Assembly (NCBI GenBank): GCA_030595795.1
Contig: JAUVCH010000005.1
Span: 1 to 64,000, forward strand
From: Gammaproteobacteria bacterium
GTDB taxonomy: Bacteria > Pseudomonadota > Gammaproteobacteria > GCA-001735895
Reading direction: 5' to 3'
Length of the DNA: 64,000 nucleotides
A program made the position numbers and the translations under genes. This document shows, one piece after another, positions 1 to 64,000 of this stretch (the first letter of the stretch is position 1; each line of letters starts with the position of its first letter). The notes under the pieces were generated by a model. It did not search any database. It saw only the letters and a program-made list of their open reading frames with translations, and was not told where the DNA came from.

Positions 1-243
1 GATGGAGCCACTAATCGATACATGACCGCCGACCTGATTACCGATGACTTTAGCTTGCCGAATAACTGGGACAACGTTATGTCGATTCGCCTGATGTTGC
101 TCGCTCGATCCGCTTCTGATGGCGTTGTCGAGGATTATCAGGTGGTCGATTTTAACGGTACTAGTACTACCCAGGCAGACCAGCGCCTGCGCCAGGTTTT
201 TACTACCACCATTGCACTACGCAACCGGGTCAGTGACACATGA
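1..243 (+). CDS. pilW: PilW, type IV pilus minor pilin (3' end only)
   Basis: The reading frame is open from base 1, so only the last 80 residues of the gene are present. The C-terminal segment RLRQVFTTTIALRNR matches the characteristic end of PilW, a minor pilin that sits in the tip/priming complex of type IVa pili together with PilV, PilX, FimU and PilY1. The stop codon overlaps the start of pilX by four bases (ATGA at 240-243), which indicates translational coupling inside the pilVWXY1Y2E operon. The N-terminal prepilin signal lies outside the window, so the assignment rests on the C-terminal motif and on the neighbours. Confidence 0.85.
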   Translation, partial: DGATNRYMTADLITDDFSLPNNWDNVMSIRLMLLARSASDGVVEDYQVVDFNGTSTTQADQRLRQVFTTTIALRNRVSDT

Positions 244-767
244 AAACGTCCAGTTTAAAAACTCAGACCGGTGTCACGCTGGTTGTCAGTCTCATAATTC
301 TGGTCAGTCTGACCATACTCGGCGTCACTTCGATGATGAGTTCACGTACCGAGGTCAGTATGGCAGGTAATTTACGCAAGGCAGGTATCGCCTTTAATGC
401 CGCCGAAGCCGGGTTACGCGCTGGCGAAGCGTTTATTAATAACTCAGTTACCACCACGATATACGCCGATCCAAGCATCGGATTGTACGATCAAACCGAT
501 ACTAGTCCGTCCTACGGTGTCAGTGCCACCTGGACGGCATCACAGTTAGCAGGCACCAGCCTGCCAGATGTCGCGGTACAACCGAGTTTTATCATCCATT
601 TTCTGGGAGATCGCTCCCAGAACGAAGTCGCAGCGGTAAATATCGGCGGCTACGGTAGCGGCCAACCCGGCATGACAGTCTCTAATTTTAAGGTAACCGC
701 CAGGGGAGTGGGGCAATCGCTTAACGAAGTTCGTTACGTCCAGTCACACATGGGCCACGAATATTAA
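240..767 (+). CDS. pilX: PilX, type IV pilus minor pilin
   Basis: This 175-residue protein has a class III leader ending in Gly11, followed by a hydrophobic helix (VTLVVSLIILVSLTILGV). The usual Glu at mature position 5 is absent (it is Val), as is common for PilX/GspK-type tip pilins. The stretch around residues 38-60 (RTEVSMAGN...NAAEAGLRAGEAF) is the PilX family signature. PilX works with PilW, PilV and PilY1 to prime pilus assembly and display the adhesin. It starts four bases inside pilW and is followed 16 bases later by pilY1. A ribosome site (AGGAG) precedes pilY1, not pilX, which fits coupled translation from pilW. Confidence 0.88.
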   Translation: MKTSSLKTQTGVTLVVSLIILVSLTILGVTSMMSSRTEVSMAGNLRKAGIAFNAAEAGLRAGEAFINNSVTTTIYADPSIGLYDQTDTSPSYGVSATWTASQLAGTSLPDVAVQPSFIIHFLGDRSQNEVAAVNIGGYGSGQPGMTVSNFKVTARGVGQSLNEVRYVQSHMGHEY

Positions 768-783
768 ATTCAGGAGTTATGGA

Positions 784-3700
784 ATGAAGCAATCAATTAA
801 ATCTAACCTGTTACATGCACTGGCCGCCGCAATTTTGGTCGGCATGCCCATGCAGCAAGCTCAGGCGGCTCCGGGAACTCTGCCGTCAGCACCATTATTC
901 CTGTCGACTATTGTTGAACCGAATGTTTTCTTAACCCTCGATGATTCGACTAGCATGAACTGGGAGGTGACAGTTCCGGCCGGAACAGGTGGAATTGAAA
1001 CTAAATACGACGTTTTTGATAACTTACAGGGCGTACCAGTGTTACCCGCCAGTGGTGGCTCGTTTCGCGCGTTTTATCATCCGACCTACATTAACTTCAA
1101 TGTGGTGCCACCGGTATCGTTGTATCCCGAAGCCTGGTTGCTAAAAAGCCATGAAGGCAACACCACCTACTATAATCCCAATGTCACCTATCAACCCTGG
1201 TCGGGATCTGACGCATCTGGCAATCCTTTATATTTCGCTGCTGATCCCGCCGCAGTGCCTTTAATTCCGGGTGATGCCACTACTTATAGTCTTCTAACCG
1301 ACTTTACCTATAACGATGGTTATACGGATCTGGATGGTGACGGAAATTCTGACGATGCTGCCCTCTATGTACCGACTTATTTCGAATGGGTCGATGATGG
1401 GGACGGCATTATTCACGCAATTAATGACAAAGGAAAAGCAATTATCATCAAGTCTGGGAATGCGCCTTTTCCGTCAGGACGCAGTTATGCAGACGAGATT
1501 CAGAATTTTGCGAACTGGTTTGTTTATTACCGCACCCGTGAATACGCCACCAAAGCAGTCGTCGGGAAAATTATTAATAACTCCGACTCAAACCGCGTGG
1601 GTTTAAGACTATTCAATGCTGGCCATATTATCGATGCCGCAACCATGTCTAACTCAGCGAATAAACTGACCCTGTTACAGGCATTTTATAAATCTACCTC
1701 GTTAGGTTCGACACCCGCCAGAACGGCGCTGGAAGCTACTGGCACGATGTTCGCCAATGAAACTAATACGGGGGTTCCATCACCGATTTTACCCGAAGTA
1801 GACGGCGGTACCTGCCAGCAAAACTTTAATATTCTAATGACCGATGGTTACTGGAATGGCTCTGACCCAACCTGGGGCACCAAAGCGCCTAAAGATACAT
1901 TTAATACCGATGCCAGCACCGCTCTAGACTCCAGTATCTTTGATGGCGATGCCAGCCAGTCTAACGATGGCGGTAATTACGCTGACGCCTTTTCAAGTAC
2001 ATTGGCAGACGTAGCCATGCACTTTTACGAAACCGACCTCCGCACAGACCTGCTCGACGAAGTACCAGAGCGAACCGGTGTGGACGAAAACACCCAGCAA
2101 CACCTGGTGAACTACGTATTATCGTTCGGCTTAACCGGCACACTGGATCCCACTAAGGATCCAGCCCGCATCGACCTCGTTGACCCCTTTCCTGGCTGGC
2201 CAGATTCTACCGTCTCGACCAATTACAACGAAAAAATCGACGACTTATGGCATTCGGCTTATAACTCTCGTGGTAAATTCATAGCTACGCAAGACTCTGA
2301 AGGCATCAGCAGCGCGCTCGACCTGGCGATCGCCGACATCTCGGAAAGAACGGGAACTGCTGCGGCGGTGGCCGTTAACTCCGCTAAACTGAGTACTGAA
2401 TCGGTAGTCTATCTGGCCCAATTTAATACCAATCGCTGGCAAGGTAACCTTTTCGCATTTCCTATTGTCGACTCGAATACGGGAGAACTCGCGGAAACGG
2501 CTAAATGGGATGCATCGTCGGAACTGACTAACCGCACAAAAGCACGAAACATCATTACATTCGATGCATCTACCTCTACGGGTATACCATTTCAATGGGC
2601 TAATTTATCTACCACCATGAAAGATGATTTACTCATTAACCCACTCGGTGGCGTCGATTCTGCCACCATAGGCGAGGCACGCCTCGACTATATTCGCGGT
2701 GATCGTAGCAACGAAACCAGTGGATTTGCTTTTCGTGAACGGATTTCATTACTTGGAGACCTGGTGAATTCCGGACCGGTGTTCGTTGGCCCACCTAGTC
2801 TGGCCTGGCCCGATCTCGCACCTTTCCCTGACGGTACTACGGACATGGCCTACTCAGAGTTCAAGGATCTTTATAAAGATCGGCAGAAAATCGTATATGT
2901 CGGTGCCAATGACGGCATGTTACATGCGTTCAACGATGATAACGGCGAAGAAGTGTTTGGTTATATTCCCGGAAAACTGTACTCAACAACCGTCAATGAA
3001 GGTCTGCATTATATGACCGACCCCAACTATATACACAAGTACTATGTTGACCTGTCGCCAACAATATCAGACGTCTACATCAGTACGGGGGCCAGCACAA
3101 ATTGGTACACAATTTTAGTCGGCGGTCTACGCGGTGGTGGTCGCGGAATTTTTGCACTCGACGTAACTAATCCAGCCTCTTTTGGCGAAACCCTGGCTAA
3201 GGCTGACGCCATGTCGTTATGGGAATTTACCGATGCCGACGATGCCGACCTGGGCTACACATTTAGCCGGCCAATTATCGCTTTAACTAATGCCGGCGAC
3301 TGGGTGGCCATTTTTGGTAACGGCTATAACTCAACCAACTCCGGTCAGGCAATGCTATTCATTGTTGACATTGAAAAGGGCATCAACGGCTGGACTATTG
3401 GTACTAGTTATCAAAAAATAACTACCGGTGTCGGCAGTCCCGGCGCGCAAAACGGTCTCTCGGCTCCGGCGTTAGCCGATCTTGATGGCAACGGCACGGT
3501 TGATCGTGCCTACGCGGGCGACCTGGAAGGCAATATGTGGGTTTTCGACCTGACGAGCACTACATCTGGCAACTGGGGGAAGGCAGCCTTTAAAAACGGT
3601 TCGGATCCGGCTCCTCTATTCACTGCTCCAGCCAATCAGCAAATTACTGCCAAACCAGTATTGGCTAGTCATCCAACGATCACCGATACTAATACCAATG

Positions 3701-4299
3701 GTCCAAACATTATGGTGTATTTCGGCACCGGCCAGTACCTGGTAGATGGTGACAAAATAACAACTGATAACCAGTCGTTTTACGGTATTTGGGACAAGAG
3801 TGATCAGGATCGTAATATTACTAACCTGGTTAAACAGCAATTTGACACTACTTTTACCACCGGCCGAGTCTTGACGCGTAACGCTGTCGACTACGCCACC
3901 GCTTATGGTTGGTATTTTGATCTAACCGATAGCGGCGAACGAGTTGTAACCTCCGCGATCGCACGCGCCGATACAGTTTTCTTCAATAGTTTTGTGCCTG
4001 TGTCAGACCCCTGTTCACAAGGAGGTTACGGTTATAAATTTGCGGTTGATATGGATACCGGCGGTTCACCTTTGATTGCCGCTATCGATAGCAATGGCGA
4101 TAGCCTGGTCGATGATGGTGATTATGTGTCCAATTCAAATGGCGACGAAAGCACCCTGGCGGCAGTTCGTCAGGAAGGTTTTCTGCCAGAGCCGGTGTTT
4201 ATTGAAGACCTGGCATTTACAGGTGATACCGCTACAAAAATCAAAGCGTTATCAACAGTTCCTACCGGCCGATTTTCGTGGCAGGAATTAATATTTTAA
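784..4299 (+). CDS. pilY1: PilY1, pilus tip adhesin and assembly factor
   Basis: The protein has 1171 residues, the usual size of PilY1. A Sec signal peptide is visible at residues 1-29 (ending QAQA). A von Willebrand A domain follows, with the MIDAS motif D53-D-S-T-S57 and the later strand NILMTDGYWNG. A beta-propeller PilY_C domain begins near residue 700 with YVGANDGMLHAFND. Two calcium-loop-like sequences are present: DLDGDGNSDD near residue 183 and DLDGNGTVD near residue 900, the latter inside the propeller as in Pseudomonas PilY1. PilY1 is secreted, sits at the pilus tip with the minor pilins, and controls extension/retraction and surface sensing. An AGGAG-type ribosome site lies just upstream of the ATG. 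Confidence 0.95.
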   Translation: MKQSIKSNLLHALAAAILVGMPMQQAQAAPGTLPSAPLFLSTIVEPNVFLTLDDSTSMNWEVTVPAGTGGIETKYDVFDNLQGVPVLPASGGSFRAFYHPTYINFNVVPPVSLYPEAWLLKSHEGNTTYYNPNVTYQPWSGSDASGNPLYFAADPAAVPLIPGDATTYSLLTDFTYNDGYTDLDGDGNSDDAALYVPTYFEWVDDGDGIIHAINDKGKAIIIKSGNAPFPSGRSYADEIQNFANWFVYYRTREYATKAVVGKIINNSDSNRVGLRLFNAGHIIDAATMSNSANKLTLLQAFYKSTSLGSTPARTALEATGTMFANETNTGVPSPILPEVDGGTCQQNFNILMTDGYWNGSDPTWGTKAPKDTFNTDASTALDSSIFDGDASQSNDGGNYADAFSSTLADVAMHFYETDLRTDLLDEVPERTGVDENTQQHLVNYVLSFGLTGTLDPTKDPARIDLVDPFPGWPDSTVSTNYNEKIDDLWHSAYNSRGKFIATQDSEGISSALDLAIADISERTGTAAAVAVNSAKLSTESVVYLAQFNTNRWQGNLFAFPIVDSNTGELAETAKWDASSELTNRTKARNIITFDASTSTGIPFQWANLSTTMKDDLLINPLGGVDSATIGEARLDYIRGDRSNETSGFAFRERISLLGDLVNSGPVFVGPPSLAWPDLAPFPDGTTDMAYSEFKDLYKDRQKIVYVGANDGMLHAFNDDNGEEVFGYIPGKLYSTTVNEGLHYMTDPNYIHKYYVDLSPTISDVYISTGASTNWYTILVGGLRGGGRGIFALDVTNPASFGETLAKADAMSLWEFTDADDADLGYTFSRPIIALTNAGDWVAIFGNGYNSTNSGQAMLFIVDIEKGINGWTIGTSYQKITTGVGSPGAQNGLSAPALADLDGNGTVDRAYAGDLEGNMWVFDLTSTTSGNWGKAAFKNGSDPAPLFTAPANQQITAKPVLASHPTITDTNTNGPNIMVYFGTGQYLVDGDKITTDNQSFYGIWDKSDQDRNITNLVKQQFDTTFTTGRVLTRNAVDYATAYGWYFDLTDSGERVVTSAIARADTVFFNSFVPVSDPCSQGGYGYKFAVDMDTGGSPLIAAIDSNGDSLVDDGDYVSNSNGDESTLAAVRQEGFLPEPVFIEDLAFTGDTATKIKALSTVPTGRFSWQELIF

Positions 4300-4310
4300 G
4301 GGGAAAACTC

Positions 4311-4649
4311 ATGAACAGGATTAAATTAATTATTACACTATTTTTCTCGGCCTGGCTGTTTTCATCACCGTTGTTGGCTGCCTCAACAAGCTGGAGCCTG
4401 GGAACGTTTCGCCACCTGGGCGTTGTCGATGAAGTCAGTCGCAACTGGATTTTCATTGATGACACAAAATACCGACTTAGCCCTACCGCGAAACTAGCAA
4501 CAACGGATAATAGCAAGGCCAGTATAAATTTGTTAAAAAGACGCCAGATGATAGGATTTAGTACTATAACAATCAATAATCGGCAACTCATTGATCAAAT
4601 ATGGTTGATCCCAGAAAATGAACATCGATTATATCGACCGATACCATAA
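4311..4649 (+). CDS. PilY2-like small secreted pilus biogenesis protein
   Basis: This encodes 112 residues with a clear signal peptide (residues 1-22, MNRIKLIITLFFSAWLFSSP). The ATG at 4311 is preceded by AAGGGGAA, so it is preferred over the in-frame ATG at 4278, which lies inside the end of pilY1. The mature part contains a small beta-rich segment (VVDEVSRNWIFIDDTKYRL) typical of short proteins that lie between pilY1 and pilE, such as Pseudomonas PilY2. Its exact role in fimbrial biogenesis is poorly known in the family. Identity is inferred mainly from position, size and the beta segment. Confidence 0.6.
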   Translation: MNRIKLIITLFFSAWLFSSPLLAASTSWSLGTFRHLGVVDEVSRNWIFIDDTKYRLSPTAKLATTDNSKASINLLKRRQMIGFSTITINNRQLIDQIWLIPENEHRLYRPIP

Positions 4650-4664
4650 ATACAGGAGAATGTA

Positions 4665-5069
4665 GTGAAAAGGTACAAATCATCCGGTTTTACGTTAATC
4701 GAATTAATGCTCGTCGTGGGCATCGTCGGGATTCTCGCAGCGATTGGAACAGGATATTATGGTCAATATATCATCGATGCTAACCGTACCGATGCTCGAT
4801 CAGCCTTGAGCCGAACGGCAACATCGCTGGAAAAATGTAAGAGCCTCTACAGCAATTATAATAGTGCCAATTGCAATGTTGCCTTACCCGCAACATCGGA
4901 TGATGGTTATTATACGATCAGCGCAACAGTCCTCACCGGTTCTGCATTCACACTTACTGCCACCCCAGTCGTCGGCCAACCTCAGGCCAACGACACCGAA
5001 TGCACTAGCCTGACGGTAACCAATACTGGTATTCAGGGCGGCACCCCTGCTACCAATGAATGCTGGTAA
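4665..5069 (+). CDS. pilE: PilE, type IV minor pilin
   Basis: A 134-residue prepilin with an 8-residue leader MKRYKSSG, cleavage before Phe9, the FTLIE pentapeptide with Glu5, and a hydrophobic helix LMLVVGIVGILAAIGTGYYG. Start is GTG at 4665 with AGGAG at 4653-4657. The C-terminus holds a Cys pair (C119 region and the final NECW), consistent with the D-loop disulfide of minor pilins. As last gene of the pilVWXY1Y2E operon it fits PilE, a minor pilin that links the priming complex to the major pilin PilA. It is too small and too divergent to be called the major pilin, and pilA normally lies elsewhere. Confidence 0.88.
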   Translation: MKRYKSSGFTLIELMLVVGIVGILAAIGTGYYGQYIIDANRTDARSALSRTATSLEKCKSLYSNYNSANCNVALPATSDDGYYTISATVLTGSAFTLTATPVVGQPQANDTECTSLTVTNTGIQGGTPATNECW

Positions 5070-5070
5070 T

Positions 5071-5093
5071 CCGAACATAACCACTTAGTTCGG
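5071..5093 (+). terminator. Weak hairpin after pilE
   Basis: CCGAAC (5071-5076) and GTTCGG (5088-5093) form a six base-pair stem with an 11-base loop directly after the pilE stop codon. There is no T-run immediately behind it, so it is only a weak candidate for the end of the pilin operon transcript. Confidence 0.3.
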
Positions 5094-5133
5094 GAATCTG
5101 ATCTGTTATAATTCTTTTTTAACCGATCAGATT
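5085..5133 (+). promoter_or_regulatory. Promoter with flanking 9-bp palindrome ahead of the PP-loop gene
   Basis: A perfect sigma70 -10 box TATAAT occurs at 5107-5112, with a poor -35 candidate TTAGTT at 5085-5090 (16-base spacer). The -10 is enclosed by a perfect inverted repeat, AATCTGATC (5095-5103) and GATCAGATT (5125-5133), separated by 21 bases. Either an operator for an unknown repressor or a structured 5' leader would explain this. The start codon of the next gene is at 5142. Confidence 0.5.
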
Positions 5134-5141
5134 TCCACACT

Positions 5142-6185
5142 ATGACACGCAAAGCAGTCGCCCTTATTTCGGGCGGTTTAGATTCTTTACTCGCCGCCAG
5201 GCTAATCCAGCAACAGGGTATCCAGGTTGAAGGTATCAACTTTTATACCGGATTTTGCGTCGAAGGCCATACCCACGCCATCCGCAAGAAAGATAAGGAC
5301 AAGGTAAAGCGAAACAACGCCCTCTGGTCGGCCGAACAGCTGGGTATTAAACTCCATATTATCGATATTGTTGAAGAATATAAGGACGTCGTTATCAACC
5401 CCAAACATGGTTATGGCGCCAACCTCAATCCCTGCCTCGATTGTAAAATTTTCATGGTACAAAAGGCGCATGAATGGATTCAGGCGAACGATTTCGACTT
5501 TATTATTACCGGTGAAGTGGTGGGGCAAAGGCCCATGTCACAACGTAAACAAACCATGCCGATAGTGTCGGCAGAATCCGGCGCTGATGACCTGTTACTA
5601 CGGCCACTTTGCGCGCAAAATTTACCGGCTACCAAACCCGAGAAAGAAGGCTGGATAAAACGCGATTTACTCAAAGGCTTTAGTGGCCGATCGCGTAAGC
5701 CACAGATGGCGCTGGCCAAAGAATTTGGCTTCGAAGATTACGCTCAACCGGCTGGTGGTTGCTGTTTTTTAACCGACGCCAGCTATTCGGTTAAGCTACA
5801 GGATTTATGGGATAACCGCGGCCATAAAAAATACGAAATTGACGATATCATGTTGCTGAAAGTCGGTCGGCATATTAGACCCGATCAGTCATATAAACTC
5901 ATTATCGCCCGTGAAGAAGGCGAGAACCGGTTTCTCAGCGGCTATAAAGGTCAGTTTCAAACCATTAAAACTGTCAGTCATGCGGGCCCCATGGCTCTGG
6001 TCGAAGGTGATAAACTCGATCAACAGCAAATCGAACTCGCCTGCGCAATCACGGCCCGATTCAGCAAAGGTCGTGACGAAGAATCGGTCGAACTCGTTTA
6101 CAGCGATAAGGGAGACGAATCGCAAGCCATCCACATTAAACCGTTGCTACCACAGGATCTACCCCAGGAATGGTATATAGCGTGA
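5142..6185 (+). CDS. PP-loop (MnmA/ThiI-like) sulfur-insertion protein with NFACT-R-like C-terminus
   Basis: The 347-residue protein opens with the ATP-pyrophosphatase PP-loop SGGLDS at residues 10-15, which adenylates a substrate in MnmA and ThiI-type tRNA thiolation enzymes. A CxxC motif (NPCLDCK, near residue 97) resembles the catalytic-cysteine region of MnmA. A second cysteine pair is in GGCCFLTD near residue 205. From about residue 225, LLKVGRHIRPDQSYKLIIAR resembles the NFACT-R RNA-binding domain that occurs fused to such enzymes. It lacks the full MnmA length and the THUMP domain of ThiI, so it is a distinct paralogue. The four-base overlap with a TusA-like gene suggests that gene supplies the sulfur. 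The RNA target is unknown to me. Confidence 0.75.
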   Translation: MTRKAVALISGGLDSLLAARLIQQQGIQVEGINFYTGFCVEGHTHAIRKKDKDKVKRNNALWSAEQLGIKLHIIDIVEEYKDVVINPKHGYGANLNPCLDCKIFMVQKAHEWIQANDFDFIITGEVVGQRPMSQRKQTMPIVSAESGADDLLLRPLCAQNLPATKPEKEGWIKRDLLKGFSGRSRKPQMALAKEFGFEDYAQPAGGCCFLTDASYSVKLQDLWDNRGHKKYEIDDIMLLKVGRHIRPDQSYKLIIAREEGENRFLSGYKGQFQTIKTVSHAGPMALVEGDKLDQQQIELACAITARFSKGRDEESVELVYSDKGDESQAIHIKPLLPQDLPQEWYIA

Positions 6186-6418
6186 CTGACTCGATTATTG
6201 AACTGGATGCGCGCCGCTTATTTTGTCCGATGCCTGTAATTCGATTACAGGATTGCATTAACCAGCAAGCCGTCGGCACACGGATACAAATTACCTGTAC
6301 CGATCCGGGTGTTATGAACGATATCCCGACCTGGTGTCGAATCAACGGCCACGAGGTTATTTCCAGCCAGGAACAGTACGACGAGTACATCCTCGTTATC
6401 GAGAAAAAGGACGGGTAG
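6182..6418 (+). CDS. TusA-like sulfur carrier protein
   Basis: About 78 residues with the TusA signature LDARRLFCPMPVIRLQ; Cys15 in the CPxP motif would carry the persulfide. I choose GTG at 6182 because it overlaps the upstream stop codon as GTGA, with an AGGA sequence about 12 bases before it. An ATG at 6170 in frame would place the ribosome site only one base away. TusA-family proteins relay sulfur from cysteine desulfurase to acceptors such as the MnmA pathway, DsrE-type proteins or other partners. Translational coupling to the PP-loop protein makes that protein the likely acceptor. This is not obviously the housekeeping tusA. Confidence 0.8.
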   Translation: MTDSIIELDARRLFCPMPVIRLQDCINQQAVGTRIQITCTDPGVMNDIPTWCRINGHEVISSQEQYDEYILVIEKKDG

Positions 6419-6446
6419 ATCGGATGTTTCTTTTCTCCAGTTTTCT

Positions 6447-6465
6447 ACGCACCACAATAGTGCGT
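6447..6465 (+). promoter_or_regulatory. NtrC binding site upstream of glnA
   Basis: ACGCAC (6447-6452) and GTGCGT (6460-6465) form a perfect palindrome with seven bases between. It contains GCAC-N7-GTGC, the core of the NtrC enhancer consensus. It lies about 105 bases before the glnA start codon and about 65 bases before the putative -10 box. Confidence 0.75.
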
Positions 6466-6499
6466 TTATCGATTTAAATCTGCCGTTTCGCCCCAATAA

Positions 6500-6527
6500 T
6501 TGGTATAAAACCAATTACCTGTACAAT
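6500..6527 (+). promoter_or_regulatory. Sigma70-type promoter of glnA
   Basis: TTGGTA (6500-6505) and TACAAT (6522-6527) are separated by 16 bases. A short palindrome ATTGGT/ACCAAT (6499-6504 and 6510-6515) overlaps the -35. I looked for the sigma54 pattern GG-N10-GC between 6466 and 6565 and found none, which is unusual for an NtrC-controlled glnA. Confidence 0.55.
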
Positions 6528-6565
6528 GCCACCTGTTTTGAAATTCCTAACGGAGACCCTGCACC

Positions 6566-7975
6566 ATGTCAGCTTCTGATGTACTAAACACCATCACTGA
6601 GTACGGCGTTAAATTCGTCGATTTTCGCTTCACCGATACTAAAGGAAAAGAACAGCATGTTTCTATTCCAGCGAGTCGTCTCGAAGAAGACAGCTTCACC
6701 GAAGGGCAAATGTTCGACGGTTCCTCAGTTGCAGGCTGGAAAGGTATTAACGAATCGGACATGATCCTGATGCCTGACGCCTCAACCGCTGTACTCGACC
6801 CTTTTACCGACGAGCCAACTATCAACATCACCTGTGATGTCGTCGAACCTGCAACAGGCGAGGGCTACGAGCGCGACCCACGCTCCATCGCAAATCGGGC
6901 AGAAGCCTATTTGAAAGCATCAGGTGTTGCGGATACCGCGTATTTCGGACCGGAAAACGAGTTCTTCGTCTTTGACGATGTCAAGTGGACCACCGAAATG
7001 GGTCATTGCTCGTACAAGATCGATTCTGAAGAAGCCGACTGGAATTCGGGAAAATCCTACGAAGACGGCAACACGGGGCATCGTCCTGGCATCAAAGGCG
7101 GCTACTTCCCGGTTCCTCCGATCGATTCATTGCACGACATGCGCTCTGCAATGTGTCTGGCTCTGGAAGAGATGGGGCAAGAGGTCGAAGTACACCACCA
7201 CGAAGTCGCAACGGCCGGGCAATGTGAAATTGGCGTCGCCTTCAATACCCTGGTGAAAAAAGCCGACCAGGTTCAGACTTTCAAATATTGTGTCCACAAC
7301 GTCGCACATAGTTACGGCAAAACGGCCACCTTCATGCCAAAACCACTAGTGGGTGATAACGGTAGCGGAATGCACGTACACATGTCTCTGGCGAAAGATG
7401 GCATCAACCTGTTCGCTGGTGATGGTTATGGTGGGCTTTCGGAAACGGCTTTATATTATATCGGTGGTGTTATCAGGCACGCCAAAGCGATCAATGCTTT
7501 TGCCAACGCAGCGACCAATAGCTACAAGCGCCTGGTACCTGGGTTCGAAGCACCGGTTATGCTCGCTTATTCTGCACGTAATCGCTCGGCCTCGGTTCGT
7601 ATTCCTTACGTCAGCAACCCTAAAGGCCGCCGCGTCGAAGTTCGCTTCCCCGATTCGACAGCCAATCCATACCTGTGCTTTAGCGCATTATTAATGGCTG
7701 GTCTCGATGGTATAAAAAATAAAATTCACCCCGGCGAGGCGATGGACAAAGACCTGTATGATTTACCGCCCGAAGAAGAAGCCGAAATCCCACAAGTAGC
7801 TTTCTCGCTGGACCTGGCACTTGAGGCACTGGACCAGGATCGCGATTTTCTTAAAGCTGGCGGTGTTTTCACCGATGATGTTATCGACGGCTATATTTCG
7901 CTCAAGCACGAGGAAGTGCAACGTCTTCGGCTGGCGACCAATCCGGTCGAATTCGACATGTATTACAGCTGTTAA
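6566..7975 (+). CDS. glnA: Glutamine synthetase type I
   Basis: The 469-residue length is that of bacterial GSI-beta. Diagnostic motifs include the N-terminal domain [16 protein letters not shown], the active-site strand [10 protein letters not shown] (about residues 265-274), the ATP loop [10 protein letters not shown], and the adenylylation site [10 protein letters not shown] with Tyr near residue 398. The enzyme makes glutamine from glutamate, ammonia and ATP in the cytoplasm and is switched off by GlnE adenylylation. It is preceded by an NtrC box and a sigma70-like promoter and followed by a strong terminator, with ntrB and ntrC downstream as in the enterobacterial glnALG order. A GGAG ribosome site lies 10-13 bases before the ATG. 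Confidence 0.98.
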
Positions 7976-7986
7976 TACGGGATCAG

Positions 7987-8017
7987 AAAAAGGCTCCTGC
8001 AACGGAGCCTTTTTTTC
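7987..8017 (+). terminator. Rho-independent terminator after glnA
   Basis: AGGCTCC (7991-7997) and GGAGCCT (8004-8010) form a perfect stem with a TGCAAC loop, followed by a run of T. It separates glnA from ntrB, so ntrBC needs readthrough or its own promoter. Confidence 0.9.
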
Positions 8018-8079
8018 CACTACCGGGAACCAATCAAAGGAATTAATACACCATTTGAGAGCATTTATTTTGCCACACG

Positions 8080-9138
8080 ATGCCTATCCCTTTTGACAAA
8101 ATACTGGACACGCTCAACAGTACTATTCTGTGCCTGGATACTGACCAGCGGGTTGCGTATATTAATTCTACCGGTGAAATACTATTCGACGCTAGCGCTT
8201 CTTTCTTACTCGGAAAAAGCTTTTCACAGCTACTCAGTGCAGTTGAAACCAGTACGATCAGCAGCAACCTGAAAGATTTTAACCAGCAGCACCAAACGAT
8301 AACTGAGCACGAAGCCCGGCTTACGCTGGCCAATGGCCGTTCAATCTCTGTCGACTACAGTATTTATCCGCTCGAAAACGACAATCAGGAAACCTTTACC
8401 CTGCTAGAAATTCGACCACTGGAACGCCAGGTCGAAATAGCCCGCGACCAGCAAAGTCATCTGCAAAAACAGGCGAGCCAACTATTTGCGCGTGGTGTTG
8501 CCCACGAAATTAAAAATCCACTTGGTGGTATCAGAGGAGCAGCACAGTTACTGGAACAGGAAATTCCACAGTCGAAGCTTAAAGAATATACCGATGTCAT
8601 TATCAGCGAAGTAGATCGACTACAGGTGCTAATCGACAACATGCTAGGGCCAGTTACAACTCCGGTGAAAAAGTGGGTTAATATTCTCGAAATTCTGGAG
8701 CATATCCGCAAACTTCTACAAACCGCAGAGCCCGATAGATTCGTGTTTCGTCGTGATTACGATCCCAGTATCCCTGAGATTCAGGCCGACAGAGGACTAC
8801 TCATACAAGCGCTTCTAAACATTGCATTAAACGCAATACAGGCACTCGAACGTAAAGGCAATATCACTTTTAAAACCAGAATAGGACGCCAGGTAACTAT
8901 TGGAAAGGTCAAACATCCGCTAGTTATTCAAATCGATATAATCGACAACGGTAAAGGAATTTCGTCCGAGATAGCCGAAACCATATTCCTGCCTATGGTC
9001 ACCGACAGAGCCGAAGGAACCGGGCTTGGCTTACCCATTGCACAGGAAATAATATCGCAGCATGGTGGCATCATAAAATGCCAAAGTACGCCATCAGACA
9101 CAACCTTTAGCGTCATACTTCCCCTGGAGCCGGCATGA
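8080..9138 (+). CDS. glnL: NtrB (GlnL) nitrogen sensor histidine kinase
   Basis: A soluble 352-residue kinase with an N-terminal PAS domain (residues about 5-110), a DHp helix with the H-box AHEIKNPLGG and phospho-acceptor His142, an N-box (NIALNAIQAL), G1 DNGKGI and G2 GTGLGLP. This architecture and the lack of membrane segments identify NtrB, which with PII phosphorylates or dephosphorylates NtrC according to glutamine status. Its last four bases overlap the next gene (ATGA at 9135-9138). The ATG at 8080 has no good ribosome site, but it gives the expected N-terminus of the family. Confidence 0.95.
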   Translation: MPIPFDKILDTLNSTILCLDTDQRVAYINSTGEILFDASASFLLGKSFSQLLSAVETSTISSNLKDFNQQHQTITEHEARLTLANGRSISVDYSIYPLENDNQETFTLLEIRPLERQVEIARDQQSHLQKQASQLFARGVAHEIKNPLGGIRGAAQLLEQEIPQSKLKEYTDVIISEVDRLQVLIDNMLGPVTTPVKKWVNILEILEHIRKLLQTAEPDRFVFRRDYDPSIPEIQADRGLLIQALLNIALNAIQALERKGNITFKTRIGRQVTIGKVKHPLVIQIDIIDNGKGISSEIAETIFLPMVTDRAEGTGLGLPIAQEIISQHGGIIKCQSTPSDTTFSVILPLEPA

Positions 9139-9788
9139 ACTCAAACAACACCGACAAATCGGACATCTGGGTGATCGATGACGATCAATCGATACGCTGG
9201 GTTCTCGAGCGATCCCTGTCGAACGCCGGATTTAAGGTCAGTGTTTTCGAAACAGCCTCGTCTGCACTGACACAGTTTAAACGGGCGCAAGAGAGTGATC
9301 GACCGAGGTTAATTTTAACTGACTTCCGCATGCCTGGTATTAACGGTTTCGAGTTATTAAAACAAATTAAAAACCTGGATCCGGCGTTACCCGTCATCAT
9401 AATGACTGCCTACTCCGACCTCGATACAACCGTTCAGGCCTATCAGGAAGGAGCCTTCGAGTACCTGGCAAAACCTTTTGATATCGACGAAGCAATTGCT
9501 CTGGTCACTAAGGCCTGTGAGCAAGCTAAAACTAATTCAGCCAAACAATCCGGCAATGTTTCCGACGCGCCACCTGTACCTTCGGACTGGCGAGAAGCAT
9601 TACAGCAATGGGCTGAGATAGCGCTCGCTAACGGCGATAATGCCATCTTGAAAACTGCAATCAGGGATTTTGAAAAGACCTTAATCGAGTGCGCTTTGGA
9701 AGCGACTAATGGACGCAAGCAGGAAGCGGCTAAATTACTGGGCTGGGGGCGGAATACTTTGACCAGAAAGATAAGGTCGCTGAACTAA
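9135..9788 (+). CDS. NtrC-type response regulator lacking the AAA+ domain
   Basis: Only 217 residues instead of about 470. Residues 8-125 form a complete receiver with acidic pocket D15-D17, phospho-acceptor Asp63 (LTDFRMPG), Thr91 and Lys113 (AKPF). After a short linker (about 126-148) the protein goes straight to the NtrC C-terminal region: a helix beginning at Asp151 (DWREALQQWAEIAL) and the Fis-type helix-turn-helix with EAAKLLGWGRNTLTRKI. The sigma54-contacting ATPase, with Walker A and the GAFTGA loop, is missing. The frame is continuous and there is no room for the lost domain, so this is a clean deletion rather than a frameshift. It cannot remodel sigma54 polymerase; it could still bind NtrC boxes and act at sigma70 promoters. 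It is translationally coupled to ntrB. Confidence 0.9.
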   Translation: MNSNNTDKSDIWVIDDDQSIRWVLERSLSNAGFKVSVFETASSALTQFKRAQESDRPRLILTDFRMPGINGFELLKQIKNLDPALPVIIMTAYSDLDTTVQAYQEGAFEYLAKPFDIDEAIALVTKACEQAKTNSAKQSGNVSDAPPVPSDWREALQQWAEIALANGDNAILKTAIRDFEKTLIECALEATNGRKQEAAKLLGWGRNTLTRKIRSLN

Positions 9789-9791
9789 AAA

Positions 9792-9826
9792 GCTCCCGAG
9801 CCAGATGGCTCCGAGAGCATTTGATT
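9792..9826. terminator. Hairpin between convergent ntrC and 9827-10522
   Basis: GAGCC (9798-9802) pairs with GGCTC (9807-9811) around an AGAT loop, extended by GCTC/GAGC (9792-9795 with 9815-9818) across a small internal loop. A T-rich tail follows on the plus strand. The position between two convergent stop codons fits a terminator for both. Confidence 0.5.
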
Positions 9827-10522
9827 TTATCGAGTTAAAATGACTTCGAGAGTTTGCGAGGGCGCATTGCAGGTTATTCCGATACCACCCCAGTTCGGGT
9901 TACCTATCCCTGGTCTTACCGTCGCATCAGCACTGCAACTGTTTACTCTCTCAACTGAGCCGACGTTTAATTCAACACTATTACCAACAATACCCACCAA
10001 AGTACCCACATTCCATATTTTATCCTGGCATGTAAACGATCTAATTGAACCCGGAACAGAAACATGTTCATTCAATTCATTAGCGATTAGGGTTGCTGCA
10101 GCCGAGTCAGCGCATTTTACACTACCATTAAACGAATTTTTAATCTCGATAGAAGAAAACGAACCAGTCGCGTCTTTACGAAATTGAATCCAGGCCTGGA
10201 CTAAGGGGTCGTCGTCAGGTGTCTGACCGCCAATAAAAAGGCCAGAATAGACTACAGTGCCGGTAGTCGGAGGATCAGATAACTCAAGCGCAATGATACG
10301 ATCTTCCAGATCATCTATCCGCTGGTTCGTAGTCACGACAGCCTGATTTACAGCCTCTAATTCTTCTTTGGTGGCAAATGGCGAGCCATAATACTTATGA
10401 GGCTTTATCTTGTGGATTTTTTCCGACTGATTCTTATCTTTGCCCTTGTCATCCGCTAAAACCCCTGCTTGAGGTGAGAGGAGAAACATCACGGCTATTA
10501 TAGTTAGAATATTGTTTTTCAT
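9827..10522 (-). CDS. Secreted protein with coiled coil, unknown function
   Basis: A 231-residue protein that I do not recognise. It has a Sec signal peptide (residues 1-24, ending VLADD), a basic linker, then a predicted coiled coil (about residues 50-82, KEELEAVNQAVVTTNQRIDD). A C-terminal domain of about 140 residues contains four cysteines (in VKCADS, FTCQDK, NSCSAD, ITCNAP), enough for two disulfides in the periplasm or outside. The short coiled coil followed by a compact Cys-containing domain resembles trimeric fibre-tip arrangements, but this is only a shape argument. It stands alone, between ntrC (convergent) and an ABC ATPase gene. A palindromic site lies upstream at 10583-10598. Confidence 0.7.
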   Translation of the reverse strand: MKNNILTIIAVMFLLSPQAGVLADDKGKDKNQSEKIHKIKPHKYYGSPFATKEELEAVNQAVVTTNQRIDDLEDRIIALELSDPPTTGTVVYSGLFIGGQTPDDDPLVQAWIQFRKDATGSFSSIEIKNSFNGSVKCADSAAATLIANELNEHVSVPGSIRSFTCQDKIWNVGTLVGIVGNSVELNVGSVERVNSCSADATVRPGIGNPNWGGIGITCNAPSQTLEVILTR

Positions 10523-10582
10523 AGTCTACACATTTCGAGAATAATTAAGCCTTTAAAAGTAGCAGATTTTCTCAATAAATAT

Positions 10583-10598
10583 TGTGGGTCAATTCACA
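10583..10598 (-). promoter_or_regulatory. CRP/Vfr-like palindrome upstream of the secreted protein gene
   Basis: Read on the minus strand, the sequence is TGTGA-ATTGAC-CCACA, which differs at one position from the CRP core TGTGA-N6-TCACA. It lies about 60 bases before the start codon at 10522. A possible promoter (TTGATT, 16 bases, TATTTA) overlaps it. Confidence 0.35.
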
Positions 10599-10668
10599 AT
10601 CAAGTCGTTAAGGCTCTTAACTAATCCCAAACTATTTATTAGATTGTCTTGTGAAATAATCAACAAAA

Positions 10669-11394
10669 TCAGGTGTTTGGAGAAATACATCGCATATACG
10701 CCTTCTCCAATGTTTGTGCCTCAAACGTATTCATACACTCCGTCGGCGTGCCTATAAACCTCATTTCACCGCCGTGCAAAATACCAAACTGATCACAAAT
10801 TTCCTCGGCGTCGGCCAGCATGTGAGTGCTGTATAGCATGGTGCGGCCTTTTTGTTTTTCTTCGAGCAGTAAATTTTTAAAATGATAGCGTGCGCTGGGA
10901 TCGAGACCGGAAAGCGGTTCATCTAGAATCAGAAGTTCCCGGTCGAGAATAAAGCAGCTTATCAAGCCAAGTTTTTGTACCATGCCTTTGGAATAGCTGC
11001 CAACTTTTGATTTTAGCCGGTCGGGTGGAAAGTCGAGTTTTTCGGCAAGCTCAGCGGCAGTATTCTTACTCAGCGGAGTCTTATAAATCGATGTTACAAA
11101 GTTCAGATATTGCCAGCCAGTAACAGTTTTTTTAACGTCAAACTTTTCCGGCAAATAGGCAAGCCGATCACGGCAGCCAGTGATTTGATTTTGACGGCCT
11201 AAAATTTTAATTTCACTGCCATTCACCGGTCGTATTAAGTCGAGAATTAACTTGATTAATGTTGACTTGCCAGCACCATTGACACCGGCGATGGCAAAAT
11301 AACTATTAAATGGAATTTCAATATTCAACGCTTTCAGAATATCGACGCCAGATATCGAATAAGAAAGATTGGAGACCGATAGTGAATTTTGCAT
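10669..11394 (-). CDS. ABC transporter ATP-binding protein
   Basis: A 241-residue single nucleotide-binding domain. Walker A is GVNGAGKST (residues 37-45), the Q-loop is in LAYLPEKF, the signature is degenerate (SYSKGMVQKL instead of LSGGQ), Walker B is LLILDEPLSGLDP and the H-loop is YSTHM. These features are typical of ABC-2 type exporters of the CcmA/NatA class. The matching permease is 1.6 kb upstream at 13009-13788. A pilin gene and a perfect hairpin (11401-11426) lie between, so the ATPase may be transcribed mainly by readthrough. The substrate is unknown. Membrane energiser in the cytoplasm. Confidence 0.88.
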   Translation of the reverse strand: MQNSLSVSNLSYSISGVDILKALNIEIPFNSYFAIAGVNGAGKSTLIKLILDLIRPVNGSEIKILGRQNQITGCRDRLAYLPEKFDVKKTVTGWQYLNFVTSIYKTPLSKNTAAELAEKLDFPPDRLKSKVGSYSKGMVQKLGLISCFILDRELLILDEPLSGLDPSARYHFKNLLLEEKQKGRTMLYSTHMLADAEEICDQFGILHGGEMRFIGTPTECMNTFEAQTLEKAYMRCISPNT

Positions 11395-11400
11395 GATTAG

Positions 11401-11426
11401 AAAAGGCCCGCAAATACGGGCCTTTT
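11401..11426. terminator. Strong hairpin between pilin and ABC ATPase genes
   Basis: AAAAGGCCCG (11401-11410) and CGGGCCTTTT (11417-11426) form a perfect ten base-pair stem with a six-base loop, ending in T residues on both strands. It begins about 20 bases after the pilin stop codon and ends just before the ATPase start. It would terminate or attenuate transcription leaving the pilin gene. Confidence 0.85.
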
Positions 11427-11445
11427 CATAAGTTACAAGAAATAA

Positions 11446-12150
11446 TTACAAACGGAAGGCTACATTGTACCTTTGTGCCTCTGAATAAACGGTAGTCCCT
11501 GCCAGCGGGTGTGCAGCTACAAAATCCATGCTACCAGCAGCCAGGTTTGATTGCATACGACCTGATATTGGGCTGCCGTCATCGAGTCTCGCTTCCAGAA
11601 TTCTCGCAACAGCACCTTCGAGCTGGCCAAAAATAGTCGAATGACCCGCTATTAGCAAAGATCCATTTTGAATACCGATCAATCCACCATAGGCATTTGA
11701 AGGGCGCGCAGTTCCCGTCCCAGCACCCCCAGGAATCAGTCCGGCAGCTCGCAAATGTCCAAAATACTTGGAGGTTTCGGCAGAGGCCGCGACCATTGTG
11801 TCATTAGCATCCGTAGAGTCCCAGTCTGTGCCAACACCAATGACACCATCTCCACCGCCATCAGCTTCACCGGCAAGCACTGTAAATCCAGCACCACCCA
11901 AAGCAACAGTGGTGGTATAAAAATCGAACCTTCCGGTGGCGGCACTATCATCACCCGGTAGCTGTAAATACCGATCCTGATAAGAGAACGTTGCCGCGGC
12001 CAGGCCTGCGTTATCAGATTCGATACGCTTTAACTTGGCATTGGTAATCATTTCCTGGCCTTTTAGTACGCCGCCGATCAATAGACCCACAATAACCAGC
12101 ACTATTGCGATTTCTACTAGAGTGAAACCTTTTTGTTTTACGTTCATCAT
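11446..12150 (-). CDS. Type IV pilin-like protein, candidate main subunit of the third filament system
   Basis: The likely product has 234 residues: leader MMNVKQKG, cleavage before Phe9, FTLVE with Glu5, and the helix IAIVLVIVGLLIGGVLKGQEM. Start at 12150 is chosen because GGGAG lies eight bases upstream; longer in-frame starts would put non-leader sequence in front. The globular part carries SYQDRYLQLPGDDSAA (about residues 49-64), a motif common to a family of proteobacterial pilin-like proteins of unknown role, then a Gly/Ala/Asp-rich region. It sits alone between a near-consensus sigma54 promoter (12212-12227) and a strong hairpin (11401-11426), an arrangement expected for a strongly and separately expressed subunit. 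Its surroundings encode an ABC transporter, but its most likely partners are the filament genes at 15490-29309. Confidence 0.8.
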   Translation of the reverse strand: MMNVKQKGFTLVEIAIVLVIVGLLIGGVLKGQEMITNAKLKRIESDNAGLAAATFSYQDRYLQLPGDDSAATGRFDFYTTTVALGGAGFTVLAGEADGGGDGVIGVGTDWDSTDANDTMVAASAETSKYFGHLRAAGLIPGGAGTGTARPSNAYGGLIGIQNGSLLIAGHSTIFGQLEGAVARILEARLDDGSPISGRMQSNLAAGSMDFVAAHPLAGTTVYSEAQRYNVAFRL

Positions 12151-12211
12151 TTTCTTGCTCCCGTCAATTAGTGACAGTTTAGTGTTTAAGTTTTCCCTTG
12201 AGTAACACTTA

Positions 12212-12227
12212 AGCATATAGCGTGCCA
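12212..12227 (-). promoter_or_regulatory. Sigma54 promoter of the pilin gene
   Basis: On the minus strand the sequence TGGCACGCTATATGCT matches the sigma54 consensus TGGCACG-N4-TTGCW at 11 of 12 defined positions, with exact GG to GC spacing. Transcription would start near 12201, giving a leader of about 50 bases before the pilin ATG at 12150. It lies in the gap between 12263 (upstream stop) and the pilin. Confidence 0.8.
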
Positions 12228-12262
12228 TTTATCTAAAACCCTTTCATATTGCGGTTTTTAGT

Positions 12263-13012
12263 TCACTGAACAGATTCGAAAGATTGGCTCTGTTGAATTT
12301 CAGACAGATTTTGTTGGAATGACAACAATTTCTCCCGCAAGAACCGTTTCTCGTCCGGATCATTAACAGCATCGCTCTTTAACAATGCATCTATGATAAC
12401 CAATGCCGATTCAAATTCATTTAAATCACCCAATAATAGAAAATGCATGTCGCGCGCCCAACGCGGCATTACAATCGATTGCGGTAGATCGGCCAATCTT
12501 TGCGCCATTTGTAACGCCAGCTCCAAATCGTCCAACTTGTGTTTAGCGATTACTGTAGCTTCAGCCTGATGCCGCCAATGCAATTGAGGATCGGCCATGA
12601 AAGCCTGGTCGATATAGTTAAGTATGAGTCTTAACCGTTGCTTGTCCTTTGTTTGGCTATAAACCCGTGAGGCCAGCATCATAGGATATTCGGATTGAAT
12701 ATTGAGCCCGTGTATCTCATCGAGCCAATTGATCAACAAACGATAGTCGATGTTCCTATAACGAATATGTCGGCCCGCCTGATTGTCATGCAGTTGAAGT
12801 CGAATTGCCAGCAGGTAACTGAACAACTGTTCCGAGCCCATCGCTAATCCCCGGTAAATAGTTGAGTCAAATGGCTTTGCCAATGGGCGGTAACGCTCTG
12901 ACTGATTCGATACCGAGTAGTCGTGACTAATAAGCTGCATAGCGAAAAACAGAATAAACCCAGCGAGTAAAGGCCAGGGAATATCTAATATCGGCCTTTC
13001 GCCCCGCCTCAA
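12263..13012 (-). CDS. Membrane-anchored protein of unknown function in the ABC operon
   Basis: I do not recognise this 249-residue protein. It has one N-terminal membrane segment (about residues 12-28, WPLLAGFILFFAMQLIS) followed by a largely helical domain of about 220 residues. Pairs of helices such as LLINWLDEIHGLN, LNYIDQAFMADPQL and LALQMAQRLADLP suggest degenerate TPR-like packing, possibly periplasmic. Its start overlaps the permease stop by four bases, so it is translationally coupled to the ABC permease and probably works with it. The third filament locus next door also uses helical-repeat proteins, but no direct link is visible. Confidence 0.7.
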   Translation of the reverse strand: MRRGERPILDIPWPLLAGFILFFAMQLISHDYSVSNQSERYRPLAKPFDSTIYRGLAMGSEQLFSYLLAIRLQLHDNQAGRHIRYRNIDYRLLINWLDEIHGLNIQSEYPMMLASRVYSQTKDKQRLRLILNYIDQAFMADPQLHWRHQAEATVIAKHKLDDLELALQMAQRLADLPQSIVMPRWARDMHFLLLGDLNEFESALVIIDALLKSDAVNDPDEKRFLREKLLSFQQNLSEIQQSQSFESVQ

Positions 13013-13788
13013 AGATTAAACTCCTTACGGTAAAAATCGATCATACAAGCCCCTAACAGGAACAATGCGTACGGGGTCGCAGCCATCACCTGATCCGACA
13101 GGGTCGCAACCAGATTCATCGATTCAAAGAAAACATCATTTTGTGCAAACGTGTCGAGTCGAGGGATCACATACAAAATGCCTTTAAAAATCATTTCCGC
13201 GACTCGACTGGCGATGCTTCCGTCTGATAAACGCACCGATTCGGTTAGCATTTGAGTAATCAACCCGGACAGCTTAGCTAATATATATATGGCGAGCGAA
13301 AAAAATACTGCCAGGGGGATTTTTTCCAGACTAAGTATTGCTAGCAGACCGACTAACCCTAGTAGCATCATCTCCAACCAAAGCGCTACGGACCAGTAAA
13401 GTGCTATTTCGAATGACGTACTCAAAGACATGATAAGAAAAACTGGCAGGCATAGAATACCCGCGAGAGCCACTATAATGAATAATTGAGCAATTATATA
13501 TTGCCAGCGTGAGACCGGCATAGTAAGCAACCGGTCAAATTGGCGTGACTGAAAATCTTCTGCCACGTTAGTAGTTACCAGTAATAATATTAGAATAACC
13601 AGACTATAGCGCAAAAAATCCGCTAACAGGGCTGCTCCAACTTTCGCACTATTAATAATAGCCAGCTCAGTCATAAAACCGCTGATCAGCGCTCCAATAC
13701 CTATCAGAATCACAACCAATATGAATAATCGCCGGTTCAGAATGCCCAGCAATAAATAACGAAAAAGTGATATAGTTTGCGAGCCCAT
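13009..13788 (-). CDS. ABC-2 type transporter permease
   Basis: A 259-residue integral membrane protein with about six hydrophobic segments (for example LFILVVILIGIGALISGF near residues 22-39 and YSLVILILLLVTTNV near 62-76). The motif VAEDFQSRQFDRLLTMPVSR, followed by a transmembrane stretch, is typical of ABC-2 exporters of the NatB/CcmB type, where the amphipathic loop contacts the ATPase. The likely ATPase is at 10669-11394. The coupled gene 12263-13012 may be an accessory subunit. It diverges from the histidine kinase gene with only 17 bases between start codons. Substrate unknown. Confidence 0.82.
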   Translation of the reverse strand: MGSQTISLFRYLLLGILNRRLFILVVILIGIGALISGFMTELAIINSAKVGAALLADFLRYSLVILILLLVTTNVAEDFQSRQFDRLLTMPVSRWQYIIAQLFIIVALAGILCLPVFLIMSLSTSFEIALYWSVALWLEMMLLGLVGLLAILSLEKIPLAVFFSLAIYILAKLSGLITQMLTESVRLSDGSIASRVAEMIFKGILYVIPRLDTFAQNDVFFESMNLVATLSDQVMAATPYALFLLGACMIDFYRKEFNL

Positions 13789-13805
13789 TCAGATTTCACA
13801 GCACC

Positions 13806-15488
13806 TTGATTAACGTAAAAGCTATATTACAGTTCAGACAACAGATACTGGCATTAATGTTGTTAGTATACCATGTCTTAATCTGGTCCTCGTCAGACAC
13901 CCAAATCCAGTTAGCCCTGTCCTTTATATTGTATGGCATGTTTCTGTTGTGGCAACCCCTGTGGGAGAAAGATGTCAGGATAACCGGCCTGCCCGTGGCT
14001 ATCTTCATCGCCCTGTTCTTCCTGGTCGTTACTTTTTATGCGCCCAATGAATCGCTAGTATTTTTCGGGTTATTATTGAACGGTCTTTTCGGTAGTCGAC
14101 TATTAACCCAGTCTGGTGTGCGAGCTTACGATCTGTTGGCATTGATCATCGTCACATTAGAGATGGCGGTGGGTCTTATTCCCGAGGCATTTGTACAAAT
14201 TAATTTACCAAATCAATTTTCGGGTTATATGCAAACAGTCATCCTTATCCCTATATTGCTTTTGTTTTTCACACCTAACCCGAATCAAAGCAAGGCACCC
14301 CGAAGCCAGATCGATCTCATGCACGGCTTACTCACTTCAACTCTGATTTTTATCGTGTTGCTGGGGGGCATCGTAATCAACTTACTCTATCAGGTTAATT
14401 ATCTCGATGGGTTATTGTTAACTGTATTTATAGTTTCCACACTGACCATCGGCATTAGCTGGTTCTGGAATCCGGGTATCGGCTTTTCGGGCATAGGGGT
14501 ACTGCTAAATCGTTACACAATGACAATAGGCGGCCCGTTCGAAACCTGGATTAGCACGCTAACTGCCTTGATAGAGGAACGCTATTTGACACCAAGAGAA
14601 TTTCTTCGCGCGGCTTGCGAACATTTGGTCGAAAATGACTGGCTAAATGGAATTGAATGGAATTTTGAGGGCCAAAAAATAATTGCGGGAGAGATGTCCA
14701 GCTACGAATACGAATACAAGTTGACCCATAGAGTCAGAGCAACTCTTTACTATAAATCAATCCCGGGAAGCGCCCTGGAGCAACATACGTCATTACTGGT
14801 TCGCATGGCTTATCAGTTTTATCTGGCCAAACTCAACCAGGAAAAAGTTCGGGCGCAGGAACATTTTGCGACGATTCATCACACCGGTGCCAGGTTAACG
14901 CACGATATAAAAAATATATTACAGTCGATAAAAACCTCACTGGCAATACTGAACAGCAGCCCCGAATCAGAAGTACCCCAGAACCTGTTGCAATCCAATT
15001 TGACGCAAATTAGCACCCGCCTGGAAACCACGCTCAATAAGTTAAAAGCACCAGACTTCGATACAAAATTCAAACTGGTTAGATGTCTCGAGTGGATGGA
15101 TCAACTAGAGCCCCAATATCAAGCTAACCCGCTTATCGTTTTTAGCCGGGATATCGAGATTAACCGCTCTATCCCTGTCGACCTGTTTGACAGCGTCATA
15201 GACAACTTGATTAGTAATGCGCTTAAGAAAACAACCGTGCGCAAAATCGATGTACGATTACATTCGAGCACCGGCATAATTTTATTATCGGTATGTGACG
15301 ATGGTGAAGCCGTTACCCAGAACATCGAATCCGAGCTATTTACCCAACCCCTCTCTTCCGGGAGCGGTATGGGTGTCGGGCTTTACCAGTCATCGATTAT
15401 GGCGCAGGCGTTTAACTTTCAACTTGAGCTCAGCCAGAACGAACCTGGCAAAGTGTGTTTTAACCTGTTCCAGCATCAGGAAGAGTGA
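13806..15488 (+). CDS. Membrane histidine kinase (PrsK-like) flanking the third filament locus
   Basis: 560 residues from a TTG start at 13806; an ATG at 13857 is a possible alternative. The N-terminal 225 residues hold about seven membrane segments. Residues about 240-350 form a GAF-like region. The phospho-acceptor is His366 in LTHDIKNILQS, an HDxKN box like that of the PrsK kinases of exosortase/PEP-CTERM systems. The ATPase part has an N-box (DNLISNALKK) and G2 (GSGMGVGL), but its G1 is weak (DDGEAV instead of DxGxG). Its stop codon is two bases from the convergent pilin operon. The likely partner is the AAA+ response regulator at 29318-30697, at the other end of that operon. The signal sensed is unknown. 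Confidence 0.78.
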   Translation: MINVKAILQFRQQILALMLLVYHVLIWSSSDTQIQLALSFILYGMFLLWQPLWEKDVRITGLPVAIFIALFFLVVTFYAPNESLVFFGLLLNGLFGSRLLTQSGVRAYDLLALIIVTLEMAVGLIPEAFVQINLPNQFSGYMQTVILIPILLLFFTPNPNQSKAPRSQIDLMHGLLTSTLIFIVLLGGIVINLLYQVNYLDGLLLTVFIVSTLTIGISWFWNPGIGFSGIGVLLNRYTMTIGGPFETWISTLTALIEERYLTPREFLRAACEHLVENDWLNGIEWNFEGQKIIAGEMSSYEYEYKLTHRVRATLYYKSIPGSALEQHTSLLVRMAYQFYLAKLNQEKVRAQEHFATIHHTGARLTHDIKNILQSIKTSLAILNSSPESEVPQNLLQSNLTQISTRLETTLNKLKAPDFDTKFKLVRCLEWMDQLEPQYQANPLIVFSRDIEINRSIPVDLFDSVIDNLISNALKKTTVRKIDVRLHSSTGIILLSVCDDGEAVTQNIESELFTQPLSSGSGMGVGLYQSSIMAQAFNFQLELSQNEPGKVCFNLFQHQEE

Positions 15489-15489
15489 A

Positions 15490-16419
15490 TTATGGGAGTT
15501 GATCTGCTTCGATCATTTTTGAGTATAAACTGGTCGTTGATATCCACTTTACCACGTCGTCGAATTCGCCACCGGCTGTATCTGTATTGGTAGTAAAAAT
15601 AAAAACTTTATCGAGAGTACCGTCGTGGAAGTTATCAAAGTTTTCTCTTTGTATATTCGATGAACCCGCCCCCAGGTCATATGATTTGCCCAACGATATA
15701 ATCACGACCGCAACATTAGCGACAACTTGTCCACCTGTTACGTCATCGCAGTCACTATCATCCCCGAGCACGGTACTATCATCACAAACAAACAAATCAG
15801 GAATCGCATCGGTCAGGCCTTCATCGCGAATGCCGTTGGGTGTGACCAAATCTTTTCCTACTCCTGTATCACCATTATCATCGTTACCATCCGTGTCAGA
15901 ATCGACATCGATATCGGATATAAAATAACCATAAGCATTACCCCAGGGATCAAGTAGCTGACCTGTGGCGTTAAAATCACCATTGAGTCCAAGAGTTCTT
16001 GCGGGTACAAAACCAGAATAGGCCAGACATCCGTCGGGGATTCCGTCAATAACATTATCGTCACCGGCATCGCTATCACCGCCAACAGGATTAGTAATTG
16101 CTACAGGATTGTTAACCACGTTATCCGCGGAATCTTCAATACCATCAAGCACACCATTAACAGTACCTGGAAGGTTACCAACGCCTCCAGAGGTATCCGG
16201 GCAGGGTAAACGGCCGTTAATTTGGGCGAATCCGAGGAGTGACGCGATGATTTCGTCCATTTCCTTATCAACAGCACGATACTGTTTCAACTCCTGTTGA
16301 ATCGGAAATAGCGCGATAGTATAGCCGAGCAGAATCGACACGATGATTACTACGATCGCTATTTCTATTAGGGTGAAGCCGGTTTGGTTATTCCTTGAAG
16401 TCACGATTCTAGAGCTCAT
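15490..16419 (-). CDS. RLPCP-motif prepilin-like protein (309 aa)
   Basis: The leader ends at Gly14 and is followed by FTLIE (Glu5 present) and the helix IAIVVIIVSILLGYTIALFP. After the helix comes LLGFAQINGRLPCPD (GRLPCP at residues 69-74), a signature shared with the neighbouring 730-residue protein. The middle contains many Asp-rich loops, such as DIDVDSDTDGNDDNGDTG, that look able to bind calcium, and the conserved patch DPWGNAYGY typical of PulG-like pseudopilins. It overlaps the upstream gene by 11 bases, so both are made from one transcript. Likely a minor pilin or pseudopilin of the third filament system, exported through the inner membrane and processed by PilD. Confidence 0.8.
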   Translation of the reverse strand: MSSRIVTSRNNQTGFTLIEIAIVVIIVSILLGYTIALFPIQQELKQYRAVDKEMDEIIASLLGFAQINGRLPCPDTSGGVGNLPGTVNGVLDGIEDSADNVVNNPVAITNPVGGDSDAGDDNVIDGIPDGCLAYSGFVPARTLGLNGDFNATGQLLDPWGNAYGYFISDIDVDSDTDGNDDNGDTGVGKDLVTPNGIRDEGLTDAIPDLFVCDDSTVLGDDSDCDDVTGGQVVANVAVVIISLGKSYDLGAGSSNIQRENFDNFHDGTLDKVFIFTTNTDTAGGEFDDVVKWISTTSLYSKMIEADQLP

Positions 16420-18601
16420 CGATTATTAGAATTTTATCATTACCACCCTGCGCCCTTTTGTCAAACAGATATTCAGTACCGTCAACGTCGTTGATGTCGG
16501 CGTTTTCGGCGTCAAAAACGTCACCAATATCATCCCTAAAATCATTCAAAGGCGCATCGTCTATCCAATTATGCTGTCCAGCAAGGGTCAGAATTGAAAT
16601 TTTGTCGTCAATAGTTCCACCGGAACCATTAACCTGAATGCAGGGAGGAGTCGCTGCACAGTCCTTAGGTACACTCACCGAACTCGGCAAATAATCCACT
16701 GCATAGGCCATCATCAGGCTATCGTACCAGCCATTACTGAATGCCCAGTCTGGTAGCTCGGGGTAGTAACGCATGCCCAGCGTCATTATCAGATTAAGAT
16801 CGCCAAAATCCAGAGTTCCGGTTTCCTCTATATCAAAATTCGCATGATAATGCCGATCAATTTCATAGCTTATCGTTAACGGCGAGCTGATAATATTGGC
16901 GCCGGCAAAGGTCGCTGAAATCGAAGCGTGGCTTGTACCAGTTGCCGCAACAGGTGCAGAAATTACCGGCGGAGTGGTGTAATCGGTATCAAAATTTATA
17001 ACGCCACTCGTATCGAACTCGACAGTCACGTGAAGAATCTCCGAATTTGTATCCTGCGTCCCCCCGGGATTAGGGACACCACCAGTACGATTACAATCGG
17101 TCACTTGCGGGATACCATCACCATCATCTTCACACAGGGTCCAAATCCCTGTCGGCGCTACCTCGTCGTTGTCCCAAAAATAAAATTCCTGTGTAACATT
17201 ATCCTCATCTCCGACACCAACCGTAGCGGCAAGCTGACCATCTTGCCCCACGACATCGGCGATGTCCAGGAACTGGACACCGGTTAAAACACCCGTAGAG
17301 AGGAGGTTAAATGCCGTCGATTTTGGCGTGAACGAGCCCGCGTTTGAGGCACAATTTGCAGCATTCGTCGGAGGGTTTAACGGTGGTGATTCACCACTAC
17401 ATATGCCATTAAACTGAAGCAGTCCAGACGCGCTACTAGCAACCGTCGCCGGTGTGAGAGGAAAGGTCAAAGACACTGAAACGTCGAGCCTGGTATTGAT
17501 TGGCTGACCCGTGGTTTCGGTAAAATAGTCGGTAAATATAGATGGAATCCTGCCGAAATTGCCAGGCGCAAGATTATTGGCAAATTCCGTGGCGCCTACC
17601 AGATTAGCGGGAAAATCGCTCAGCGCGGCAATATTGTTGTAGTTGTATAACCAGGGGTAAACGCCAGCCCATGCACCGCCGTTTGTAATGCATTCTGTTT
17701 TGTTAGTTCCACCAGTTCCGCCTGTACACGCACCCGCTACATTCAAATAGTCGTCGATTGAATCTCGGTAAGCCCCTAGCACCGCTTTTTCTGCAACATC
17801 AATTACTTCCTGGGCAGTCACTATAATAAACTGATCGTTCACCACAACGGTATTGTGAGCCGCGCTATTAGAATCTGATTCGAAAACCGGTCCCAAGATA
17901 AAACCATCCGCATCGTTGTTTCCGGCGTTTAGAAAGTCGCTGTTGTCAAAGTTATTGAATGTATCGAGATAGTTTATTGGATCATTTTGCTGGGCTACAG
18001 TGCCTCTGATTTGAGTGTAATCGTAAGTGCCATTACCATTGTTGTCTCGAGATATATTAGCTCCGGGTGCGATAATCACTGCGGCTACTCCACTAGCATT
18101 ACCATCGTAAACTAGCGCTCCAGTTTGATCGAAAATGCTGATTGTTCCGGCTGAATCGGAGTTAACAACAAGGTCGCCATTTGTGTTTGCACCGAGGTCT
18201 GTTGAGGCGACATTACGAAACTCCTCTGACACCGCATACCAAAGATACTCGCCACTCGCATCCTTAGTTTCGTTGAAAAAATCCAGGTTCACGGTTAATC
18301 TTGGGAAACGACCAACTTCTTCGCATATCGCCTCACTTATTCCCCCGGAATACCCATCCACTTCGTCATAAGGGCAAGGTAACCTCCCAGGCCCCTGTGC
18401 ATTAAAATCAGGATATTTATGGGCATACAACAACAAAGCCGCCTTAGCCTCCCCCAACACCCGCTTATTATGCTCAAACCTCTTAACTTCAACCTCCTTC
18501 AAAACACTTTGTCCGTACCCAACCAGAACAAACCCACCAATACTCATCAGCATTATCACAAAAATTAATAACGCAAACCCGCTTTGACGACTCGGCTTCA
18601 T
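16409..18601 (-). CDS. Giant RLPCP-motif pilin-like protein (730 aa), probable tip subunit
   Basis: The N-terminus MKPSRQSG-FALLIFVIML is a prepilin leader and helix, but Glu5 is replaced by Ile, as in GspK/PilX tip subunits. GRLPCP is at residues 72-77, matching the next gene. The remaining roughly 640 residues are rich in Gly, Asn, Asp and Thr with several Cys (for example CTGGTGGTNKTEC and CEDDGDGIPQVTDC), which resembles a secreted beta-rich adhesive domain. The size is several times that of an ordinary pseudopilin. The combination of no Glu5 and a large C-terminal part suggests a filament-tip adhesin or cargo-binding subunit. Start is ATG at 18601, two bases after the preceding stop. Confidence 0.78.
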   Translation of the reverse strand: MKPSRQSGFALLIFVIMLMSIGGFVLVGYGQSVLKEVEVKRFEHNKRVLGEAKAALLLYAHKYPDFNAQGPGRLPCPYDEVDGYSGGISEAICEEVGRFPRLTVNLDFFNETKDASGEYLWYAVSEEFRNVASTDLGANTNGDLVVNSDSAGTISIFDQTGALVYDGNASGVAAVIIAPGANISRDNNGNGTYDYTQIRGTVAQQNDPINYLDTFNNFDNSDFLNAGNNDADGFILGPVFESDSNSAAHNTVVVNDQFIIVTAQEVIDVAEKAVLGAYRDSIDDYLNVAGACTGGTGGTNKTECITNGGAWAGVYPWLYNYNNIAALSDFPANLVGATEFANNLAPGNFGRIPSIFTDYFTETTGQPINTRLDVSVSLTFPLTPATVASSASGLLQFNGICSGESPPLNPPTNAANCASNAGSFTPKSTAFNLLSTGVLTGVQFLDIADVVGQDGQLAATVGVGDEDNVTQEFYFWDNDEVAPTGIWTLCEDDGDGIPQVTDCNRTGGVPNPGGTQDTNSEILHVTVEFDTSGVINFDTDYTTPPVISAPVAATGTSHASISATFAGANIISSPLTISYEIDRHYHANFDIEETGTLDFGDLNLIMTLGMRYYPELPDWAFSNGWYDSLMMAYAVDYLPSSVSVPKDCAATPPCIQVNGSGGTIDDKISILTLAGQHNWIDDAPLNDFRDDIGDVFDAENADINDVDGTEYLFDKRAQGGNDKILIIDEL

Positions 18602-18603
18602 GA

Positions 18604-19071
18604 CTAGTTATTGGTGTTGGTCAGGTACGTCACTTTCAGAGTCTCCCCACTAGTTCCGTAATAAAGTTTTCCGTCAGGTGCTGTCATTCTTAGTTTGACA
18701 TCGGTTCCCGCGAATATTTTAAGCTTAAACTTTCCCTCAATTAGATCACCATCCATGTATTCCTGATCGTTAATCCATGCCGAATGGAAACCTTCGCCGG
18801 AAATAGCTATGCCCGAAATAAAATAAGTATTAATGACTTCTTTCCACTCCAGGTCACTAACAATTACCGCTTCAGGTTCTTTTTCCGGTCGTCCTTGCTC
18901 GGCCGCATCATTACGATAACGATTGGCGTTAATAATTTGCCTTTCCTGTGGCGTCGTAAATAAAGTCGATAATTCCGCGATAGCAACCTGACTGCTGCCA
19001 AAATAGACCACGGCCACCAAGACCATGAGAACTGGCATAAAAAATGGTATCTTGACCTTTTTACTTTGCAT
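18604..19071 (-). CDS. PilP/MshK-like periplasmic protein of the third filament system
   Basis: A 155-residue protein with one N-terminal membrane anchor or signal (residues about 9-32, FFMPVLMVLVAVVYFGSSQVA), a linker containing LFTTPQERQIINANR, and a small beta domain (residues about 85-150, ISGIAISGEGFHSAWIND). This layout is that of PilP, GspC-HR and MshK proteins, which connect the inner-membrane PilO-type ring to the secretin. It overlaps the PilO-like gene by 11 bases. Sequence identity to known MshK is not evident, so the call depends on architecture and operon position. Confidence 0.6.
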   Translation of the reverse strand: MQSKKVKIPFFMPVLMVLVAVVYFGSSQVAIAELSTLFTTPQERQIINANRYRNDAAEQGRPEKEPEAVIVSDLEWKEVINTYFISGIAISGEGFHSAWINDQEYMDGDLIEGKFKLKIFAGTDVKLRMTAPDGKLYYGTSGETLKVTYLTNTNN

Positions 19072-19657
19072 TTATGGTCATCCAACGTATCAAACATTTA
19101 GCCCGTAGATTAGCTTGTTTGGTATTTAGCGAACTATTGACTGGTGAAGTCCGAGATAGAGAACAGGAGTCAACTGTAAACAGATTTTTAATGGATAGTC
19201 GCAATCCTTCGAGAATAGCAAATAAATCTTCTTCGTGCAGCAGGCCTATTGATAATTCCATGGGAGAGCTTTTTATATCTACATTCGGTAAAGCCCGGAG
19301 CCCTGGGCGTGAAAATTCTTCCTGTGGCAAAAGACTATAAGTTAAGGTGGGTAGGCGAAGCACTTCGTTCGCCCCTTGTAAACTCTCTATCCAGCTTAAC
19401 CTGCGCTCCCCTCCAAGTAGTCCATTCGCTTTATAAGTCTCAAACAGATTTCTATATTGATCAAGCAGATCTAGATCGTTTACTACCTTCTTATACTGAC
19501 TATGAGTGGACCTCAAGGTCGATAATGAAGTTTGATAACTGTCAGATTGCGTAGATTCAAAATAATAGGCGCCTCCTACCAACGCTACTGATAAAACGAT
19601 AGACATTGCAAATAAAATTATTGCCCCTTTTAAATAGAGCCAGTCTATATTATTCAC
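19061..19657 (-). CDS. PilO/MshJ-like inner-membrane protein
   Basis: 198 residues with a single membrane segment near the N-terminus (about residues 10-33, KGAIILFAMSIVLSVALVGG), a coiled coil (about 40-75) and a periplasmic alpha/beta domain (about 110-190). This is the build of PilO, GspM and MshJ, which form a periplasmic ring with a PilN/PilM-type partner. Its start overlaps the 3' end of the PilM/GspL-like gene by eight bases. The order PilM-like, PilO-like, PilP-like is the same as in pilMNOP operons. Recognised from architecture rather than motif. Confidence 0.65.
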   Translation of the reverse strand: MNNIDWLYLKGAIILFAMSIVLSVALVGGAYYFESTQSDSYQTSLSTLRSTHSQYKKVVNDLDLLDQYRNLFETYKANGLLGGERRLSWIESLQGANEVLRLPTLTYSLLPQEEFSRPGLRALPNVDIKSSPMELSIGLLHEEDLFAILEGLRLSIKNLFTVDSCSLSRTSPVNSSLNTKQANLRAKCLIRWMTINAK

Positions 19658-21251
19658 TTCGTTTCACCTGTCGAACTACACGAAAAGCAAGGTCTGCTCT
19701 TAATCCTACTCTACTTTTTGATGGACTAGCATCACCCGAAAGTTGATTATTGGATTCTATATCCAGGGGACGCTTGAGAATCTCTACATCGAAGTAGTTT
19801 CCGGATTCAGCCATGGTTTTTTCGAGATCATCAACGGCACTGAGGACATAACGATAATCTCCAGAAAAATTCAGGAATTCAGCTTTGACATTAACTATTT
19901 CAAAAAACCCTTTCACGTTTTTCCTCTGCTTCTTATTCCCCTTTTTATTTTGCTGACGCTTTGCCCCCTTCCCTCCTGCCCAACTCGCTTCCTCAGAACT
20001 ATCCAGATTTGAACTGTCCGCAAGAAACCACTCTAAATTTGTAACACGTATATCTGAGAACAAAGAAACATCTCGGCTCACAAGCGACATCATATTCTCA
20101 GGATCATGGAGATAATTTTTATTTAGATCTTCAACTGTTTGAACAATTTGCTGCATGCTAGTAGTTGACGTGGTGGAATCAACCTTATTTCCGCTAAGTT
20201 GGCTTAACTTTGCTTTGTATTTTTGTTCTATCAGCGTAGATTCGGATTCAGAGCTACCATATATAGCACCTTTAACCAGACTAATAGTTGCAAGACCTAG
20301 ACCCGCTGTCAGGATAGCAACAGAAGCCAGTTTTAAAATCAAACTGGTTTTATGGTGCTGATAGTATTTTTTATGCTTACTCTGCGCGTAATGATTAAGA
20401 GATAGTTTTTTACTCGCGTAGTAACAAAATAACGCTGAGCTAAAATCCTGTTCTTCTTTTACTTCTATTTTATGCTCTTCAAGTAACTCGTTTATTTCAT
20501 GAATATAGAAATCTTGATAATTTTCCTCGGCGAATTTGATGGTTAATTTATCGCGATGTCTTTTGTTACAGACTATATGAACAGCAACCTTGCCATCGCG
20601 TTCCACAAAACGTTGACTCAGTAAATATCTTTGAGTACTTTCGATGTCGCGAATGACATCGTCTGCGTAATCGCCCTGGTAAAAACTGGCGATTGGTACC
20701 AGCCGACTCAATATTAACTTTCCATCGATAAATACCGACTGGCGCAAATTACTCGGAACCTCCTGGGTTACCAATATTTTGGCACTTCCTTCGGAGACGA
20801 AATGATCGATAAGTTCTTCAGATAACAGGGGTAGACTGATGATACCCGACAGAGGAGTATTTGTATCATCGATTAATCGCATCCAGGGCTCTAGCAGGCT
20901 CTGGTTGGTCAAGCCAATCAATAATAATTTTTCTTCCTTTCGTGCGGCTTTCTCGATCGACTGGGAAACCGCAAATCTATATTCCGAGTTACGAAAAAAA
21001 TTGGCATAATTTCTTCCGATTATGGCCTGGCGATCCGATCCCCGCAAAAGGGGTATTTTTATCTGGCGAAATTCTTCTTCGATTAAATCGACCAGCAGTC
21101 GGACTGGCTCGTTGCGAAAGGATCGTAAGTAAGCGCTGAACAGGTCGAGCCCCTGCTCATCGGGTTCGAAATAAATACTGCTTTGTAATTCACGCCCGAC
21201 CCATTCCTGAGCCACCATTCTATATCCTGTGAAATAAAGAACTCTTTTCAT
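19650..21251 (-). CDS. GspL/PilM-PilN-like inner-membrane assembly protein with basic insert
   Basis: Start is ATG at 21251, ten bases after the gspF-like stop; a longer frame to 21338 would run inside that gene. The 533-residue protein has a cytoplasmic part of about 300 residues resembling the actin-like PilM/GspL fold, one membrane segment (residues about 303-326), a short coiled coil and a periplasmic ferredoxin-like part. This combines the roles of PilM and PilN in one chain, as GspL does. An unusual Lys/Gly-rich insert (around residues 430-460, GGKGAKRQQNKKGNKKQRKN) interrupts the periplasmic part. It would link the ATPase and platform protein to the PilO/PilP-like ring encoded next. 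Confidence 0.7.
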   Translation of the reverse strand: MKRVLYFTGYRMVAQEWVGRELQSSIYFEPDEQGLDLFSAYLRSFRNEPVRLLVDLIEEEFRQIKIPLLRGSDRQAIIGRNYANFFRNSEYRFAVSQSIEKAARKEEKLLLIGLTNQSLLEPWMRLIDDTNTPLSGIISLPLLSEELIDHFVSEGSAKILVTQEVPSNLRQSVFIDGKLILSRLVPIASFYQGDYADDVIRDIESTQRYLLSQRFVERDGKVAVHIVCNKRHRDKLTIKFAEENYQDFYIHEINELLEEHKIEVKEEQDFSSALFCYYASKKLSLNHYAQSKHKKYYQHHKTSLILKLASVAILTAGLGLATISLVKGAIYGSSESESTLIEQKYKAKLSQLSGNKVDSTTSTTSMQQIVQTVEDLNKNYLHDPENMMSLVSRDVSLFSDIRVTNLEWFLADSSNLDSSEEASWAGGKGAKRQQNKKGNKKQRKNVKGFFEIVNVKAEFLNFSGDYRYVLSAVDDLEKTMAESGNYFDVEILKRPLDIESNNQLSGDASPSKSRVGLRADLAFRVVRQVKRSE

Positions 21252-21261
21252 TTCGTCACGC

Positions 21262-22467
21262 CTAAAAGTCGATTGTACTGATCGTGTCGTACATCGGTCC
21301 AAATACTGCAACGATAAGCCATATAATGACGAGACCAATTGTTGCCATAAGTGCAGACTGCATTATTGGTTCCATTTTATCTATACTGTCATTGATATCT
21401 CTGTCGAAGAAATAGCTTACATTATTCAGCGAAGTGTCCATTCGACCACTCGATTCCCCAACCCGCAACATTCTGACGACAAGAGGTGGGAAAATGCCGA
21501 TATTCTTAAAACTTTCACTGATACTGCTACCTTCGGATATTTGCTGCCAGGCACGATCAATACCATCCTCCAGTACCGCATTACCAACTACCGATTTACT
21601 CAAATTAATAGCCTCGAGTACAGTAATACCCGAGGCAAACATCAACGAAAAATAGCGCGTAAAACGAGATATTTTTATTTTTTCGCTAACCGGTCCAATT
21701 AACCATAATTTCAGTAAGATGCCATCGAGTTTAAAGCGCATTTTACTATTCGTTTTATACAAAAAACTGAGCGTGAAATAAATAACAAATGGCGCAGATA
21801 TAACCACATACCAATAATTAACCATAAAATCCGATGTGGCCATTAAAGCGCGAGTCTCGAAAGGTATTTCACCACCAAGCCCGATAATCGCCTGCATAAT
21901 GTCGGGCACAACAAAAATCATCAAAAACAAAACGGCAGATAGTACTATCGATCCCATAACAATAGGATAAGTCATGACTTTTTTTGCCTTGCTTAGCAAT
22001 TCATCTTGCCATTTTAATGTCTCGGTAATATCGATTAATACCTCGCTCATTTTTCCGCTTTTTTCACCGACCTTAATCAGACTGACAAAAACATTATCGA
22101 ATATTTTTGGATAAAGCCCTAATGCCTGAGAAAAAGAATGTCCGCCTTCGATGGCTTCTATCACACTTGCGATCACGTCCCTGAATGTAGGATTTTCTTC
22201 ACCGTCTCGCAGGTCGGCCAAACCTTCGAGTATTGGCACGCCCGCACGAGTTAATTGCTCCAGATAAAACGAAAAGTTAATAAGATCGCGCCGACCCACT
22301 TTATTTCGCCCAAAAAGATCTGCACCGAGTTCTTTTTGCTTAAAGGTAACCAGATCCATATCCATTTTCTCAAGCCGTAGCTCGAGATCGGAAATATTAC
22401 CAGCGTCGAGGCTACCGGTGATAAATTTTCCCGCTGCATCGACCGCTTTGTATTGATAGAGAGGCAT
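21262..22467 (-). CDS. GspF/PilC-family platform protein of the third system
   Basis: 401 residues with the N-terminal motif MPLYQYKAVDAAGKFITGSL and two T2SSF repeats, each with a membrane region (around residues 167-187 and 215-235; and the C-terminal segment near 370-392). Motifs such as RAGVPILEGL, VGEKSGKMSEVL, FASGITVLEA and VGESSGRMDTSL are diagnostic. GspF-type proteins form the inner-membrane platform that couples the assembly ATPase to pilin extraction. The gene is two bases from the GspE-like gene. A second, MSHA-specific member (mshG) lies at 34137-35360; the two are paralogues with clearly different sequences. Confidence 0.93.
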   Translation of the reverse strand: MPLYQYKAVDAAGKFITGSLDAGNISDLELRLEKMDMDLVTFKQKELGADLFGRNKVGRRDLINFSFYLEQLTRAGVPILEGLADLRDGEENPTFRDVIASVIEAIEGGHSFSQALGLYPKIFDNVFVSLIKVGEKSGKMSEVLIDITETLKWQDELLSKAKKVMTYPIVMGSIVLSAVLFLMIFVVPDIMQAIIGLGGEIPFETRALMATSDFMVNYWYVVISAPFVIYFTLSFLYKTNSKMRFKLDGILLKLWLIGPVSEKIKISRFTRYFSLMFASGITVLEAINLSKSVVGNAVLEDGIDRAWQQISEGSSISESFKNIGIFPPLVVRMLRVGESSGRMDTSLNNVSYFFDRDINDSIDKMEPIMQSALMATIGLVIIWLIVAVFGPMYDTISTIDF

Positions 22468-22469
22468 CG

Positions 22470-24176
22470 TTAATCCATCCGCTCGGTCAGGTCAGCCACC
22501 CGCGCAACCTCTTCTACCGACGTAATGCCATCGATTATATGCCGCACACCATCATCCGCAAGAGTCACAAATCCCTGTCTGTTAGAGGTATCACGTATCT
22601 CCTTCGTGGTTGCACCATTCGCTAACAAATCGTCGAGCTCAGTATTCATTTTAAGAATTTCGAGTAACGCCAGTCGGCCCTTATACCCGGTATTATCGCA
22701 AGTCGTGCAACCTTTGGGCTTGTATATTACCCTGGGTATTAGGCCGTCCCGATTAGTCAGTATACGCTGCTCTTCCTTGGTGGGCTTATCACCCACTTTA
22801 CAATATTTGCAGAGTTTTCTGATCAATCGCTGGGCAATGACTCCGATGATATTACCGGCCATGATCTCGGGGATAATGCCGATGTCACGAAGTCGGGGCA
22901 AAGCGCCGATAGCAGAATTGGTATGCAAAGTGGAGTAAACCTGGTGGCCAGTCATTGCTGCCCGAAAGGCCATATCGGCGGTTTCCTCGTCACGGATCTC
23001 ACCTACTAATATAACATCGGGATCCTGGCGCATGAGTGACTTGATTCCGCTGGCAAAATCCATACCCGCTGCCTCGTTAACCGATGTCTGACGAATCAAC
23101 GGGAACGGATACTCAACCGGGTCTTCCAGAGTCATCACGTTGATTTGCTCACTGCTAATATGATTGAGCAGCGAATACAGAGTCGTGGTTTTACCGCTAC
23201 CGGTCGGGCCAGTAACTAGAATAATTCCCTCAGGTCGTGCCATCATAATTTTCAAAGTATGCAGATAGTCATCCGGCAGCTCCAGTTTTTCAAGCGGGAT
23301 GACGCCTTTCTCCCGATCGAGAATACGCAGCACTATGTTTTCGCCGTGTATTGTAGGCTGTGAGGCAACACGAAAGTCGATTTGTCGCCCAATGATAGTT
23401 CGCGATATACGACCATCCTGCGGTGCCCGAGTTTCAGCGATATTCATATCGGCCATAACCTTGAGGCGTACCGCTATGGCCGACCAATAAGTTTTATGCA
23501 GACTGCGAATCTGGCGCAGGACGCCATCAATCCGGTAGCGTATACGCAGAAAGCTCTCTTCGGGCTCAAAGTGAATATCGGAAGCTCCACGCTTTACCGC
23601 ATCGGAAAGCATGATATCTACCAGGCGCACCAGCGGCTGACTATATTCTTCGATATCGCCCTGATAGTTAGTGTAGTCAGCTTCACCGGTTTCTATTTCA
23701 CGAAGAATGCCGTCGATAGATAATTCGTAACCGTAGAACTGGTCTATCGCATTCGAAATCTCGGCTTCACCGGCCAACACCGGGATTAGTTCTATATGCT
23801 GACCTATCTGGATTCGAATTCTATCTAGTGAAAATAAGTTAAAGGTATCCGACATAGCAATGGTCAGGGTGCTCCGAATTGGGTCAAACGTCAGCGGAAT
23901 AACTTTATGCTTACGCGCAGTATCGGAGTTGATCATCTTGATAGCATCTGTATCTGGCACTACCCGAGAAAGATCGACACTATCCTGTTCGAGAGCCTCG
24001 CCCAGAGCGGAGCGCATAATCGATTCGGTCGCAAAACCGAGGCTTACCAAAAGCTTCCCCAAAGGCTCATTGACCTTTTTTTGCTCGGTTAGCGCAATGT
24101 CTATCTGATCCTTGGTGACGACTCCTTCATCGATCAGAATCTCGCCCAGGCGCCTTGGAATTTTTTCTGAGCTCAT
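22470..24176 (-). CDS. GspE/PilB-family assembly ATPase of the third system
   Basis: 568 residues. The N-terminus has a MshEN-type module: RLG...EQ at residues 9-32 fits the 24-residue cyclic-di-GMP motif, but the second copy (38-61) begins with Pro and ends with Ala in place of Gln, so it is partly degenerate. The ATPase core has Walker A GPTGSGKTTTLYS, an Asp box GEIRDEETAD, a His box MTGHQVYSTLHTN, and a CKYC...CTTC zinc motif. It powers filament polymerisation at the inner membrane. It overlaps the TPR gene by four bases upstream and is two bases from the gspF-like gene. Confidence 0.95.
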   Translation of the reverse strand: MSSEKIPRRLGEILIDEGVVTKDQIDIALTEQKKVNEPLGKLLVSLGFATESIMRSALGEALEQDSVDLSRVVPDTDAIKMINSDTARKHKVIPLTFDPIRSTLTIAMSDTFNLFSLDRIRIQIGQHIELIPVLAGEAEISNAIDQFYGYELSIDGILREIETGEADYTNYQGDIEEYSQPLVRLVDIMLSDAVKRGASDIHFEPEESFLRIRYRIDGVLRQIRSLHKTYWSAIAVRLKVMADMNIAETRAPQDGRISRTIIGRQIDFRVASQPTIHGENIVLRILDREKGVIPLEKLELPDDYLHTLKIMMARPEGIILVTGPTGSGKTTTLYSLLNHISSEQINVMTLEDPVEYPFPLIRQTSVNEAAGMDFASGIKSLMRQDPDVILVGEIRDEETADMAFRAAMTGHQVYSTLHTNSAIGALPRLRDIGIIPEIMAGNIIGVIAQRLIRKLCKYCKVGDKPTKEEQRILTNRDGLIPRVIYKPKGCTTCDNTGYKGRLALLEILKMNTELDDLLANGATTKEIRDTSNRQGFVTLADDGVRHIIDGITSVEEVARVADLTERMD

Positions 24177-26134
24177 AACTTCCTTAACATCTCGAGTCGT
24201 AAACTAACCACATTTTCATCAAACGTAGCCAGACCTTTTTTAATATTAACCAGCGCTTTTTCGTAGTAGGAAATTGCCACTCCTGGTTTGGAAATATGCT
24301 CAAGACTAATCGCTAAATTATAGGCGTAGTTGGGATCTTCGGGGTTATTTTCCAGGGCCTTAAAATATAGTGATTGTGCTTCCTGCCAGCGATTCTGGGC
24401 ACCATATATATTCGCCAGTACGAAATTTAGATAGGGTGAATCGGGCTCCTCGCGGATCATAAGTTTCAACTGGGTCTCGGACTGCTGTGGCGAAATACTG
24501 GTAACCGATATCAGCGAGGACATCGCCAGAGAGTCTTTCGGATTCTGTAATAACAATAATCTATAATCAGCTATCGCTGAAGCAACATCGCCATTTTGAA
24601 TTGCAATCGCCGCTCTGGCGAGTAATGCATTTCGATTTAACGGATCGACCTGAAGCACCTGGTTATATTTTTTCAATGCCGTTTCATCGTCACCGCGTTG
24701 ATAAGCTGCATAGGCATCGGCAAGCCAGCGATCTTGATCAGTAACCTTACTGCTGGTCAATATTTTTATTGTACCTGCAGAAATCTGGTTATCCTGATTG
24801 ACGTTGTTTTGTTTAACCTGCTTTGTGTTACTTACTGTCGCAACAACCACTGCTCTGGTTTTGCTTTCCGGTTCATCTTCGACCACTACTTCGCTGCTAA
24901 TCAAATTTGATTCAACTGTCTGACTTGAAACATCGACCTCAATCTCGACAGTATCGGTTTCAATTTCAATCGAATCATAAACAGTTAGCTCCGCATTTTC
25001 GATTAACTCTAATGTTTTATTATCGACTTGTTGTTTGCCGCTCTCATCAAACGAACTGGTGCTATCGTTAATCCCCGCGATTTTAATGACTCCGGGCATA
25101 GGGTCACGTTTTAACGGTAACAACTCAGTGTCTACCCGATCATACTCATCCTGCAATTCTACCATCGCCAGAATTCCTATCGCCAACAGAATACTTGCGG
25201 CAATACCTATAGATATTTTGTAATGCTGTGCTCTATGCGCAGATGATTTACTGAGAAATACCCTTTTGGCGTAGTCGGGTGTAATCAATACATCCTCTTC
25301 CGTCTTCATACCGGCAAATATCTTAGACGCATCTTCGCTGGCTGACTTGATCAGGGTGCGATCATAGTTATCAGGCGCATAGGTATTTGTGGATGTCGTG
25401 TCACGACGAATGATCGTGTTTTCATTCCTCAGATTATCAAGTTCGATACCCGAAGTAACCGTCGCCCCAGGATATTGGTTTAAAGTGGTAGTATCTTCTC
25501 CGGTTGAATGACTGTAATCGACAACCTCTAGAGGATCGGTCTTGGCGGTACTACTGCCGAGAATCTCAACATTAGTCCTCGTTGTTTGTGAATCGGTGGC
25601 GTCGTCGGAGTTATAATCGGGATCAACCAGGTTAAGCGACAGGTCTTCGTCTGTCGGCTGAGCTCCAAATGTTATTTTAGTCGTATCATCTACTTTTGTA
25701 GAAGCAGGTAGGTCTCGCCTACCGAGAAAATCCGAAACATCCTCATCAGACAACAAAACTTCTTCATCGGATGCAATTAAAATTGATTCGTCTTCGTCGA
25801 AACTGGGGATTTGAGCATCATCAGTATCGACAAAAATAATACTTTGTGTTTCATCTTCGTCGATGATTTGTGTTTCATCTTCATTGGGTGCAAATAAAGT
25901 TGATTCGTCTTCGTCAAAACCGGGGAAGAGGGTATCACCATCTGATGTCTCAGACCGTTGCTGCGGGTCAAGCTCCGTTATTAAGGTGTCATCATCTTTG
26001 AGGTCAAATCCAAAATCAGGTTCTTCAGGCACTATCGAATTATCAGCAGCGACACTGTTTCCAGTATCACTGCTAGCCGAATTTCTCTTTTTCTCTTCAG
26101 CGGCTTTTTTTAATGCGTCTAGCAATAAGCTCAT
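24173..26134 (-). CDS. MshN-like TPR protein with acidic Thr-rich cytoplasmic tail
   Basis: 653 residues. It starts with MSLLLDALKKAAEEKK, the N-terminal motif of MshN-like proteins linked to ExeA ATPases. Residues about 40-280 are an acidic, probably disordered region containing about ten variants of an acidic-Thr/Ser motif (for example DDDTLITEL, DEDETQSII, DDTTKITFG, YDRTLIKSA). A membrane segment follows at about residues 304-326, and a periplasmic C-terminal part (about 460-653) contains TPRs (AYAAYQRGDDETALKKYNQ, NYAYNLAISLEHISKPGVAI). Exact 16-base DNA repeats occur in the acidic part. It overlaps gspE by four bases. Confidence 0.78.
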   Translation of the reverse strand: MSLLLDALKKAAEEKKRNSASSDTGNSVAADNSIVPEEPDFGFDLKDDDTLITELDPQQRSETSDGDTLFPGFDEDESTLFAPNEDETQIIDEDETQSIIFVDTDDAQIPSFDEDESILIASDEEVLLSDEDVSDFLGRRDLPASTKVDDTTKITFGAQPTDEDLSLNLVDPDYNSDDATDSQTTRTNVEILGSSTAKTDPLEVVDYSHSTGEDTTTLNQYPGATVTSGIELDNLRNENTIIRRDTTSTNTYAPDNYDRTLIKSASEDASKIFAGMKTEEDVLITPDYAKRVFLSKSSAHRAQHYKISIGIAASILLAIGILAMVELQDEYDRVDTELLPLKRDPMPGVIKIAGINDSTSSFDESGKQQVDNKTLELIENAELTVYDSIEIETDTVEIEVDVSSQTVESNLISSEVVVEDEPESKTRAVVVATVSNTKQVKQNNVNQDNQISAGTIKILTSSKVTDQDRWLADAYAAYQRGDDETALKKYNQVLQVDPLNRNALLARAAIAIQNGDVASAIADYRLLLLQNPKDSLAMSSLISVTSISPQQSETQLKLMIREEPDSPYLNFVLANIYGAQNRWQEAQSLYFKALENNPEDPNYAYNLAISLEHISKPGVAISYYEKALVNIKKGLATFDENVVSLRLEMLRKL

Positions 26135-26143
26135 TAGAAAACT

Positions 26144-27697
26144 CTAATTGGCCTGACTCGAAAATACTTCAGGTCTTAGAAAACGCTTAAAGTCTTTCAA
26201 GTTTGTATCGATGCTAGCGTTATCTATGATGCGCGGCCTGAGGAAGATAACCAATTCGGTCTTATTCAGCAGTTTCGATTTGGTTCCAAACAGCAAACCT
26301 ATACCCTGTGCATCGTGCAAGCCGGGTAAACCCGCACTCGACGTGTCTGCGGTATCCTGCATTAGCCCGCCGATCACTGCGGTTTGACCATTTGAAACGC
26401 GTAGTACTGATTCCATTTCGCGTATCTGAATTTCTGGTATAGGAGATGGGACAGTAAGATTAGGGTTAGGGTCATCAACGAATCTCAATATGCGTGTTAT
26501 TGTGGGGCGGATGTTGAGAATTATTTCGTCATCGTCGGTAATAAATGGCGTCACGTTCATTACAAAGCCGACGGGGACAGTTTTCACTGTACTGGTAAAA
26601 GTTGTTGTTACGTTACCACTCTGGTCGGTTGCGGAGTCTTGCTCGATTTGAAAGTAAATTCTATTATCTGCCACCTTCAGCACCGAAGTCTGATTATTCA
26701 ACGCCATGATTTTAGGGCTCGACATCACTGAAACGTCGCCAAATGAATCGAGCGCTTTTATCGCCGCCGTTACAGTACTGTCGGCATTGGTATCGACGAA
26801 AGTTGCCGAAGTAAAAGGTACTGCCCCAAGAGTGGCGCCCAAAAGGTTTTGCTCCAGATCCCAGCCATCACCGGTTGTAATTCGTGACCAGTCAACCCCA
26901 GCCTGAAAATCATCATTCAGAGTAACTTCGACAACGGTGGCCTCGATTAATACCTGTTTGCGGGCGCTACCCATTACCTGATCAATGAAACGCTGGATAT
27001 GATCATGTGCGGACGAAGTGGCTCGCACCGCAATCGTCCCACTTTCCCGATTAGAGATAACGCTACCTGTGAATTGTGCATCGGTGGCAAGCGCCGCGAT
27101 ATTACTTTCAAGCGTCGCCCAGAAGTTATTCGATGCCTCATTAGTCACCGAAGTTGTAGAATTGCCACTGTTGCCACCATCACTACCACCGGAAGCAATT
27201 TGCGTAGCGATAGTAACGCTGGAGCTCGTTTCACGCGCCATATTCAAATAATTGATTTTGTAAATTCGCGTAAATAGCCGATCCTTTTCGACAATCAAAT
27301 TAGGTCCATCCAGATAGTAACGCAGTGATACCTGTCGAGAGACGCGTTTCAGAATTTGAGGTAAGGTTTGATCAATGGCATTTATGCTCACCCTATCGGT
27401 AATCGATGGATCAATATCGAGATTTAACCGGGCATCTCTTGCTAGCGCAAACAGTAATTCGTTAGCCGGTAAGTCGCTAGCTACCACAGTGAATGTTTGT
27501 AATTTTTCGACAGGTTCAGGGGCTGCTATCACCGGCACCTGCTCAACGATAGGCGGTATTTCCATGACGGATTGTCTGCTGATTGGAACCGGCGTATCAA
27601 TATGCCCGTCGGTTACTTCCATTCGTTCATTCTTATCATTAAGACTCTGGCACGAGGCCAGAATGAATACAGCGATTATGGGTATTATTTTTTTCAT
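26144..27697 (-). CDS. Secretin lipoprotein (MshL/PilQ family) of the third system
   Basis: ATG at 27697 gives the leader MKKIIPIIAVFILASC with a lipobox, so the mature protein is a lipoprotein of about 500 residues; the longer TTG frame at 27718 is less likely. Residues about 65-140 form an N0/STN-type domain (FTVVASDLPANELLFALARD). The C-terminal secretin core includes SSPKIMALNNQTSVLKV, the late motif AVIGGLMQDT and LVIFLRPRII. It would form the outer-membrane channel for the filament. It has the same architecture as MshL at 39320-41005, which suggests duplication of an MSHA-type system. Confidence 0.92.
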   Translation of the reverse strand: MKKIIPIIAVFILASCQSLNDKNERMEVTDGHIDTPVPISRQSVMEIPPIVEQVPVIAAPEPVEKLQTFTVVASDLPANELLFALARDARLNLDIDPSITDRVSINAIDQTLPQILKRVSRQVSLRYYLDGPNLIVEKDRLFTRIYKINYLNMARETSSSVTIATQIASGGSDGGNSGNSTTSVTNEASNNFWATLESNIAALATDAQFTGSVISNRESGTIAVRATSSAHDHIQRFIDQVMGSARKQVLIEATVVEVTLNDDFQAGVDWSRITTGDGWDLEQNLLGATLGAVPFTSATFVDTNADSTVTAAIKALDSFGDVSVMSSPKIMALNNQTSVLKVADNRIYFQIEQDSATDQSGNVTTTFTSTVKTVPVGFVMNVTPFITDDDEIILNIRPTITRILRFVDDPNPNLTVPSPIPEIQIREMESVLRVSNGQTAVIGGLMQDTADTSSAGLPGLHDAQGIGLLFGTKSKLLNKTELVIFLRPRIIDNASIDTNLKDFKRFLRPEVFSSQAN

Positions 27698-27722
27698 CAT
27701 TTTTCCCGGGTAATCCAAACCC

Positions 27723-29309
27723 TCAAAGCAACGTCTTTTGCATTTGTGACACCGATTGCAAATAGGGCGAATTTGCCTTCACAGAACTCGGTAAACGTCT
27801 TATCTCGCGTTTGCCTTTAGCTACCGACTCAAATTCACTGTAAAAAACTCGATAGAAATTGTTTTTTTCGGTGATTACTTCGTATAAATAGGTTTTCTCC
27901 AGATCTAATGGCCACTCATCTTGCAGATAACGCACCAAGTCTAGCGAAGCTGATTTTCGAAGTACAAACACCTGTATTGTATAACTGCCTCGATTCGCCT
28001 GACTTAGCCACTCGCGACTTCGCAGTAATCGAGTATTAAGCCATTGATTATCGTCCTCGGTCAAGTCAGGATATTGGCTATTCGCGACAATTTCCTTTTT
28101 ATTTTCAATGGTTTCATTCGCTTTAGCCTGTATCGCCTGACTATTCTGAACTGGCTCGGAGATCAATTCGACCACTTCTTCTATTTCAGTCGATTGAATC
28201 GGTGGCTGCTTAACCTTTTCGGACACCTGTTCTGCCTGCAATGTCTGCGTTTCCTGATCTTCAACAACCACTGCCTGTGAGGCAGCTATGGGCTCGGAGA
28301 CATTTTTCTCAGCCTCTACGAGTTCCTCGGATTTTTCCGTGATCTCGGCCTCACTTCTGGATTTTTTATCCAGGGTTTCACCTGAGAAAGCTAAATCCAC
28401 TGACATCCACAGATGCTGGGTAAAATAGGCCCCTACTCCAACCAGAATGACTAATAGTAGTAGCAGCATCCACTTTGCCATGCCAGAGGACTTGCGATCC
28501 TGATCGAATCCACTGTCGTTTACCGCCGCAATAACATGCTTCGACGATAAATTGTGGGTACTTTCAGCAAAAGCTGAAAGTAGTATTTTGTCTGCGATAA
28601 TGTTTATTCGTCGCAACAGCCCACCTGAATACTGCTCTACTTTTTTCGCCACTTTGAGATCAATTAACTCGGGGCCCGTATAGCCTACTTCGCGCATCCT
28701 GAAATTGAGATAATTATGAATTTCGGCAGAACTTAGCGGTTGCAAATTAAAATTGTGAGTGATTCTTTCGCGTAACTGGCGGATGGATTGCAAGCTTAGA
28801 TTGTCGTCTAGTTCGGGCTGACCGAACAATATTATTTGCAATAATTTGTTTTGGTCTGTCTCCAGATTCGACAACAAGCGTATCTCTTCCAGTGTATCGA
28901 GCGGCATACACTGCGCTTCTTCGATGAACAAAACCACTTGCTTGGCTTCCATATGCCTTTGTAGTAAATAATCCTGTAGTAAATGCATTACCTCGTGTTT
29001 GGATGCTGTTTTATCAATCGAAAGATTTAACTCATGCGCGATGACAAATAAAATGTCTTCGGCCGAAACACTGGGGTTGCCGATATAAATTATTTCTACG
29101 CTTGACGGTAACTTAAGCTGCAACATGCGACATAGCATGGTCTTCCCACTACCCACTTCGCCAACTACTTTTACGATACCTTCACCACGTTGCACCGCAT
29201 AAACCAATGCACCGAGGATATCGCCGCGGTTGCCGCCATCGTAAAATAAACTGGTATCAGGTGTTATCTTGAAAGGTGGCCGCTTAAGCCCGAAATATTC
29301 TTCGTACAT
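27723..29309 (-). CDS. ExeA/MshM-type ATPase with membrane anchor and SPOR domain
   Basis: 528 residues. The N-terminal AAA domain has the family start MYEEYFGLKRPPFKITPD, Walker A GEVGSGKT (residues 50-57) and an unusual Walker B LFIEEAQ (Glu replaces Asp). A membrane segment lies near residues 273-293. A Glu/Gln/Lys-rich periplasmic linker follows, then a C-terminal SPOR-like domain (about 440-520, YTIQVFVLRKSASLDLVRYL to YRVFYSEFESVAKGKREIRRLP). SPOR domains bind denuded glycan strands of peptidoglycan. ExeA proteins use ATP and peptidoglycan contact to help secretin assembly, so SPOR here may target the apparatus to specific wall sites. It lies 8 bases from the regulator gene and 25 bases from the secretin. 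Confidence 0.88.
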   Translation of the reverse strand: MYEEYFGLKRPPFKITPDTSLFYDGGNRGDILGALVYAVQRGEGIVKVVGEVGSGKTMLCRMLQLKLPSSVEIIYIGNPSVSAEDILFVIAHELNLSIDKTASKHEVMHLLQDYLLQRHMEAKQVVLFIEEAQCMPLDTLEEIRLLSNLETDQNKLLQIILFGQPELDDNLSLQSIRQLRERITHNFNLQPLSSAEIHNYLNFRMREVGYTGPELIDLKVAKKVEQYSGGLLRRINIIADKILLSAFAESTHNLSSKHVIAAVNDSGFDQDRKSSGMAKWMLLLLLVILVGVGAYFTQHLWMSVDLAFSGETLDKKSRSEAEITEKSEELVEAEKNVSEPIAASQAVVVEDQETQTLQAEQVSEKVKQPPIQSTEIEEVVELISEPVQNSQAIQAKANETIENKKEIVANSQYPDLTEDDNQWLNTRLLRSREWLSQANRGSYTIQVFVLRKSASLDLVRYLQDEWPLDLEKTYLYEVITEKNNFYRVFYSEFESVAKGKREIRRLPSSVKANSPYLQSVSQMQKTLL

Positions 29310-29317
29310 AATTCGAC

Positions 29318-30697
29318 CTACTCCTCCTTGCGGTCCATACGACCGTAGAGGGTGGTTCGGTTCACACCGAGCATCTCCGCCGCCTTGCTGACATTTCCAC
29401 TATGTTTTCGCATGGCGAGATTGATCGCGTCTCGTTCTACCGATTTAAGCATTTTATCGAGTTGGAAACTTTCATCGCTCATGGTTTGAGTTAACCAGCT
29501 TTCACTACTACTCTCATCGAGTTGCCCCTGGTAACTGGACATTTCCTGCTCCAGTACAGGCACTTTAATGGTCTGCCCCGGATACTTCGACGAAAGCCTG
29601 ATGATAATGTTTCGCAGCTCCCGAACATTGCCAGGGAAACGATAGCTTCGCCAGAGCTCTTCCGCATCACTATCCAGCTGAAACGTCGCCACCTGCTCCT
29701 GAACCTCTCCTTTGAAATACTCCAGAAGCCTCAGTTTGTCGCTACCTCTTTCGTCCAGTGTGGGGACACGAATCGTTAATACGCTAAGCCGGTGATACAG
29801 GTCTTCCCGGAACAGGCCTTTTTTGATTTGGACGAACAGGTTTTTATTGGTAGCCGCCAATACTCGCGCAATTGAATATCTGGATTTGGTTTCACCGAGA
29901 CGGTAATACTCACCATCTTCGAGAACTCGCAATAATTTTGCCTGTAAATCCATTGGCAGGTCGGCAATCTCATCGAGGAACAGCGTTCCGGTAGCGGCCT
30001 CTTCGAAGAAGCCCTTACGGGTTTCCGTGGCTCCAGTAAAAGACCCCTTGGCGTGGCCGAATAATTGAGACTCGAGTAGCTCTCCATTAAAAGCGGCACA
30101 ATTCAGTGTCAAAAATGGCTCTTTTTTGCGCGAACTACAACGATGGAGATTTTTCGCGGTGACTTCCTTACCGCAGCCCGACTCCCCTTCGATGAGTACC
30201 GGATAAGGCGAATCCGCGAGCTGTCGAATTTGCATTCTCAATAATTCAACAGCCTTGCTAGCACCGACGATTCCTTCGATATCGCCGTCAGCGTCGTCTG
30301 CCACTTCGACCTGCCTTCTAAGCCGAGCCTTAATTTCGGCTATGTCGCAAGGTTTGGCAATAAAATCGACAGCACCATCTTCTTTGGCGCGAAAAACATG
30401 CTTCTTATTGTCCTGTCCCGACAATACCAGTACCCGCGTAGTTGGGTGCATTTGGGAAATTTTACGAATGACGGCGAGCCCTTCATCGGGCTTATGCGTA
30501 TCTGGCGGTAAACCCAGATCGACCAGCGCAAGCTCGGGAGAAGCATCCAGATTTTTCAAAATTTCAAAACTGGAAAGCCGATCAGCAGCGCGTTCGATGC
30601 TGTATTCTTCCTTTAGCATATACTCAAGACTGTCAGCGATTATGGCATCGTCGTCAACGAGTAATAACGTTGGTTTTTTTACACTCGGTATCGACAT
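29318..30697 (-). CDS. Sigma54-dependent response regulator (PrsR-like) of the third system
   Basis: I choose ATG at 30697 (459 residues) because a strong promoter ends at 30726, leaving the ATG at 30724 upstream of the transcript. The receiver has D15-D17, Asp60 as phospho-acceptor in VDLGLPPD (the LGLPPD motif is typical of PrsR) and Lys115 (AKPCD). The AAA+ domain has Walker A GESGCGKE (171-178), the sigma54 loop GSFTGA (218-223, Ser for Ala) and Walker B GTLFLDEI. A Fis-type helix-turn-helix ends the protein (SKAAEMLGVNRTTLYGRM). It is first in the operon and would activate sigma54 promoters such as 12212-12227; the kinase is probably 13806-15488. Confidence 0.9.
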   Translation of the reverse strand: MSIPSVKKPTLLLVDDDAIIADSLEYMLKEEYSIERAADRLSSFEILKNLDASPELALVDLGLPPDTHKPDEGLAVIRKISQMHPTTRVLVLSGQDNKKHVFRAKEDGAVDFIAKPCDIAEIKARLRRQVEVADDADGDIEGIVGASKAVELLRMQIRQLADSPYPVLIEGESGCGKEVTAKNLHRCSSRKKEPFLTLNCAAFNGELLESQLFGHAKGSFTGATETRKGFFEEAATGTLFLDEIADLPMDLQAKLLRVLEDGEYYRLGETKSRYSIARVLAATNKNLFVQIKKGLFREDLYHRLSVLTIRVPTLDERGSDKLRLLEYFKGEVQEQVATFQLDSDAEELWRSYRFPGNVRELRNIIIRLSSKYPGQTIKVPVLEQEMSSYQGQLDESSSESWLTQTMSDESFQLDKMLKSVERDAINLAMRKHSGNVSKAAEMLGVNRTTLYGRMDRKEE

Positions 30698-30725
30698 TCC
30701 GGCTTCGATTGCATTTAGTCGCAAC

Positions 30726-30754
30726 AGTATAGTGTCAGAATCTCAACAACTCAA
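30726..30754 (-). promoter_or_regulatory. Sigma70 promoter of the third filament operon
   Basis: On the minus strand TTGAGT (30754-30749), 17 bases, TATACT (30731-30726). Near-consensus spacing and -10. Transcription would start near 30719 and run through the regulator and the filament genes down to 15490. Confidence 0.75.
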
Positions 30755-30846
30755 TAACTACTTTAAATAAATCATTAAACTAATTGAAATATATAGATTT
30801 ATTGATTATTTTTATGAAACCTATCACGGTTTGGATACTCTTGAGG

Positions 30847-30861
30847 CCCCCAACTAGGGGG
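30847..30861 (-). terminator. G/C hairpin at the end of the MSHA operon
   Basis: CCCCC (30847-30851) and GGGGG (30857-30861) enclose AACTA, overlapping the mshP stop codon. There is no T-run after it on the minus strand, so it may slow rather than end transcription between the MSHA operon and the next operon. Confidence 0.4.
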
Positions 30862-31267
30862 GTTGAATTGAAACTGTGGCCTCGATGCGACGAAAAACGT
30901 AATCCAGCGTGCCGTATACACCGGTATCTGCTGAAGAGGTGAGCTGATAAGTTGTAATCGTTGTGCCACTTTCCATATGATCCGAAGGTGCACATTCAAC
31001 CTGTATATTAAAATTATCCAAACTTCCTGCACCGATAGTGTTGAAAGTAGTAGTCGCGGGACAATTATTATTTTTAATCGATTCGTAGACGCCCCATTCC
31101 AGTCCTGAGCGGGCCGCCTGCATAGCTCTCGCACCCTGCACACCGTAGACCAGGGTCGTGTGTTGTACGGCGCTAAAATTGATCATATAGGTTCCCAATA
31201 GCGCCAGCACTACGAGTAAGAATAGTGCGACTAGTAGCGTGAAACCCTTACTAAGGCGGCTAGTCAT
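30854..31267 (-). CDS. mshP: MshP, MSHA minor pilin
   Basis: 137 residues with leader MTSRLSKG, FTLLV (no Glu5) and helix ALFLLVVLALLGTYMINFS. The segment RAMQAARSGLEWGVYESI after the helix is the MshP/PilX-type motif. It is the last gene of the MSHA pilin block mshCDOP, overlaps mshO by four bases, and probably forms part of the tip complex. No mshQ follows; instead the next operon begins. Confidence 0.85.
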   Translation of the reverse strand: MTSRLSKGFTLLVALFLLVVLALLGTYMINFSAVQHTTLVYGVQGARAMQAARSGLEWGVYESIKNNNCPATTTFNTIGAGSLDNFNIQVECAPSDHMESGTTITTYQLTSSADTGVYGTLDYVFRRIEATVSIQPP

Positions 31268-32133
31268 GGCACGTTCACTACATGCACCTGGTGTAACAAC
31301 GAAATGCTTTCGCTAGTCGCGTCATCTAGTACGATTTCCATGGTTACAATACCACCACGTTGTGTTGATCCGGCGTCGTAGGTAAAGCTGCAACTCTTCA
31401 ATTGTGAGACTACCAGGCCACTTTCCGCTCCTGCTGGAGCCAACGTTTGCGTTGACTGATACGGGTAACTATCGTAGCGGGTTAGCGTAGCCGTCCCCGT
31501 ATCGCAGACATAGCTGATCGGACCATCGACCACAAAGATTCTCTGGCCTGGTGATTGTTGGGAAAACTGGAATGCCGCACTCAGTGTGATGCGATGTTCT
31601 TCAACTCCTGACGACGCATCCGACAAACCGAGCGTGGTTCCTGCTGGAGTCATAACGCCTAGATCACCGATTACCGCATCACTATATATATTGGAAATCG
31701 CATCGGCGGGCACGGTGTTATATATCACCAGGCGTTGGTTTAGCAATTGCAAGGCGGTAAGATTTAGCCTGCCAAGCAAATTGAACGCTGTGTCTACGCT
31801 GGTAAAGCCCAAAATATCGTCGACTGGGTCTATAAATACACCACCCACTTCATCGCGATACCGCGCACCGCCGATAGTATTCACCATTTCAATTGCAGAA
31901 CCAGTGGCATCGACACGAAGACTATTAGGCAATGCCCGACGAATATCCCTGGCAATTTGTCGTAATGCCATCTCGCCTTGATCGACCAGTTGCTGGCGTC
32001 GCAGTTGATCGTTATAGGCCTCGATGGGCTTAGTGATGAGCAAACCAGCACCACTGGCGAGAATGCCGAGCAGAACGATAACAATGATCAGTTCCATCAG
32101 GGTAAAGCCGCGTTGGTTAGTCATCGGAAGCAT
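31264..32133 (-). CDS. mshO: MshO, MSHA minor pilin
   Basis: 289 residues. The leader ends at Gly9 and is followed by FTLME and helix LIIVIVLLGILASGAGLLI. The QGEMALRQIARDIRRALPNSLRV motif is typical of MshO and PilW/GspJ-type minor pilins. The ATG at 32133 overlaps the mshD stop as TAATG; a second ATG three codons later could also serve. It overlaps mshP by four bases. Role: minor subunit of the MSHA pilus, probably part of the priming complex. Confidence 0.88.
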   Translation of the reverse strand: MLPMTNQRGFTLMELIIVIVLLGILASGAGLLITKPIEAYNDQLRRQQLVDQGEMALRQIARDIRRALPNSLRVDATGSAIEMVNTIGGARYRDEVGGVFIDPVDDILGFTSVDTAFNLLGRLNLTALQLLNQRLVIYNTVPADAISNIYSDAVIGDLGVMTPAGTTLGLSDASSGVEEHRITLSAAFQFSQQSPGQRIFVVDGPISYVCDTGTATLTRYDSYPYQSTQTLAPAGAESGLVVSQLKSCSFTYDAGSTQRGGIVTMEIVLDDATSESISLLHQVHVVNVP

Positions 32134-32594
32134 TAGTAGTCTGTCCTATAGCCGTGAAGGACAATCGGGTCTAGGACGGTATGTGCGACGCTAACCTGGA
32201 CAAGTAATGCAGGAACTGTGTTTAAGGTCGACGCCGTAACAGTCACCGCGACCGTATAATCAGACAAGGAAGGAATCGGGTTACCGTTTTGATCAACGGC
32301 ACCCACATCATTCAAACCATGATAATCACTGACATCATCGAAGAACCATCTATCACTTTCAACGATGTTGGGGAGGCCATCTGGATCATCATAAGGTTTC
32401 AAAAGAATCTCTTCCATATAAGCCTCAGCAATCGAAACCGCCTGTTGTTGAATCATCGGGTCGGCACTACTACGAACCGTATTAGTGAAGACGCTCATAA
32501 TCGCGGTGGCAGAGATACTGATCAGGACAATTGTGACGATGATCTCGATTAAGGTGAAAGCTGACTGGTCACGTCGGTGAAATCGCTTAAGCAT
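32133..32594 (-). CDS. mshD: MshD, MSHA minor pilin
   Basis: 153 residues. The leader MLKRFHRRDQSA ends in Ala rather than Gly directly before FTLIE, a tolerated but uncommon prepilin-peptidase site. The helix IIVTIVLISISATAIMSVF and the motif QQQAVSIAEAYMEEILLKPYDDPDG are diagnostic for MshD/PilV-type proteins. It overlaps mshC by eight bases and mshO by one base. The product is a minor pilin of the MSHA pilus. Confidence 0.88.
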   Translation of the reverse strand: MLKRFHRRDQSAFTLIEIIVTIVLISISATAIMSVFTNTVRSSADPMIQQQAVSIAEAYMEEILLKPYDDPDGLPNIVESDRWFFDDVSDYHGLNDVGAVDQNGNPIPSLSDYTVAVTVTASTLNTVPALLVQVSVAHTVLDPIVLHGYRTDY

Positions 32595-33063
32595 CGACTA
32601 GGCCGGTCTTGCCAAAAACAGTAAAACTGAAGGAACTGCTGCCACCCGATAGCGTAACAATCACGTTAACGCCAGTATCAATCACACCACGAGCATGAAA
32701 TTCGATAGTTGCAGGGGTCAAACTAAAGCCCGTTGGCATATTGTTGTTGAGATAAGGGTTAGCTCGGTTAGCCGGCTTCGCAACCGCGCGGGTAAACACC
32801 CCGGAGGTACAGGTAGTACCTTGAAACAACTGGTAACTATTAGATGTAATCTGCACCTGTACCGCGCAGCCGCTACTCACAGCCAGCTTCTGCGCAAAGC
32901 GAACTGCATTCACGGTATCGTCAAAAAAACCCTTCGCCGCGAACTGATTTTGATCGAATAACCGCCCCATCGCGAACACCGAAAGAATACCAAGCAGCAT
33001 CACAACCACGACCAATTCGATCATAGTAAAGCCAGAATGGTGATTTTTTTCACATTTAAACAT
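32587..33063 (-). CDS. mshC: MshC, MSHA minor pilin
   Basis: Preferred start 33063 gives 158 residues with leader MFKCEKNHHSG, then FTMIE and helix LVVVVMLLGILSVFAMGRLF. A start at 33096 would lengthen the leader to 22 residues and cannot be excluded. After the helix, FFDDTVNAVRFAQKLAVSSGCAVQVQI is the GspH/FimT-type region expected of MshC. It is the first gene of mshCDOP and faces away from mshA across an AT-rich gap of about 125 bases. Confidence 0.87.
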   Translation of the reverse strand: MFKCEKNHHSGFTMIELVVVVMLLGILSVFAMGRLFDQNQFAAKGFFDDTVNAVRFAQKLAVSSGCAVQVQITSNSYQLFQGTTCTSGVFTRAVAKPANRANPYLNNNMPTGFSLTPATIEFHARGVIDTGVNVIVTLSGGSSSFSFTVFGKTGLVDA

Positions 33064-33112
33064 GAGAAACGGCTCAAACAATTGTAAATAAATCATTTAC
33101 TTATAGAACTAA

Positions 33113-33141
33113 TTGAGTATATTACTTTAATTACATAATAA
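33113..33141 (+). promoter_or_regulatory. Sigma70-like promoter of mshA
   Basis: TTGAGT (33113-33118), 17 bases, TAATAA (33136-33141) in an AT-rich gap. A GAGG ribosome site is at 33175-33178, ten bases before the mshA ATG at 33189. No sigma54 pattern was found here on either strand. Confidence 0.55.
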
Positions 33142-33188
33142 TACATAACCAATTCACTAAATTTATTTGCAAATGAGGTACTTTAACT

Positions 33189-33611
33189 ATGCAAAAAACA
33201 CAGAAAGGTTTTACGTTAATTGAACTGGTAGTCGTGATTGTACTGCTGGGTATTTTGGGGGTTACTGCTTTGGGTAAGTTTCAAAATTTGTCATTACAGG
33301 CCATTAATGCAGCAAATTCTGGTATAGCTTCAGAAATGTCTGCTGCCTCATCCATCAACTATGCGGCCGCTCTTGTAGGGGTAGGCACGGCAATTGATAT
33401 CAGCGATACAACGACCCCCGCCAATGTTGCCTGTACCGTCATTGGTCCACAACTTTTTGCGTCTGGGGTATTCCCAACTGGGTATCAAATCGTTGATGTT
33501 GGTGCACCAGCCTGCACAGCCGGAGGAAATTCGTTTAGCTGCTTAATCGATAATATTGCCGAAACGGGTGATACTGCTGCCACCGCAACTGTTCTGTGCA
33601 CTGGCGGATAA
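33189..33611 (+). CDS. mshA: MshA, MSHA major pilin
   Basis: 140 residues with a short leader MQKTQKG, FTLIE and helix LVVVIVLLGILGVTALGKFQNL, the typical MshA N-terminus. Two Cys (in ANVACTVIG and PACTAGG) and a third pair near the C-terminus could form disulfides. It is the only gene of the MSHA locus on the plus strand, between mshF and mshC, with its own promoter. That separates the abundant pilin from the assembly genes. It converges with mshF (46-base gap) without an obvious terminator. No separate mshB is present. Confidence 0.9.
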   Translation: MQKTQKGFTLIELVVVIVLLGILGVTALGKFQNLSLQAINAANSGIASEMSAASSINYAAALVGVGTAIDISDTTTPANVACTVIGPQLFASGVFPTGYQIVDVGAPACTAGGNSFSCLIDNIAETGDTAATATVLCTGG

Positions 33612-33657
33612 ACCTTCCAGGTTTCCCGATGTACCTTTATTTATTGAGAAGCTAGCA

Positions 33658-34140
33658 TTATTTGATTAACAGGCGTCGGTACTCATCGACGCCTGACTCA
33701 TACTTCCCAGACCCATCCACATCACGATAATCCAAAACCAGCGCGAAATACAGAATGGCCTCATCGTAATAAGGCTTATAAAATATATTTCCCTGCGACT
33801 TGTCGTAATACCACCCCGGTTTAATATCGGCTAAATCCCCACCTTCAATCTCTCCCCTATAAGTACCTGGCAACAAATTATACTCAGCCAGATAAATAAA
33901 AGGATTACCACCATCAAGCTCGTTAAGCCGATCAAGTTGATTGTTGACGGCGTAGGTAGCAAACACCACAGCCATAGAACTATTAATAATATTTTTAGTT
34001 TGCTGAACCGAAACCCTTTCGGTTTTGATCGAAATTTGACTGGTATAATCAAAAAAGAACAACCACAGCGCACCAACAATAACCACAATCATCAACAGCC
34101 GGAAGTTATTAGACCCCGGTGGGAAACTGATATTTCTCAT
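33658..34140 (-). CDS. mshF: MshF, MSHA biogenesis protein
   Basis: 160 residues with one membrane segment near the N-terminus (about residues 13-30, FRLLMIVVIVGALWLFFF) and a periplasmic part with FYKPYYDEAILYFALVLDYRDVDGSG. Position directly after mshG and before mshA is that of mshF. The function of MshF in pilus assembly is not well defined; a single-pass membrane role close to the platform is likely. It overlaps mshG by four bases. Confidence 0.75.
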   Translation of the reverse strand: MRNISFPPGSNNFRLLMIVVIVGALWLFFFDYTSQISIKTERVSVQQTKNIINSSMAVVFATYAVNNQLDRLNELDGGNPFIYLAEYNLLPGTYRGEIEGGDLADIKPGWYYDKSQGNIFYKPYYDEAILYFALVLDYRDVDGSGKYESGVDEYRRLLIK

Positions 34141-35360
34141 CTACCCGCCAACTGCGCCAAGTCCCACATAGGCACAAAAATACCCAAAGCTAACACCAAT
34201 ACCATCGCACCAATAGCAACATAGATCAGCGGCTCAATTTTATCCGACAGAGTTTTAACATCGTAATCGACTTCTTCTTCGTAAAAATCTGCAATAAACG
34301 ACATCATTTCGTCCAGGTTCCCAGCCTCTTCACCGACAGCGAACATCTGCATGACAACTGGGGTAAACATTCCAGTTTGCTGAGCTGTCCGGGTTAAAGC
34401 TTCGCCCTTTTCGATCCCTTCGCGCATACCGTTGACGTGTTTGGAAATATATTCATTCCCGATGGAGCGCGAGATAACACCCATCGCCTGGATAATTGGC
34501 ACGCCTGCGCTATAAGCCATCGAAAACGAACGTGCAAAACGCGCCATGTAGGCTCGGTGTAATATGTCACCGATCAGAGGGACATTGATAATAAACTTAT
34601 GCCACTTCAGCTTCCCCTCTGGTGTATTTATATAATGACGAAATCCAAATGCACTAGCGACCATCAAAGCCAGCAAATACATCCAATAGTTAACAAAAAA
34701 CTTCGATGTATTGAGTAAAAAAAGTGTTTGCCAGGGCAATTCCAGGCGATTTGCTTCAAAAAATGCAGCAAATTTCGGTATGACAAATAAATTGACAATC
34801 ACCATCGCGGCGCCGATAGCAATAATCACGGTAGTCGGATAGCGCAGCGCTGTCTTTATATTATTCGCAGTCCTTCGATTACGATCGATATACTCCGCCA
34901 TCATCGAAAATGACTCATCGAGTCGACCCGTATTTTCCCCGACCTGCAACATGCTGATATAAATATTTGAAAATACTTTTGGATGACGTGCAAAACCTAT
35001 CGACAAACTTCGGCCCGATTCGAGTTGCTCTAATATATCCGCCAGTGATTTGATCAATAGCGGGTTTTGTACCGTTTCGAGAATACCGGATATCGCCCGA
35101 GTTATGGGGATACCGGCTCTGGCCATCGCGCTCATTTGACGAGTAAACATGAGCAGTTCTTCGATGCTAATTTTGTACAGGCCGAACTTTTCATTAATCG
35201 TGGCAAGAATATCGGAAGTTTCTCTCTTCTCAACAATCGATATTGGTATTACACCCCGATCCATTAATAGACTGGCTACCGTAGAACTATTAGCACCTTC
35301 GATTTCACCATCGATGAGCTGTCCATTATCACCTCGCCCTTTGAATGCATATTGCGGCAT
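34137..35360 (-). CDS. mshG: MshG, GspF-family platform protein of the MSHA pilus
   Basis: 407 residues, start MPQYAFKGRGDNGQLIDGEI, two T2SSF domains with motifs ARAGIPITRAI, VGENTGRLDESF, YSAGVPIIQAM and VGEEAGNLDEMM, and three membrane regions, the last near the C-terminus (VAIGAMVLVLALGIFVPMWD). It forms the inner-membrane platform contacting MshE. It is coupled to mshE (two bases) and mshF (four-base overlap). Confidence 0.94.
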   Translation of the reverse strand: MPQYAFKGRGDNGQLIDGEIEGANSSTVASLLMDRGVIPISIVEKRETSDILATINEKFGLYKISIEELLMFTRQMSAMARAGIPITRAISGILETVQNPLLIKSLADILEQLESGRSLSIGFARHPKVFSNIYISMLQVGENTGRLDESFSMMAEYIDRNRRTANNIKTALRYPTTVIIAIGAAMVIVNLFVIPKFAAFFEANRLELPWQTLFLLNTSKFFVNYWMYLLALMVASAFGFRHYINTPEGKLKWHKFIINVPLIGDILHRAYMARFARSFSMAYSAGVPIIQAMGVISRSIGNEYISKHVNGMREGIEKGEALTRTAQQTGMFTPVVMQMFAVGEEAGNLDEMMSFIADFYEEEVDYDVKTLSDKIEPLIYVAIGAMVLVLALGIFVPMWDLAQLAGR

Positions 35361-35362
35361 AA

Positions 35363-37105
35363 CTAATCTTCAATTTCCAATGTTAACGTCGGCTGATCGA
35401 TAATATCTTCGCGAACTTGACCGGCCAGGCGTAATATTTCTTCGATCGATGTCTTGCCGTTAGCTGCATGATGGTGCGCCACCATAGCTAGCGGCTGATA
35501 ACCGGGTGCGCGCTCAGCGGCCTCGACAAATGCCTGAGAATTATTATTACGTAAAGCCTCGGCGAGTTCAGCATTGATATCGAGCAATTCGAAAACCCCC
35601 ATTCGGCCACTATAACCGGTTGAGCCGCACTGTTTACAACCGCGACCTTTTTGATAGTGATGCGTATTCACGTCGATGCCAAGCTTCTCAAGTAACCAGC
35701 TCGACTCGAATGCATCGGGCGTATAATCCTCGGTACAACTGCGACAGTTTTTTCTAATCAGGCGTTGGGCGATGATGGTACGTAAAGTTGTCGCCAGCAA
35801 ATAACCCTCGACACCCATATCCATTAATCGTGTTGCGGTAGATATAGTATCGTTAGTGTGTAACGTTGATAACACCAAATGACCCGTCATCGCAGCACTG
35901 ACCCCAATTTCTACTGTTTCAGCATCACGCATTTCACCGACCATAATGATATCTGGATCCTGACGTAACGCACTCCTTAGTACGTTCGCAAATGATAAGC
36001 CTATTTTCGTATTAACCTGAACCTGATTAACGCGGCTTAGTCGATATTCCACCGGATCTTCTACCGTGATAATTTTCGATTCAGCCTGATTAAGCTCCTT
36101 TAACGCGGCATAAAGTGAGGTTGTTTTACCACTACCAGTTGGCCCGGTTACCAATATCATGCCGTTGGGCAGATGAAAGTTCTTACGAAAACGGTGCAGC
36201 AAATCTGGTGGTAGCCCCAGGTTCTCGAGCTCAAGTGCGCCCTGAGTCTGATCGAGTATACGCATAACTACCGACTCACCAAACTGTACTGGCATGGTAG
36301 AAATACGCACATCGATTTCACGATTATTGACAATCATGTTGAAACGACCGTCCTGCGGCAATCGCTTTTCAGATATATTAAGACTCGCCATTAATTTTAG
36401 TCTCACCACAACTGCTGGAGCAATTTGCTTTTCCTTCATCACCTGTTCGTGGAGTATACCGTCGATACGCTGGCGAACCCGGATGACATGCTGATCGGGT
36501 TCGATATGTATATCGGAAGCGCCTATTTGCACCGCATCTTCGAATATTGATTGCAATAATTTGGCGACCGGCGCATCGGTCATTTCGGTTTGTAATAAGT
36601 CGCTGAGATCAGTTGCACTCTCGGATAGATCCTGACCTAACTCCTCTGCCAGCGCACTAATTTCTTCGGTACGACGATAAACCAGGTCGAAATTTTCTAG
36701 CAACTCCGCCTCGCGAACAATAGCCTGCGTAACCGGTTTATTCAGCTTGTCCTGGATTTCGTCTAAAGCATATATATCAGTAGGGTCGGCCATACCAACC
36801 AGGTAACCGTCTTCACGATCCTCAAGCACAATTGCGCGATAACGGCGGGCCAGAGTCTCGGGTAATAACTTAGCGACTTCATCTCGATAGTTGGAGCTAT
36901 TAAGATCGATCAGGGGGATATTGAGCTGGCCCGATAACAGATTAAGCAGGCTGCTCTCGTTAATCATGCCTAGCTCAATGAGCGTGCCCCCGAGCTTCCG
37001 ACCTAATTTTTTTTGTTCGCCGAGCGCAAACTGCAATTGGTCATCGGTGATTAAGCCTTTTTCGACCAGTAAATCACCTAGTCTAATCTTCTTCCCGAAT
37101 GCCAT
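35363..37105 (-). CDS. mshE: MshE, MSHA assembly ATPase with cyclic-di-GMP motif
   Basis: 580 residues. Residues 8-31 and 37-60 are two 24-residue repeats of the MshEN form (RLGDLLVEKGL..EQ and KLGGTLIELGM..GQ) separated by five residues, the established cyclic-di-GMP binding arrangement of MshE. The ATPase core has Walker A GPTGSGKTTSLYA near residue 320, Asp box GEMRDAETVE, His box MTGHLVLSTLHTN and a CRSC...CKQC zinc site. It drives MSHA polymerisation under cyclic-di-GMP control. Its first base overlaps the last base of mshN. Confidence 0.97.
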   Translation of the reverse strand: MAFGKKIRLGDLLVEKGLITDDQLQFALGEQKKLGRKLGGTLIELGMINESSLLNLLSGQLNIPLIDLNSSNYRDEVAKLLPETLARRYRAIVLEDREDGYLVGMADPTDIYALDEIQDKLNKPVTQAIVREAELLENFDLVYRRTEEISALAEELGQDLSESATDLSDLLQTEMTDAPVAKLLQSIFEDAVQIGASDIHIEPDQHVIRVRQRIDGILHEQVMKEKQIAPAVVVRLKLMASLNISEKRLPQDGRFNMIVNNREIDVRISTMPVQFGESVVMRILDQTQGALELENLGLPPDLLHRFRKNFHLPNGMILVTGPTGSGKTTSLYAALKELNQAESKIITVEDPVEYRLSRVNQVQVNTKIGLSFANVLRSALRQDPDIIMVGEMRDAETVEIGVSAAMTGHLVLSTLHTNDTISTATRLMDMGVEGYLLATTLRTIIAQRLIRKNCRSCTEDYTPDAFESSWLLEKLGIDVNTHHYQKGRGCKQCGSTGYSGRMGVFELLDINAELAEALRNNNSQAFVEAAERAPGYQPLAMVAHHHAANGKTSIEEILRLAGQVREDIIDQPTLTLEIED

Positions 37106-38418
37106 TAGTTAACCACCTTTGCCAGCAGGCGACTACGCTGCTCTATAAACTGCTCTAAACGCTGGCTGATATTGCCGAGTTTTGCAGCAGTCTGATACGA
37201 CTGTAATGCCAGCCTGGATTTCCCATTATGCTCAAGCGATATCCCAAGTCCGATCCAGTTTCTGGCCTGAGGCCGATCCAGCTTTAGCGACCGCCGATAA
37301 TACTCAATAGCCTGTTCGTGTTTGTCGAGACGCTGATAACTGGCCGCAGTTAATGCCAGCTGTTTTGAGTCAGTATTATTTGGCGTTTTTAATATCGAAA
37401 TAACCGATCGGTAAGACTGATTTTGAAATAGTGCACGCGCATATTCAGATTTTAATAGTGTGTTTTCTGGGTAACGTTCACTAGATTCGCGGGCCAGGCG
37501 CGCGTATTGACTGGTGTATTGGGCCTGCGCATAAACCCCGAGTAGCTGTTTTCGAGCCGACAAATCCTGTGGCCCATCAATCATGCTCTGCAGTAAGGCC
37601 TCGGCGCTTTTCCATTCTCTGCTTCTTACCAGTTCTTTAGCTCGTAACAGTTGCTCTCTGTTGCTCAATTTTTTTAGAGCCGATTTTATTTCAACTTTTA
37701 CGGTCTTGCTCTCAGTGTCAACAACTTTGGTTTTTACTGGTTCGACTATATTTTCTGGGGTTGTTTTACTTTTGGGAGTTTCACTAACCTCGAATACTTT
37801 TGTTTTTTCGATAACTATTGGGGCAGGTGATTTTTCCAATTGTATGATCCAGATTGCTTCTTCCTGTTTTTGCGATTGTTCGGTGTTGACTAAAACACCA
37901 GCAGTCGTCTCAAAGGCTACATCGACGCCATCTCCGACTGGAATTAGCGACAGACGTTTTATCCATAGATTATCCTTAATAATCGGTGCTGCAATCTCAT
38001 TCTCAATATTTTTTAAATGATAAACGAACCGAGTTTCGCTTCGTTCCTTCAAATAAGAAACTGGCTTTTCGCGTAGTGAAAATTCGAGACTGATATCGCT
38101 TGAAGACTCTTTAATTTGCAATCCGATAATCTGGTTAGGAACCGGTTCAGGCTCTAACTCTAACTCTGGCTTCGTGATTGCAATCGACGCTGTTTTCTCA
38201 ACCGGCGGCATTGCAGTATCTTCTATCAAACGCATTTGGTCCTGATAAAACCAGTACCCTGACGCTCCTAACAAGACGCCAGATAACAACAAAATTACGA
38301 GCCTGTTCCACGAGTCCTGGTTAACCGGTTTCGTGATGTTAACCGCTGCTATGTCTATGGGCGTAAACTGACTGGAACGAGATTCCAGATCCTTCAAGAC
38401 ATTATTAATGACGCTCAT
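37105..38418 (-). CDS. mshN: MshN, TPR protein of the MSHA system
   Basis: 437 residues. N-terminal MSVINNVLKDLESR is the MshN start motif; a membrane segment lies at about residues 39-58 (RLVILLLSGVLLGASGYWFY). A beta-rich AMIN-like part (about 100-190) is followed by a Lys/Val-rich linker and C-terminal TPRs (about 265-430, REWKSAEALLQSM, YQRLDKHEQAIEYYRRSL). MshN is thought to help link the inner-membrane apparatus to the secretin in the periplasm. A paralogue with a much longer cytoplasmic tail is at 24173-26134. Confidence 0.88.
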   Translation of the reverse strand: MSVINNVLKDLESRSSQFTPIDIAAVNITKPVNQDSWNRLVILLLSGVLLGASGYWFYQDQMRLIEDTAMPPVEKTASIAITKPELELEPEPVPNQIIGLQIKESSSDISLEFSLREKPVSYLKERSETRFVYHLKNIENEIAAPIIKDNLWIKRLSLIPVGDGVDVAFETTAGVLVNTEQSQKQEEAIWIIQLEKSPAPIVIEKTKVFEVSETPKSKTTPENIVEPVKTKVVDTESKTVKVEIKSALKKLSNREQLLRAKELVRSREWKSAEALLQSMIDGPQDLSARKQLLGVYAQAQYTSQYARLARESSERYPENTLLKSEYARALFQNQSYRSVISILKTPNNTDSKQLALTAASYQRLDKHEQAIEYYRRSLKLDRPQARNWIGLGISLEHNGKSRLALQSYQTAAKLGNISQRLEQFIEQRSRLLAKVVN

Positions 38419-38420
38419 TA

Positions 38421-39320
38421 CTAAAGCGCCATTACAAAAATACTGACGGCAATCATTGCCAGCATCGCGGCCTGTAAACCACCGCTCCTTTGCTTTCGAG
38501 ATTTCCCACAGGTATTCATGCCGACTTCGCTATCTTTTGCAGCTGAGATTACGTGTTTCCTGGTCACGTAATAATCGCCACTCGCATAGGATTGCATCAA
38601 CGCTTTATTAGACAAAACATTGATGAGCCTTGGGACACCCTGACTCACTTTAAACAACCATTTCCGAGCAGCCTGGTCAAATAATTCAGGGCCAGCATAG
38701 CCGGCAGATTTCATTCGATGCTGCAAATAGGCCCGAATCGAATCTTCATTCAGTGGCTGTAATCGGTAGGCGTGCATGATACGTTGCTGTAACTGACGGA
38801 TACTACTTTTGGCCAGTTTGTCATCGAGTTCTGGCTGACCGAATAAAATAATTTGAACCAGTTTTTTCTTTTCTGTTTCCAGATTACTCAGTAAGCGAAC
38901 AGCTTCCAGACTTTCTTCTGGCAGAGACTGGGCTTCATCCAGAATTATTACCGTGGTTTTCGACTGTCGTGCCGAATCGATCAAATAGTCATTAATGCAG
39001 GCCAGATAATTTTCCTTGTCGAGCTTTTCCGCGATTCCCATTTCTGCCAGAACCGCATCGAGTAATGCATTACAGTTCATATAGGGATTAGGAATATAGA
39101 CGGTATTATAAGCTTCGTCGAGCGCGTCGAGCAGCTTTCGGCATAGCAGCGTTTTACCGGTGCCGACTTCCCCGGTTACTTTAATAAACCCGTCACCGGA
39201 TTTTATCGCTACCAGCAATACATTCAGAGCTTCCTGATGTGTATTACTCTGGTAAAAATACCCGGTATCTGGCGTCAGACTAAAAGGCTTCTCAGCGAGA
39301 CCATAATACTGTTCGTACAT
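38421..39320 (-). CDS. mshM: MshM, ExeA-family ATPase
   Basis: 299 residues. AAA domain with MYEQYYGLAEKPFSLTPD start, Walker A GEVGTGKT, Walker B VIILDEAQ and sensor region RLLSNLETEKKK. One membrane segment at the extreme C-terminus (LQAAMLAMIAVSIFVMA); there is no periplasmic domain, unlike the paralogue at 27723-29309 that adds SPOR. MshM assists secretin localisation or assembly. Its start overlaps the mshL stop by one base. Confidence 0.92.
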   Translation of the reverse strand: MYEQYYGLAEKPFSLTPDTGYFYQSNTHQEALNVLLVAIKSGDGFIKVTGEVGTGKTLLCRKLLDALDEAYNTVYIPNPYMNCNALLDAVLAEMGIAEKLDKENYLACINDYLIDSARQSKTTVIILDEAQSLPEESLEAVRLLSNLETEKKKLVQIILFGQPELDDKLAKSSIRQLQQRIMHAYRLQPLNEDSIRAYLQHRMKSAGYAGPELFDQAARKWLFKVSQGVPRLINVLSNKALMQSYASGDYYVTRKHVISAAKDSEVGMNTCGKSRKQRSGGLQAAMLAMIAVSIFVMAL

Positions 39321-41005
39321 TACTCACCCTTTGGTGCGTCATATCTTAATTTTTCGATTCTATCAGCGCTATCCTGGATATACGTCGACCAGGTTTTATT
39401 GGAATTCACGACGATAGGTCGCAATAAAATCACTAACTCGCTACGCGTATTCACTTTACGTTTCTGACCAAACAGATTGCCAAGTAACGGCACGTCCTTC
39501 ACACCTGGCAGACCAGCTTCGTCGTTGCCGGTGCTGTTTTGCATCAAACCACCTATCACTATAACCTGGCCGTTACGCGCTTTTACCACCGAGTCGGACT
39601 CGCGTACCGTACTAAAAGCCAGGGGTAATTGCTGAGTTTGGCCACCGACTGTAATGTTTTTAGTCTGGTCGATAACTTCACTGACACGCGGATGGATGTG
39701 CAAAATAACTTCGCCGTCTTCGCTGATTTGTGGCGTCACATCGAGAGCGATGCCGGAGAAAAATGGGGTCAGCGTAATATCAGGTGTTGTCGTAGTGCTG
39801 ACAGAATTGGAAGAAGTATTAGACGATATATCGGTTACAAAAAATTCATCCGAACCAACCTTGATGACTGCCTTTTGATTATTCACCGTCGATATCCGGG
39901 GACTGGACAAAACCTGAACTTCACCCTGGGTACTAAGCAATCGGATCAGGGCACCAAAATCATCTGTTGCGCCACCAATAGTAAACAAGTTAGAAAACCC
40001 ACTTTCAAGAGGTAGTGTTAAAGCAGCCGATGCATCGACAACACCGGTACCATTAAGTATCGAGGAATTGTCACCAAACGTGCCGGCGTTGCCAAGTAAT
40101 AAATCCCTGCTTGAGGACAGCGCAGCCCAGTCGATACCCGACTGGAAGCTGTCACTCAATTTCACTTCGATAATTTTTGCTTCCAGAATCACCTGCCGTT
40201 GCAGGCTATCCTGAGCATTATTCAAATAGGACTCAACATCACGTAATTCACCCGGCATCGCACGAACAATGACTAACCCTGAAAACCGGTCCACCACCAC
40301 CGAGCGGCCTTCACCACCACCAACAATCGACAATATAGTGCTATGCAAACCCGACCAGAAGTCGGCCTGTATGGTGGTATTAATACTACTCGACTGAGCA
40401 GTATTGGATGTCGTCGAAGAAGACGAATTATCATCGTCTGAACGGTCATTTGATTCGTTATTGGCTAACTGTCCGGAACTCACTGTCATCGACGATTCAC
40501 CGGATCGGGTGACATTAAGGTAGTTAACTGGGAATATTCTGGACTGAATACGCGCCGGCAAAACGATATAGCCATTAGTCGAACGCTTATACTCGTAGCC
40601 ATAGACTTCGCGTGCCAGGCCCATCACTTCTGCCACCGTTACGTTTTTCAAATCCAGCGATATTTCACCCTCTACGCTGGGGTGTACCACCATGTTGATG
40701 TCGGTATCTTTCACCAGGCTCATGAAGAACAATCGAGCAGGTGCATTAAACACCGAAATATCGAAACTTGGTTCTTGCCCTAAATCATCGGCGAGGCCGG
40801 GGACAGTCACGCCACTGCCGGGCATTAATTCATCAAGAATATCAACAGCTGGCACATCCGTCTCTGGTATTTCAACTTCGCTAGCTTCTCGCATGGCGTC
40901 ATCGATACTTTGCTGGGTTTGCCTGGCATTTTCGATACTCTGCTGTGAAGCACAGGAGTTCAGCAACAACATCAGGGCCAGAGGGATAAGAATTTTCTTG
41001 ATCAT
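39320..41005 (-). CDS. mshL: MshL, secretin of the MSHA pilus
   Basis: 561 residues with signal/lipobox LLLNSC near residue 18. The N-terminal half has a Secretin-N-like domain (DISVFNAPARLFFMSLVKD) and a Ser/Asn-rich stretch (about 195-225). The secretin core carries VLSSPRISTVNNQKAVIKVG, VIVIGGLMQNST and LVILLRPIVV. It forms the outer-membrane pore of the pilus. It lies between mshK and mshM in the usual order, with a four-base overlap to mshK. Confidence 0.95.
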   Translation of the reverse strand: MIKKILIPLALMLLLNSCASQQSIENARQTQQSIDDAMREASEVEIPETDVPAVDILDELMPGSGVTVPGLADDLGQEPSFDISVFNAPARLFFMSLVKDTDINMVVHPSVEGEISLDLKNVTVAEVMGLAREVYGYEYKRSTNGYIVLPARIQSRIFPVNYLNVTRSGESSMTVSSGQLANNESNDRSDDDNSSSSTTSNTAQSSSINTTIQADFWSGLHSTILSIVGGGEGRSVVVDRFSGLVIVRAMPGELRDVESYLNNAQDSLQRQVILEAKIIEVKLSDSFQSGIDWAALSSSRDLLLGNAGTFGDNSSILNGTGVVDASAALTLPLESGFSNLFTIGGATDDFGALIRLLSTQGEVQVLSSPRISTVNNQKAVIKVGSDEFFVTDISSNTSSNSVSTTTTPDITLTPFFSGIALDVTPQISEDGEVILHIHPRVSEVIDQTKNITVGGQTQQLPLAFSTVRESDSVVKARNGQVIVIGGLMQNSTGNDEAGLPGVKDVPLLGNLFGQKRKVNTRSELVILLRPIVVNSNKTWSTYIQDSADRIEKLRYDAPKGE

Positions 41006-41430
41006 AATTGACTCTCGGCTGATTTTTTCCTGATCACCGTTAATTCGTTGTCGAGCTTTAAGTCGATGCGTTTACCTTTCTTAACCAGTTGCACTTTATC
41101 TTTCAGTATCCGCACCAGTTTCGCTGACCCAATACGGTCACCGACTACCATTGTTTTACTATTGATTATTGCTACTCTTCTATCAGAGCCGATCAATATA
41201 CTTGTCAGCAACAAAGGCTTGGGCTTTACCACTTTTTTTCGTTGGCTACTCTGAACCTGCCTTCCTTTTTTTAATTTGGCCAGCCGAAATTTCTTTAATG
41301 CAAAAGCGGGGGGTTGCATAGGGTCGACAATAGTTGGAGCAGCAAATGCGACATCGGGTTTGATTAACACCAATATTAGTATTGTGGCTATCAAGAATGG
41401 CAGATTATATCGACCGATTAAGCTATACAC
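41002..41430 (-). CDS. mshK: MshK, MSHA biogenesis protein
   Basis: 142 residues with an N-terminal signal/anchor (residues about 9-30) followed by APTIVDPMQPP, the DPxxPP motif of MshK, a Lys-rich linker, and a small beta domain (LTSILIGSDRRVAIINSKTM). MshK is the PilP counterpart connecting inner-membrane parts with MshL. Order mshJ-mshK-mshL with short overlaps supports the call. Confidence 0.88.
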   Translation of the reverse strand: MYSLIGRYNLPFLIATILILVLIKPDVAFAAPTIVDPMQPPAFALKKFRLAKLKKGRQVQSSQRKKVVKPKPLLLTSILIGSDRRVAIINSKTMVVGDRIGSAKLVRILKDKVQLVKKGKRIDLKLDNELTVIRKKSAESQL

Positions 41431-42076
41431 CGACCCACTCCTTACGTGTACTCAAAGTAGAAATTACCAGTTTCACGGTTATCACTGGATAGTCGCTACT
41501 AGCAATTTCGATTTCATCCCAAATCAATTTCCAGTCGAGCGCTTCCATCGACTGCATATAATTAAGAATGTCAGTAAACCTGCCCGAAAATTTAACCTCC
41601 AGCTCGTGCCGATAAATACCAACATCGTCTTTTTGCCCTTCACTCACTGTAATAGCTGGTTTGACCTTTCTGCGTTTCAGGCTCAGCAACTTTAAATTAG
41701 ATTCCCGATAAATGAGACGACTCATGAGCTGAAACATATCTTCGGGGTCTATCAATTCGATGGTTTTTAATCTGAGTCGGTCTTCGACGAGTTTAAGCTC
41801 TTGTTTCAACTGCGCCAGTCGTTGCTCCTTTTTTGTATTAACACCTTCCGCCATACGTTTTCGGATATCCCTGATCGTGGCCAGAGTAACACTCACCTCT
41901 TTCGAGATTTTCTGATTTTCATCGTTCTGAAACTGGATCTTTTGTAAGGTCGGATCGGCATAAATACTCCACCAGCTAAAACCAATACCGACTAAAACAA
42001 CAACGCCAATTAGTGCACGCTCGCGCAGGCTAAGCGCGTTATATTTTTGAGCATATGAATTCGTTAACTCACTCAT
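41423..42076 (-). CDS. mshJ: MshJ, PilO-like protein of MSHA
   Basis: 217 residues with one membrane segment (about residues 21-38, ALIGVVVLVGIGFSWWSI), a coiled coil (about 45-105) and a periplasmic ferredoxin-like domain (about 125-215). This is the PilO/GspM architecture of MshJ. It overlaps mshK and the PilN-like gene by eight bases each. It forms the periplasmic ring with the PilN-like protein. Confidence 0.9.
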   Translation of the reverse strand: MSELTNSYAQKYNALSLRERALIGVVVLVGIGFSWWSIYADPTLQKIQFQNDENQKISKEVSVTLATIRDIRKRMAEGVNTKKEQRLAQLKQELKLVEDRLRLKTIELIDPEDMFQLMSRLIYRESNLKLLSLKRRKVKPAITVSEGQKDDVGIYRHELEVKFSGRFTDILNYMQSMEALDWKLIWDEIEIASSDYPVITVKLVISTLSTRKEWVGV

Positions 42077-42671
42077 CGAGAGTCTCGGACGTGGCTATTT
42101 CGAAATCTACCTTCCAGTCAGTTGATTCCGCGCGTTCGACCTGGAAGATATCGAACCGATTACCCTTAAATACCGGTTCTTCACTGAAGCGATCAAAGTA
42201 CATCGGTATCAGTTCAGCATTAAGGGCGCTGCCATGAATTCTCAGGTAATTTTCCGCTAGAGTAATTTCATCGAGCCATAAGTTTTCGACATGGAGATTA
42301 GATAAAGACACCAGATAATCTGAAAAACCTTTGCCCGAGCCAAACTGGTTGGCATCGACAAAACTTAACACTTTGCGACGAGCCGTAATTTCCCGAGTAA
42401 CACCCGCTATTTCGTTATCGATTCGATTATCTGCTATCAATTGTGCAAGCTCGGCATTGACAGCATTGAGTTCATCAGAAATAGTTTTCTGGCGTTCTTT
42501 CAACGTTACATTCAGGCGTAAGGCCGCGTCAAGCTCCGACTCCATCATAGTGCTCCACACCGTCATACCCAGAAGACAAATGATCGTCAGCCCCATCACC
42601 TGCGCTGCTGAGAAAAATATTCTCTTCCGTTTGAAGCGATCCTGATAAAGATTAATTTGCTGTTCAATCAT
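42069..42671 (-). CDS. PilN-like MSHA biogenesis protein (MshI2-type)
   Basis: 200 residues from ATG 42671, which overlaps the mshI stop as TAATG; an ATG at 42713 lies within mshI and is not used. N-terminal MIEQQINLYQDRFKRKR is the PilN motif by which the short cytoplasmic tail binds the PilM-like partner. A membrane segment (about 24-42) and a coiled coil follow, then a periplasmic domain. It partners with MshI (PilM-like) and MshJ. Confidence 0.88.
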   Translation of the reverse strand: MIEQQINLYQDRFKRKRIFFSAAQVMGLTIICLLGMTVWSTMMESELDAALRLNVTLKERQKTISDELNAVNAELAQLIADNRIDNEIAGVTREITARRKVLSFVDANQFGSGKGFSDYLVSLSNLHVENLWLDEITLAENYLRIHGSALNAELIPMYFDRFSEEPVFKGNRFDIFQVERAESTDWKVDFEIATSETLDE

Positions 42672-43585
42672 TAATGCGTACCTCGTAAGGCGGCACAATA
42701 GGCATGGAAGCAATGATTATCCAGTACCGAGTTCTGGTCATCCCTCCCTCTACTGGTGGCAACAAAATCAATATCGTAACTGATTAAATTCTGTAAATAT
42801 AAAGCCATTTTTTCGGTTACTGGCGTACGTGGGAATACTTCCATGATCGATACTGACCCGAGCCCGTAATAGCTTTCGTAATAATCCATCGAACGCTGAA
42901 TCTCCAGCAATAGATTGTCGTAAACGCCTGGATCCTCGCCACTAGCGAACTCCAGTTGACCCAATCCGATTTTGAAATGGCGAGAGACATATAGATCCGT
43001 ATCGTTGAATATACTCAGGTCTCCGTTCGAATCGCCTAACGACAAAATCGCCTGCGCTTTTTCAGCACCTTGCTGAACGGCGGGCAAATTACTGGTAACC
43101 AGATCATGGATGTCGATAGCAATCAGTTCCATACCTGTCGATCGAATACTTTCCACATAGTTGGCAACCGTTTTTTCGTCGGCGGATACGACACTCACCT
43201 GCTGTGTATTATTTTTACTCGAAACGGGCATGGGATAAACGTCTACCACCGCCGAGTCCACCCCATAACTCACCAGATCCTTAATCCGCCAGGTTAACGC
43301 TTGCGCCAGCTCTGAGTCATCGACTTCGGGTTTTTCGATTTGATTGATGTCGTAATCGGTATCGGCGATCAGGCAAACACAACCTGACCGTTGCAACTTA
43401 TGCTTATCCACCCAACCCCGCAATGCATCGACTTGCGCCTGCTGGCCTCTCGAAGGTAAATACTCACTGCGCAGAATTTTGCCAGCGGCCTTTTTCGTAT
43501 TCTTTATCTGAACCACAGCGACGCCTGTCGGCAGGAAATCCACCCCGACCTGACTATCTTTTTTTACTGATGAAAAAAGACTCAA
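42671..43585 (-). CDS. mshI: MshI, PilM-like actin-fold protein
   Basis: 304 residues from TTG at 43585, with GGGG about eight bases upstream; no ATG fits better. Residues 12-300 show the PilM/MshI pattern (VGVDFLPTGVAVVQI, LISYDIDFVA). It is a cytoplasmic ATP-binding actin-like protein that binds the N-terminal tail of the PilN-like partner. It is the first gene of the MSHA assembly operon; no mshH is visible upstream. Confidence 0.87.
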   Translation of the reverse strand: MSLFSSVKKDSQVGVDFLPTGVAVVQIKNTKKAAGKILRSEYLPSRGQQAQVDALRGWVDKHKLQRSGCVCLIADTDYDINQIEKPEVDDSELAQALTWRIKDLVSYGVDSAVVDVYPMPVSSKNNTQQVSVVSADEKTVANYVESIRSTGMELIAIDIHDLVTSNLPAVQQGAEKAQAILSLGDSNGDLSIFNDTDLYVSRHFKIGLGQLEFASGEDPGVYDNLLLEIQRSMDYYESYYGLGSVSIMEVFPRTPVTEKMALYLQNLISYDIDFVATSRGRDDQNSVLDNHCFHAYCAALRGTH

Positions 43586-43694
43586 CTAAAACCCCGTCCG
43601 CTACTATTCGATATTAGAATAGGCATATGACTTTTTACTCTGGAAGACCTGCCTAGGGTATCTAGAGTTTGCTTAAGGAAAGCTCTATAAGTTA

Positions 43695-43724
43695 TTGTCA
43701 TTACTACAAATTTTAACCTATAGT
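43695..43724 (+). promoter_or_regulatory. Sigma70-like promoter of trmL
   Basis: TTGTCA (43695-43700), 18 bases, TATAGT (43719-43724), 39 bases before the trmL ATG. The gap to mshI must also hold the MSHA operon promoter in the other direction, which I could not place with confidence. Confidence 0.55.
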
Positions 43725-43762
43725 GAGCATTTTTCAAGTAATTGGCATAGATTTATTGAATT

Positions 43763-44218
43763 ATGTTTAATATTGTACTTTTTGAACCCGAAATCCCGCC
43801 AAATACTGGCAATATTATTCGCCTGGCGGCGAATACCCGATGCCATCTACATTTAATTGAACCGCTGGGTTTTAAGCTTGAAGACAAGCTACTACGCCGA
43901 GCCGGATTAGACTACCAGGAATGGGCACAAATAAGCCAATATTCTAATTATCAAAAATTCAATAAAACCTGCAATTTCAATACTTTATACGCATTTACTA
44001 CCAAAGCCACAAAAACCTACACAAGTGCCACTTTTAGTCCTGGAGATGCCTTGTTATTCGGCCCGGAAACTCGCGGATTACCCACTGAAATACTAGAGTC
44101 ACTGAATAGTGATAACCGTCTTAAAATCCCGATGGCGGAAACTTCGAGGAGTTTGAATCTTTCAAATACCGTCGCAATCGTGGTCTACGAAGCCTGGCGT
44201 CAATTGGACTTCAAATAG
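43763..44218 (+). CDS. trmL: tRNA (cytidine/uridine-34-2'-O)-methyltransferase TrmL
   Basis: 151 residues, the size of TrmL. It shows the SPOUT signatures [22 protein letters not shown] at the N-terminus, [11 protein letters not shown] and the C-terminal knot [19 protein letters not shown]. It methylates the wobble ribose of tRNA-Leu isoacceptors. In Escherichia coli trmL also lies next to gpsA and secB, so the neighbourhood is conserved, here with convergent orientation to gpsA. Confidence 0.96.
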
Positions 44219-44222
44219 AGCG

Positions 44223-45230
44223 CTATTCGGAAAATTCCTCACGTTGTGGACGATTTTCGAGTGATTCTACCGCATCAACAGGCTTAATTCCTTCATAAAG
44301 CACTCGGTAAACCTGTTCCATAATCGGTAAGTCCAGCTCCAGTTCCTGGGATAACAGAAATATCGCACGCGCTGCCCGCAATCCTTCGACAGTCTGACCA
44401 ACCTCAATTTCGGCCTGCTCTATCGTTTTGCCTCGTCCGATAGCAAGACCAAACCGTCGGTTACGGCTTTGATCATCGGTACAGGTTAGAATGAGGTCGC
44501 CCAGGCCTGCCAAACCCATCAGGGTCTCCTGCCTGGCGCCGAGACGTTTGCCTAAACGCATGACTTCGGATAAACCACGAGTCATTAACGCCGCGCGAGT
44601 ATTGGCACCGAAGCCAAGACCATCTGCAGCACCGACCGCGATTGCCAGAATATTCTTCAGTGCTCCCCCAAGTTCAACGCCAATGACATCGTCTGAGGTG
44701 TAGCATCGAAACCGATTACCATGCAGTAACGCCGCAAATGAAGCTGTTTCGGACTCGCCATTACCGGCACAGGTAATAGCGGCTGGTAGACCCCTGGCCA
44801 CTTCTGTCGCGAAGGTTGGACCAGAGATTACGCCATAATGATGACCGGGTAGCTCTTCGAGTACAAGTTGGTGTAGTAGCTTGCCACTTTCGATTTCAAA
44901 GCCTTTACTGGCCCAGAATACACTGAGCGAAGGTTGAATTTCAGTCTTCAGTTGGCCCAAAAACACTCGAAAAGCCTTACTCGGAATAGCGATAAGTACT
45001 GTATCAGCCTGCTCCAGGCAATCTTTAAGACTAGTCACTGGATGAATATTTTCGTCCAGAGCAATGCCGGGCAGGAAAGCTTTATTCTCTCGATCCCTGT
45101 TCAGATTTTCAATATGTTGAGACTGGTGGCCCCAGAGGTTTACACGGACTCCATTTCTCGCCAGCTGCGTCGCCAGCGCCGTTCCCCAGGATCCAGCACC
45201 AAATAACGCGACCGTCACCTTTTTCGCCAT
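44223..45230 (-). CDS. gpsA: Glycerol-3-phosphate dehydrogenase [NAD(P)+]
   Basis: 335 residues. Rossmann motif VALFGAGSWGTALA at the N-terminus, the catalytic Lys region GGALKNILAIAVGAADG, and the family motifs PTFATEVARGLP and TCTDDQSRNRRFG. It reduces dihydroxyacetone phosphate to sn-glycerol-3-phosphate for phospholipid synthesis. It follows secB by five bases, as in E. coli. Confidence 0.97.
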   Translation of the reverse strand: MAKKVTVALFGAGSWGTALATQLARNGVRVNLWGHQSQHIENLNRDRENKAFLPGIALDENIHPVTSLKDCLEQADTVLIAIPSKAFRVFLGQLKTEIQPSLSVFWASKGFEIESGKLLHQLVLEELPGHHYGVISGPTFATEVARGLPAAITCAGNGESETASFAALLHGNRFRCYTSDDVIGVELGGALKNILAIAVGAADGLGFGANTRAALMTRGLSEVMRLGKRLGARQETLMGLAGLGDLILTCTDDQSRNRRFGLAIGRGKTIEQAEIEVGQTVEGLRAARAIFLLSQELELDLPIMEQVYRVLYEGIKPVDAVESLENRPQREEFSE

Positions 45231-45235
45231 GCCCT

Positions 45236-45736
45236 TTAGTGCTTAACCACTGCTTCGTCAGCTTCGTTTGCTTCAACGGCAGGTTGTCCTTCTTTATCCT
45301 GCTGAGCCTTAACATGCTGCTGATAAAGTGCATCGAAGTTGACTGGCGATAAGATGAGAGGAGGGAACCCACCCCGAGTGGTCATATCGGAAATTACCTC
45401 ACGCGCGTAAGGTAGTAAAATATTCATACACTGACTACCGAGCAGATAATTTCTGTCCTGATCGTTGAAACCCACGATCGAAAATAAGCCAGCCTGTTGT
45501 ACTTCGATCAAAAAGGCAGTTTTTTCTTCCTGCTTTACCGTCGCGGTGATCGACAGCACGACCTCGTATACATCTTCACCAACACCCGCGTGCCGGTTAT
45601 TTAGATTGAGGTCTATCTTCGGTTCCCACTTCTGAAAACTGAAAACCTGAGGTGTGGCCGGGGACTCGAAAGAGACATCCTTGACATAAATTTTCTGAAT
45701 GGAAAACTGATTCTTTGGGGCTTGTTCGTCGGTCAT
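45236..45736 (-). CDS. secB: SecB, protein export chaperone
   Basis: 166 residues with the SecB patterns FSIQKIYVKDVSFESP, EVVLSITATVKQ and the C-terminal half LLPYAREVISDMTTRGGFPPLILSPVNFDALY. It holds pre-proteins unfolded for SecA. It directly precedes gpsA; the grxC gene that often sits beside secB is missing here. The C-terminal tail is rich in Gln/Glu/Ala. Confidence 0.97.
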   Translation of the reverse strand: MTDEQAPKNQFSIQKIYVKDVSFESPATPQVFSFQKWEPKIDLNLNNRHAGVGEDVYEVVLSITATVKQEEKTAFLIEVQQAGLFSIVGFNDQDRNYLLGSQCMNILLPYAREVISDMTTRGGFPPLILSPVNFDALYQQHVKAQQDKEGQPAVEANEADEAVVKH

Positions 45737-45838
45737 TTTTGATTGCTGGTGGGTAAAACGGCAACTATATCAGCACACCCTGGATAAATATATGCGTGAT
45801 TACCAACAAGTAACAAGCACCGAACAGCGGCGCTTATT

Positions 45839-46273
45839 TTATTTTTTACTGATCGGCATCTGGGCTTCCTGCCATGCGGTAATGCCACCATTGAGATTAT
45901 AAACATGCCCAAAACCGGCTTTGTCCAGATCCTTGCAGGCTATGCTAGATCGAGTGCCTGTCTTGCAATAAACAATGACATGCTTATCGCGGTGTTTTTC
46001 AAGCTCTCCGATGCGCTTGCTAACGCTCCCGACCGGAATTTGGGTCGCTTTAGCGATCTTACCACCGGCGGTTTCACCGGGTTCTCGAACGTCTAGCATC
46101 AGCAGGTTATCTTCTTCGCTATTCATAAGCTGCACCGCGCCGGCTGGCGTCAGACTGATAAATTTTCGGGTGGCTATCTTCATCTCGTTAAGAATAACAA
46201 GTATGAGCAAAGCCATAAAAGCGATAACCAGCAAAGTGTTATTCGCGGCAAATTCAGTAAATTGTGTCAACAT
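45839..46273 (-). CDS. Membrane-anchored rhodanese (YibN-like)
   Basis: 144 residues. A membrane segment at about residues 13-30 is followed by a rhodanese domain with catalytic Cys103 in CKTGTRS and the substrate-loop motif LMLDVREPGE. Single-domain rhodaneses move sulfane sulfur to thiol acceptors. E. coli YibN occupies the same place beside secB. Here the gene lies six bases after a SqrR/BigR-like persulfide-responsive regulator, which suggests a role in reactive sulfur handling. Confidence 0.9.
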   Translation of the reverse strand: MLTQFTEFAANNTLLVIAFMALLILVILNEMKIATRKFISLTPAGAVQLMNSEEDNLLMLDVREPGETAGGKIAKATQIPVGSVSKRIGELEKHRDKHVIVYCKTGTRSSIACKDLDKAGFGHVYNLNGGITAWQEAQMPISKK

Positions 46274-46279
46274 AGTGTC

Positions 46280-46615
46280 TTAGTGGGAACAGAAAATCTC
46301 TTGCATCATACCTATCAGGCGCAACGTACGCGCGTCGCTAACCCGGTAAAAAACCCGGTTGGCGTCTTTGCGCGACGCTAGTATACCTTTATCTCGTAAA
46401 ATGGCGAGATGTTGTGAGATGTTACTTTGCGATGTACCGACATTATCGACAATTCCCTGAACACTAATTTCCAATCCGCCCAGAGTACACAGAATTTTCA
46501 GTCTTAAAGGATGTGACATCGCCTTGAGTGAACGCGCGGCCTGCTCGATATCCTCTTCACGTGCGAGTAATTGCTGGGCGTCAACTGGTTTAACCAGTTC
46601 CGAACTCGTATTCAC
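46280..46615 (-). CDS. ArsR-family regulator of the SqrR/BigR/YgaV persulfide-sensing type
   Basis: 111 residues. The winged helix has LRLKILCTLGGLEISV and SQSNISQHLAILRDKGIL. Cys43 and Cys109 are 66 residues apart, the same spacing as the two sensing cysteines of SqrR and BigR, at the same places (helix 2 and the C-terminal helix FCSH). Such proteins form di- to tetrasulfide bridges with persulfides and release DNA. The following rhodanese gene supports a sulfur stress role. Metal-binding CxC motifs of arsenic sensors are absent. Upstream, TAATATTA (46633-46640) is a small palindrome that might belong to its operator. Confidence 0.83.
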   Translation of the reverse strand: MNTSSELVKPVDAQQLLAREEDIEQAARSLKAMSHPLRLKILCTLGGLEISVQGIVDNVGTSQSNISQHLAILRDKGILASRKDANRVFYRVSDARTLRLIGMMQEIFCSH

Positions 46616-46700
46616 TTAAGTATTACCATTCGTTAATATTAGCAATCGATTATGATTTATTCGGTTTTGCTTGTCTAGTGATGCATTTCGTTCAACATTA

Positions 46701-46729
46701 AGTGCCAATGTAAGATTATTTACAGTATG
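46701..46729 (+). promoter_or_regulatory. Putative envC promoter
   Basis: TGCCAA, 17 bases, TATGAT is the best sigma70-like pair before envC; the spacer contains TGTAA-N6-TTACA, a possible operator. If used, it would favour the ATG at 46766 as envC start over 46727. Confidence 0.35.
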
Positions 46730-46765
46730 ATTTGTACTATACAGCCCGTAAACAATCCTATCGGA

Positions 46766-47944
46766 ATGCAACCAGCTTACGTACTCAAACTACTCCTTTC
46801 GGTCGTAATCACCTTTACCCTGGCAATGGGGCCGATTGCCGCCGATGAGAAGTCGCAAAAACAAAAACAGTTAAAATCATTACAGCGAAAAATAGAGAAG
46901 CTCAAGAAAACCATCCATGTAAAGCAGGATAGTAAATCACGCTATACCACACAACTACGCAAGATTGAAGGTAAGATTGGCAAGGTCAGCGTCAAAATTC
47001 GTGCCACGGAAAAACAGATAAAACTGCGTAAAGCCGAACTGACAAAACTACGTAAAACCCGCAAAAAACACCAGCAAAAGCTGGTAAATGAAAATGACAT
47101 CCTCGCCGAGCAGGTCTACACCGCTTATACACTGGGTAAGCAGGAAAAAATAAAACTCCTGTTTTCCCAACAAAACCCTGAACATTTCCAGCGCAATCTG
47201 GTTTTTTACCAATATTTTTCTAATGCACGTGTGAATTTGATCAATAACGTTCAGCAGAGTATTAGCGAAATTCTAACCACCGAATCCCGGATCAGTCTCG
47301 CTTCACAGGCACTTGAAGAAAATTATCAGACACTTAAAACCCAGAAAATATCGCTAAAAAAAGACGGTAAAAAACGCAAAAATATCATTGGCTCGCTAGA
47401 CAAGCAGTTAAAAAAACAGGGCGGGCATCTGAATAAACTGGTCGACGATGCGAAAGAGCTACAAAGCTTGCTCGATTCAATCGAACAGATTCTTGTAGAT
47501 GCGCCAGAGCCAGAACTCGATCAGCGAGTCTTCGCCGAAATGAGAGGCAAGCTTGCCTGGCCGGTAAATGGCAAACTACGCCGATTGTATGGCCAGTTAA
47601 AGCCACTATCTGATCTACGCTGGCAGGGCATTATTATCCAGGCACCAACCGGACGACATGTAAAAGCAGTATCGCATGGCCGAGTAGCGTTTGCAGATTG
47701 GCTAAGAGGTCTGGGGAATTTGATCATCATCGACCATGGCAATTCGTATCTTTCACTTTATGGTCACAACGAGTCTCTATTTAAAGCAGCTGGCGAATGG
47801 GTCGAGCCCGGAGATATTATTAGCAGCGTCGGTAGCAGTGGCGGTCAGGAAAAACCGGGGTTATACTTTGAGATACGTAAAAAAGGGAAACCGCAAAATC
47901 CGTCCAAATGGTTTAAAGCCGGGAACCAGTTCGCTTCAGGATAG
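46766..47944 (+). CDS. envC: EnvC, activator of septal amidases
   Basis: About 392 residues. ATG 46766 gives a good signal peptide (MQPAYVLKLLLSVVITFTLA) and is preferred over 46727. A long coiled coil follows (about residues 30-250, Lys/Gln rich), then a C-terminal LytM/M23 domain. The metal ligands are lost (for example LYFEIR where active enzymes have HxH), as in EnvC, which activates AmiA/AmiB instead of cutting peptidoglycan. FtsEX normally recruits it to the septum. The ctpA and yibQ genes follow, the usual neighbourhood. Confidence 0.92.
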   Translation: MQPAYVLKLLLSVVITFTLAMGPIAADEKSQKQKQLKSLQRKIEKLKKTIHVKQDSKSRYTTQLRKIEGKIGKVSVKIRATEKQIKLRKAELTKLRKTRKKHQQKLVNENDILAEQVYTAYTLGKQEKIKLLFSQQNPEHFQRNLVFYQYFSNARVNLINNVQQSISEILTTESRISLASQALEENYQTLKTQKISLKKDGKKRKNIIGSLDKQLKKQGGHLNKLVDDAKELQSLLDSIEQILVDAPEPELDQRVFAEMRGKLAWPVNGKLRRLYGQLKPLSDLRWQGIIIQAPTGRHVKAVSHGRVAFADWLRGLGNLIIIDHGNSYLSLYGHNESLFKAAGEWVEPGDIISSVGSSGGQEKPGLYFEIRKKGKPQNPSKWFKAGNQFASG

Positions 47945-48137
47945 GCCGGAACAGGTTGCAGAACGGTCGCCGCGTCCACGGTTATTGCTCGAATCGGCGC
48001 GGCATTTAGAGTGATTTCACGACATATATCGGTCAATTTACCGGCATATAGCCGATTCATCTTATTTTTTTAACCTGTTCACAACTTCGTGACTATAATC
48101 TGGTCTACAATTAGGGCATGCTTTTTTGGAGATATTA

Positions 48138-49451
48138 ATGCTTAACCAATTACGAAAATCTACCGTTTTTATTACGGGAATCATACTCGGTGTATCGATC
48201 GCTATCGGGCATAGCGTCTACGCGCTTAAAGATGACCAACAAATCCCGTTTGAAGACCTGCAAGCTTTCACCGAAGTTTTCTCCAAAGTAAAGTCCGACT
48301 ATGTCGAAAGCGTCGATGACAAAAAACTCATAGAAGATGCAATCCGTGGCATGTTGAGTGGACTGGATCCGCATTCCTCTTATTTAAACACCAGCGAATT
48401 CAGTGATCTAAAAATAGGAACAACAGGTCAGTTTGGCGGTCTAGGCATAGAGGTTGGTATGGAAAACGGCTATGTCAAAGTCATATCACCAATCGATGAT
48501 ACACCCGCCGCACGCGCCGGTATTCACGCCAGCGATTTGATTATCAAGCTTAATGAAAAGACAGTTAAAGGCATGACCTTAAACGACGCCGTGAAAATTA
48601 TGCGCGGTAAACCTAATACTGACATCATCCTCACCATCGTCCGCGAAGGCGAATCAAAACCGCTGGTGTTTACCATTACCCGAGAAATTATTCGCGTTAA
48701 AAGCGTGAAAAATCGCATGCTCGAACCAGGTTTTGGTTATGTTCGAATTACCAACTTCCAGTCACGTACAACGGCAGACTTACTCAAGGCAATTTCAGAC
48801 TTGCAGAAAGAGCAAACTCTCGAAGGCATGGTACTCGATTTACGCAATAACCCTGGCGGCGTTCTCAACGGCGCAGTGGGCGTTTCTAATGCGTTTATCG
48901 ATGATGGTTTAATCGTCTATACCGAAGGTCGCGTGGATGACTCCAGTCATCGCTATGTGGCCACTCCTGGCGATAGTTTAAACGGAGCACCACTGGTTAT
49001 TTTGATCAACGGCGGTTCCGCTTCGGCATCAGAAATAGTCGCCGGCGCGCTACAGGATCATAAGCGTGCAATCATCGTCGGAACTAAGTCATTTGGCAAA
49101 GGTTCTGTGCAGACCATTCAGGAATTGCAGAACGGATCAGCAGTCAAGTTGACCACTGCGCGCTATTTCACGCCGAATGGGCGCTCGATTCAGGCCAAAG
49201 GGATAGAGCCAGATATTGAATTGAGTACTCTAAAAATTTCTGCGGATGCTAAAAAATCCAGCCGCGGTTTTTCTGAAAATGATCTCGAGGGCCGTTTGAA
49301 TAATCCAAATGGCGATGACAGTGACAAGAGCGCTGACAAATCGGAGAAGAAACCTGAATCTGATAACCTGCCGGAAACCGACTTCCAGTTATTCGAAGCG
49401 CTGAATCTATTAAAAGGTCTGCGCATAATGAATCAATTGCAGAATAGCTGA
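48138..49451 (+). CDS. ctpA: Carboxy-terminal processing protease CtpA (S41)
   Basis: ATG at 48138 with GGAG seven bases upstream; the TTG at 48126 in the same frame covers the ribosome site and is rejected. 437 residues with an N-terminal signal/anchor, the S41 N-terminal region (DDKKLIEDAIRGMLSGLDPHSSYL), a PDZ domain (about 95-175) and the catalytic Ser/Lys pair in GGSASASEIVAGAL and GTKSFGKGSVQ. It cleaves peptidoglycan-related or other envelope proteins in the periplasm. The last 70 residues are Ser/Asp/Lys rich. Confidence 0.95.
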   Translation: MLNQLRKSTVFITGIILGVSIAIGHSVYALKDDQQIPFEDLQAFTEVFSKVKSDYVESVDDKKLIEDAIRGMLSGLDPHSSYLNTSEFSDLKIGTTGQFGGLGIEVGMENGYVKVISPIDDTPAARAGIHASDLIIKLNEKTVKGMTLNDAVKIMRGKPNTDIILTIVREGESKPLVFTITREIIRVKSVKNRMLEPGFGYVRITNFQSRTTADLLKAISDLQKEQTLEGMVLDLRNNPGGVLNGAVGVSNAFIDDGLIVYTEGRVDDSSHRYVATPGDSLNGAPLVILINGGSASASEIVAGALQDHKRAIIVGTKSFGKGSVQTIQELQNGSAVKLTTARYFTPNGRSIQAKGIEPDIELSTLKISADAKKSSRGFSENDLEGRLNNPNGDDSDKSADKSEKKPESDNLPETDFQLFEALNLLKGLRIMNQLQNS

Positions 49452-49456
49452 TTTAT

Positions 49457-50263
49457 ATGCCTTACTCGCTGTTTGCGGGCCTGCTACTAGTTACGACTTT
49501 ATACAGTTCTATTGCCAGTTCCAATGCAGACCAGCGGCCACTGCTGTCGCTGGTCATCGACGATCTCGGTTATTCCTTGCAACTAGGCAGAGAGGCGATC
49601 AAACTAAAAGGTGATCATACCTACGCCATCATCCCTGGAACTAGCTACGCTAAGAAACTCGCCCGTCTTGCTGATACTCTCCAAAAAGAAGTCATCTTAC
49701 ATTTACCGTTACAGGCGTCTAACCCTGGTGCACCGTCGGAACCCAATGCGCTCGACGAAACCATGACCGAGAATCAGTTATCGAATAACCTGGTTAGCAT
49801 GCTCGACGAAATTTCGATGATTAAAGGGGTCAATAATCACATGGGCAGTCACCTGACTCAATTTGATTACTTCATGCGTCCTATTATGGATAGCATCAAA
49901 GCTTACAACCCGAATTTTTACTTTCTCGACAGCCGAACTTCGCCCAAAAGCATTGCTTACTCCGAAGCGGTCAACTCAGGTTTATCTTCTATTAGCCGTG
50001 ACGTCTTTCTGGATAACGAATATGAAAATCCCGAATCGATTCATTTGCAATTTCAAATCTGGTTGCAAAAAGCCAGGAAACAGGGACACGCGGTTGCCAT
50101 TGGTCACCCGCATTCAACCACCATCGCTTATCTGCAGGAAAATTTACCCGAGACCATGGCTAAATTTCGGTTTGTAAGCGTATCTAAATTGATTAAACAG
50201 AAATTCGAAAGCAGTCGGGCAGCCGAAAACCTGCATGCTGATACATCGAGTTTGGGTGACTAA
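49457..50263 (+). CDS. Divergent polysaccharide deacetylase (YibQ family)
   Basis: 268 residues. A signal peptide (about 1-24, ending SSNA) precedes a NodB-related fold with LVIDDLGYS (metal-binding Asp pair), NNHMGSHLTQ and a late GHPH. This divergent deacetylase family follows envC and ctpA in many gammaproteobacteria. Its substrate is unproven, probably cell-wall glycan. It ends seven bases from convergent glmS with no clear terminator between. Confidence 0.9.
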   Translation: MPYSLFAGLLLVTTLYSSIASSNADQRPLLSLVIDDLGYSLQLGREAIKLKGDHTYAIIPGTSYAKKLARLADTLQKEVILHLPLQASNPGAPSEPNALDETMTENQLSNNLVSMLDEISMIKGVNNHMGSHLTQFDYFMRPIMDSIKAYNPNFYFLDSRTSPKSIAYSEAVNSGLSSISRDVFLDNEYENPESIHLQFQIWLQKARKQGHAVAIGHPHSTTIAYLQENLPETMAKFRFVSVSKLIKQKFESSRAAENLHADTSSLGD

Positions 50264-50269
50264 AACAGA

Positions 50270-52090
50270 CTACTCAACAGTAACAGATTTGGCCAGATTA
50301 CGCGGCTGATCAACATCGGTACCCCTTTGTACCGCCACGTAGTAGCTCAATAACTGTAACGGAATGGTCGATAGGATTGGCGTCGTCCAGCGAGTTTCGC
50401 AATCCATCTCTACTACGACATCTCCGCTGGATTTTTCCAGTTTAGCACCCTGGTGGGCAAAGACGTATAGCTTACCGCCACGGGCTTTGACTTCCTGCAT
50501 ATTCGAATGGAGTTTTTCTAATAACTCGTCGTTAGGTGTGACTACGATCACCGGCATGTCTGCATCAACCAACGCCAGGGGGCCGTGTTTAAGCTCACCA
50601 GCTGGATATGCCTCAGCGTGGATATAGGAAATTTCCTTGAGCTTAAGCGCACCTTCCATCGCTATAGGGTAATGCACACCGCGACCGAGGAATAAAGCGT
50701 GGTGTTTATCGATAAAGTCTTCGGCGATTGATTCGATTTTTTTATCTAGCCTTAGCAACTGTTCGATTTGTCGGGGTAATGCGATCAATTCACGGACGAT
50801 GTCTTTGATGATTTTCTCGGCGAGTCCGCGGACTTTGCCAATCGAGATAGCAAGCAACAGCATCGAAACCAGTTGGGTAGTGAAAGCCTTGGTGGAGGCT
50901 ACGCCGATTTCGGGGCCGGCCCGTGTCATTAGCACCAAACTTGATTCGCGTACCAGCGAGGACTCAGGGGAGTTGCAGATACTCACCGAACCGCAGTAGT
51001 CGTCGATTGATAAATTTCGCAAAGCAGCAAGCGTATCGGCGGTTTCACCCGACTGCGACAGGGTCACAAACAGCGTATCTTTCGGCACGACTGACTGACG
51101 ATAACGAAATTCACTGGCGACTTCGATCGCACATGGCAGCCCAAGCAATTCTTCTATCCAGTATTTGGCAACAAATCCCGCATGATAACTGGTACCGCAG
51201 GCGACAATCTGCACCTGTTTGACCTGTTTGAAAATTTGTTCGGAGTCTGGTCCAAACACGGAATCGAGCACATTGTTTTCGCTGATTCGGCCTTCCAGGC
51301 AATCGGCCACGGCTTTAGCTTGCTCATGAATTTCCTTCAGCATGTAATGCTTGTAGTCGCCCTTGTGAATGGCGTCTGCGGATAGCTCCGTGGTATTGAT
51401 CGGGAGTTCTTTTGAGGCACCCGCGCTATCGTAGATCTGGTATCCATTCTGGTTGACGACGACAAGATCACCTTCTTCCAGATAAACAAAACGCCTGGTG
51501 ACGGGTAACAGCGCAGATACATCGCTAGCAATAAAGTTTTCCTTTATGCCCAGGCCAACCACCAAAGGACTGCCTTTTCGGCAAGCAACCAGAGTATCCT
51601 GGTTATCACTGGCAATTACCGCGATTCCGAAGGTACCTTGAAGCTGACCTACGGCCCTGAATACAGCCGCGTATAAATCACCGTCGTAATAGCTTTCGAT
51701 CAGATGAGCGACTGTTTCAGTATCGGTTTCGGATTCAAACTGATAACCCTGAGCAAGGAGATTTTCGCGAATTTCTTTATAGTTTTCGATAATGCCGTTA
51801 TGTACCAGGGCTATACGATTACGTGAAAGATGCGGATGGGCGTTGCTTTCAGACGGCGCGCCATGCGTGGCCCAGCGCGTATGCGCAATTCCGGTAGCAC
51901 CGGGTTGCTCGGCATTGAGTTTCTTGGCGAGCTCGCTGACCTTGCCCAGAGCCCTAAATCTCTCAAGTTCGCCATTGTTGATCAGTGCCAGACCCGCTGA
52001 ATCGTAACCTCGATACTCAAGCCTGCGTAAGCCTTCTACCAAAATTGAACTAACATCTCTTTGCGCTACAGCGCCTACAATTCCACACAT
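50270..52090 (-). CDS. glmS: Glutamine-fructose-6-phosphate aminotransferase
   Basis: 606 residues, the usual length. N-terminal MCGIVGAVAQR with catalytic Cys2 (glutaminase), the HTRWATHG motif, and two SIS domains with CGTSYHAG and ESGETADT-like SQSGETADT. It makes glucosamine-6-phosphate for peptidoglycan and LPS. The gene follows glmU by 13 bases, as in many proteobacteria, giving a glmU-glmS unit downstream of the atp operon. Confidence 0.98.
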   Translation of the reverse strand: MCGIVGAVAQRDVSSILVEGLRRLEYRGYDSAGLALINNGELERFRALGKVSELAKKLNAEQPGATGIAHTRWATHGAPSESNAHPHLSRNRIALVHNGIIENYKEIRENLLAQGYQFESETDTETVAHLIESYYDGDLYAAVFRAVGQLQGTFGIAVIASDNQDTLVACRKGSPLVVGLGIKENFIASDVSALLPVTRRFVYLEEGDLVVVNQNGYQIYDSAGASKELPINTTELSADAIHKGDYKHYMLKEIHEQAKAVADCLEGRISENNVLDSVFGPDSEQIFKQVKQVQIVACGTSYHAGFVAKYWIEELLGLPCAIEVASEFRYRQSVVPKDTLFVTLSQSGETADTLAALRNLSIDDYCGSVSICNSPESSLVRESSLVLMTRAGPEIGVASTKAFTTQLVSMLLLAISIGKVRGLAEKIIKDIVRELIALPRQIEQLLRLDKKIESIAEDFIDKHHALFLGRGVHYPIAMEGALKLKEISYIHAEAYPAGELKHGPLALVDADMPVIVVTPNDELLEKLHSNMQEVKARGGKLYVFAHQGAKLEKSSGDVVVEMDCETRWTTPILSTIPLQLLSYYVAVQRGTDVDQPRNLAKSVTVE

Positions 52091-52103
52091 AGCTTTAGTC
52101 CTG

Positions 52104-53465
52104 TTATTTTTTTACCGGTCTCGGCCAGCCGGGCATACTGATTTGCTTTGATCGGGACAGAGTTAGCTGATCTTCCGGGGTATCCTTAGTGATGGTCGAA
52201 CCAGCACCAATAGTGCTGCCTCGTGAAATTTTAACCGGTGCAACTAACTGGGTATCGGAACCGACAAATACATCGTCTTCGATGATGGTCTTAAATTTAT
52301 TAGCACCATCGTAATTGCAGGTAATAGTACCCGCGCCTATATTGACGTTCGCTCCCATTTCGGTGTCACCAACATAACTTAAATGATTGACCTTACTACC
52401 GAGGCCAATCTGGGCTTTCTTGGTTTCGACGAAGTTACCAATTTTAACGCCGTCGGCGCATTCGGTACCCGGCCTGATACGAGCGAAGGGGCCAATGGAT
52501 ACGCCTTCACCAATAGTCGCACTATCAATAGAGGTCATTGGCAATATCTGACTACCCTTACCAATACTGGAATTTTCTATGATGCAATTCGTGGCAATAT
52601 GAACATTGTCACCAAGCACCACATCGCCAATAAATATACAATTAATATCAATTTCGACATCGCTACCGACCTTTAAAATACCGCGAATATCGATACGATC
52701 CGGATCGTAGAGTTTGACACCAGCTTCCATTAATTTGATGGCCTGTTTTTGTCTAAACAGATTTTCAACCTGGGCCAACTGCGTTTGATTATTAACGCCC
52801 TGCACTTCGTCGGCGTCTTCGCATATCGTCGCTGTAATATTTAATTCGGAATCGACAGCATGCTTCACTACGTCGGTCAGATAATATTCCGACTGAGCAT
52901 TATTATTATCAAGCTGGCCGACTAGATGCCTGACCTGATTACCGGCGATAAACATAAAACCGGAATAGCACTCACGAATTTCCTTTTGCTGCTGATCGGC
53001 GTCCTTTTCCTCGATAATTGCGATCACCTTATCATCCGCCTGCCGCACGATACGACCATAACCCTGCGGAGTTGGAGGATAAAAACTCAAAATATTGACC
53101 GCATTGTTTCCAGCTTTTTTCAGTAACGAGTTTAATGCTACTGATGAGATCAGCGGCCCATCTCCATTTAACACCAGGATATCATTGCCTTCGACCAGTA
53201 CATCCAGACATTGCACAACTGCATGACCAGTACCCAATTGTTCGACTTGCTCGACAAAATCTAGATTCTGGCCCATCATCTGTTCACGAATCTGTTCAGA
53301 CTGATAACCGATTACCACGATAATCTGTTCAGGGTTCAGCGCCTGGCCAGTTTCCACCACGTGCTGCAACATGGGCTTGCCGGCCAAATGGTGCAATACC
53401 TTGGGCCGGGAAGATTTCATGCGAGTTCCCTGACCTGCTGCAAGTATGATAATGCTTAGAGGCAT
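52104..53465 (-). CDS. glmU: Bifunctional GlmU (GlcNAc-1-P uridyltransferase / acetyltransferase)
   Basis: 453 residues. The pyrophosphorylase domain shows LAAGQGTRMKSSRPKVLH. The left-handed beta-helix acetyltransferase half shows hexapeptide repeats (IGKGSQILPMTSI, GEGVSIGPFARIRPG) and the motif NYDGANKFKT. It makes UDP-GlcNAc. It lies after atpC, separated by a terminator and about 60 bases. Confidence 0.98.
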   Translation of the reverse strand: MPLSIIILAAGQGTRMKSSRPKVLHHLAGKPMLQHVVETGQALNPEQIIVVIGYQSEQIREQMMGQNLDFVEQVEQLGTGHAVVQCLDVLVEGNDILVLNGDGPLISSVALNSLLKKAGNNAVNILSFYPPTPQGYGRIVRQADDKVIAIIEEKDADQQQKEIRECYSGFMFIAGNQVRHLVGQLDNNNAQSEYYLTDVVKHAVDSELNITATICEDADEVQGVNNQTQLAQVENLFRQKQAIKLMEAGVKLYDPDRIDIRGILKVGSDVEIDINCIFIGDVVLGDNVHIATNCIIENSSIGKGSQILPMTSIDSATIGEGVSIGPFARIRPGTECADGVKIGNFVETKKAQIGLGSKVNHLSYVGDTEMGANVNIGAGTITCNYDGANKFKTIIEDDVFVGSDTQLVAPVKISRGSTIGAGSTITKDTPEDQLTLSRSKQISMPGWPRPVKK

Positions 53466-53517
53466 AGCGTTAACGTTATTATTTTAACAATCAGCCGATA
53501 GTGTAATGCATGCGGCC

Positions 53518-53541
53518 AAAAAAAAGGAGGCCGAAGCCCCC
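53518..53541 (-). terminator. Rho-independent terminator of the atp operon
   Basis: On the minus strand GGGGGC-TTCG-GCCTCC (53541-53526, one G-T pair) with a UUCG tetraloop, followed by eight T (53525-53518). It is 30 bases after the atpC stop. Confidence 0.92.
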
Positions 53542-53570
53542 TTTTAAGAAATAGGTTGGAATTTCTACTC

Positions 53571-53987
53571 CTATCTCTTACGCCATTTTTGAATGGCAGC
53601 TATTTGTGCAGCAGCAGCAGCGAGTTCGGCCTTCGCCTTGGCAACATCGAAATCGGATTGTTGATCTGCGAGCGCATCTTCGGCGCGTTTCTTGGCTTCC
53701 AGCGCGGCAGCTTCGTTTAAGTCATTCGCACGTATCGCGGTATCGGATAACACGGTCACCAGATGCGGCTGGACTTCGAGAATACCACCCGAGATAAAGA
53801 AAAACTCTTCTTTTCCATCGCCCATATCGAGCCGGATTTCGCCAGGTTTCAGTGGTGAAATCAGCGGCGTGTGACGCGGTGCAATACCGACTTCACCCAT
53901 GATAGCGGGCGCGTATACCATCTCCGCCTGACCAGAAAAAATCTGCTCTTCGGCACTAACGATATCAACCTGTATGGTATTAGCCAT
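53571..53987 (-). CDS. atpC: ATP synthase epsilon subunit
   Basis: 138 residues. N-terminal beta sandwich ([39 protein letters not shown]) and C-terminal helices rich in Ala, as in AtpC. Part of the F1 central stalk, and an inhibitor of ATP hydrolysis. Last gene of the atp operon, 11 bases after atpD and followed by a strong terminator. Confidence 0.97.
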
Positions 53988-53998
53988 GCGACTATTCC

Positions 53999-56271
<2,273 letters not shown>

Positions 56272-56283
56272 GATTAATGTCTC

Positions 56284-57819
56284 TTAGTAAACGCCGTTGG
56301 TTTTGAAATCTTCGATTGCTGCTGCAATCTTGCCTGCGATTTCGTCGTTGTAGTCGCCAGTGGCATTGATCGAATCGAGTAGATCACTAAAGTTTGAATT
56401 GACGTGCGCGAGCATGGCATCTTCGAAAGCAACAATCTTGTTAACATCGACATCGTCGAGATAACCTTCATTCGCCGCGTAGAGTGATACGCCCATTTCG
56501 GCCACATTCAGCGGTGCATATTGCTTCTGCTTCATCAATTCGGTGACTCGCTGTCCACGTTCGAGCTGCTTTCGTGTTGCTTCATCAAGATCCGATGCGA
56601 ACTGAGAGAAGGCTGCCAGTTCACGATACTGCGCCAGTGCCAGACGAATACCGCCGCCGAGTTTCTTAATGATCTTGGTCTGTGCCGCGCCACCAACTCG
56701 TGATACCGATAATCCTGCGTTAATCGCAGGACGGATACCGGCGTTGAACAGATCCGATTCGAGGAATATCTGGCCGTCAGTAATCGAGATTACGTTAGTC
56801 GGTACGAATGCCGATACGTCACCACCCTGGGTTTCGATAATGGGTAATGCCGTCAATGAACCGGTCTTACCTTTGACACCTGTATATTTTTCAACACAGA
56901 CTTCGCTGATACGTGCCGCACGCTCTAACAAACGCGAGTGCAGGTAGAATACGTCACCAGGATAAGCTTCACGTCCTGGTGGACGACGTAGCAGTAGCGA
57001 TACCTGACGGTATGCCCAGGCTTGCTTGGTTAAATCATCATAGACAATGAGTGCGTCTTCGCCTTTATCGCGGAAGTATTCACCCATGGTGCAACCCGAG
57101 TAAGGCGCAATGTATTGCAGTGCAGCCGAATCCGAAGCATTCGCGGCAACCACGATGGTGTGCTCCATAGCGCCGTGCTCTTCGAGCTTACGTACCACGT
57201 TGGCAATAGTCGAAGCTTTCTGACCGATGCCGACGTAGACACATTTGATGCCGGTGCCATTTTGATTAATGATGGCATCGATAGCAACAGCCGACTTACC
57301 CGTCTGGCGGTCACCGATGATCAATTCGCGCTGGCCTCGACCAACTGGCACCATCGCATCGATTGCTTTCAAGCCGCTTTGCATAGGCTGGTCGACCGAT
57401 TTACGATCGATAACGCCTGGAGCAATTCGCTCGATAGGCATAAATTGTTTAGTTTTAATCGCGCCCTTGCCGTCAATCGGCTCACCAAGAGAGTTAACGA
57501 CGCGGCCCAGCATTGCTTCGCCGACTGGAACTTCCAGGATACGGCCGGTAGTCTTGGCGGTGTCGCCTTCTGAAATATGGCCGTAGGCACCGAGTATTAC
57601 CGCACCGACTGAATCTCTTTCGAGGTTAAGTGCCATACCGTAGGTGTTGCCCGGAAATTCAATCATTTCACCAGACATGACATCGGCGAGGCCGTGAATA
57701 CGTGCTATACCATCCATCAAGCTGACAACAGTACCTTCTGTTCTCGCTTCGGCAGCACCTTCAAAGTTCTTAATGCGATCTTTAATAAGTTCGCTAATTT
57801 CTGACGGATTAAGTTGCAT
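56284..57819 (-). CDS. atpA: ATP synthase alpha subunit
   Basis: 511 residues with Walker [14 protein letters not shown], the motif [14 protein letters not shown] and the alpha-specific signature [14 protein letters not shown]. Non-catalytic nucleotide-binding subunit of F1. An AT-rich gap of about 90 bases with inverted repeats separates it from atpH, longer than the other gaps of the operon. Confidence 0.99.
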
Positions 57820-57848
57820 CGCGTTTATCCCGTAATCGTAAAATTCTT

Positions 57849-57899
57849 AATGGTTTGATTAGGCTATTTTTAATTAAACTATCTTTAAAATAGACCATT
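57849..57899 (-). repeat. Inverted repeats in the atpH-atpA gap
   Basis: Nested complementary arms AATGGT/ACCATT (57849-57854 and 57894-57899) and CTATTTT/AAAATAG (57864-57870 and 57887-57893) could fold the AT-rich leader of atpA into an interrupted hairpin. The atpA ribosome site lies just beyond it. Confidence 0.45.
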
Positions 57900-57909
57900 C
57901 TTAAATAGG

Positions 57910-58461
57910 CTACTTGTTTAAGGCAATAGTAAGTTTGTCGAGTCGGCCACGGGCCGAACCATCGATTACCATATCGCCAGCCTGGATTATCGCACCGGCT
58001 ATTAATGACTCATCGACTTCAGTCGTAATCGTCACTTCTTTGCCGAGTTTCTTCACCAGACTCTTAGCTATGTTGTCCTGTTGTTCACCGGTTAACTTCT
58101 GAGCCGATTTAACCTGCACTTCAATCTTGCCTTCGGCCGCCTGTTTCAGGGTTTCGAAGTTGATTGCTATTGCCGGTATCGACGCCAATCGACCGTTTTC
58201 TGCTAACAGAGAAATCAGATTCTTAAAATCATCGCTTGCCTCGGGTATATCTTTAATACCCGAAAAAACCGATAAAAATATGTCCACCTGCTCACCCGAA
58301 AGCAACGAAGGCGAATGGAATAGTGCCTGCATTTGCGCATCACTTGCGATCAACGCAGCCGCTTGCAGACTGTCATCCCAGTTTTGCAGATTGCCTTGCT
58401 CAGACGCCAGCTCGAATACCGCTTTGGCGTAAGGTCTGGCTGCAGTTTCAAAATCGGACAT
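57910..58461 (-). CDS. atpH: ATP synthase delta subunit
   Basis: 183 residues; the N-terminal helical domain starts MSDFETAARPYAKAVFELA and the C-terminal region ends with LIAGAIIQAGDMVIDGSARGRLDKL, both typical of AtpH. It ties F1 to the peripheral stalk. The start is 11 bases after atpF. Confidence 0.97.
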   Translation of the reverse strand: MSDFETAARPYAKAVFELASEQGNLQNWDDSLQAAALIASDAQMQALFHSPSLLSGEQVDIFLSVFSGIKDIPEASDDFKNLISLLAENGRLASIPAIAINFETLKQAAEGKIEVQVKSAQKLTGEQQDNIAKSLVKKLGKEVTITTEVDESLIAGAIIQAGDMVIDGSARGRLDKLTIALNK

Positions 58462-58472
58462 AATCGTAAGAC

Positions 58473-58943
58473 CTAAATTTGGGCTACCAGCTCATCGAGT
58501 ACCGCAGCATGCGTATCGGCATTGACTTCGCGTTTCAGTATTTGCTCGGCACCAGCCAGCGCAATTCCTGATACTTCTTTACGAAGTTGTTCACGTGCGC
58601 TATTGACCTGCTGGTCGATATCGGCAGTCGCAGCACTTTTAATCTTGTCTGCTTCTTCACGTGCAATGTCTTTGGCTCCATCAACAATCTCATTAGCACG
58701 TTTCTGTGCCTGATTGATGATTTCCTGCGCCTGTTGCTTGGCTTCGTCCAGATTTTCACTGACTTTCGCCTGCGCCTGCTCAAGATCCTTCTGACCTCGT
58801 TCGGCTGCAGCCAAACCTTCGGTGATTCTGGCATTACGCTCTTCGAGCGCCGCCATGATTGGTGGCCATACATATCTCATGCAGAACCAGACAAACACAA
58901 TAAATGTGACAGTTTGTCCGATCAGCGTTGCATTGAAATTCAT
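58473..58943 (-). CDS. atpF: ATP synthase b subunit
   Basis: 156 residues with one N-terminal membrane helix ([21 protein letters not shown]) and a long charged coiled coil rich in Ala, Glu, Lys and Gln. Dimeric peripheral stalk of FoF1. It lies 34 bases after atpE. Confidence 0.97.
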
Positions 58944-58977
58944 ATTGCTGTCCTCGTTCTAGTTCAAAAACAAGCGC

Positions 58978-59223
<246 letters not shown>

Positions 59224-59255
59224 CTAAATATAGTGTGTTTGTTAAAAATAAAAAA

Positions 59256-60483
<1,228 letters not shown>

Positions 60484-60514
60484 GCGCGCCAATCACCCCC
60501 AAAAGCGGATGCAG

Positions 60515-60543
60515 ATTATAAGTAGTTACCTGCTGAGAATCAA
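60515..60543 (-). promoter_or_regulatory. Promoter of the atp operon
   Basis: On the minus strand TTGATT (60543-60538), 17 bases, TATAAT (60520-60515), in the gap after parB. Transcription would start near 60508, about 25 bases before the atpI ATG. Confidence 0.85.
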
Positions 60544-60561
60544 TGACCGAATCGAAAAAAA

Positions 60562-61428
60562 TTATGGGGCCAAATGTTCCAGAATTCCGTCCAGTTCGTC
60601 GCTGTTATGGAAGTTGATTATGAGCTGACCAGAACCTTTTTTGCCAGACTTAATTTTAACCGCCGCGCCGAGCTTTTCACTGATACTGGTTTCCAGCCTT
60701 TTGACGTCAGGATCGACCGCCTCGTCACTGGTCGAAGCCTTTTTCGAGGCGCCACTCAGGGTCTTCTTTACCAAAGCCTCGGTCTCGCGAACCGATAGTC
60801 CACGATTTACCACAATAGTCGCCACTTCGATTTGATCGTGACGGATTAGTGCCAGCAAAGCGCGCGCATGGCCCATATCGAGCAGCCCGCAGTTCACCTG
60901 TTCCTTGACCGGGTCGGCCAGGTCAAGCAAACGCAACAGATTGCTCACCGAAGCCCGCGAGCGGCCAACAGAATCGGCAACTTGTTGATGCGTAAGATCA
61001 AATTCTTCGATAAGGCGCATAAAGGCCTGCGATTCTTCGAGCGGATTGAGGTCCTCGCGTTGAATATTTTCGATCAACGCGATGGCTGCCGCAGACTTAC
61101 TGTCTATATCTCGGATCACCACCGGTACGGTTTGCAGACCCGCCAGTTGCGCTGCCCGCCAGCGACGCTCCCCAGCGATGAGTTCGTAGTGCAGGCCTTC
61201 AGGCCGAACCACCAAAGGCTGTATGATACCCTGCGCCTTTATCGACTCAGCCAGTTCCTGCAAAGCCTGCTGATCGAAGTGCTGACGTGGCTGATACTTA
61301 CCACGCTGAATCTGGTCGACTCCAAGTTCACTCATACCAGTCGCTTTATCAACTTCACTGACCTGGGTGACCTCTTCGAGGTTGCCGATTAACGACCCCA
61401 GGCCTCTACCTAACCGCTTTTTTTTCAT
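60562..61428 (-). CDS. parB: ParB, chromosome partition CTPase
   Basis: 288 residues. N-terminal KKKRLGRGLGSLIG, the CTP-binding region with GERRWRAAQ and NIQREDLNPLEE, and the helix-turn-helix (THQQVADSVGRSRASVSNLLRL) that reads parS. It loads on parS near the origin and works with ParA. I found no parS core (TGTTTCACGTGAAACA) in the window. Confidence 0.98.
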   Translation of the reverse strand: MKKKRLGRGLGSLIGNLEEVTQVSEVDKATGMSELGVDQIQRGKYQPRQHFDQQALQELAESIKAQGIIQPLVVRPEGLHYELIAGERRWRAAQLAGLQTVPVVIRDIDSKSAAAIALIENIQREDLNPLEESQAFMRLIEEFDLTHQQVADSVGRSRASVSNLLRLLDLADPVKEQVNCGLLDMGHARALLALIRHDQIEVATIVVNRGLSVRETEALVKKTLSGASKKASTSDEAVDPDVKRLETSISEKLGAAVKIKSGKKGSGQLIINFHNSDELDGILEHLAP

Positions 61429-61436
61429 AATTACTA

Positions 61437-62222
61437 TTAGTTTACGTAATGGTTTTTCTTGGCATCGCGACGTAAAACTTCGCCAGCTAGCGCGAGGTAG
61501 GCCATCGATCCTCTAGATTCTTTGTTGTATTGCAGGATAGGCTGGCCAAAACTCGGTGCCTCGGCCAGGGCAACATTTCGCGGGATGACGGTTCGATAGA
61601 CCTGGTCACCGAAATGCTCGACCAGCTCGGCAGAGACGTCATTCGACAGATTATTACGCGGGTCGTACATGGTGCGCAGTAGGCCTTCGATCCTGATTTT
61701 CGGGTTTACGTTGACTCGAATCTGCTCGATGGTTTCGAGCAAGGAAGACAACCCCTCTAGCGCGTAGTACTCGCACTGCATGGGTATCACTACACCACTG
61801 GCCGCAACCAGTGAATTCACCGTAAGCATATTCAGAGATGGTGGACAGTCGATCAGAATATAATCGTAATTCTCGCGGATTTTATCGAGTGACAGGTCGA
61901 GTTGCTTTTCACGACCAATTTTGTTCATCAATTGAACCTCGGCCGCAGTTAAATCAGAATTGGCTGGCAATACGTCGTAACCCACTGCGGGGACTTTAAT
62001 AATCGCGTCTGCTATCTCTACATCGCCAAGCAAAACATCGCACATAGTCACATCCAGACTGTTTTTATCGACGCTACTGCCCATAGTGGCATTGCCCTGA
62101 GGATCCATATCGATTAGCAATACCCTGCGTTTGGTCGCAGCTAGTGCCGCCGCCAGATTAACGGTGGTGGTGGTTTTACCGACCCCGCCTTTTTGGTTCG
62201 CTATGGTGATGGTTTTGCTCAT
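61437..62222 (-). CDS. parA: ParA/Soj chromosome partition ATPase
   Basis: 261 residues. The deviant Walker A KGGVGKTTT begins at residue 11, with LLIDMDPQGNAT and DYILIDCPPSLNMLT. It moves ParB-bound origins on the nucleoid. The gene follows rsmG by one base and precedes parB by eight, the standard origin-proximal order. Confidence 0.98.
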   Translation of the reverse strand: MSKTITIANQKGGVGKTTTTVNLAAALAATKRRVLLIDMDPQGNATMGSSVDKNSLDVTMCDVLLGDVEIADAIIKVPAVGYDVLPANSDLTAAEVQLMNKIGREKQLDLSLDKIRENYDYILIDCPPSLNMLTVNSLVAASGVVIPMQCEYYALEGLSSLLETIEQIRVNVNPKIRIEGLLRTMYDPRNNLSNDVSAELVEHFGDQVYRTVIPRNVALAEAPSFGQPILQYNKESRGSMAYLALAGEVLRRDAKKNHYVN

Positions 62223-62223
62223 A

Positions 62224-62850
62224 CTATCGCTGAGTTACGGTTACCAGGCTTCGTTTTTCCGATATGCCGGGCACCTGCAGGTTAAATTCCTGTTTATCGT
62301 ATATTGTCGAATCGAGCGCCGCAGCCTCGTCATCGTCCAGCCCGGTTTTCATCGTCAACAATACCGTTTGCGGTTGCACCAGGTGCGCCACAGATTCGGT
62401 AAAATGGCTTAAAGACGCATACGCGCGACTGACGATAATATCGAGAGACCTGGGCGCATGATAATCCTCAACCCGCGACTTAACAACTGTGGCATTTTTC
62501 ACAGCACACTGCGCGAGTGCCTGCTGGATAAAGCGTGTTTTCTTACCGTTGCTATCGAGCAGCGTCCATTGGCAGCCGGGAAAAGCGATGGCAAGCGGCA
62601 AACCCGGCAAGCCCGCGCCACTGCCGACGTCGAGCGTATTACTACAATCTTTAACCCAGGCAGCAATCGATAAGCTATCGAGCAAATGGTAACTCAGCAT
62701 CCTGGAGGGATCAGTAATCGCGGTGAGGTTATAACTTTTATTCCACTTGCCCAAAAGCGACATATAATCGAGTAACCGATCAACCTGCCGATCTTCTAGA
62801 CTCAATTCAAGATCTTGCAGCCCAGAGAGAAGCGATTCTTTCAGGTTCAA
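62224..62850 (-). CDS. rsmG: 16S rRNA (guanine-527-N7)-methyltransferase RsmG
   Basis: Start is taken as TTG at 62850, which overlaps the mnmG stop as TTGA and gives about 208 residues, the normal RsmG length; the frame upstream to 62982 lies entirely inside mnmG. AdoMet-binding motif [19 protein letters not shown] and the N-terminal [27 protein letters not shown] match the family. It methylates G527 of 16S rRNA. Confidence 0.95.
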
Positions 62851-64000
62851 GCCGATTTCTGTAGCAATGATGTGTGACGCTTTAAATGCACTAACAGGAG
62901 TGATATCGCAGCGGGGGTAATGCCCGAAATTCGACCCGCCTGACCAATGGTCGTCGGACGATGATCGACCAACTTCTGGCAAACTTCGTTCGACAATCCG
63001 CGGACATCATTATAATCCAGCGCTTCGGGTAATTCGGTTTGCTCGTGAGAGCTGGCTTTATCGATCTCGTCCTGTTGACGCGACAGATAGCCCGAGTATT
63101 TACTATTAATTTCGGCCTGCGCCTGTACCACGGGGGGAAACTGCTCGTTCTCATCTATCAGTGGCATCAGATTTTCAATTGAGACCTCCGGGCGCTTGAG
63201 CATTTCGCTGAATCGATACTCGCGCGTCACCGGGTTTTGTAAGACCGGATCAAGAACTTCCGCTGCTTTGGTGTCGGGTCGCAGCCAGGTATCCTGCAAT
63301 CGTTGATTCAAAAGCGCCAGCTTCTCGCGATATTCTTCGAATGCCTGCCAGCGCGCATCTTCGACCAGACCGAGGTCTCGACCGATTTCGGTGAGGCGTA
63401 AATCGGCATTATCTTCGCGCAGCATTAGTCGATACTCGGCGCGTGAAGTAAACATGCGGTATGGCTCGTTAGTTCCACGAGTGGTCAGGTCATCGACCAG
63501 CACTCCCATGTAGGCCTGCGAACGCGCCAATTCCAGAGCAGGCTTGGCCTGAACTTTGGCGGCGGCATTAGCACCCGCTATCAACCCCTGCGCACCCGCT
63601 TCTTCATAACCGGTGGTGCCGTTGATTTGCCCCGCGAAATAAAGACCCTCGATAAATCGGGTTTCCAGCGTCGGGCGTAGATCGCGTGGGTCGAAAAAAT
63701 CGTACTCGATAGCATAACCCGGTCGTGTGATATGCGCGTTTTCAAAACCATGTATGCTGTTAACGAAGGCTTGCTGCACGTCGAACGGCAGGCTGGTGGA
63801 AATACCATTCGGATAAACCTCACCCGCCGCCAGACCTTCGGGTTCGACAAATATCTGGTGCGAAGTCCTGTCGGCAAATCGAACCACCTTATCTTCAATC
63901 GACGGGCAGTAACGCGGACCCACACCTTCGATTTCACCACTAAATAATGGCGAGCGATGCAGGCTGTCGCGGATTAACTGATGCGTGCCGTCATTCGTAT
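62847..64000 (-). CDS. mnmG: MnmG (GidA), tRNA uridine-34 modification enzyme, 3' part
   Basis: The frame stays open to the window edge, so the 5' part is missing; about 383 residues remain. Motifs include [49 protein letters not shown] and [17 protein letters not shown], all typical of MnmG. With MnmE it installs the cmnm5 group at the wobble uridine. It is translationally coupled to rsmG, the usual gidA-gidB order near the origin. Confidence 0.98.

Follow-up and report, generated by a model that had tools for sequence, protein, structure and literature searches.

An NtrC that has lost its AAA+ domain recurs across a gammaproteobacterial genus, together with glnK-amtB promoters that lack sigma54 elements

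NtrC is the textbook ATP-driven activator of sigma54 promoters. Several regulators of this kind have been described that depart from it. The NtrC proteins of Caulobacter and Rhodobacter capsulatus, which carry no GAFTGA motif, act at sigma70 promoters, yet an ATP-binding AAA+ domain is retained in them and their function requires it (PMC10274813; PMC12421884). TyrR, DhaR, and HupR are descendants of sigma54 activators acting without sigma54 (PMC3162934). Together with VpsR, they have left sigma54 and lack a functional GAFTGA, yet their central domain is kept. The same survey (PMC3162934) lists activators without a signal or a DNA-binding domain; as the central domain was its search criterion, it was blind to proteins devoid of it. 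A two-domain plan, consisting of a receiver and a Fis-type HTH without AAA+, is found in the redox regulators RegA/PrrA/ActR. These are sigma70-type regulators of about 180-220 aa. In the literature searched, which covered few subscription journals, no NtrC without an AAA+ domain was described, only cases without GAFTGA.

The window, i.e., the whole stretch of 64 kb analyzed here, contains the gene order glnA-ntrB-ntrC, with a short ntrC that encodes no AAA+ domain, coupled to ntrB and downstream of glnA (Table 1). Its product shares with enteric NtrC (NR(I), a group I enhancer-binding protein) the receiver, the DNA-binding domain, the operator sequence (GCAC-N7-GTGC type, as for NtrC), and the gene order, but it has neither the AAA+ domain nor GAFTGA, and no sigma54 promoter was found at glnA or glnK-amtB. 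Like the Caulobacter and R. capsulatus proteins, the short NtrC is an NtrB-paired orthologue uncoupled from sigma54, although sigma70 control of nitrogen genes is only inferred in its case. Unlike them, it lacks the whole AAA+ domain, and their nearest counterpart is rather the NtrC of a congeneric genome, G014, which retains Walker A only. RegA/PrrA/ActR pair with RegB-type redox kinases, unlike the NtrB-coupled short NtrC. Membership of the RegA/PrrA family was rejected (66 bits, for a cut-off of 250 with NF033791), and the likeness is considered a convergent architecture, not kinship.

Table 1. Coordinates of the features of the glnA-ntrB-ntrC locus (positions in the window).
Feature	Position	Strand	Support
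NtrC-binding palindrome CGCACCACAATAGTGCG upstream of glnA	6448..6464	.	Kept in orthologous glnA promoters; no binding data
-35-like TTGGTA, glnA promoter	6500..6505	+	TTGGYA conserved in genus, 16-bp spacing
-10-like TACAAT, glnA promoter	6522..6527	+	66 bp between its first base and the NtrC site center
glnA, encoding a 469-aa type I glutamine synthetase	6566..7975	+	Pfam
Inverted repeat and T run after glnA	7991..8016	+	Direct reading of sequence
Complete ntrB (sensor kinase), with translational coupling to ntrC	8080..9138	+	NCBIfam PRK11073; HisKA, HATPase_c, PAS
Short ntrC (217 aa), receiver, linker, and Fis-type DNA-binding domain, without AAA+	9135..9788	+	
Receiver domain, residues 11-124	9165..9506	+	Pfam PF00072 2.2e-28; 1dc7 match 9.5e-40
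Phospho-acceptor D63 codon	9321-9323	+	
Linker, residues 128-150, variable, predicted disordered	9516..9584	+	Alignment with intact relatives, low pLDDT, raised dN
NtrC C-terminal dimerization/DNA-binding domain, residues 151-217	9585..9785	+	1ntc, HTH_8, four helices

As for the other two genes of this arrangement, NtrB scores 311 bits with PRK11073 (cut-off 240) and contains the Pfam domains listed in Table 1, and GlnA is 82-96% identical within the family. The inverted repeat between them probably acts as a terminator or attenuator, a function inferred from the sequence alone. The ntrC ATG overlaps the ntrB stop codon (ATGA at 9135-9138, + strand), which provides the translational coupling. 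In the short NtrC, Pfam finds Response_reg (residues 11-124, 2e-28) and HTH_8/Fis (176-214, 5e-15), with no Pfam domain between them; the central AAA+ domain, with its Walker motifs and GAFTGA, is absent. The top NCBIfam matches are the two NtrC equivalog models, which align as two separate pieces, skipping the AAA+ part, and stay below their cut-offs (231 vs. 620 bits and 226.7 vs. 558.6 bits). The receiver matches the NtrC receiver structure 1dc7 (9.5e-40), and the C-terminal 69 residues (148-216) align with 1ntc, the solved DNA-binding domain of NtrC. AlphaFold2 predicts a (beta/alpha)5 receiver and four helices at 151-216 (mean pLDDT 79.5), the linker being modeled at low confidence over residues 136-149. 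Across nine aligned short forms, the acidic pocket D15-D17, the phospho-acceptor D63, T91, and K113 are unchanged. The original prediction, made without database searches, thus held on each structural count: a cleanly absent AAA+ domain (Pfam, NCBIfam, and alignment), a 25-residue linker in place of about 240 residues (alignment with intact relatives), a receiver with all the residues needed for phosphorylation, and an NtrC-type C-terminal DNA-binding region in a gene coupled to ntrB. Most likely, the protein is a genuine orthologue of NtrC in which the sigma54 ATPase has been lost, leaving a plain two-domain response regulator.

The short form is a fixed variant within the genus. It occurs in 17 genomes, namely the window genome and 16 of the 30 other genomes searched, the latter proteins being about 58-66% identical to that of the window (the G009 form, counted among the 16, is truncated at its 5' end by the contig start). 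Two of the 30 carry an intact full-length NtrC (G016 and G008) and one a degenerate full-length protein (G014); two further NtrCs end inside the receiver at contig ends, and the remainder have no orthologue in the assembly. Both sister genera possess an intact NtrC. The short forms stem from separate assemblies, which include MAGs of several isolates and projects; one lies on a scaffold of the Olavius algarvensis Gamma 3 endosymbiont (DS021199.1, G029). Pairwise comparisons show purifying selection on an in-frame gene: two examples for the whole protein give dN 0.022/dS 0.548 and 0.040/0.777, and the receiver and DNA-binding domain are strongly constrained, with a linker that changes much faster. 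The two outcomes that would have refuted the original prediction, an assembly collapse or an isolated mutant among intact relatives, are thus both ruled out, since the short form recurs in the 16 congeneric genomes, whose assemblies are separate.

Some of these genomes call for separate remarks. In G006, G017, G019, G025, and G028, which belong to the same genus and are 71-97% complete, neither an ntrC nor a close relative of the window glnA was found; this might reflect either real loss or a binning gap. A short NtrC is also present on a contig labeled as a Rhodobacter sp. MAG (L182, JASJCA010000177.1), probably a mis-binned contig of the window genus. The G008 assembly contains two different rpoB genes (L103 and L121) and is likely a mixed bin, which is a caveat on its intact NtrC.

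In G014, the INTERMEDIATE case, the central domain is present and Walker A (GEQGTGKT) is kept. Nevertheless, the domain has lost its GAFTGA loop through an 18-residue deletion, along with the acidic residues of Walker B (FLDEIGD to LLKNIDT) and the arginines of FREDLFHRL (arginine-finger), and its identity to the G016 domain is down to 34%. No sigma54 element was found at its glnK. Judged on its sequence alone, this protein is very unlikely to work as a sigma54 ATPase. The number of deletions depends on the tree considered. Those built on GlnA and NtrB (with or without NtrC) group the window genome and G024 with G008, G016, and G014, implying two deletions, whereas in the RpoB tree all short forms make up one group (88% support), which implies a single deletion; a single loss is not rejected by the AU test (p 0.20). 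One or two AAA+ deletions thus occurred in the genus, and G014 is a separate decay either way. Outside the genus, even samples of the class (about 370 genomes) yielded at least one other clearly short NtrC, in G046, from a different family. This count is a lower bound, as one screen used a strict threshold, so that further cases are possible. The G046 gene (L076, G046:C14, ORF 5082-5678, 198 aa) follows glnA-ntrB in a 1.7-Mb genome in which no sigma54 (rpoN) match was found, and two NtrC palindromes lie less than 70 bp from the glnA start, in the presumed core promoter. It may represent an independent loss of the AAA+ domain.

The original prediction had called for a search for a full-length NtrC elsewhere in the genome: none was found in the 4.1-Mb assembly (92% complete), nor any stand-alone NtrC-type AAA+ protein. 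The best other protein reaches 396 bits with the NtrC model (cut-off 558.6). The intact NtrC of G016 has an AAA+ domain that shares 73% identity with its counterpart in the sister-genus genome G033, and at most 53% with any AAA+ or enhancer-binding protein of the window genome. Both candidates, a second full-length ntrC and a stand-alone NtrC AAA+, were rejected, as nothing reaches the NtrC cut-off or resembles the G016 domain. The rpoN gene is present in the window genome and in 25 of the 27 genomes checked. The window genome also encodes about eight other enhancer-binding proteins, several bearing GAFTGA; sigma54 is therefore likely still in use, rpoN being kept for other activators. A good -24/-12 match, TGGCACGCTATATGCT, lies at 12212-12227 (- strand), just upstream of the expected start of a type IV pilin gene. 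It hints that sigma54 could still serve other regulons here, bearing in mind that sigma54 matches across the whole window are no commoner than in shuffled sequences.

At glnA, an NtrC site had been predicted at 6447-6465, and its sequence is confirmed at 6448-6464; no other NtrC-site match occurs in the 64 kb, where chance alone would give 0.04. In the family members examined, whether their NtrC is intact or short, a palindrome of this type precedes a promoter with a TTG-type -35 and a TACAAT-like -10 separated by 16 bp. These hexamers are moderate matches, of a kind common by chance. No convincing sigma54 element was found in the glnA promoters of any relative examined. As the same promoter and NtrC site exist in intact-NtrC relatives, glnA was of the sigma70 type before the AAA+ loss, and the switch expected beforehand to accompany the deletion was rejected. 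The claim of nitrogen control without sigma54 is supported, with the refinement that the deletion did not cause the change at glnA. The distance from the NtrC site center to the -10 is 75-76 bp in 13 short-NtrC genomes and 65-66 bp in three (G000, G021, and G003). These three sit at scattered places in the tree, so that the loss of about one helical turn happened more than once, with the phase kept. With intact NtrC, the distance is 76-77 bp in G016, G008, and G033, and 61-63 bp in the sister genus g3. In the clade with most short forms (L049-L063), a conserved TGCAC-N7-TGGCA overlaps the -35; this element, which neither the window genome nor its sister G024 has, is possibly a weak second NtrC site.

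The glnK-amtB promoters follow the protein. Upstream of amt2-type glnK-amtB, a -24/-12 element is found in six of six intact-NtrC genomes, 50-63 bp before glnK, with scores of 12.5-14 (shuffle p at most 0.007). It was found in none of the 16 copies from genomes with a short or dead NtrC (maximum 11.5), which backs sigma54-independent nitrogen control. The scores of the two groups differ (Mann-Whitney p 0.0002), although this value is not corrected for phylogeny and promoter comparisons between genomes share ancestry. In most short-NtrC genomes, amt2-type glnK is preceded by a pair of NtrC sites spaced by about 31 bp, the proximal one centered 66-69 bp from a weak -10-like hexamer (CAAAAT/TTAAGT). 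In three amt1-type copies, the promoter is CTGACA-17-TATNNT and lies at 77 bp from the NtrC site. The glnA spacing thus recurs at two other operons. The amt1-type glnK departs from it in G024 and in the window genome, where the candidate -10s are 43-44 bp away, as well as in G013 (45 bp). Only NtrC sites with a conserved context were used; a genome-wide regulon list was rejected, as relaxed NtrC-site matches (8) show no excess over a control pattern (7).

The favored reading, with a probability of about 0.68 and inferred without experiment, is that the short NtrC works as a sigma70 activator at glnA and glnK-amtB. Upon nitrogen limitation, NtrB would phosphorylate D63, and the phosphorylated receiver would act by way of the short linker to change the dimer state or the affinity. 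The protein would bind the old NtrC palindromes of both operons and, from about -78 or -88 (assuming that the -10 hexamer starts at -12), aid the sigma70 RNA polymerase, probably via the alpha C-terminal domain (class I). Class I activation is suggested by the position of the palindromes at glnA and most glnK promoters of short-NtrC genomes, where the distance to the -10 is about 66 or 76 bp, two values that differ by one helical turn. Among the options originally proposed (sigma70 activation, repression, or competition), this conserved, helically phased spacing favors the first, by inference. As for the evolutionary path, the family ancestor would already have had glnA under sigma70 plus NtrC, glnK-amtB would then have lost its sigma54 promoter, and the AAA+ domain, no longer needed, would have decayed (G014) or been deleted (short forms). 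The sequences themselves establish the domain loss and its fixation, the selection on the protein, the NtrC sites, the promoter co-loss, and the spacing. Phosphorylation, activation of the sigma70 polymerase, the direction of regulation, the polymerase contact, and the order of the glnK events are all inferred, with no expression, binding, or genetic data. Confidence leans only slightly towards a bolder version, with a minimal two-domain, ATP-independent class I sigma70 activator, glnK-amtB promoter turnover, G014 as an intermediate, and G046 as a second case.

Several points weigh against activation. The spacing could also suit a repressor or an architectural role, the -10-like hexamers at glnK are weak, and the off-spacing glnK copies of the window genome, G024, and G013 do not fit. 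That a receiver/Fis NtrC acts alone is not self-evident either, as the Caulobacter NtrC without GAFTGA still needs its AAA+ domain (PMC10274813). The main rival, which remains possible, sees in the short NtrC chiefly a repressor or anti-activator, which would sit on the NtrC sites and lower glnA and glnK expression or block another factor, with NtrB phosphorylation relieving or imposing the effect. The weak element over the glnA -35 in most short-NtrC genomes and the location of the G046 palindromes inside the presumed core promoter are in its favor; E. coli NtrC, moreover, represses glnAp1. Against it, the strong conserved site lies at least 20 bp upstream of the -35, with the helical phase kept through 10-bp deletions, and the weak element is missing in the window genome and G024.

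The other rivals fare worse. A nitrogen-blind, constitutive Fis-like accessory DNA-binder, whose receiver serves another signal, could be envisaged, given that in classical NtrC the lost domain couples phosphorylation to oligomerization. It is unlikely in view of an intact and coupled ntrB, invariant phosphorylation residues, and sites at both glnA and glnK-amtB. A different AAA+ protein could provide the ATPase in trans, leaving control sigma54-dependent, and rpoN and the other enhancer-binding proteins are indeed available. This is very improbable: sigma54 elements were found at neither glnA nor glnK-amtB in any short-NtrC genome, and none of the other AAA+ proteins shows more than a general similarity to the lost NtrC domain. 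Finally, a pseudogene or a collapsed assembly might be invoked, as the window genome is fragmented (189 contigs); the same in-frame architecture in the 16 congeneric genomes, under purifying selection, all but excludes it.

Short-NtrC activation at sigma70 promoters thus remains the preferred reading. A fixed NtrC without its motor, together with intact and half-decayed relatives, makes it possible to test by what route a regulator leaves sigma54, and the same set of genomes allows a test of joint promoter and protein change. For annotation, neither the ntrC name nor synteny is proof of sigma54 control. What is new here is that the glnK-amtB promoters change along with the NtrC protein. By inference, nitrogen control in this marine bacterial group most likely runs on ordinary sigma70 RNA polymerase.
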